From IMG/VR virus record IMGVR_UViG_3300021959_000352, positions 1 to 25,342 of that record: a DNA stretch of 25,342 bases; one strand, written 5' to 3'. The notes under the pieces were generated by a model. The model was not told the origin of the DNA, did not search any database, and was given only the letters and a program-made list of their open reading frames with translations. A program made the translations under genes and the position numbers. Positions within the stretch are counted from its first letter, which is position 1. The number at the start of each line of letters is the position of its first letter. This DNA is from a virus. Positions 1 to 25,342 of this stretch are shown here, one piece after another.

Positions 1-124
1 ATCGTTCGAGTAATCGAATAAATTTAGGATATGATGCGCCAAAATATTCCGGTAGAACCTCTTTAATTGCAGGGTCTTTTAGGTTAATATTTCTACGATT
101 TTTGTCTGTGGATCCGTTATGCAT
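1..124 (-). CDS. N-terminal fragment of a gene cut by the left edge (probable virion structural protein)
   Basis: Forty-one codons are visible from an ATG at 124 on the minus strand, four bases after the stop of the gp15-like gene, so it is the next gene of the same operon. The peptide contains 'INLKDPAIKEVLPEYF' followed by 'YPKFIRLLE'. A 'LPEYF...YPKF..LLE' start is one I associate with virion structural proteins of marine T4-like phages, but this rests on memory of the pattern. In T4 gene 15 is followed by gene 16 (small terminase), and this N-terminus does not look like gp16. The rest of the protein lies outside the window, so no function is assigned. Confidence 0.65.
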   Translation of the reverse strand, partial: MHNGSTDKNRRNINLKDPAIKEVLPEYFGASYPKFIRLLER

Positions 125-128
125 AATT

Positions 129-2039
129 CTAGCTCGTTCCCCATTGAGGTTTCTCAGCGATTGTCCAGTTGACACTGGTACCAGTGTCAAAACCTGTAGG
201 TGGCGTTGAATTGCCAGGAGCAACACTAGCATTCAATACACTCCAATTGCTAATGTCTTGATCGAATACTGACTGGTTCCGGAACATAGAGGTCATATCA
301 GTAACACTACTCACATTCCAAGAACTAATGTCTTGGTTGAATATACCGCTGTCGGCGTTGTTGAACATATAATCCATGCGTAGAACATTGGCAGTTTTAT
401 TACCCCAATTTAATGCAACACCACCATTGTCGAATGCGTCAGTATTTTGGAGCATAGAACTCATATTAGTAACATTAATGACATTCCAAGAACTAATATC
501 TTGGTTGAATACGTCAGTACTTTCGAGCATAAAATCCATTTCAATAACATCACTCACATCCCAAGAACTAATATCAGGATCATTGAACGTTGGATTATTT
601 CTGAACATACTACCCATATCAGTAATAGGTGATCCTGCTGGCATTAAAATACCAACGTTTGCAACCCACTGATAAGTTGGGTGGTTATTTCTCCAAATGG
701 TGTTAGTAGGATCTGTTGTGGTATTGCTTAACGGATACAGGATATCAGGTGACGCAACGTTTATAGTGACTTCAGCAACCTCCGATGATTGTGCCGCTTC
801 GGTTGGTATGGCACGATATTCCCACGTGACGGATCCAGTGAACGTCGGGGACGGAGGTGTCCATCGAAATGTTCCAGCAAGAGAATCTATGATAGTAACA
901 GTACCCGCGTTCGGCTGCGTTTCCACAGCGTGTGTAATAGTTCCAGTGGTCTCAAAGGTATCGTTAGCAGAAACATTCATAACTAAAGACGTTCCATCAT
1001 TGGACCAGTTGAACACATCATCTACTGCATCACCATCTGCTGAAGAGACGGTTACTGTAATATCGAATTTTTCTGTAACGTTCTGTCCTACATCAGTTGC
1101 AATCTTGAATGTATCGGTCCCAAAGAAATCTGCATTGGGAGTGTATGACCATGCTCCAGTTGTTCCTACAATAGTGCTTACACCGAAGGACGCGCTGTCA
1201 CCAGACTCAATAGAGAAAGGAGAACCGATCACATCTCCCGCAGAATCATATATAGGATTCAGAGTGTTGGACAGTTTAAATGTTCCAGTACTTGCCGGAC
1301 CATCTTCTGTTGTAGTGCCGGTGATACCGGTGGGTTGATTAGCAAGACAATTAATAAATGTTAATAAATTATTGGTACCCATGTTATAGAAGTTAGTTGT
1401 AACATCAAGAATAGGACCAGTTGCAGTCGGCACACCTTTATATAAAGATATCTTCATCTCGAAATCAAGGGTGTAAATAATAGTTCGTCTATTTTCTAAT
1501 GCGCCTTCGTAGTCATCCGAATATGTCACGCCGTCTAGTTTGATCGGAACGTCTTCGAGGAAATCGAAATCGTCCAAGGGCTTGATTGTTACGTTGTACT
1601 GTGGAGTGAAGTAAGGGAGAATCTGTTCGACTACCTGCAAACAATCGTCTTGGCTCCTACCATACACATGTAATTGAAAACTGAGGTTATAGGGAACCGG
1701 ATTGTAGAGTTGTTGGGCAGTGGATGCTCCAGTACTTGAAGGTACTGTTCTTGAAGAAATTTTAGGTAATTGCCGTGCCGCATCATAGGTAAATGCCACA
1801 ATTTCAAAGGACATACGAGGAAGTTTAATAGCAATCTGTCTCTCTTGATTTTCCCCCATTTCCATTTGCGAAATGCGAGAAACAAAATCTCTCTTAGGAG
1901 CATAAGACAAAGGTACTTTTATTTGACTAATAGTTTCGCCGCTACTATTTTTTCTTACGACACTGATATTATTAAACAACGTGCCAAAGACGGCAGTTGC
2001 TTTTCTAATTCTTTGGTGATAAAACCATTCGCCTAACAT
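129..2039 (-). CDS. 15: gp15-like tail completion / proximal sheath stabiliser with Ig-like and BspA-type repeat C-terminal extension
   Basis: Residues 1-220 resemble T4 gp15, the protein that caps the tail tube and sheath and joins tail to head: an aromatic/basic start (FYHQRIRKAT), 'LFNNI', 'IKVPLSYAPKRDF', 'LPRMSFEI', 'YNPVPYNLSFQLHVYGRSQDD', 'QVVEQILPYFTPQYN' and 'RRTIIYTLDFE'. T4 gp15 has 272 residues; this has 636. Residues ~245-332 contain a VCBS/cadherin-like segment (WSYTPNADFFGTDTF, 297-311) and ~335-430 a second Ig-like segment (FRWTPPSPTFTG). Residues ~472-604 hold five ~25-residue repeats of the form MSxMFxxxxxFNQDISxWxVSxVT, the BspA-like/DUF285 surface repeat. The ATG at 2039 directly follows the gp14 stop. 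The gp15 call is strong; the extension's role (surface display or adhesion at the neck) is inference. Confidence 0.88.
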   Translation of the reverse strand: MLGEWFYHQRIRKATAVFGTLFNNISVVRKNSSGETISQIKVPLSYAPKRDFVSRISQMEMGENQERQIAIKLPRMSFEIVAFTYDAARQLPKISSRTVPSSTGASTAQQLYNPVPYNLSFQLHVYGRSQDDCLQVVEQILPYFTPQYNVTIKPLDDFDFLEDVPIKLDGVTYSDDYEGALENRRTIIYTLDFEMKISLYKGVPTATGPILDVTTNFYNMGTNNLLTFINCLANQPTGITGTTTEDGPASTGTFKLSNTLNPIYDSAGDVIGSPFSIESGDSASFGVSTIVGTTGAWSYTPNADFFGTDTFKIATDVGQNVTEKFDITVTVSSADGDAVDDVFNWSNDGTSLVMNVSANDTFETTGTITHAVETQPNAGTVTIIDSLAGTFRWTPPSPTFTGSVTWEYRAIPTEAAQSSEVAEVTINVASPDILYPLSNTTTDPTNTIWRNNHPTYQWVANVGILMPAGSPITDMGSMFRNNPTFNDPDISSWDVSDVIEMDFMLESTDVFNQDISSWNVINVTNMSSMLQNTDAFDNGGVALNWGNKTANVLRMDYMFNNADSGIFNQDISSWNVSSVTDMTSMFRNQSVFDQDISNWSVLNASVAPGNSTPPTGFDTGTSVNWTIAEKPQWGTS

Positions 2040-2957
2040 TTATGGATCTCCGAATGGATTAGTGTCAGAAAAATCTAAGAGACCGGCAGCAACCGTTTGA
2101 AATTCTAAGTTCTGAGATTCGTTTGTGGAATTCTCAATTTGTTCTGCCACGGCAATTGGTCTTGCCGTGGCTCCGGAAGATAATCCTACAATAGAATCTA
2201 CTGTATTAAACGAGTGGTACAGTCCGTCTGACGCACTGAAGTTTACAACACTCAATACTCGTGCAAGAGGATTCCCTGCATCATAGGCAGTAACATCTGC
2301 ACTCAGTGTATAACCAGATGTTACCTGAGTCACTTGCTCCCCTACTTCAAATATTGGTGTTCCTCCTAAAATTCCAACCGAAACATCATCGAATGTCAAG
2401 TTGTATGTATAACCAAACTTCTCTACGTTATCTATGGTGTCTACACCAGTATCGAAATCTTCTCCACTGTATTCAAACAGTTCACAACTGAGACGAAATA
2501 CTGGAAGATTCTTCAATTGATAAAACGGAGTTTCGTCGAAGACTTTGGTAATTTCAAAAATAGAACCAGATAGAGGAAGAGAAATTAAATCGCCTTCTCG
2601 GGGTCTGAAGAATTTTTTACCTTCCGCATCGGGATCGTTCTCATAGGGTGCAATAGATTGTAACCATCTTCGCCGTGCAACAACAAAGGTTGCTTGTGAA
2701 CGAATCTCAACACCGAACTTCGCAAACAAATCGCCCTCACCATCAAACCCTTCCAGGTTCTCAATATACATTTCAATTTTATAAGCATTGTCGAATCGTG
2801 CAGAAGATTCGTCTTTGAATATATCGTCAATATTAATTGAATCCCGAGGCATATAGTAAACATCTTGCCCATACATTTTTAGACTCTCAACAATTAAGTC
2901 TTCGTATAGAAGTTGCTCACTTCGTGCACCTTGCTTGAAATATAAATTAGTAGCCAT
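2040..2957 (-). CDS. 14: T4 gp14-like neck protein
   Basis: This 305-residue protein resembles the gp14 neck protein of T4-like phages (256 residues in T4), which with gp13 forms the head-completion/neck structure that joins a filled capsid to the tail. Recognisable features are the start 'ATNLYFKQGARSEQLLYEDL', 'VESLKMYGQDVYYMPR', 'FDNAYKIEMYIEN', 'GFDGEGDLFAKFGVEI' and 'RPREGDLISLPL' with 'LPVFRLSCELFEYSGEDFDTG'. The region after residue ~210 is less conserved and rich in small polar residues. It lies between gp13 (3-base gap) and gp15 (no gap), the T4 order. No strong Shine-Dalgarno sequence precedes its ATG, which suggests coupling to gp13 translation. Confidence 0.92.
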   Translation of the reverse strand: MATNLYFKQGARSEQLLYEDLIVESLKMYGQDVYYMPRDSINIDDIFKDESSARFDNAYKIEMYIENLEGFDGEGDLFAKFGVEIRSQATFVVARRRWLQSIAPYENDPDAEGKKFFRPREGDLISLPLSGSIFEITKVFDETPFYQLKNLPVFRLSCELFEYSGEDFDTGVDTIDNVEKFGYTYNLTFDDVSVGILGGTPIFEVGEQVTQVTSGYTLSADVTAYDAGNPLARVLSVVNFSASDGLYHSFNTVDSIVGLSSGATARPIAVAEQIENSTNESQNLEFQTVAAGLLDFSDTNPFGDP

Positions 2958-2960
2958 TTT

Positions 2961-3713
2961 TTAACCCACGAAAAAATCTGGCGGAAATTCATGTTCCAAA
3001 CGCATTTTCTCTTCTAGTTTTTCTAATTCGGCATTTGCCTCTTCCATCATTTGCCTACCATTAACTGTTACTCCGCCCGGAAGTTGCATCCCATCAAACT
3101 TAGACATGTTAGTTCCCCATGAATGTTTGATCTGTGCAGTTAAAAAATTCTTTACGAACATATCGTTATAAACAGATGGGAAAGTAACTGGATCAACTAC
3201 CGTATAGACTTCTGCAACAACATAATCATCGACATTAAGATCGCCATTACTCCACTCGCCATATATGTACAGTCGATCTTGTCTACGTGAAAAATTAACT
3301 TTGGGCGTACCACTTAAGACACTGTCAAGAAATTCAAGATACTGTTGCATCTGGTAGTAATAAGACATACCACCCGCAAAGTTCATGAAGTCTCCCATAG
3401 AATTTAACATCATTTGATATTTGATATCAAACATGTTGATTGTAGAAAAGGTTGGATTGATTGGTAAAACCGTTGACACATATAAGATATTAGAACTGAT
3501 GGGAATGTATCCATTGTCTTTATCTGCTTGTGTAACTTTATGTTTTAAGTACGTTCGATAGGTTGCATCAGAATGAAATTCCTGATATAATTGTAAAGTA
3601 TCGTCAACTTTATCTTCAATTTGATCTACATCTACGTTTATCTCGATGACAGGATCGCCTAGTCTTCGAAGACAGAAATCTATCAATGTTTGTCTTGAGT
3701 TGGGAGATGCCAT
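2961..3713 (-). CDS. 13: T4 gp13-like neck protein
   Basis: This 250-residue protein matches the gp13 neck protein family of T4-like phages (309 residues in T4), which seals the portal after DNA packaging and forms the tail-attachment site. Diagnostic stretches are 'SRQTLIDFCLRRLGDPVIEI', 'NVDVDQIEDKVDDTLQLYQEF', 'MFDIKYQMMLN', 'YYQMQQYLEFLDSVL', 'RLYIYGEW' and the C-terminal 'LPGGVTVNGRQMMEEA' followed by an acidic helix. The ATG at 3713 is preceded by AGAAGG about nine bases upstream, inside the end of the 64-codon gene, so initiation looks independent and efficient. It opens the gp13-gp14-gp15 block. Confidence 0.94.
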   Translation of the reverse strand: MASPNSRQTLIDFCLRRLGDPVIEINVDVDQIEDKVDDTLQLYQEFHSDATYRTYLKHKVTQADKDNGYIPISSNILYVSTVLPINPTFSTINMFDIKYQMMLNSMGDFMNFAGGMSYYYQMQQYLEFLDSVLSGTPKVNFSRRQDRLYIYGEWSNGDLNVDDYVVAEVYTVVDPVTFPSVYNDMFVKNFLTAQIKHSWGTNMSKFDGMQLPGGVTVNGRQMMEEANAELEKLEEKMRLEHEFPPDFFVG

Positions 3714-3718
3714 TGTTT

Positions 3719-3913
3719 TTAACCTTCTACCTTATCTTGAAGTAATTTATACATTGCTGCGAGTTCGGTTCTGTTCTTGGTTTTCATTTTAACAAAAGGA
3801 ACCTTACCTCTTTTTGATCCACGATTCTTTTTCTTCTCTAGCATCAGGGTCCTTTGCGCTTGTCCTCTACTAGTATTTCTTTTGCTTTTAGAAATGTGGT
3901 TCTCATTATGCAT
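3719..3913 (-). CDS. small highly basic protein, unknown function
   Basis: I do not recognise this 64-residue protein. It has 18 Lys/Arg and 5 Asp/Glu, concentrated in residues 9-48 (for example 'KKKNRGSKRGK'), followed by a short amphipathic helix-like end (ELAAMYKLLQDKVEG). There is no Cys, signal peptide or membrane segment. It sits tightly between a giant fibre gene (3-base gap) and gp13 (5-base gap), so it is very probably co-expressed with the neck genes. A nucleic-acid- or capsid-contacting accessory protein is possible but not shown. The ATG at 3913 lies directly after a TATAAATA sequence and has no clear Shine-Dalgarno site; the nearest G-run is about 12 bases upstream. Confidence 0.7.
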   Translation of the reverse strand: MHNENHISKSKRNTSRGQAQRTLMLEKKKNRGSKRGKVPFVKMKTKNRTELAAMYKLLQDKVEG

Positions 3914-3921
3914 TATTTATA
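3914..3921 (-). promoter_or_regulatory. T4-type late promoter-like TATAAATA before the neck genes
   Basis: The minus strand reads TATAAATA from 3921 to 3914, an exact match to the T4 late promoter -10 element recognised by gp55-RNA polymerase. It overlaps the stop codon of the 1793-residue gene and abuts the ATG of the 64-codon gene. A transcript from it would start inside or at that ATG, so it could serve gp13-gp15 but not normally the 64-codon gene. The T-A-A-A-T-A-A-T-G stop/start context could create it by chance. Confidence 0.35.
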
Positions 3922-6900
3922 CGTTCCCCCAGAGGACATCCCCTGCTGAATCGTAAATAACTAGATTCGTTCCTGCGGCATCTTGTAGTTGAACACCGGT
4001 TTGTAATTGCATTTTGTTAGCATCTAGTGACATTTTCAATCCACCAATATCAAATCCAAAAGTAGATTCGGTTTGGAAAGAATACGATTGAATAGTTCCG
4101 CCAATATCATACAACTGTGAATTATATGTTACTGTATCACCAGCACCGCCCGAAGCATCTAATGTATTGATAAAATGTTTATGAATAATTGTATCCGTAG
4201 AAAACATCTTCGTTTCAATAACAGATTTGTAACCCGCCGCGTCCCACGCTACAGTCTTATTATTATGAATCTGAATGGGTATTTGCGATGTCGAATTAAT
4301 CAGAACTTCGGAACCAACAGTATCATGGAAAACACTGAACTGTCCGTCTACTCTGACTGAATCCAGAGCAACCGACATCGTCTGAGTTTTAACACCAGAC
4401 GAATAATTATAAAAATTCATTGTGGCAGCAATATCACCCGCGCCTTGTGTTCCCTCAGCTATTACATTTATTTCTGCGCCTGGTATCGATGCAACAGTTC
4501 CATCATTTCCACCAAAGGCGATGGTGCCTAACCTATCACCGCTGGCGACAATAACAGGGTCAAGTAAATCAGTCCCCCTATTTTTAGACAAGAATAAATA
4601 TGGTCCAAGAGCATTAGCACCGTGACGATGAATCTGTAATGCACCGGTAGTCGCATCATCTCCTACAATACCAGTCTTCGATATTACAGGAGATATGTTA
4701 TTTACTTTGAATGTATCGACACCGACATTTGCTCTGAAAGCATAACTACCGTCAGTATTAATTATTGATAGATAATTATCACTAATCTCAATATCGTTGG
4801 TAGTCGTTGACCCAACATCTGTTACTGATTGCAGAGTAGGAGTAGGCGGCACCGTATATATGTCACTGAAAGCAGTCTTACTTACAACATCACCGTTGAT
4901 AGTAAGAATATCAGTGTTTGTAGTGACTTCTCCAAGGTTCGGTATTGTTAATCCATCACCATTAACACCAGCATCTATCGCAGTTGAGTCAAGTGTGGTG
5001 GTACCAGTAGCATCGAAATTTGGTACTTGAAATATTGTGTTAGCACTACCAATAACTTGTAAGATGTTATCAGAGGTATCATCCACAACCGCTAAGGTTA
5101 TATTTCCAGAAGTATTGCCTTGAAACACAATACCTTCGCCTGGATCAGCGATGCTAAGGACGTTAACACCTTCAATATTAAAATTATTGCCAGTAATACC
5201 ACCATTGGCTAGAGTCAATCCATTAATACCGCCGTTGGCAGTTAAACGTCCATCAATCGTGGTCGAGTCTAATGTTGTAAGACCATCTACGTTGAGATTT
5301 AAAGATACTTGCAAGTCACCATCAATTGTGGTCGAGTCAAGTGTGGTGAGACCAGTAGCATCAAGATTTGCAAAAAACGCATTACGGTTTTCATCAATCG
5401 TGAGTACATGGTTTGTTGCTACGGCATCAGTACCAGCGGTGAAACCGGATCCATCATATATGTAAAGTTCTTTGACACCGATTTCTTTATCAGTTGTTGG
5501 GCCATTAGTAACAACGGTATTTAAGTTGATTGCTGCCTGTAGATCACTTAACTTTCTGTATGCGACCGTACCGTTGGTATTGGCAACCAGAACAGAATCT
5601 CCACTTGTTTCGGGAAGATTTCTAAGTTTAAGTCCACCACTCAAATCGATTCCAACAGTACTAGAATCCCAACTACTATTATTAAGAGCTGCCCCTCTAC
5701 TAGTAACCGACTGTAAGGTTTCCTGAGAGACCGTTTGTACAATTGTTCCTATATCTCCTCGTGAAACACTATCATTGTCCTGATTGATGATAAGCATTTG
5801 GAAGAAATCTGCGTCACCGGGTACCAGAACATTAGGTGATCCTGCAACTGGAGTTCCATGCTTAGGAAGAATTAATCCCCCAAAGGTTGCGGAAAGTTTC
5901 GTTGAGTCATTTTGAGCAAGAACTTCGGTTAAACCAGGATCTAAGAATGCCGCATCAGATAATGCCCGAACACCCACGGAATCTGTTGAAGATTTGTACA
6001 TCATTCCGACAGTAATTCCTGACATTGCCCGAGCACTGTCAATCATTAACCCGTTAACTTTGATGTTGGCTAAAGAGGTATTAACAGCATTACCTTTCTC
6101 AGTAATACTCTTAAAAGTTTCTCCATCCGAATCAAGATATGCCAAACTCCCAAGGTCTCTATAACCCACAGAGTCAGTACCGTTGTCGTAATGAAGTGCA
6201 AGTTGAGTATTGTTGGCAGACGCATCGAAATCTTTGGCAGTCGATATCATCAAATCATTTATTGTCACTCTCTTATCGGTGCTCGCACCTCGGTTCGTAA
6301 CAAACTGTAGATTGAAATTGGCAAGGGGTTCGTATGCCGTAGACTGAATAGATGACACCCCAACGGAATCTTGATCACCTATTAGAGTGATAATTCTTGT
6401 TCCACCCTGATCAGGTTTTAGACCGGTTGAATCAATCTGAAGTCCTGCTTGAATGTACGGCACTTCATTACCGGAGAATCTTCCTTTGCCAAGGACAAAA
6501 TTCCATGTTACGTTATCAATATTAGTAAACGCACCCGAAGACAATTCTCGATAACCAACCGAATCGTTTGCGCCCAGCATTAATGCAGTAGCCTCAGTGG
6601 AAAGTTCGACTGCACCGAGCAGACTCAATCCACCATCACCGTTAAAGTTACCATCTAATAATGTGGCACCCGAAACTATAAGGTCTGAATCTATAGTAAG
6701 GTTTTTATTGCTGACCCAAGATCCTGCGCCGTCATAGGTAAATTTCGCATAAGGATTGACAGAATCCGTAACATACAATCCTGCACCGGCAGTGGACACT
6801 TCATCTGGAGCATTGTCTGCAATGACAATCGTTTTATCATCAATCGTCAATTGTGTCGTATTAATTATAGTTCGTGTACCATTCACCGTTAAGTTGCCGG

Positions 6901-9298
6901 TAATTGTCAGATTACCACCTACTAATGCGGAGTCGGTAAGAATTAATCCTCCTGCGCGTAAGAGAGCATTACCTACAGAAGAAGCATCATCACTGTCATC
7001 TGATATGAAATCATATATTCCTGGATAACCTTGGAATGCGGGATCAGTGAAACGTATGAAGTTGCGATCTCCGTCATTAGTTGGGTTTGCCGCATGATTA
7101 TCATTGAAGAAGACTTTATCCTGAACATAAAAATCTCTTGCAGAATCAATAACTCTTACAAATTCAGCGAGAGAATCGTTATCATTAAAACCAGTACCGT
7201 CATAAACCCAGAATGATGCCGCACCTACGTTATTAGATGTTGCCTGACCCTGTGAGGTTGCAGTGTGTAAGGTCTCTCCAGAAAATGCTTCTTGAGAAAT
7301 GTCTTGATATGCAACTTGGTCATCTGCCGTGTTCTTTACCAAAACCCGAAGCGAAGTGCTTGCCGGTATATTGGGAAGATAAAAGTTACCGTCTGCAAAA
7401 ACTGAGTCAGTGAAATTTACCTGACCAAGAATCGGATCCGCAAACCGTACACTGTCAGTGAAACTCGATGGACCAGTGGTAACAATACCACCCGTTGTAA
7501 TTTGATCTGTTGTGGTAGGATCTATTGCAGTAACATCGTCGAGACCAGGATCGGTAAATGCGCTCGTTGACAATTCCCGAGATAGAAATACTCCGTTTGT
7601 ATCAATCATAACCGAAGTTGCTTCGGTCGTCGTAACACCTAAAGTTTCTACCTTGATATCGCCCATCAAGTTCAATCGAGACGCGTCACCTGCCCCTCCA
7701 TTGGGGTCCATCTGGAAGATGGCACTATCATTGTTATTTCTTATTTCAAACGTATTGTTGTTTGCCGCATCAAAGATGATGCTCTGATCAGAGTAATTGA
7801 ATCTCCAAGTATCGTTTGCCGCACGTGTAATTGTATTGGTCGAGGCGGAGCCATTAAATCCTAATGCAATATCATTTGCGATGGATTTCGTACCAGTAAT
7901 GGTTTGGGTAGTTGCCACATCAACCATTTCATTGGTACCAACAACATTGGACCCATTGATAGTGAGTGCAGTGAACTCACCTGCTTGTGCAGAAAGTCCT
8001 GTTAAAGTAAGATCAGGAACAGTTACCTTTGTTGTACTTGAGATATCTCCTTTGGAGATCAACCCATGCATAGTAATTTGACTATCGGTTGAGTCTCCAA
8101 AGGCAAGATAAGTTGCTTCCCTTCTACGTACTACCGCACTATCTACTCCGGTGGTTTCACCGATTAAAACTTGTCGAGAAATCGTTCCAGTGTTAACTGT
8201 TGTGTTACGTAAACGTAGTTCTCCACTGAAGATTGCTTCATTGGTGGTTTCCCCGAAGTCTAATCCGGGTGCTTGTCTTGCCGTAACCGATAGTAATGTT
8301 TCGAAATTAGCATCAAGGTTTTCGACATCGATATCGACAATAGCATACTCGCTATCATCTGTGTAAACAACTAATGGAATGGTGCCAGATGCGGGTAAAG
8401 TGAAGGTCGAAGGATCCTGCACATATAGTTTGTTGGCGGTAAAATTATTATTGACCCGAATCGCGGAAGATGTGCTATCAGCTACTGCAAGGTCACGTAA
8501 AGTTCGGGTACCTATAGAATCATCTATGCCAGTAAAAACCAATGCAGTTCTTGCATCAACACTTGCCCGTGATGTTGGAGCATCACTCATCTTGAAGAAT
8601 GCTGCCTTCAGACCATCTGTAGTAACTGCGTTATCGCCACCATCAACAGCAATGGATCGATCTGTGACGTTCTGTAAAGTAGGTGCGACAAATGCAAATA
8701 GTGCTTCTCGTTGACCAACACTATCGTTATCACCAATGGTTAATATAGTATTGTCTAGTAGTGGAGGAGCATTGTAAAATAATGTTGACCCACTGCTAAT
8801 TGTTAAATCATTTGAGAATAAAGATGTTCCCGAAACATTTAATGCATCTGATGCAGTAATGACAAGTCCAGATCCAGTTGACGGATCAAGACTATTAGTA
8901 ATTATTATTCCTCGATCAGTAGTATTTCCAGTAGTTGTTACCGTCTGTAAAGTTGGAGGTGTGAATGCCGCCGCAGTTAACTTTCGATACCCTACACTAT
9001 CAGCGAAATCGTGGGAATTAGGGTCATTGTTTAATATGAGTGCATAGGTACCGTCAACTACAACATTATCGTAGTTAGGAAGTTTTGCATTGGTGAATGA
9101 AAGTCCACCTAATTCTGGTTCACGTACAAATTTACGAGTCCCATCAGCGTTAGACATGAACAAACTATTATTCGAATCAGGATTCCCTGGATTCGGTTCC
9201 GCTTGCTCAAGGGATAGGTATTGATAACGATCAGCGTCTAACTCTGATGCTAGTATACGTTTTACTTTACCCGATAACGATATGAGTCTCTTAGCCAT
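3917..9298 (-). CDS. giant fibre-like virion protein (1793 aa), repeat-rich
   Basis: A 1793-residue, Thr/Ser/Asp/Asn/Gly-rich, Cys-poor protein of fibre-like composition. About a dozen degenerate copies of a '(D)SVGYRxLxxxAF' motif occur along its length, often followed by 'LQxVTxxGxxT' (LQTVTTTGNTTDRG near the N-terminus), a pattern of phage tail and whisker fibre shafts. Residues ~800-870 carry 'LTVNGTRTIINTTQLTIDD' then 'IVIADNA...GAGLYV', a module also present in the 323-residue protein. Residues ~1330-1365 carry tandem 'VDGLTTLDSTTIDG'. The ATG at 9298 overlaps the end of the 130-codon gene by 8 bases. It lies just upstream of neck genes, where T4 has wac and short-fibre genes, so a collar or neck/baseplate fibre is the best inference. 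No adhesin tip or chaperone domain is recognised. Confidence 0.8.
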   Translation of the reverse strand: MAKRLISLSGKVKRILASELDADRYQYLSLEQAEPNPGNPDSNNSLFMSNADGTRKFVREPELGGLSFTNAKLPNYDNVVVDGTYALILNNDPNSHDFADSVGYRKLTAAAFTPPTLQTVTTTGNTTDRGIIITNSLDPSTGSGLVITASDALNVSGTSLFSNDLTISSGSTLFYNAPPLLDNTILTIGDNDSVGQREALFAFVAPTLQNVTDRSIAVDGGDNAVTTDGLKAAFFKMSDAPTSRASVDARTALVFTGIDDSIGTRTLRDLAVADSTSSAIRVNNNFTANKLYVQDPSTFTLPASGTIPLVVYTDDSEYAIVDIDVENLDANFETLLSVTARQAPGLDFGETTNEAIFSGELRLRNTTVNTGTISRQVLIGETTGVDSAVVRRREATYLAFGDSTDSQITMHGLISKGDISSTTKVTVPDLTLTGLSAQAGEFTALTINGSNVVGTNEMVDVATTQTITGTKSIANDIALGFNGSASTNTITRAANDTWRFNYSDQSIIFDAANNNTFEIRNNNDSAIFQMDPNGGAGDASRLNLMGDIKVETLGVTTTEATSVMIDTNGVFLSRELSTSAFTDPGLDDVTAIDPTTTDQITTGGIVTTGPSSFTDSVRFADPILGQVNFTDSVFADGNFYLPNIPASTSLRVLVKNTADDQVAYQDISQEAFSGETLHTATSQGQATSNNVGAASFWVYDGTGFNDNDSLAEFVRVIDSARDFYVQDKVFFNDNHAANPTNDGDRNFIRFTDPAFQGYPGIYDFISDDSDDASSVGNALLRAGGLILTDSALVGGNLTITGNLTVNGTRTIINTTQLTIDDKTIVIADNAPDEVSTAGAGLYVTDSVNPYAKFTYDGAGSWVSNKNLTIDSDLIVSGATLLDGNFNGDGGLSLLGAVELSTEATALMLGANDSVGYRELSSGAFTNIDNVTWNFVLGKGRFSGNEVPYIQAGLQIDSTGLKPDQGGTRIITLIGDQDSVGVSSIQSTAYEPLANFNLQFVTNRGASTDKRVTINDLMISTAKDFDASANNTQLALHYDNGTDSVGYRDLGSLAYLDSDGETFKSITEKGNAVNTSLANIKVNGLMIDSARAMSGITVGMMYKSSTDSVGVRALSDAAFLDPGLTEVLAQNDSTKLSATFGGLILPKHGTPVAGSPNVLVPGDADFFQMLIINQDNDSVSRGDIGTIVQTVSQETLQSVTSRGAALNNSSWDSSTVGIDLSGGLKLRNLPETSGDSVLVANTNGTVAYRKLSDLQAAINLNTVVTNGPTTDKEIGVKELYIYDGSGFTAGTDAVATNHVLTIDENRNAFFANLDATGLTTLDSTTIDGDLQVSLNLNVDGLTTLDSTTIDGRLTANGGINGLTLANGGITGNNFNIEGVNVLSIADPGEGIVFQGNTSGNITLAVVDDTSDNILQVIGSANTIFQVPNFDATGTTTLDSTAIDAGVNGDGLTIPNLGEVTTNTDILTINGDVVSKTAFSDIYTVPPTPTLQSVTDVGSTTTNDIEISDNYLSIINTDGSYAFRANVGVDTFKVNNISPVISKTGIVGDDATTGALQIHRHGANALGPYLFLSKNRGTDLLDPVIVASGDRLGTIAFGGNDGTVASIPGAEINVIAEGTQGAGDIAATMNFYNYSSGVKTQTMSVALDSVRVDGQFSVFHDTVGSEVLINSTSQIPIQIHNNKTVAWDAAGYKSVIETKMFSTDTIIHKHFINTLDASGGAGDTVTYNSQLYDIGGTIQSYSFQTESTFGFDIGGLKMSLDANKMQLQTGVQLQDAAGTNLVIYDSAGDVLWGNV

Positions 9299-9683
9299 TT
9301 AACGATTCCAGATAACTTAAAGTTAGAACCAAACTATTATTAGTATCATCGGTTCCGTTATAGCGATGTGTGTATGCGAGTATTTCGTTGTTTTCCTGAA
9401 CAATCAATTTGCCAGTCAAAACGCCAGAAGCATCATTGGATTGAATTGCAAAATTGTTCACCAATTTAGTTTCGATCTGAGTACCAACGTCTTTATGGAT
9501 AAAGGTAACTCCTACAGTTCTATCTGTAGGATCGATGTTAGCAACTTGCGCCATCAGAACAATACTAGTTACTCCCGCTGGTGCTCTGTATACAAAAGGT
9601 TCGGTGCCTAATGCACCAAAGTTTTCATCTGAATCTGATAATGTTTTTGTTGTTGTCTTAAATACGTTTAATGGAGTTGCCAT
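9291..9683 (-). CDS. small structural protein, probably fibre- or neck-associated
   Basis: A 130-residue protein with a beta-rich sequence: 'VYRAPAGVTSIVLMAQVANI', 'VGVTFIHKD', 'LTGKLIVQENNEIL' and 'LVLTLSYLESLNG'. The 'PAGVTSIVLMAQVANxxxxxxxVT' pattern looks like a small beta-sandwich found next to fibre genes of marine T4-like phages; I know no experimentally defined function. The ATG at 9683 lies one base after the stop of the 2188-codon gene, with GAGGG about 5-6 bases upstream, so it has its own good ribosome site. Its last codons overlap the start of the 1793-codon gene by 8 bases, implying coupled translation, possibly as an accessory of that fibre. Confidence 0.75.
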   Translation of the reverse strand: MATPLNVFKTTTKTLSDSDENFGALGTEPFVYRAPAGVTSIVLMAQVANIDPTDRTVGVTFIHKDVGTQIETKLVNNFAIQSNDASGVLTGKLIVQENNEILAYTHRYNGTDDTNNSLVLTLSYLESLNG

Positions 9684-9684
9684 C

Positions 9685-12600
9685 TTATCCCTCTAATGCT
9701 AGAATATAAGGTGTTAATACTGCGAACAAAGATCTGTCGAACGTTGTTCCTGTGATTGTTCCCGACTCGCGGTTGATGGTTAAATCACCACCAATCCTAA
9801 AGTCACCCAGTTCGTCCGTCGCGGTAAAGTAAACCAAACCAAAATTGGGTTGTGCCGCCCCTGCTGAATCGAATATTACTTCCTGATCTTTCTTAGGAAT
9901 ACCGCCGTTTTGTGGCACTGCCGCAAACATATTAGTACCGGATCCCACAAACTCAAAAGTATGTGAAGAGGCACTAATCAAAGATCTTTGATGGAAATCA
10001 ACGGTTTGACCTTGTACTAATGGTTTATTTAGTCCAGGAGCAACAGTGATGTTGTATGATCCGGTTTCATTTAGGATAGAATAGTAATTAAATACCGTTC
10101 CCCCGTTTTCTGCTGGAGTCGCACCAATATCTTTAGTTCTGTTAGGAGCACCTACTGCAATATAATCTCCCTTAGATCCAAGTGCAATACTGGCAGAGAA
10201 ATTATCCTTTGAAGCATCCCCTTCTGAAACTGCTTGAATAGTAGATGGTTGAAGTTTAGTCACCGTTGCCCAGTTAGAAGCTGCACGTTCAACAACCCAT
10301 GCTGCGTTACGATCCCCGTTCTTTTCTCCGGCAATTGCAAGCAAACCATCGGCGCTAATTGTCACCTCATCACCTAATCTCTGAGAATCATTAGGTGTTG
10401 GACCGTTGTCAGCATTAGAAGTAGAAACCCCTTGTTTATCACCGTGAGTAATTACTTCTTGCGTTCCCCAAGTACCTTCATTAAAGAAGAAAAGTTCGAC
10501 TGCTCCCGCCGCACTAGTAGAAATCTCTTCATTGGTTGTAGTGGCATTTGGAACCGCAGTTCCATTTGTAAAGGTTATGGTGTTTGTCGTCAATGAAGCA
10601 ATCGTTTTATTACCTGCCCCGCTCCATGCCGGACTCTTCACCGTAATACCAGCACTAAAATACTTGGTAAAATCGACATCAGGGTCAGTTGCAGTAACAT
10701 GAGGTGCACTTGAAGAAGTCGTAAGCGAAGCAATAGATTGTTTTGCCGCATTTAATGAACCGGCAGCAGAATCGGTAAACGGATTAATTATATAACCGAA
10801 CGGGGCATTTCCGTCACCATAAACAAAGTAATCAGCGCCGGAAGAAAGTTCCAACACAGGTGCTCGCTGATTGTTTTCGGAAAGGTTCATTGCCGGTACA
10901 ATTGTCTGAACTCGACCATATGTATTAAAAATGTTTCTTGCATAATAGTATGCAGTATTTGCTTGTCCTGCCCAAGCGACAATCATGTCCGAACCGTCTG
11001 TTGTATTAAGAGAAACCGCTGGCGCAGATACATTGCTAATGACTGGACTTGTAATTATTTGCATCAAAGTCCAATAATCCCCTGATGAGGAAGTAAGCGA
11101 TGCTTCTATACCTTTAGTGCCACCGGAACCATCTAATGCTTCTGTTCCTTTCTGGTAAACAAAAACCTGACCACGAGTATCGCTTGCCGAAGTTGCCCCG
11201 CTTGCCACTGCAAGCCAGTTACCGTCTTCAGACATAGATAGATATCTTGTTTCTAGAGCAAGTACAACATTAGTTGATGCAACAAAAGGTCGTTGCAAAA
11301 TTATATCGAATGCCCAAGAAGAACCGGTTCGTTTATAAACGTAAACGCTACCTTGATTTTCTCCCAACCCACCACCGTTCTGATCGAAAGGTGCTCCAAC
11401 TGCCAGAAGACTTCCATCAAGGTTACATGCAACCGAAGAACCAAACCTACGCCCGTCACCGGCATTATTATGCAGAGGGTTCTCGGTCGTTCCGGTAGGT
11501 TTAACTGTTGCCTGAGTAGTCCAAGATGTTCCGGACCTTGTAAAGACTTCGACTTCTCCGGTTGCTGCGCCTGTTCCTTTTGCCCCGACAAATAAATAAT
11601 TATCGTCTCTTGACATTTTTGAAACACTACCGAACTCCTCGTTAACCACAGGAGAGGGGTTTACTAGAAGACCTTCGTTGCTATTTCCGCTGGTTCCCCA
11701 ATCTTGAGTAATCTCATCAGATACGTTTAGAACAGTGTAGTAATAATTATCATTGCTAAATTTGATCGCATCGTTGTAATTTGGTTTCTTAAACGCACCT
11801 ATTTCTAAAGAATAGTTTGCAGGATCTTGGTTTGTGATTCCGTTTACTCGAATCACATCATCGTTCTGATTATATGTTGCGTGAAGAGTTCCATCGTATA
11901 TTGACGGAGAACCACCTGTTGATACTAAACCACGATCACCAAAAGAAGAGTTCGAGTTTGTTATAGAACACTGTGCCCCTGTTTCTGCCAAAATAGACGT
12001 TGAGGTAGAAATCGTGAAACAAGATACTAACTGAGCATAGGCGCGTTCTTTAAGATATACTCCAATACCGTCTGCATTAAACTGGGTGAATGCATCAAGC
12101 ACCATTGACCGTAGACCAGATACTTTGGATCCATCGATCTTCATACCAATACCTGATGTTGTCAACGAAGTACAGTTCTGTACATAAGGTGATTGAGTAA
12201 TGAACGGTCCAGTATTAACATCGTTTCTTGGATCAAATGCCACACAGGCTGCACCGTTTTGATGATCTCGGAAAGTGATTTCTTTCACATAACAACCATT
12301 ATCTACCCAGAAGATATCGCTATCGACGTTGCGTGGGCGAATCGTAGTTGCCCTTAGTGCGTCACCGATGATAGAAGTCTTGGGTGGAAGTTTGATTGGG
12401 TTGTTAACTGTGTAGTCACCAGACTTTAAGAAGATGGTAGTATCTGTGCCTTGGTTCTGCGCTGTCTCAGATGACTGTCGAATAATAGTTTGTCGTTCAG
12501 ATGTTCCTTGCTCAAACTTAGTCCATGCGGTATAGATTAATGGTGTTGTCGTAGAAACCCCTATACTAACAAGGTTTGGAAACACTAGTGAATCGTAACC

Positions 12601-15600
12601 TACTGCAAGACCAGTCGGATAGTTGTATTGATAAATTGCTGCTCCACTAAAGAAATCACCTAGTTGGAAAGTTCCTATACTAGATTGCTCAACAGCATGA
12701 ATAATAATATCTAAGAGGTTTTGGATCTTAGTAATGTTACCTGAATCTGTTCCTGCCGTATAACCCGCAATAATAGATTTTAACTGTTCGTATGCTGCAA
12801 TCGTTGCAGTCAGTTCACTTTGACCAAGTCGATCAGCATAACCATTACCAAAGATAGAGAAGTATGCTCGCATCGCAATAGAGGTTGCGCTGTTACCACC
12901 GTACTTGAGATCATAGGTCAACGCATCCAGAATGTATCCCACGTCTCTGCGACAAGTTGCCTGATCGTAAGAGTATGTTGGGAAAACGCTATTGGCATAA
13001 AATACTACTTGCTCTTGTAACGTAGATCTGATAGCATGAAAAGTACTGCTCTCGCCAGTGAAAGTAGGCACAACAACCGGAATTGCTGATCCATCTGCGG
13101 CATTGATTGCGTCTCTAATCCTTTCAATTAATGCCACAACCCGAGCTTCTTCCGTAGAAGTCGTGACGTAATTATTAATAATAGTTTTTAACTGCTCGTA
13201 TGCAGCAAGTGAGGCAGTAATTTCACCGGCACCTAATTGATTAGTCCAGATGTCTGCGAGACCATCTAAACTTTCGTATGCAGTTGTGGTGTTCTCGATG
13301 TTAAGATCTTTACCAACCCAGTATGAACGAGCATTGGTATCAGTAGCAAAAGAACCGTCGAAAAGAATATCGTGAGTCACGGCATCTACAATGTATCCAA
13401 CGTCTCTTTGACACTTGTCTTGATCGTATTCTAACGAATCAAAATTGTTTTGAATCCAAGTGATCAACTGACCCTGAATGGTTCTTCGATTAACGATCAG
13501 AGCGTTTGCTGCATTTCTCTTATCGGCGCTCTCACTTCCAGTTCCGGTAAAGTCAATAGAGGTTCCGTCTTCTTTTCCGTATGCGGTGGACTCTTCAAGG
13601 AGTTCAGTGATCTGTTTAATACGTGCCGTAACGAAAGTCTGACTTGTTGCGTTAATACCAGATGCGTTGATCTGGTCTCGCAAGTAATTAATTGAATCGA
13701 TTGTGTATTGTAATTGATCGCTCTGAACTTTTTGTGCATTACCTCTTTGGTATGCGAGTCCAGCAGTGATGCTATTATAGTCTGTATTGTTCTGTAAGTC
13801 AAGAGCAATCGCATCAATTATAAGACCCGTGTCTCGCTCACACTTGTGCTGATCGAAACTGCCTACAATGTTTTGATCGTTCACATAGTCGATGACATCG
13901 TTCTGAATGATCAATCTGTTTGCAACTATAGCATCAAAATCTGTTGTTGTCAATCCCGCAGTGCTAACTTCTATTTCAGCAGGAACACTATCTATGTTAC
14001 CGGCAGTGATCGCATCTGTGGTTAATGCGATTAACTCGTCTACTCGTGCGTCTTCTGTGACATCCGCAAGTGCTTTAATACGAGTTGCGAGATCTCCATA
14101 GGCGGCGACTGTGGGTGCAGTTTCTCCTGAACCTAACTGGGCAGTTGTTCCTACAAAATAGGCAAGAGCAGATGAACGTGAGGCAGTGTTACCACCGTAA
14201 TACAAATCCGCAATCAAAGCATCGATCAAGAAACCCGTGTCTCTTTCACATGCGACAGAATCATAACCAAGACCTGGATAGTTTGCAGTAATATAGGAAG
14301 TGGTGTCTGTTATTAAGGTTGCCTTGGCAGTTCCAATCGCACTAATTTGCGCTGTTCTACCCGCAACATTTGCATAAGTTCCTGCCAGAGGCAAAGTGGT
14401 CACAGGTTGAGGCACAGTTACAGTACCATCAAGAACATCGATCACACGTTCGAACAAGGTGTCTACCGTTGCATCAAGTGCGCCTACTAATGTTTTGACC
14501 TTTGACTTGGCAAAATTAACAGCATCGATAGTTGCTTGTTTCTGATCACTCAGCACATAAGCAGTATTCGCTCGTAGATATGAGTTACCAGCGTAAACAG
14601 TCCAGTGATCGGTTCCAATTAAAAGATCACGTGCAACGGCATCAAGGATTAATCCAACGTCTCTTGCACACTTACCGGCATTATATCCACCAAGTTTAGT
14701 GGACCAATTCAGATCAACATAGTCAATCGTGGCAGCCTGAGCACCTACGATTCCGGCAACGATAGCATCGTATTCGACAGTAGTCAATCCAGTAGTAACG
14801 ATATTTACTTCTGCGGAAAGACCTGTGGTATTACCTGCCGTGATAACACCGGTGATTTCATCCACAAGTCCACCAAGAACTGTTTGTTCTGGAGCAGTCG
14901 TAACCACTGCGTTGATCCGTGTTTTAAGATCATTGTATGCCGCAACAGTTGCAGTGCCTTCTCCGAAACCTAATTGAGATACAGTACCTGAGAAATAGGC
15001 AAGAGCATTTGTGCGAGTCGCAGTGTTACCACCATATTTGACATCGTGGGACAAACCGTCTACGATATAACCAACATCTCTTTCGCATTTTGCTTGATCG
15101 TAACCAAGACCTGGATAGTTGGCATTGATGTAAACCGTGGTATCAGAAATTAATGTTGCACGATTTGCTTGAAGGTTCGTGGTTGCCGCAATTCGATCTG
15201 CCGTCTGGTATGTTGCCCCTGACGTAGTCACATAGTTGATTGATGGGTAAACCGTTTGCGTTGCGTTAATGACATCGGTAACATTCTTGAAAAGGTTTTC
15301 GATATCAGTATCGGAAGTAACACCAGCAAGAGCAATAATGTAATCTCTCGCAAAGTTGATACCCGCAATAGTTGCTTCGTTCTGATCGCTCAATACATAA
15401 GCAGAGGAAGACCTATTGTATGCCCAACCAGCAGTAATCGTATTGTAGTCAGTGCCTAATAATAGATCACGTGCAACAGCATTTACAATTAGACCGACAT
15501 CCCGAGAACAAGTTGTCGCATCGTATGACCCTGTGAGGAAATCGTTTGCGGGGTTGTTCAGGTAATCTAGAACCGCATCCTGAATTGCTTCTTTGTTATT

Positions 15601-16251
15601 CTGAATAGCATTAGCAGCTGCATTCGCGTCAGTCTGTGCTTGGACAGGTGGATCAGGAAACTCTAATGCAGAGGCAGTGCCGCCCACAAGAATCTCGATG
15701 ATCTCATCGAACGCCGCAGAGACACGTAGTTTAGAAGTCGCGTCAGTTTTTACTGCGGGAACAGAAACCATACCGAGACGTTCTTCATTGATCGATCGTC
15801 TAGTCTGATAGAGTTGTTCTGCGGTCACTTTAATAGCATTACCGCGCTTATATGCTTGCCCAGCAGTTACCGCACCGTAGTTTGTACCAAGTGCCATGTC
15901 ATAACGAACACCATCCATAATAAGGTGGAGGTCTCGTTCACATGTAGTTTCGTCAAACTTGAAGTTTTCTTTTGCATATACTACTGCTACTGCCGAATCC
16001 AAAGAAGAGAAAGCATTCATCAAAGATTTGCCATCGTTTCCAGGAACGCCCGACTTAGAAACATAATAGACGTTATCTACATCTTCGGCACCAATTGAAT
16101 TGATACTGACTTCGCCGTTCTTGTCTTTCTTAATATAGGCTTTACCATCATGCGTATTAATCGCAATCTCACCGAAATCAATTTCGTTAAGAGTCGGTGC
16201 ACGTCCTGGTATGTCGCTGCGCGGAAATAATATTTTTTTTCTAGATGCCAT
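9685..16251 (-). CDS. giant multidomain virion protein (2188 aa): C-x-R-D repeats, beta-helix, FG-GAP-like segment
   Basis: Domains in order: residues 1-60, a fibre-type start (LFPRSDIPGRAPTLNEIDFG, then EIAINTHDGKAYI); ~60-95, 'VYYVSKSG...NDGKSLMNAFSSLDSA', the lead of right-handed beta-helix proteins; ~100-1130, eight repeats whose C-x-R-D motifs begin at residues 104, 248, 389, 528, 668, 804, 947 and 1100; ~1265-1480, a pectate-lyase-like beta-helix (TIFLKSGDYTVNNPIKLPP, TSIIGDALRATTIRP, then short turns); ~1545-2040, five 'DGxxLAVGAPxxxxxGxVYVYxRxGxxW' units resembling FG-GAP_2/integrin-propeller blades; then a ~140-residue C-terminal part. It is most likely a long spike or fibre that binds a polysaccharide or surface; enzymatic activity is not demonstrated. 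The ATG at 16251 has a weak AGAG about 8 bases upstream. Confidence 0.82.
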   Translation of the reverse strand: MASRKKILFPRSDIPGRAPTLNEIDFGEIAINTHDGKAYIKKDKNGEVSINSIGAEDVDNVYYVSKSGVPGNDGKSLMNAFSSLDSAVAVVYAKENFKFDETTCERDLHLIMDGVRYDMALGTNYGAVTAGQAYKRGNAIKVTAEQLYQTRRSINEERLGMVSVPAVKTDATSKLRVSAAFDEIIEILVGGTASALEFPDPPVQAQTDANAAANAIQNNKEAIQDAVLDYLNNPANDFLTGSYDATTCSRDVGLIVNAVARDLLLGTDYNTITAGWAYNRSSSAYVLSDQNEATIAGINFARDYIIALAGVTSDTDIENLFKNVTDVINATQTVYPSINYVTTSGATYQTADRIAATTNLQANRATLISDTTVYINANYPGLGYDQAKCERDVGYIVDGLSHDVKYGGNTATRTNALAYFSGTVSQLGFGEGTATVAAYNDLKTRINAVVTTAPEQTVLGGLVDEITGVITAGNTTGLSAEVNIVTTGLTTVEYDAIVAGIVGAQAATIDYVDLNWSTKLGGYNAGKCARDVGLILDAVARDLLIGTDHWTVYAGNSYLRANTAYVLSDQKQATIDAVNFAKSKVKTLVGALDATVDTLFERVIDVLDGTVTVPQPVTTLPLAGTYANVAGRTAQISAIGTAKATLITDTTSYITANYPGLGYDSVACERDTGFLIDALIADLYYGGNTASRSSALAYFVGTTAQLGSGETAPTVAAYGDLATRIKALADVTEDARVDELIALTTDAITAGNIDSVPAEIEVSTAGLTTTDFDAIVANRLIIQNDVIDYVNDQNIVGSFDQHKCERDTGLIIDAIALDLQNNTDYNSITAGLAYQRGNAQKVQSDQLQYTIDSINYLRDQINASGINATSQTFVTARIKQITELLEESTAYGKEDGTSIDFTGTGSESADKRNAANALIVNRRTIQGQLITWIQNNFDSLEYDQDKCQRDVGYIVDAVTHDILFDGSFATDTNARSYWVGKDLNIENTTTAYESLDGLADIWTNQLGAGEITASLAAYEQLKTIINNYVTTSTEEARVVALIERIRDAINAADGSAIPVVVPTFTGESSTFHAIRSTLQEQVVFYANSVFPTYSYDQATCRRDVGYILDALTYDLKYGGNSATSIAMRAYFSIFGNGYADRLGQSELTATIAAYEQLKSIIAGYTAGTDSGNITKIQNLLDIIIHAVEQSSIGTFQLGDFFSGAAIYQYNYPTGLAVGYDSLVFPNLVSIGVSTTTPLIYTAWTKFEQGTSERQTIIRQSSETAQNQGTDTTIFLKSGDYTVNNPIKLPPKTSIIGDALRATTIRPRNVDSDIFWVDNGCYVKEITFRDHQNGAACVAFDPRNDVNTGPFITQSPYVQNCTSLTTSGIGMKIDGSKVSGLRSMVLDAFTQFNADGIGVYLKERAYAQLVSCFTISTSTSILAETGAQCSITNSNSSFGDRGLVSTGGSPSIYDGTLHATYNQNDDVIRVNGITNQDPANYSLEIGAFKKPNYNDAIKFSNDNYYYTVLNVSDEITQDWGTSGNSNEGLLVNPSPVVNEEFGSVSKMSRDDNYLFVGAKGTGAATGEVEVFTRSGTSWTTQATVKPTGTTENPLHNNAGDGRRFGSSVACNLDGSLLAVGAPFDQNGGGLGENQGSVYVYKRTGSSWAFDIILQRPFVASTNVVLALETRYLSMSEDGNWLAVASGATSASDTRGQVFVYQKGTEALDGSGGTKGIEASLTSSSGDYWTLMQIITSPVISNVSAPAVSLNTTDGSDMIVAWAGQANTAYYYARNIFNTYGRVQTIVPAMNLSENNQRAPVLELSSGADYFVYGDGNAPFGYIINPFTDSAAGSLNAAKQSIASLTTSSSAPHVTATDPDVDFTKYFSAGITVKSPAWSGAGNKTIASLTTNTITFTNGTAVPNATTTNEEISTSAAGAVELFFFNEGTWGTQEVITHGDKQGVSTSNADNGPTPNDSQRLGDEVTISADGLLAIAGEKNGDRNAAWVVERAASNWATVTKLQPSTIQAVSEGDASKDNFSASIALGSKGDYIAVGAPNRTKDIGATPAENGGTVFNYYSILNETGSYNITVAPGLNKPLVQGQTVDFHQRSLISASSHTFEFVGSGTNMFAAVPQNGGIPKKDQEVIFDSAGAAQPNFGLVYFTATDELGDFRIGGDLTINRESGTITGTTFDRSLFAVLTPYILALEG
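12900..15945 (-). repeat. eight ~140-residue C-x-R-D protein repeats inside the 2188-aa gene
   Basis: The conserved core is C-x-R-D-(V/T)-G-(Y/L/F)-(I/L)-(V/I/L)-D-A-(x)5-D-L. Two subtypes occur: one continues 'YGGNTATRxxALAYFxGT', the other 'LGTDYNxITAGxAYxRxxAYVLSDQxxATI'. Cys codons lie at about 15942, 15510, 15087, 14670, 14250, 13842, 13413 and 12954, a spacing of 137-153 codons. The two subtypes largely alternate, so the real duplicated unit may be a pair of about 280 residues. Confidence 0.85.
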
Positions 16252-16275
16252 ACTTATTCTCTAATCGTACCTTTG

Positions 16276-16283
16276 TATTTAGG
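16276..16283 (-). promoter_or_regulatory. weak late promoter-like CCTAAATA before the 2188-aa gene
   Basis: The minus strand reads CCTAAATA from 16283 to 16276, six of eight matches to TATAAATA. It lies 25 bases before the ATG at 16251, in the 27-base gap that starts at the stop of the 323-codon gene, a sensible position for a late promoter of the giant gene. The motif shares bases with that stop codon, so chance is quite possible. Confidence 0.25.
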
Positions 16284-17250
16284 CGTATGTGCCACAGTCA
16301 ATCACTGTGAATTCAATTTCATCTGCAAATATTTTCGGTTGAAAAACCCAACGAGGGTCGTTCGCATTGTAAGAATATCTGATATAACCAATTGGTGTTG
16401 CGGAATCACCAAGTGCAATTCCTGCTCCGTCTGCTAACAACGAAGTGTTAGCACCGTCAGCAATAATAATCTGTTGATCTTCAACCAACAATTCTGTAGT
16501 AGATATATTGGTTTGTTCACCATAAACAAAGAGATTTCTATTTACTATCAAGTCACCATCAATTGTGGTAGAATCTAATGATGTTATCCCATTGACATCA
16601 AGAGTACCATCAATTGTGGTTGAGTCTAAAGTGGTTAAACCATCGACGTTAAAATTATTATTAATCTGCGCGGAATCTGCATTAAGATAGTTAGCATCAA
16701 TATTTTTAATGCTTAGATTGTTCCATCTTTTTGTTGTGGTCCCGAGATTAAAAGCGTCTGTTGTCTCAGGATTAATACTAGAGTTAGAACGTATAATTCC
16801 AGTCCCGCCTCGCAAAACTAGATCGTTGGTTGCTTCTGTTGATACAGAGTCTTTGTTAAAATATAAGAAATCTACAAGGAGTTCGTTGAGTTTTTTGTTA
16901 TCATCAACTAGTAGAGCAGACGCGGCAGTTACTTCGCCACGCTGATGATTCATCATATCGGTGAAATATTTACCGCCGATGGTGGAAATCGCGTTGGAAT
17001 ATTTACGATTAACCGAATCACCTTCACCATTGGTCTGATTCGTTAGGGTAAGTTCTGATCCAGTACCGATATAAAGGCGGTCTCCCCCATTTCCAAATCC
17101 ATTGTCTGCGGGATCTTGCAGATACGAATATGCCATCTCGCCTACGCGAAGTAACGATAATCCAGTCCCAGTTTCTACGGGTGAGCCTTTATCAGAACTT
17201 CGACGTATGAGTATTTGAGTGTGAGCAGAATCGTGAGAGGTATGTGCCAT
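16279..17250 (-). CDS. fibre-like virion structural protein (323 aa)
   Basis: The N-terminus has the signature of phage fibre attachment domains: 'HTQILIRRSSDKGSP', 'LSLLRVGEMAYSY' and 'GDRLYIGTGSE' (about residues 7-68), comparable to the GExAxNxxDGKxYI start of the 2188-residue protein. Residues ~195-228 contain two tandem copies of '(L/I)TSLDSTTIDG'/'LTTLDSTTIDG', and ~229-290 contain 'TNISTTELLVEDQQIIIADGA' (positions approximate) and 'ADGAGIALG', a module homologous to residues ~800-870 of the 1793-residue protein. It is probably the short partner or adaptor of a larger fibre. Its ATG shares one base with the preceding stop (TAATG), and GGAGG lies nine bases upstream, so it should be well translated. 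Confidence 0.8.
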   Translation of the reverse strand: MAHTSHDSAHTQILIRRSSDKGSPVETGTGLSLLRVGEMAYSYLQDPADNGFGNGGDRLYIGTGSELTLTNQTNGEGDSVNRKYSNAISTIGGKYFTDMMNHQRGEVTAASALLVDDNKKLNELLVDFLYFNKDSVSTEATNDLVLRGGTGIIRSNSSINPETTDAFNLGTTTKRWNNLSIKNIDANYLNADSAQINNNFNVDGLTTLDSTTIDGTLDVNGITSLDSTTIDGDLIVNRNLFVYGEQTNISTTELLVEDQQIIIADGANTSLLADGAGIALGDSATPIGYIRYSYNANDPRWVFQPKIFADEIEFTVIDCGTYA

Positions 17251-17477
17251 TAGTAGATACCTCCATCAACTATTTGTCTTTCAAGATCTCGTTGGGCAAC
17301 CCATAAACCTCGATCTTCATTATATACTAAAACACTACCATGTTCTCTCTGAGAAGCATCGACACCGTCTAGTAAATTGATATCTCCCTTAGCTTCATTG
17401 ACTGATCGTATTGGAGTACCGACTATAATCTTGTCAATGACAGTTTTGTTATCTACTATTTTTACTTTATAGACCAT
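17250..17477 (-). CDS. small fibre-associated protein (75 aa)
   Basis: A 75-residue protein containing 'INLLDGVDASQREHGSVLVY' followed by NEDRGLWVA. The 'L-D-x-V ... G-S-V-L-V-Y-(D/N)-x-x-x-G-x-W-x-A' pattern is a common short element of phage tail-fibre and whisker proteins, where it usually occurs as one unit within a longer chain; here it stands alone. No Cys and no membrane segment are present. It overlaps its neighbours by one base on each side (TAATG junctions), so it should be translationally coupled with the 118-residue and 323-residue proteins. Function is inferred only from composition and position. Confidence 0.7.
   Translation of the reverse strand: MVYKVKIVDNKTVIDKIIVGTPIRSVNEAKGDINLLDGVDASQREHGSVLVYNEDRGLWVAQRDLERQIVDGGIY
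17260..17264 (-). promoter_or_regulatory. strong ribosome binding site GGAGG for the 323-aa gene
   Basis: GGAGG on the minus strand lies nine bases before the ATG at 17250, inside the last codons of the 75-codon gene. It supports the chosen start despite the one-base overlap of the two reading frames. Confidence 0.75.
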
Positions 17478-17833
17478 TATTTAGTCACCGAAGGAGTGAC
17501 GTTTAATAGACCTTCAAGGACTCTTTCTTTGATAGTAAAACCATCACTGTCAACAAAGGAAATTTCTACATCATAGACATAACGTTTTTTAGTATTTAAT
17601 AAATCGGTTTGAGTATTGGTAAGAGATAGGTTCACAATTCCGTCACTATCAGGGGAGTTGATAATGGAAGTGAATGATATTTTATCAGAATCCGTTGCTG
17701 CAAAATTCGGGGCAAGCTTTGCCGCAACAGAATAACCGGTTAGGTTCTTTTTTGTTCCGTCTTTGTTGATGAGACGTAGTTCAACCGCGATGTCTGAACC
17801 TTGATCTATAGTAAGATCTTCGTAATGTGCCAT
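17477..17833 (-). CDS. Ig-like / BppU-N-like baseplate or fibre accessory protein (118 aa)
   Basis: Sequence features are 'YEDLTIDQGSDIAVELRLIN', 'DGTKKNLTGYSVAAKLAPNF', 'SDGIVNLSLTNTQTDLL' and 'RYVYDVEISFVDSDG', ending 'RVLEGLLNVTPSVT'. The layout (a disordered-free D-x-G-S-D/T start, 'KDLTGY.V.A.I', then 'G.V.L.L...T..L..G.Y.YD') is that of the N-terminal beta-sandwich domain of phage baseplate upper proteins (BppU_N) and similar modules in T4-like marine phages. It stands alone here rather than at the head of a receptor-binding protein. It is the first gene after a TATAAATA sequence and couples by TAATG to the 75-codon gene. The family call is by pattern only. Confidence 0.7.
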   Translation of the reverse strand: MAHYEDLTIDQGSDIAVELRLINKDGTKKNLTGYSVAAKLAPNFAATDSDKISFTSIINSPDSDGIVNLSLTNTQTDLLNTKKRYVYDVEISFVDSDGFTIKERVLEGLLNVTPSVTK

Positions 17834-17862
17834 GAGTACCTAATCCAATAATACTTATGGTT

Positions 17863-17870
17863 TATTTATA
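17863..17870 (-). promoter_or_regulatory. T4-type late promoter TATAAATA
   Basis: The minus strand reads TATAAATA from 17870 to 17863, an exact match to the T4 late consensus, inside the 42-base non-coding gap between the oxygenase-like gene and the 118-codon gene. The ATG at 17833 is 29 bases downstream, room for a start about 6 bases past the box and a short leader. It uses no codons of either gene, unlike the other candidates, so it is the best promoter call in the window. It would drive the fibre genes and possibly everything down to gp15. Confidence 0.65.
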
Positions 17871-17875
17871 CGAAA

Positions 17876-18553
17876 TCAATACTCAGCAGAGATATATTCT
17901 GCACTTAGATCCTGAACTCCGGCACCCATTTCATCTCGATTTAGAACAAAAGCAATGCTTATTCTATCACAATCTGTCGAACAAGCATGATAACATAGGT
18001 TCTCTGCCGATTCGAAGTATCCTCCAAAGTATCCTGCCTTGCACTGCCAGCCAGGCCGGTCTTCTATTTTACATATCTTTCCGGTCTTTCCGTCTCTGTA
18101 TAGAAAATGTCCATTCCCAGTCTCGGACCAAGTAAAGATAAAGTTATAAGAACTGGCATTAGCATTATTGTGCCATGAAATATATCCTCCCGGAGGATAA
18201 TAACAGAAAAGAGCATTCTTCTTTAAACACAACTCAGTCTGCAATCCGAAAGTAATGTCTGCCACTTTGTCCAATAATGCTGCTGCTTTATTAGGATCTG
18301 TATCGTTTTTAATGGCACTAGTCTCTATAGAATAGGAATATCCCCCCACTTGTTCTGGAAATCCTAAATGGTCTCTCCCTTTGGCAATGATTTCACCCAG
18401 ATATTCCTCTCCAACCCACTTGGATCTTTCCCGTTTATAGGTGTTGATATTTTTAATATGAACTAAATTTGTTATCTCTTCTCCTCTCATGTCGAGAGAT
18501 TTATTCAGATACTCAAGAACTATAGGGTTACGTATAGGGACATCTTTAAACAC
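17876..18553 (-). CDS. 2OG-Fe(II) oxygenase-like protein with altered metal triad
   Basis: The C-terminal half resembles the double-stranded beta-helix of 2-oxoglutarate/Fe(II) oxygenases (prolyl-hydroxylase type): 'YYPPGGYISWHNNANASSYN', 'FIFTWSETGNGHFLYRD', 'GWQCKAGYFGGYF', then 'CYHACSTDCDRISIAFVL'. Counting from the TTG at 18556, H129 and H190 fit the two His ligands and R198 the 2OG-binding Arg, but the HxD acid is Asn131 (H-N-N). It may be inactive, bind metal differently, or belong to a variant phage clade. Two starts are possible, TTG at 18556 and GTG at 18553; AGGAG at 18565-18561 is 4 or 7 bases away, so I choose GTG. It overlaps the glycosyltransferase by 8 bases. The C-terminus has a tandem SAEY-I-SAEY. 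Substrate unknown; virion fibre or host surface is inferred from position. Confidence 0.72.
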   Translation of the reverse strand: MFKDVPIRNPIVLEYLNKSLDMRGEEITNLVHIKNINTYKRERSKWVGEEYLGEIIAKGRDHLGFPEQVGGYSYSIETSAIKNDTDPNKAAALLDKVADITFGLQTELCLKKNALFCYYPPGGYISWHNNANASSYNFIFTWSETGNGHFLYRDGKTGKICKIEDRPGWQCKAGYFGGYFESAENLCYHACSTDCDRISIAFVLNRDEMGAGVQDLSAEYISAEY

Positions 18554-19262
18554 CAAGGGACTCCTGTACTCCTGATTTTAATGCAGAATAATGTTGAATT
18601 ACAACAGGAAGGGTGTTATGTCCTGCACGATAACTAGAATAATAATTCCACCTAGAATCGTCATCGAATATTCCTATTTTAAGATCTTTATATTTAGGGG
18701 TTTTATTTACCAACCACCACAAACTAAATTGATCCCACCTTGATAAATTTTTAGGATATAAATTGATGTCCTCTGGCCACCACCTTCCAGCATATTGTTC
18801 AACGGTTAAATCATACCAATCGTTCATGAATTCTCGGACAATTGGTTTGGTCATATCATATAAACAAACTGCCCCGCACAAATGTAATTTTCCACCTGGA
18901 AAATAATGTTGGGCAAAGCAATATGCTCGATCATCCGGTAAAGCAGTGAAGACTATATCATTATCATCAAACAAATCGAATACTGTGCTGATATCATTGT
19001 GAACAACTTCGCAGTCGGCATCGATATAAAAGGTATGATCATATGGAGTTAATGCCATACCCTTGAGTTTTGCCCGAGTATGATTGTCAATGAATTCTAC
19101 TTGGTCTGCTACCCATTCTTGACCATCAAGAAATCTTTCCTCGGTGTACAAAGTTACTTGTGCATTCTTATCAAATTCTTTAATTGATTCGATTAGATTA
19201 ATGGCACTGAGGTAGAAAAATACTTTAGTGCTTGCAATAACAACATAACCTTTAGTTGGCAA
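18546..19262 (-). CDS. GT-A fold glycosyltransferase, family 8-like
   Basis: A 238-residue protein with the fold signature of nucleotide-sugar glycosyltransferases: N-terminal 'KGYVVIASTKVFFYLSAINL' (first beta-strand and sugar-nucleotide loop), 'VTLYTEE', then 'YDHTFYIDADCEVV' with a D-x-D metal/nucleotide motif at residues 81-83, 'HLCGAVCLYDM', 'RWDQFSLWWLV' (D177-Q178) and a C-terminal 'VIQHYSALKSG' (H224). These match the GT8/GT-A type. The start is a TTG at 19262: no in-frame ATG lies nearby, and GGAGG nine bases upstream fits it. It overlaps the 191-residue gene by 11 bases and the oxygenase-like gene by 8, so the three are coupled. Likely acceptors are a phage fibre or a host glycan; the sequence does not decide. 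Confidence 0.82.
   Translation of the reverse strand: MPTKGYVVIASTKVFFYLSAINLIESIKEFDKNAQVTLYTEERFLDGQEWVADQVEFIDNHTRAKLKGMALTPYDHTFYIDADCEVVHNDISTVFDLFDDNDIVFTALPDDRAYCFAQHYFPGGKLHLCGAVCLYDMTKPIVREFMNDWYDLTVEQYAGRWWPEDINLYPKNLSRWDQFSLWWLVNKTPKYKDLKIGIFDDDSRWNYYSSYRAGHNTLPVVIQHYSALKSGVQESLGV
18561..18565 (-). promoter_or_regulatory. ribosome binding site AGGAG that decides the oxygenase-like start
   Basis: AGGAG on the minus strand lies inside the end of the glycosyltransferase gene. It is four bases before the TTG at 18556 and seven before the GTG at 18553, which favours the GTG. Confidence 0.55.
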
Positions 19263-19827
19263 GTTTCATTTCCTCCATCAATAATATTGTCGTATAAGCA
19301 TTTAATTCATATATGGTTTGACTTCTTCTAATTTTCCCTCGAAGGATTTTATTCTTAGAGTTTTTAATTGCGTCGATATTAAACACTTCTAATTTGGCAG
19401 TAAATAATTCTTCTAATTTTTTAGATCTTCCTTTTTGTTGTTCTCGAATTTTATCGATTTCTTTTTTGTTTGTCTTGGAGGCATGTCGTTTCCGACGTTC
19501 TTCTGTGAATTTTGTAATATTATCCTTTCCAATATCTTTCAATACACGATACCATAAAGGATTAGTTTTTAAACCTAAATTATCAGAAGGGCTCTTAGTT
19601 ACCGAGTGGTCTTCATGTACTTCAGAATGAACCAAATAATCGTTTAAGAATGCATGTACTTCATATGTGTCGTCATGAATAACCTTACCAGTGTTGATAT
19701 TGGTAATTTTACATTTGCAAACTATAATTTCTGGGGATTCGTCGTGGAAAAAGGCAGATTTTCCAAATAGGAAGGCATGTTCAGACATAAATTTGTTCAT
19801 ATCGATCTCATTACGAATATCTGGCAT
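19252..19827 (-). CDS. uncharacterised protein (191 aa)
   Basis: I do not recognise a family. Residues ~14-75 look globular and beta-rich ('HAFLFGKSAFFHDESPEIIV', 'CKCKITNINTGKVIHDDTYE', 'VHAFLNDYLVHSEVHEDHSV'). Residues ~100-170 are strongly charged and probably helical ('ERRKRHASKTNKKEIDKIRE', 'QQKGRSKKLEEL'), suggesting a coiled or nucleic-acid-contacting segment. The end (YELNAYTTILLMEEMKLAN) is a hydrophobic helix. It begins at an ATG with only a weak AGAG about ten bases upstream, 68 bases after the giant repeat gene, and overlaps the glycosyltransferase by 11 bases. It heads the three-gene modification cluster, so a role as acceptor, adaptor or regulator there is possible but not shown. 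Confidence 0.7.
   Translation of the reverse strand: MPDIRNEIDMNKFMSEHAFLFGKSAFFHDESPEIIVCKCKITNINTGKVIHDDTYEVHAFLNDYLVHSEVHEDHSVTKSPSDNLGLKTNPLWYRVLKDIGKDNITKFTEERRKRHASKTNKKEIDKIREQQKGRSKKLEELFTAKLEVFNIDAIKNSKNKILRGKIRRSQTIYELNAYTTILLMEEMKLAN
19272..19276 (-). promoter_or_regulatory. ribosome binding site GGAGG supporting a TTG start
   Basis: GGAGG on the minus strand lies nine bases before the TTG at 19262. The ATG visible between them (19268) is in the frame of the preceding 191-codon gene and ends after five codons, so it is not the glycosyltransferase start. Confidence 0.7.
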
Positions 19828-19895
19828 AATTCAATTCTCTTTTTATAAAATGCTATACACTATATATTACTACATTATAAGATGTCTGTCAAGTA
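19828..19895 (-). promoter_or_regulatory. AT-rich intergenic region with candidate promoter elements
   Basis: This 68-base gap is the longest in the window. On the minus strand it holds TTGACA (19892-19887) and, 17 bases on, TAATAT (19869-19864), a plausible sigma70-type pair with a perfect -35 and a 4/6 -10. A TATAAT at 19879-19874 has no -35 at proper spacing. Nearer the gene, TATAAAAA (19847-19840) matches the late consensus at 7 of 8 bases, 12 bases before the ATG at 19827. I see no convincing terminator hairpin after the giant repeat gene. Confidence 0.4.
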
Positions 19896-22800
19896 TTATC
19901 CTCCCGGAATAGTGTTGACAAACAAACTGATCACTTCATTTACGTCATTAGTACCACTTCCGACTTTACGAATTTCTACTCTCACTTCATCAGTTGTGGT
20001 TGTTGCAATCGTTGCGTCAGTAGAGGTACCCTCAACAGTCCGTACTGTATCTAAAGAGACGTAGGCTCCGGCAGTTGTTCCTGATACAGATCCGCTTACC
20101 TGTGTAAGACGAATCTCATAATCTTCTCCTACAGTTGGAAGTTTATCTGCTTCAGGTAACCAAGATCCTAAAGTTACAGTGGGAGATTGCAGGTAGAAAT
20201 TGTTATCTGCTCCAATAATCGAAACATTACCGTCTGGTTGGAATTGAATACCGGCAGAAACATTCACAGTAACGCGGCCGCGATCACCCTCATTTACTCC
20301 AGATTTAATGACCGAAGTAAACAACATTTGAGCAGTGCCAGTAACCGCAGCAACACTCGTATCATTTATATAGACTGCTTGCGAAGTCGCCAGTCTGCGT
20401 CCACCCGTAGCAGAATCCCAAAGTTCAACCCAGAAATATTCTTCGCCTTCGGTGAGAGTATCAGCAGTTACTGTTTTTGAATACCCAAGCGCTGAATCGC
20501 TGGGACTAAATGATCCTAGTCGCCTTGTCGTTTCTCCAGCGGTACCAGTAAGGTCTGCGTCTACTGCTGTTCCTAATTCACCGTTGACAGTATTGTATGA
20601 AAGATAAACATCAACCGCATCGAATGGACCGTAAACCGCAGGATTTCTCCTTGCAAAAGTTGTGAAACTAACTCCTTCATCAACACTATACCTTGGACCA
20701 GTATCAGTTAAACCAGAGAAGTCAATTTCCCATCCTTGATCATCATCAACCTTACAATACAGAGTGTAGGTTTCGATGATGGACAAGTTTCCGGTATCAA
20801 CAGAAAGGCCACCATCAAAAACACTCTCATAAGATTCTTCGGCATTCCGAGTGAAGTCCCCAGTATACGGTTCTTGATCAACAGTCTCAAATGTACCCGT
20901 ATAAGGTTCAAGTGCTTCCGTCTCGAAAGTACCCGTATAAGGTTCAAGTGCTTCCGTCTCGAAAGTACCAATATACGGTTCTAGTACGGTAGTCTCAAAA
21001 GTACCCGTATATGGTTCTTGATCAACAGTCTCAAAGGTACCAGTATACGGTTCTAGTACGGTAGTCTCGAAAGTACCCGTATAAGGTTCAAGTGCTTCCG
21101 TCTCGAAAGTACCAATATACGGTTCTAGTACGGTAGTCTCAAAAGTACCCGCATATGGTTCTTGAATTGTTGTATCAAAATCACCAGTATAGGGAAATTG
21201 CTCTACGGCAGTAGTCTCAAATGTACCCGTATAGGGAAATTGTTCAACTGCAAGACGGGTAAAGTCACCAGTGTAAGGTTGTTGTACTGTTACATCAAAG
21301 TCACCAGTATAGGGAAATTGCTCTACAGCAGTAGTCGTAAAGTTACCAGTATAAGGCTGTTGTACTGTCGTATCAAAATCACCAGTATATGGTTCTTGTA
21401 CTGCTGTCGTAAAGTTACCCGTATAAGGTTCGTCTTCTTGTACTGTCGTATCAAAATCACCAGTATATGGTTCTTGTACTGCTGTCGTAAAGTTACCGGT
21501 GTAAGGTTCGTCTTCTTGTACTGTTACATCAAAATCACCAGTGTAAGGTTGTTGTACGGTAGTCTCAAAGTTACCCGTATAAGGTTCTTGTATTGTTACA
21601 TCAAAATCACCAGTATATGGTTCTAGTACGGTAGTCTCAAAGTTACCAGTATATGGTTCGTCTTCTTGTACTGCTGTCGTAAAGTTACCAGTGTAAGGTT
21701 CTTGTACTGTGGTCGTAAAGTTACCGGTGTAAGGTTCGTCTTCTTGTACTGTCGTATCAAAATCACCAGTGTAAGGTTGTTGTACTGTGGTCGTAAAGTT
21801 ACCCGTATAAGGTTCTTGTACTGTTACATCAAAATCACCAGTGTAAGGTTGTTGTACAATACGCGTAAAGTCACCAGTATAAGGTTCGTCTTCTTGTACT
21901 GTGGTCGTAAAGTTACCTGTATATGGTTCTTGTACTGTGGCCGTAAAGTTACCCGTATAGGGAAATTGTTCTACCGCAGTAGTCGTAAAGTTACCAGTAT
22001 ATGGTTCTTGTACTGCTGTCGTAAAGTTACCGGTGTAAGGTTCGTTTTCTTGTACTGTTACATCAAAATCACCAGTGTAAGGTTGTTGTACTGTGGTCGT
22101 AAAGTTACCCGTATAGGGAAATTGTTCTACCGCAGTAGTCGTAAAGTTACCAGTGTAAGGTTGTTGTACTGCTGTCGTAAAGTTACCCGTATAAGGTTCT
22201 TGTACTGCTGTCGTAAAGTTACCAGTATAGGGAAATTGCTCTACCGCAGTAGTCGTAAAGTTACCAGTGTAAGGTTGTTGTACTGTTACATCAAAATCAC
22301 CGGTGTAAGGAAATTGTTCAACTGCAAGACGTGTAAAGTCACCCGTATAAGGTTCTTGTACTGTGGCCGTAAAGTTACCTGTATATGGTTCTTGTACTGT
22401 TACATCAAAATCACCAGTATAAGGTTGTTGTACTGCTGTCGTAAAGTTACCCGTATAAGGTTCTTGTATTGTGGTCGTAAAGTTACCCGTATAAGGTTCT
22501 TGTACTGCTGTCGTAAAGTTACCCGTATAAGGTTCTTGTACTGCTGTCGTAAAGTTACCAGTATAAGGTTCTTGGGCAAGACGTGTAAAATCACCAGTGT
22601 AAGGTTGTTGTACTGTTACATCAAAATCACCAGTATAAGGTTGTTGTACTGTTACATCAAAATCACCGGTGTAAGGTTCTTGTACTGCTGTCGCAAAGTT
22701 ACCAGTATATGGTTGTTGAGCAAGACGGGTAAAGTCACCAGTGTAAGGTTGTTGTACTGTTACATCAAAATCACCAGTATAAGGTTGTTGTACTGTTACA

Positions 22801-25342
22801 TCAAAATCACCAGTATAAGGTTGTTGTACTGTTACATCAAAATCACCGGTGTAAGGTTGTTGTACTGTTACATCAAAATCACCAGTGTAAGGTTGTTGTA
22901 CAATACGCGTAAAGTCACCAGTATAAGGTTCATCTTCTTGTACAATACGTGTAAAGTCACCAGTATAAGGTTGTTGTACAATACGCGTAAAGTCACCAGT
23001 GTAATCTTCATCTTCTTGAGCAAGACGGGTAAAGTCACCGGTGTAAGGTTGTTGAGCAAGACGGGTAAAGTCACCAGTATAATCTTCATCTTCTTGAGCA
23101 AGACGGGTGAAATCACCAGTATAAGGTTCTTCAGCAAGACGTGTAAAGTCACCAGTGTAATCTTCATCTTCTTGTACCTCACGTGTAAAGTCACCAGTAT
23201 AAGGTTGTTGAGCAAGACGTGTAAAGTCACCAGTGTAATCTTCATCTTCTTGTACCTCACGTGTAAAGTCACCAGTATAAGGTTGTTGAGCAAGACGGGT
23301 GAAATCACCAGTATAAGGTTCGTCTTCTTGTACAATACGTGTAAAGTCACCAGTATAAGGTTGTTCAGCAAGACGTGTAAAGTCACCAGTGTAAGGTTGT
23401 TGTATTGTTACATCAAAATCACCGGTGTAAGGTTGTTGTATTGTTACATCAAAATCACCGGTGTAAGGTTGTTGTACTGTCGTATCAAAATCACCGGTGT
23501 ATGACGGTGCCGATACTACTGGAAAATCTGAACGTTTATAACTAGAGTACTCGGCCCCACCTTGCAAACCTGACGCCGCCGCCCATAGACGTACCGCAAT
23601 TCTCGCGGTACCAGCAGATGTAAACGTTACATCAAAGACCCCGATTTTTGACTGGGACCCAGTGGGCAAACTCGCATCCGGAATGTATATTGTCGTTGTT
23701 CCGGTAGAAGTCGGTGCAGGATCGATATAAGGGTTGGACACATACCCAAAATAACCAACAACATCGGAGGGAGTGCTTGGAACAGTGGACGTTGCCCCAG
23801 TACTTGAAGAAGCCAACACTCTCGATATAGTTGCTCCAGCACTGCTCAATTCGATAACACCGAATTCGACTGTATCAATATCGATACTGGTGTTTATGTT
23901 AATAAAATTGAAATTGACTGTAACTCGAACCTTGTCTCCTACATTGACACTGGAAGGAATAGTGTCAACATCCGCGACCATTTTTGGAGTATTATCATTA
24001 CCAAAACTATCACCGACTGGGAATGGGAATACGGACGCACTATAATTGGCACGAACCTCAAGTTCATAAGTCTGTGCCGTAGGACCGTCTATTCTAGTAA
24101 AGTCACCAGTATAAGGTTGTTGAGCAAGACGGGTAAAGTCACCAGTGTAAGGTTGTTGAGCAAGACGTGTAAAGTCACCAGTGTAAGGTTGTTGTACTGT
24201 TACATCAAAGTCACCGGTGTAAGGTTGTTGTACTGTCGTATCAAAGTCACCGGTGTAAGGAAATTGTTCTACAGCTGTTACATCAAAGTCACCGGTGTAA
24301 GGTTGTAGTACTGTTACATCAAAGTCACCAGTGTAAGCAATTTGTTCTGTAACAGCAGTATCGAAGTCACCAGTATAAGGTTGTTGTATTGTTACATCAA
24401 AGTCACCAGTGTAAGCAATTTGTTCTGTAACAGCAGTATCAAAATCACCGGTGTAAGGTTCTTGTATTGTTACATCAAAGTCACCGGTGTAAGGAATTTG
24501 TTCTGTAACAGCAGTATCGAAGTCACCGGTGTAAGGTTGTTGAACAGCAGTATCAAAGTCACCGGTGTAAGGAATTTGTTCTGTAACAGCAGTATCAAAA
24601 TCACCAGTATAAGGTTGTTGTACTGTCGTATCAAAGTCACCGGTGTAAGGAAATTGTTCTACAGCTGTCGTATCAAAATCACCAGTATAAGGTTGTTGAG
24701 CAAGACGGGTAAAGTCACCAGTATAAGGTTGTTGTACAATACGTGTAAAGTCACCAGTATAAGGTTGTTGAGCAAGACGGGTAAAGTCACCAGTGTAAGG
24801 TTGTTGAGCAAGACGTGTAAAGTCACCAGTATAAGGTTGTTGTACTGTTACATCAAAATCACCAGTATAAGGTTGTTGTACTGCTGTCGTAAAGTTACCC
24901 GTATAAGGTTCTTGTACAATACGTGTAAAGTCACCAGTGTAAGGTTGTTGAGCAAGACGTGTAAAGTCACCAGTATAAGGTTGTTGTACTGTTACATCAA
25001 AATCACCAGTATAAGGTTGTTGTACTGTGGTCGTAAAGTTACCTGTATATGGTTCTTGTACTGTGGCCGTAAAGTTACCTGTATATGGTTCTTGTACTGT
25101 GGCCGTAAAGTTACCTGTATATGGTTCTTGTACTGTAGTCGTAAAGTTACCGGTGTAAGGTTGTTGAGCAAGACGGGTAAAGTCACCAGTATAAGGTTGT
25201 TGTACTGTTACATCAAAATCACCAGTATAAGGTTGTTGTACTGCTGTCGTAAAGTTACCCGTATAAGGTTCTTGTACAATACGTGTAAAGTCACCAGTAT
25301 AAGGTTGTTGAGCAAGACGTGTAAAGTCACCAGTGTAAGGTT
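19896..25342 (-). CDS. giant Y-T-G-(D/N)-F repeat virion protein, 5' end beyond the window
   Basis: One reading frame is open from the right edge to the TAA at 19898-19896, giving 1814 visible residues. The Met codon at 23981 is internal: the frame upstream is open and continues the same repeats, so the true start is off-window. Order from the edge: array A of 34 units (25342-24090); a ~196-residue globular, Ig-like segment (24089-23502; SVNVGDKVRVTVN); array B of 71 units (23501-20832); and a 311-residue C-terminal region with a Calx-beta-like part (LTEGEEYFWVELWDSA, VYINDTSV) and a second Ig-like part (GVNEGDRGRVTVN). Units are 12 or 14 residues. It is free of Cys in the arrays and rich in Thr, Tyr, Gln and Asp, consistent with an extended beta fibre or sheath. 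I infer a virion fibre from composition and operon position; its host target is unknown. Confidence 0.8.
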   Translation of the reverse strand, partial: PYTGDFTRLAQQPYTGDFTRIVQEPYTGNFTTAVQQPYTGDFDVTVQQPYTGDFTRLAQQPYTGNFTTTVQEPYTGNFTATVQEPYTGNFTATVQEPYTGNFTTTVQQPYTGDFDVTVQQPYTGDFTRLAQQPYTGDFTRIVQEPYTGNFTTAVQQPYTGDFDVTVQQPYTGDFTRLAQQPYTGDFTRLAQQPYTGDFTRIVQQPYTGDFTRLAQQPYTGDFDTTAVEQFPYTGDFDTTVQQPYTGDFDTAVTEQIPYTGDFDTAVQQPYTGDFDTAVTEQIPYTGDFDVTIQEPYTGDFDTAVTEQIAYTGDFDVTIQQPYTGDFDTAVTEQIAYTGDFDVTVLQPYTGDFDVTAVEQFPYTGDFDTTVQQPYTGDFDVTVQQPYTGDFTRLAQQPYTGDFTRLAQQPYTGDFTRIDGPTAQTYELEVRANYSASVFPFPVGDSFGNDNTPKMVADVDTIPSSVNVGDKVRVTVNFNFININTSIDIDTVEFGVIELSSAGATISRVLASSSTGATSTVPSTPSDVVGYFGYVSNPYIDPAPTSTGTTTIYIPDASLPTGSQSKIGVFDVTFTSAGTARIAVRLWAAASGLQGGAEYSSYKRSDFPVVSAPSYTGDFDTTVQQPYTGDFDVTIQQPYTGDFDVTIQQPYTGDFTRLAEQPYTGDFTRIVQEDEPYTGDFTRLAQQPYTGDFTREVQEDEDYTGDFTRLAQQPYTGDFTREVQEDEDYTGDFTRLAEEPYTGDFTRLAQEDEDYTGDFTRLAQQPYTGDFTRLAQEDEDYTGDFTRIVQQPYTGDFTRIVQEDEPYTGDFTRIVQQPYTGDFDVTVQQPYTGDFDVTVQQPYTGDFDVTVQQPYTGDFDVTVQQPYTGDFTRLAQQPYTGNFATAVQEPYTGDFDVTVQQPYTGDFDVTVQQPYTGDFTRLAQEPYTGNFTTAVQEPYTGNFTTAVQEPYTGNFTTTIQEPYTGNFTTAVQQPYTGDFDVTVQEPYTGNFTATVQEPYTGDFTRLAVEQFPYTGDFDVTVQQPYTGNFTTTAVEQFPYTGNFTTAVQEPYTGNFTTAVQQPYTGNFTTTAVEQFPYTGNFTTTVQQPYTGDFDVTVQENEPYTGNFTTAVQEPYTGNFTTTAVEQFPYTGNFTATVQEPYTGNFTTTVQEDEPYTGDFTRIVQQPYTGDFDVTVQEPYTGNFTTTVQQPYTGDFDTTVQEDEPYTGNFTTTVQEPYTGNFTTAVQEDEPYTGNFETTVLEPYTGDFDVTIQEPYTGNFETTVQQPYTGDFDVTVQEDEPYTGNFTTAVQEPYTGDFDTTVQEDEPYTGNFTTAVQEPYTGDFDTTVQQPYTGNFTTTAVEQFPYTGDFDVTVQQPYTGDFTRLAVEQFPYTGTFETTAVEQFPYTGDFDTTIQEPYAGTFETTVLEPYIGTFETEALEPYTGTFETTVLEPYTGTFETVDQEPYTGTFETTVLEPYIGTFETEALEPYTGTFETEALEPYTGTFETVDQEPYTGDFTRNAEESYESVFDGGLSVDTGNLSIIETYTLYCKVDDDQGWEIDFSGLTDTGPRYSVDEGVSFTTFARRNPAVYGPFDAVDVYLSYNTVNGELGTAVDADLTGTAGETTRRLGSFSPSDSALGYSKTVTADTLTEGEEYFWVELWDSATGGRRLATSQAVYINDTSVAAVTGTAQMLFTSVIKSGVNEGDRGRVTVNVSAGIQFQPDGNVSIIGADNNFYLQSPTVTLGSWLPEADKLPTVGEDYEIRLTQVSGSVSGTTAGAYVSLDTVRTVEGTSTDATIATTTTDEVRVEIRKVGSGTNDVNEVISLFVNTIPGG
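20832..23501 (-). repeat. array B: 71 tandem 36/42-bp units encoding P-Y-T-G-(D/N/T)-F
   Basis: The block is 2670 bases, exactly 890 codons: 52 units of 12 residues and 19 of 14. Common forms are YTGDFTRLAQQP, YTGDFDVTVQQP, YTGNFTTAVQEP and, near the C-terminal end, YTGTFETxxLEP. The 14-residue forms gain two residues at the end of the unit (QEDEDY or AVEQFP types). Subtypes cluster: TR(L/I) with acidic linkers first, NFTT forms in the middle, TFET forms last. The final unit (YTGDFTRNAEES) uses different codons (GGG, GAC, TTC, CGG) and grades into the C-terminal domain. Confidence 0.95.
24090..25342 (-). repeat. array A: 34 visible tandem units of the same family, continuing past the right edge
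   Basis: From the Tyr codon at 25337 to that at 24113 is 1224 bases, equal to 27 units of 12 residues and six of 14, followed by a last unit YTGDFTRIDGP. A 14-residue type ending AVTEQI(A/P) occurs only here, alternating with DVTI/DTAV units between about 24310 and 24600. The array has no interruption at the window's end, so more copies are expected outside. Confidence 0.95.
24801..25342 (-). repeat. 360-bp higher-order duplication inside array A
   Basis: Bases 24801-24980 and 25161-25342 align at a constant offset of 360 bases (ten 36-base units) with only a few substitutions. The run beginning at 24841 and 25201 is identical for over 80 bases. The same order of unit types (TRLAQQP, TRIVQEP, NFTTAVQQP, DVTVQQP, TRLAQQP) is therefore duplicated as a block. 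Confidence 0.85.

Follow-up and report, generated by a model that had tools for sequence, protein, structure and literature searches.

Organization of the locus

The window, by which we mean the whole stretch of DNA that was analysed, is a complete IMG/VR contig of 25342 bases, the end of which falls inside a tandem repeat array. The array belongs to a giant gene on the minus strand, for a tyrosine-rich protein, the frame of which (25340..19896) contains 105 Y-[TIA]-G-[DNT]-F units, 34 in array A and 71 in array B; with the frame open at the window edge, this count is a lower bound. The features of the gene and of the cassette that follows it are collected in Table 1. The window, Phage C48C1 and G002 share one gene order, namely array gene, small ORF, putative glycosyltransferase (GT), 2OG-oxygenase-fold (2OG-fold) ORF and fibre-assembly-like ORF, and the T4-like neck/tail genes gp13, gp14 and gp15 come after the cassette in the window and in G002. 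The giant gene lies in the tail structural module, downstream of baseplate genes (L011 and C48C1) and upstream of gp13/14/15 (window and G002).

Elsewhere on the minus strand, positions 129-2039 encode a tail sheath stabiliser like T4 gp15 that continues into Ig-like domains (Big_9) and DUF285 repeats (E 2.7e-34), an unusual C-terminal decoration for a tail completion protein, and positions 9685-16251 encode a protein of 2188 aa in which a motif of the type CERDVGYIVDALxxDLxYGGN recurs ahead of a fibre-like C-terminal part. The latter protein is partly related to a 778-aa protein of G002.

Table 1. Features of the giant gene and its cassette in the window, with the basis of each assignment
Feature	Position	Strand	Basis
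Giant repeat (putative fibre) gene, 3' part, 1814 codons	19896..25340	-	open at window edge; relatives
Array A, 34 units (lower bound)	24090..25337	-	motif count
QTYELEVR, directly after array A	24051..24074	-	tentative resemblance to the conserved ETYTLYVRV terminal strand
In-frame ATG inside the gene, improbable as start	23979..23981	-	no visible Shine-Dalgarno
Inner domain, about 196 aa, probably Ig-like	23502..24089	-	locus comparison
Array B, 71 units, each 12 or 14 residues long	20832..23501	-	motif count
C-terminal extra domain(s), 311 aa	19899..20831	-	present in L062, L064 (49%) and L065; phrog_11610 weak
ETYTLYCKV, counterpart of the relatives' ETYTLYVRVA end	20748..20774	-	conserved motif comparison
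Small 191-aa ORF, C-terminal half charged, cassette member, possible assembly helper	19252..19827	-	synteny
Putative GT-A-like glycosyltransferase, invariant D81xD83	18546..19262	-	80/80 loci
2OG-oxygenase-fold (DSBH) protein, invariant H129-x-N131...H190...R198	17876..18556	-	80/80 loci
'L-shaped tail fibre assembly'-like ORF	17477..17833	-	phrog_3304/phrog_1084

The repeat array is a coding sequence under selection

Successive units are spaced by 12 residues (78 times) or 14 residues (25 times), apart from a single 204-residue step across the inner domain; odd spacings never occur within the two arrays and frame slip is absent. From the first Tyr of array A at 25337 to its last at 24113, unit 1 to unit 34, the distance is 408 codons or 1224 bases, and array B comprises 890 codons, which bears out the claim of an earlier note on this DNA that at least 105 units follow one another with exact arithmetic and without frame slip. 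When the residues of the protein were shuffled, a mean of 0.09 units and a maximum of 2 were obtained, versus the 105 in the real protein. Two ORFs of 612 and 333 aa on the opposite strand were taken as shadows of the repeat.

The Tyr codons of the units are TAT (64) or TAC (41), the Phe codons TTT (96) or TTC (9) and the Gly codons GGT (104) or GGG (1), with no nonsynonymous change in these 315 codons, and the codon-position entropy sits mainly on the third bases at Y1, T2, F5 and P12. Such synonymous-only variation points to selection on the array at the protein level and not to a DNA-level repeat alone; the array is a real coding sequence under purifying selection.

The 12-residue unit consists of three tetrads, YTGD-FTRL-AQQP, of which the second and third vary, and the 14-residue units (QEDEP, AVEQFP and TEQIP types) carry two extra residues in the tail after F5, ahead of the next Tyr. 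The unit types occur in mixed order along the array; YTGTFETT units lie at the C-terminal end of array B and also open the arrays of relatives at their N-terminal start. The longest exact self-repeat in the array is 122 bp, short enough for normal read assembly, so that the count of 105 is plausible. Array length differs by 24 residues between L081 and L084, which are otherwise 99.9% identical, and by 60 plus 60 residues between the near-identical L066 and L067, in both cases in multiples of 12, and these whole-unit indels could be either natural gain and loss of units or assembly collapse.

The missing 5' part and the flanking domains

The ATG at 23981 opens a sub-ORF of 1361 aa, as the earlier note had described, and falls in the inner domain, after 34 units; a purine-rich Shine-Dalgarno sequence was looked for ahead of it and none was visible. 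A degenerate pattern search for two adjacent units retrieved three contigs (L008, L011 and L012). In these, a new ORF comes after a baseplate-region gene of 1834 codons; it starts MVAPLKILESGSLKEMVISEEDYLAYRAG and has an N-terminal domain of about 430 residues and then an array of the window's unit types that runs off the contig end. Exact stretches of up to 89 bp are common to the arrays of the window and of these contigs. Because the relatives with the N-terminal domain start far upstream and because no Shine-Dalgarno sequence is visible, Met 23981 is not the likely start, and its description in the earlier note as a misleading internal Met held up. The prediction that gene finders would be misled by it applies to those that forbid open ends but not to those that allow them. 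The protein had further been said to exceed 1814 residues and to be very long, both of which agree with the sizes of its relatives, 3150-3513 aa for the complete ones and at least 3758 aa for the array ORF of L129.

The inner domain is weakly similar to the Ig-like part of the relatives' N-terminal domain and has no relative at that place among 80 loci. Most complete relative proteins end in ETYTLYVRVA or close variants, and the window, as L064, continues for nearly 300 residues beyond the corresponding strand after array B. Direct searches of IMG/VR with the C-terminal and inner domains gave no matches. The C-terminal domain of L064 is 49% identical to that of the window and its array is quite different (YIDNVNYQDNINYIGD); from this comparison, the array type seems to have been exchanged while the flanks stayed.

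Relatives across phages

A tblastn search with the window ORF returned one substantial annotated relative, a 3347-aa gene in the same place in Phage C48C1. Scanning with a GT alignment found 218 relatives; among the best 80, which were fetched, the 2OG-fold ORF was present in all 80 loci and the fibre-assembly-like ORF in 77, and wherever the upstream sequence was long enough, the locus has a large ORF in which Tyr/Phe are mostly 4, 8, 12 or 16 residues apart (L064 and L065 also show distances of 6 and 10). The earlier note had defined the array by a Y-T-G-(D/N)-F unit: the array is real, but the invariant of the wider family is a four-residue aromatic cadence, which is organised here in 12-residue super-units. 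Odd spacings are found in other families, which led us to reject a universal beta-parity rule of even-only spacing.

A second retrieval relied on the N-terminal domain alone, thus avoiding the bias of GT-based retrieval, and gave 191 relatives, of which 80 were fetched. Both the GT and the 2OG-fold ORF were found in 26 of the 27 loci having more than 1.5 kb after the stop, the 26 including near-identical contigs and representing about 19 distinct ones, and the sole locus without both has just 1.8 kb beyond the stop. Tandem pairs of array genes occur in some relatives (L033, L035, L079, L089 and L100), several with a TYTLYVR-type terminus. Among bacterial genomes, a Sphingobacteriales MAG has the only close cassette, situated on a phage-like contig of 142 kb. 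In nine large carriers no psbA was found, which leaves a cyanobacterial host possible but unsupported. The window is best explained as DNA of a T4-like phage, so far uncultured, that is related to C48C1.

The putative enzymes

The linked GT and 2OG-fold genes were absent from the account in the earlier note. The DxD-type motif of the GT, D81-A-D83, is invariant in 29 sequences, 13 of which gave weak matches to Pfam GT2 (best E 0.0012), the window protein itself scoring 14 bits, below the gathering cut-off of 23.3; by these sequence features, the product is a putative GT-A-like glycosyltransferase. Another GT-like ORF (phrog_2835 glucosyltransferase, E 0.001) occurs in the related contigs, flanked by a baseplate wedge gene on one side and by the 1834-aa gene that precedes the fibre gene on the other (L011, 5445-6125).

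The model of the 2OG-fold protein is a double-stranded beta-helix (pLDDT 93), for which Foldseek returned ALKBH7, prolyl-4-hydroxylase, AlkB and vCPH (5c5t) as the best matches, with E values to 2.5e-5, a probability of up to 1.00 and TM scores of just 0.3-0.5. All 33 sequences have H129-x-N131...H190 in place of the canonical HxD/E...H iron triad, and R198 is invariant at the place, about 8-10 residues after the distal H190, where an Arg or Lys is expected. Given HxN instead of HxD, we call the protein 2OG-oxygenase-like and not a proven member of that class, with a putative iron chemistry. Prolyl hydroxylation was considered as a modification shared by the family and is unlikely, since most tetrads of C48C1 are without Pro.

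Structure prediction and searches for known repeat families

AlphaFold2 was given 14 window units and 61 register-matched rows, and the best model is regular: residues 5-9 of every 12 form one strand and residues 1-2 a second, very short one. Its mean pLDDT is 71 and its pTM 0.65; the five models reached 71, 61, 38, 34 and 33, two above 60 and three below 40, and self-shifted repeat alignments of this kind can favour regular solenoids. The array may well be a beta-solenoid with coils of 12 or 14 residues. The usual rise of a beta-solenoid is 4.8 Angstrom per coil. With one coil per unit, the 105 units would measure about 50 nm and a 3500-aa relative more than 120 nm, the scale of T4 long tail fibres.

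The best array model had no significant match in the PDB (best E 1.1e-3, probability 0.04), and neither the array nor the N-terminal domain matched a fibre in Pfam, PHROGs, NCBIfam or the PDB, so that the giant protein, for all its fibre-like proposed role, is assigned to no known family of fibres. Two Pfam families, HAMP_2 and DUF1416, pass the cut-off only by summing sub-threshold repeat hits, no single stretch passing, and were dismissed as an artefact of repetition. Sequence searches of the PDB with the fibre, N-terminal domain, GT and 2OG-fold proteins gave no usable relative, a match to 6czj (E 0.005) being taken as a chance effect of the repeats. Literature searches for the motif, for C48C1, for OQ984149 and for repeat fibres with hydroxylases yielded nothing relevant.

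A probable giant tail fibre, possibly modified

Taken together, we consider it fairly likely that the locus encodes the giant fibre shaft of a T4-like phage, a solenoid rod modified by its own enzyme cassette. Of the very long fibre proposed in the earlier note, the coding array and the length stand; a fibre is the most likely reading, given that the gene lies between baseplate wedge and neck genes and adjoins a fibre-assembly-like ORF. We infer its location in the virion, the beta-solenoid and the action of the enzymes on the repeats, the last from gene linkage alone.

The window ORF would then be the 3' half of the shaft. The N-terminal domain, missing in the window and seen in relatives, would anchor the shaft to the tail, and hundreds of tetrads, placing an aromatic residue at every fourth position, would build a long, regular beta-rod, most likely with one coil per 12/14-residue unit and with the two-residue insertions in the turn. 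The short TYTLYVRV strand would cap the rod, and the extra C-terminal domains of this phage may bind the host. Recombination would alter the array by whole units, thereby tuning its reach, and the GT and the 2OG-oxygenase-fold protein would modify the repeats ahead of assembly, by hydroxylation and/or glycosylation. That the same two putative modifying enzymes adjoin such arrays across related phages suggests a chemically decorated fibre, previously undescribed. It is quite possible, though we offer this more tentatively, that a large and almost wholly uncultured group of T4-like phages makes single-chain giant fibres of hundreds of aromatic tetrads, and that a dedicated pair of phage enzymes with an unusual HxN iron site regularly adds hydroxyl groups and sugars to them, which would make these fibres a phage counterpart of modified collagen.

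Alternatively, the protein could be a fibre or whisker while the two enzymes act elsewhere, on a host surface glycan, a nucleotide or the phage DNA, and are co-transcribed with it in a late structural operon. Marine T4-like phages do have enzyme genes within their structural clusters, and the phrog_2835 GT-like ORF near the baseplate genes of L011 would fit this possibility, which we nevertheless find unlikely in view of the tight linkage over many contigs with very different arrays, seen in both directions of retrieval. It is also rather improbable that the array forms a flexible, elastic or adhesive Tyr-rich strand, as in a whisker or silk, with no regular solenoid and serving particle adhesion and not receptor recognition. 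The low-complexity Tyr/Thr/Gly/Asn/Gln composition, the tolerance of very different tetrads and the disagreement among the AlphaFold2 models are what one would expect of such a strand, but the strict 12/14 spacing, the invariant Y1-G3-F5 in the window and the restriction of two-residue insertions to one part of the unit are not. A secreted or cell-surface protein of infected cells, such as a factor for exclusion or aggregation, is very improbable, considering the structural-module position near baseplate/neck genes in the window, G002, C48C1, L011 and the MAG contig L100, and the fibre-assembly-like ORF in the cassette. Finally, 42 of the 80 IMG/VR contigs with the N-terminal domain (L104-L183) end within their own array, which makes the gene a systematic assembly breakpoint and might hint at an artefact (chimera, collapse or expansion), but this is barely credible with exact repeats of at most 122 bp, 105 units without a frame break, synonymous-only variation at Y/G/F and the same architecture in the independent complete genome of C48C1.

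The interest of the locus is twofold. First, receptor-binding fibres set host range, and very few phage fibres with post-translational modification are known. A cassette that joins a giant repeat shaft to its own putative GT and 2OG-fold protein, present in some 200 environmental contigs and one annotated phage record, offers a direct test of phage fibre modification. Second, the array explains recurrent genome breaks in assemblies, with the consequence that database entries regularly contain only part of the fibre gene.

Comparison with known systems

A phage fibre is a known kind of object; the novelty lies in a giant chain of aromatic tetrads that is constantly accompanied by a GT and a 2OG-fold protein. 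The only close annotated relative is CDS0201 of Phage C48C1 (OQ984149, Kyanoviridae; WJE88074, 'hypothetical protein', 3347 aa), which resembles the window in its place and its aromatic tetrad array, ends in ETYTLYVRVA, has an N-terminal domain of the same family as the other relatives and is followed by the small ORF, the GT (57%), the 2OG-fold ORF (36%) and the L-shaped-fibre-assembly-like ORF. Unlike the window, it has FxGN/YxRx tetrads that are not grouped into the 12-residue super-unit and mostly lack Pro, and several interspersed globular domains, and it lacks the C-terminal extra domain.

The functional amyloid FapC and beta-helical antifreeze protein (9u4u, 3p4g) bear a weak, non-significant likeness to the predicted coil and no sequence relation to the array. 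The long tail fibres of T4 (gp34-gp37) and the L-shaped fibre of T5 (pb1) are similar in probable role and length scale, in having their gene in the structural module and in the assembly-helper-like ORF close by, with no detectable sequence relation to the window protein. The T4 fibres consist of several proteins, in contrast to the single giant chain of the window, and to our knowledge a GT and 2OG-fold enzyme cassette is not a feature of T4/T5 fibres. Virus collagen-like fibres with their own hydroxylases and glycosyltransferases are known from mimivirus (L230) and chlorella virus (vCPH). The window differs from viral collagen in having no Gly-X-Y repeat, in an array predicted to be beta and not a triple helix, and in HxN instead of HxD; what it has in common with the mimivirus and chlorella virus systems is a repeat protein, here a probable fibre, whose gene is accompanied by those for a putative sugar transferase and a 2OG-fold protein resembling hydroxylases.
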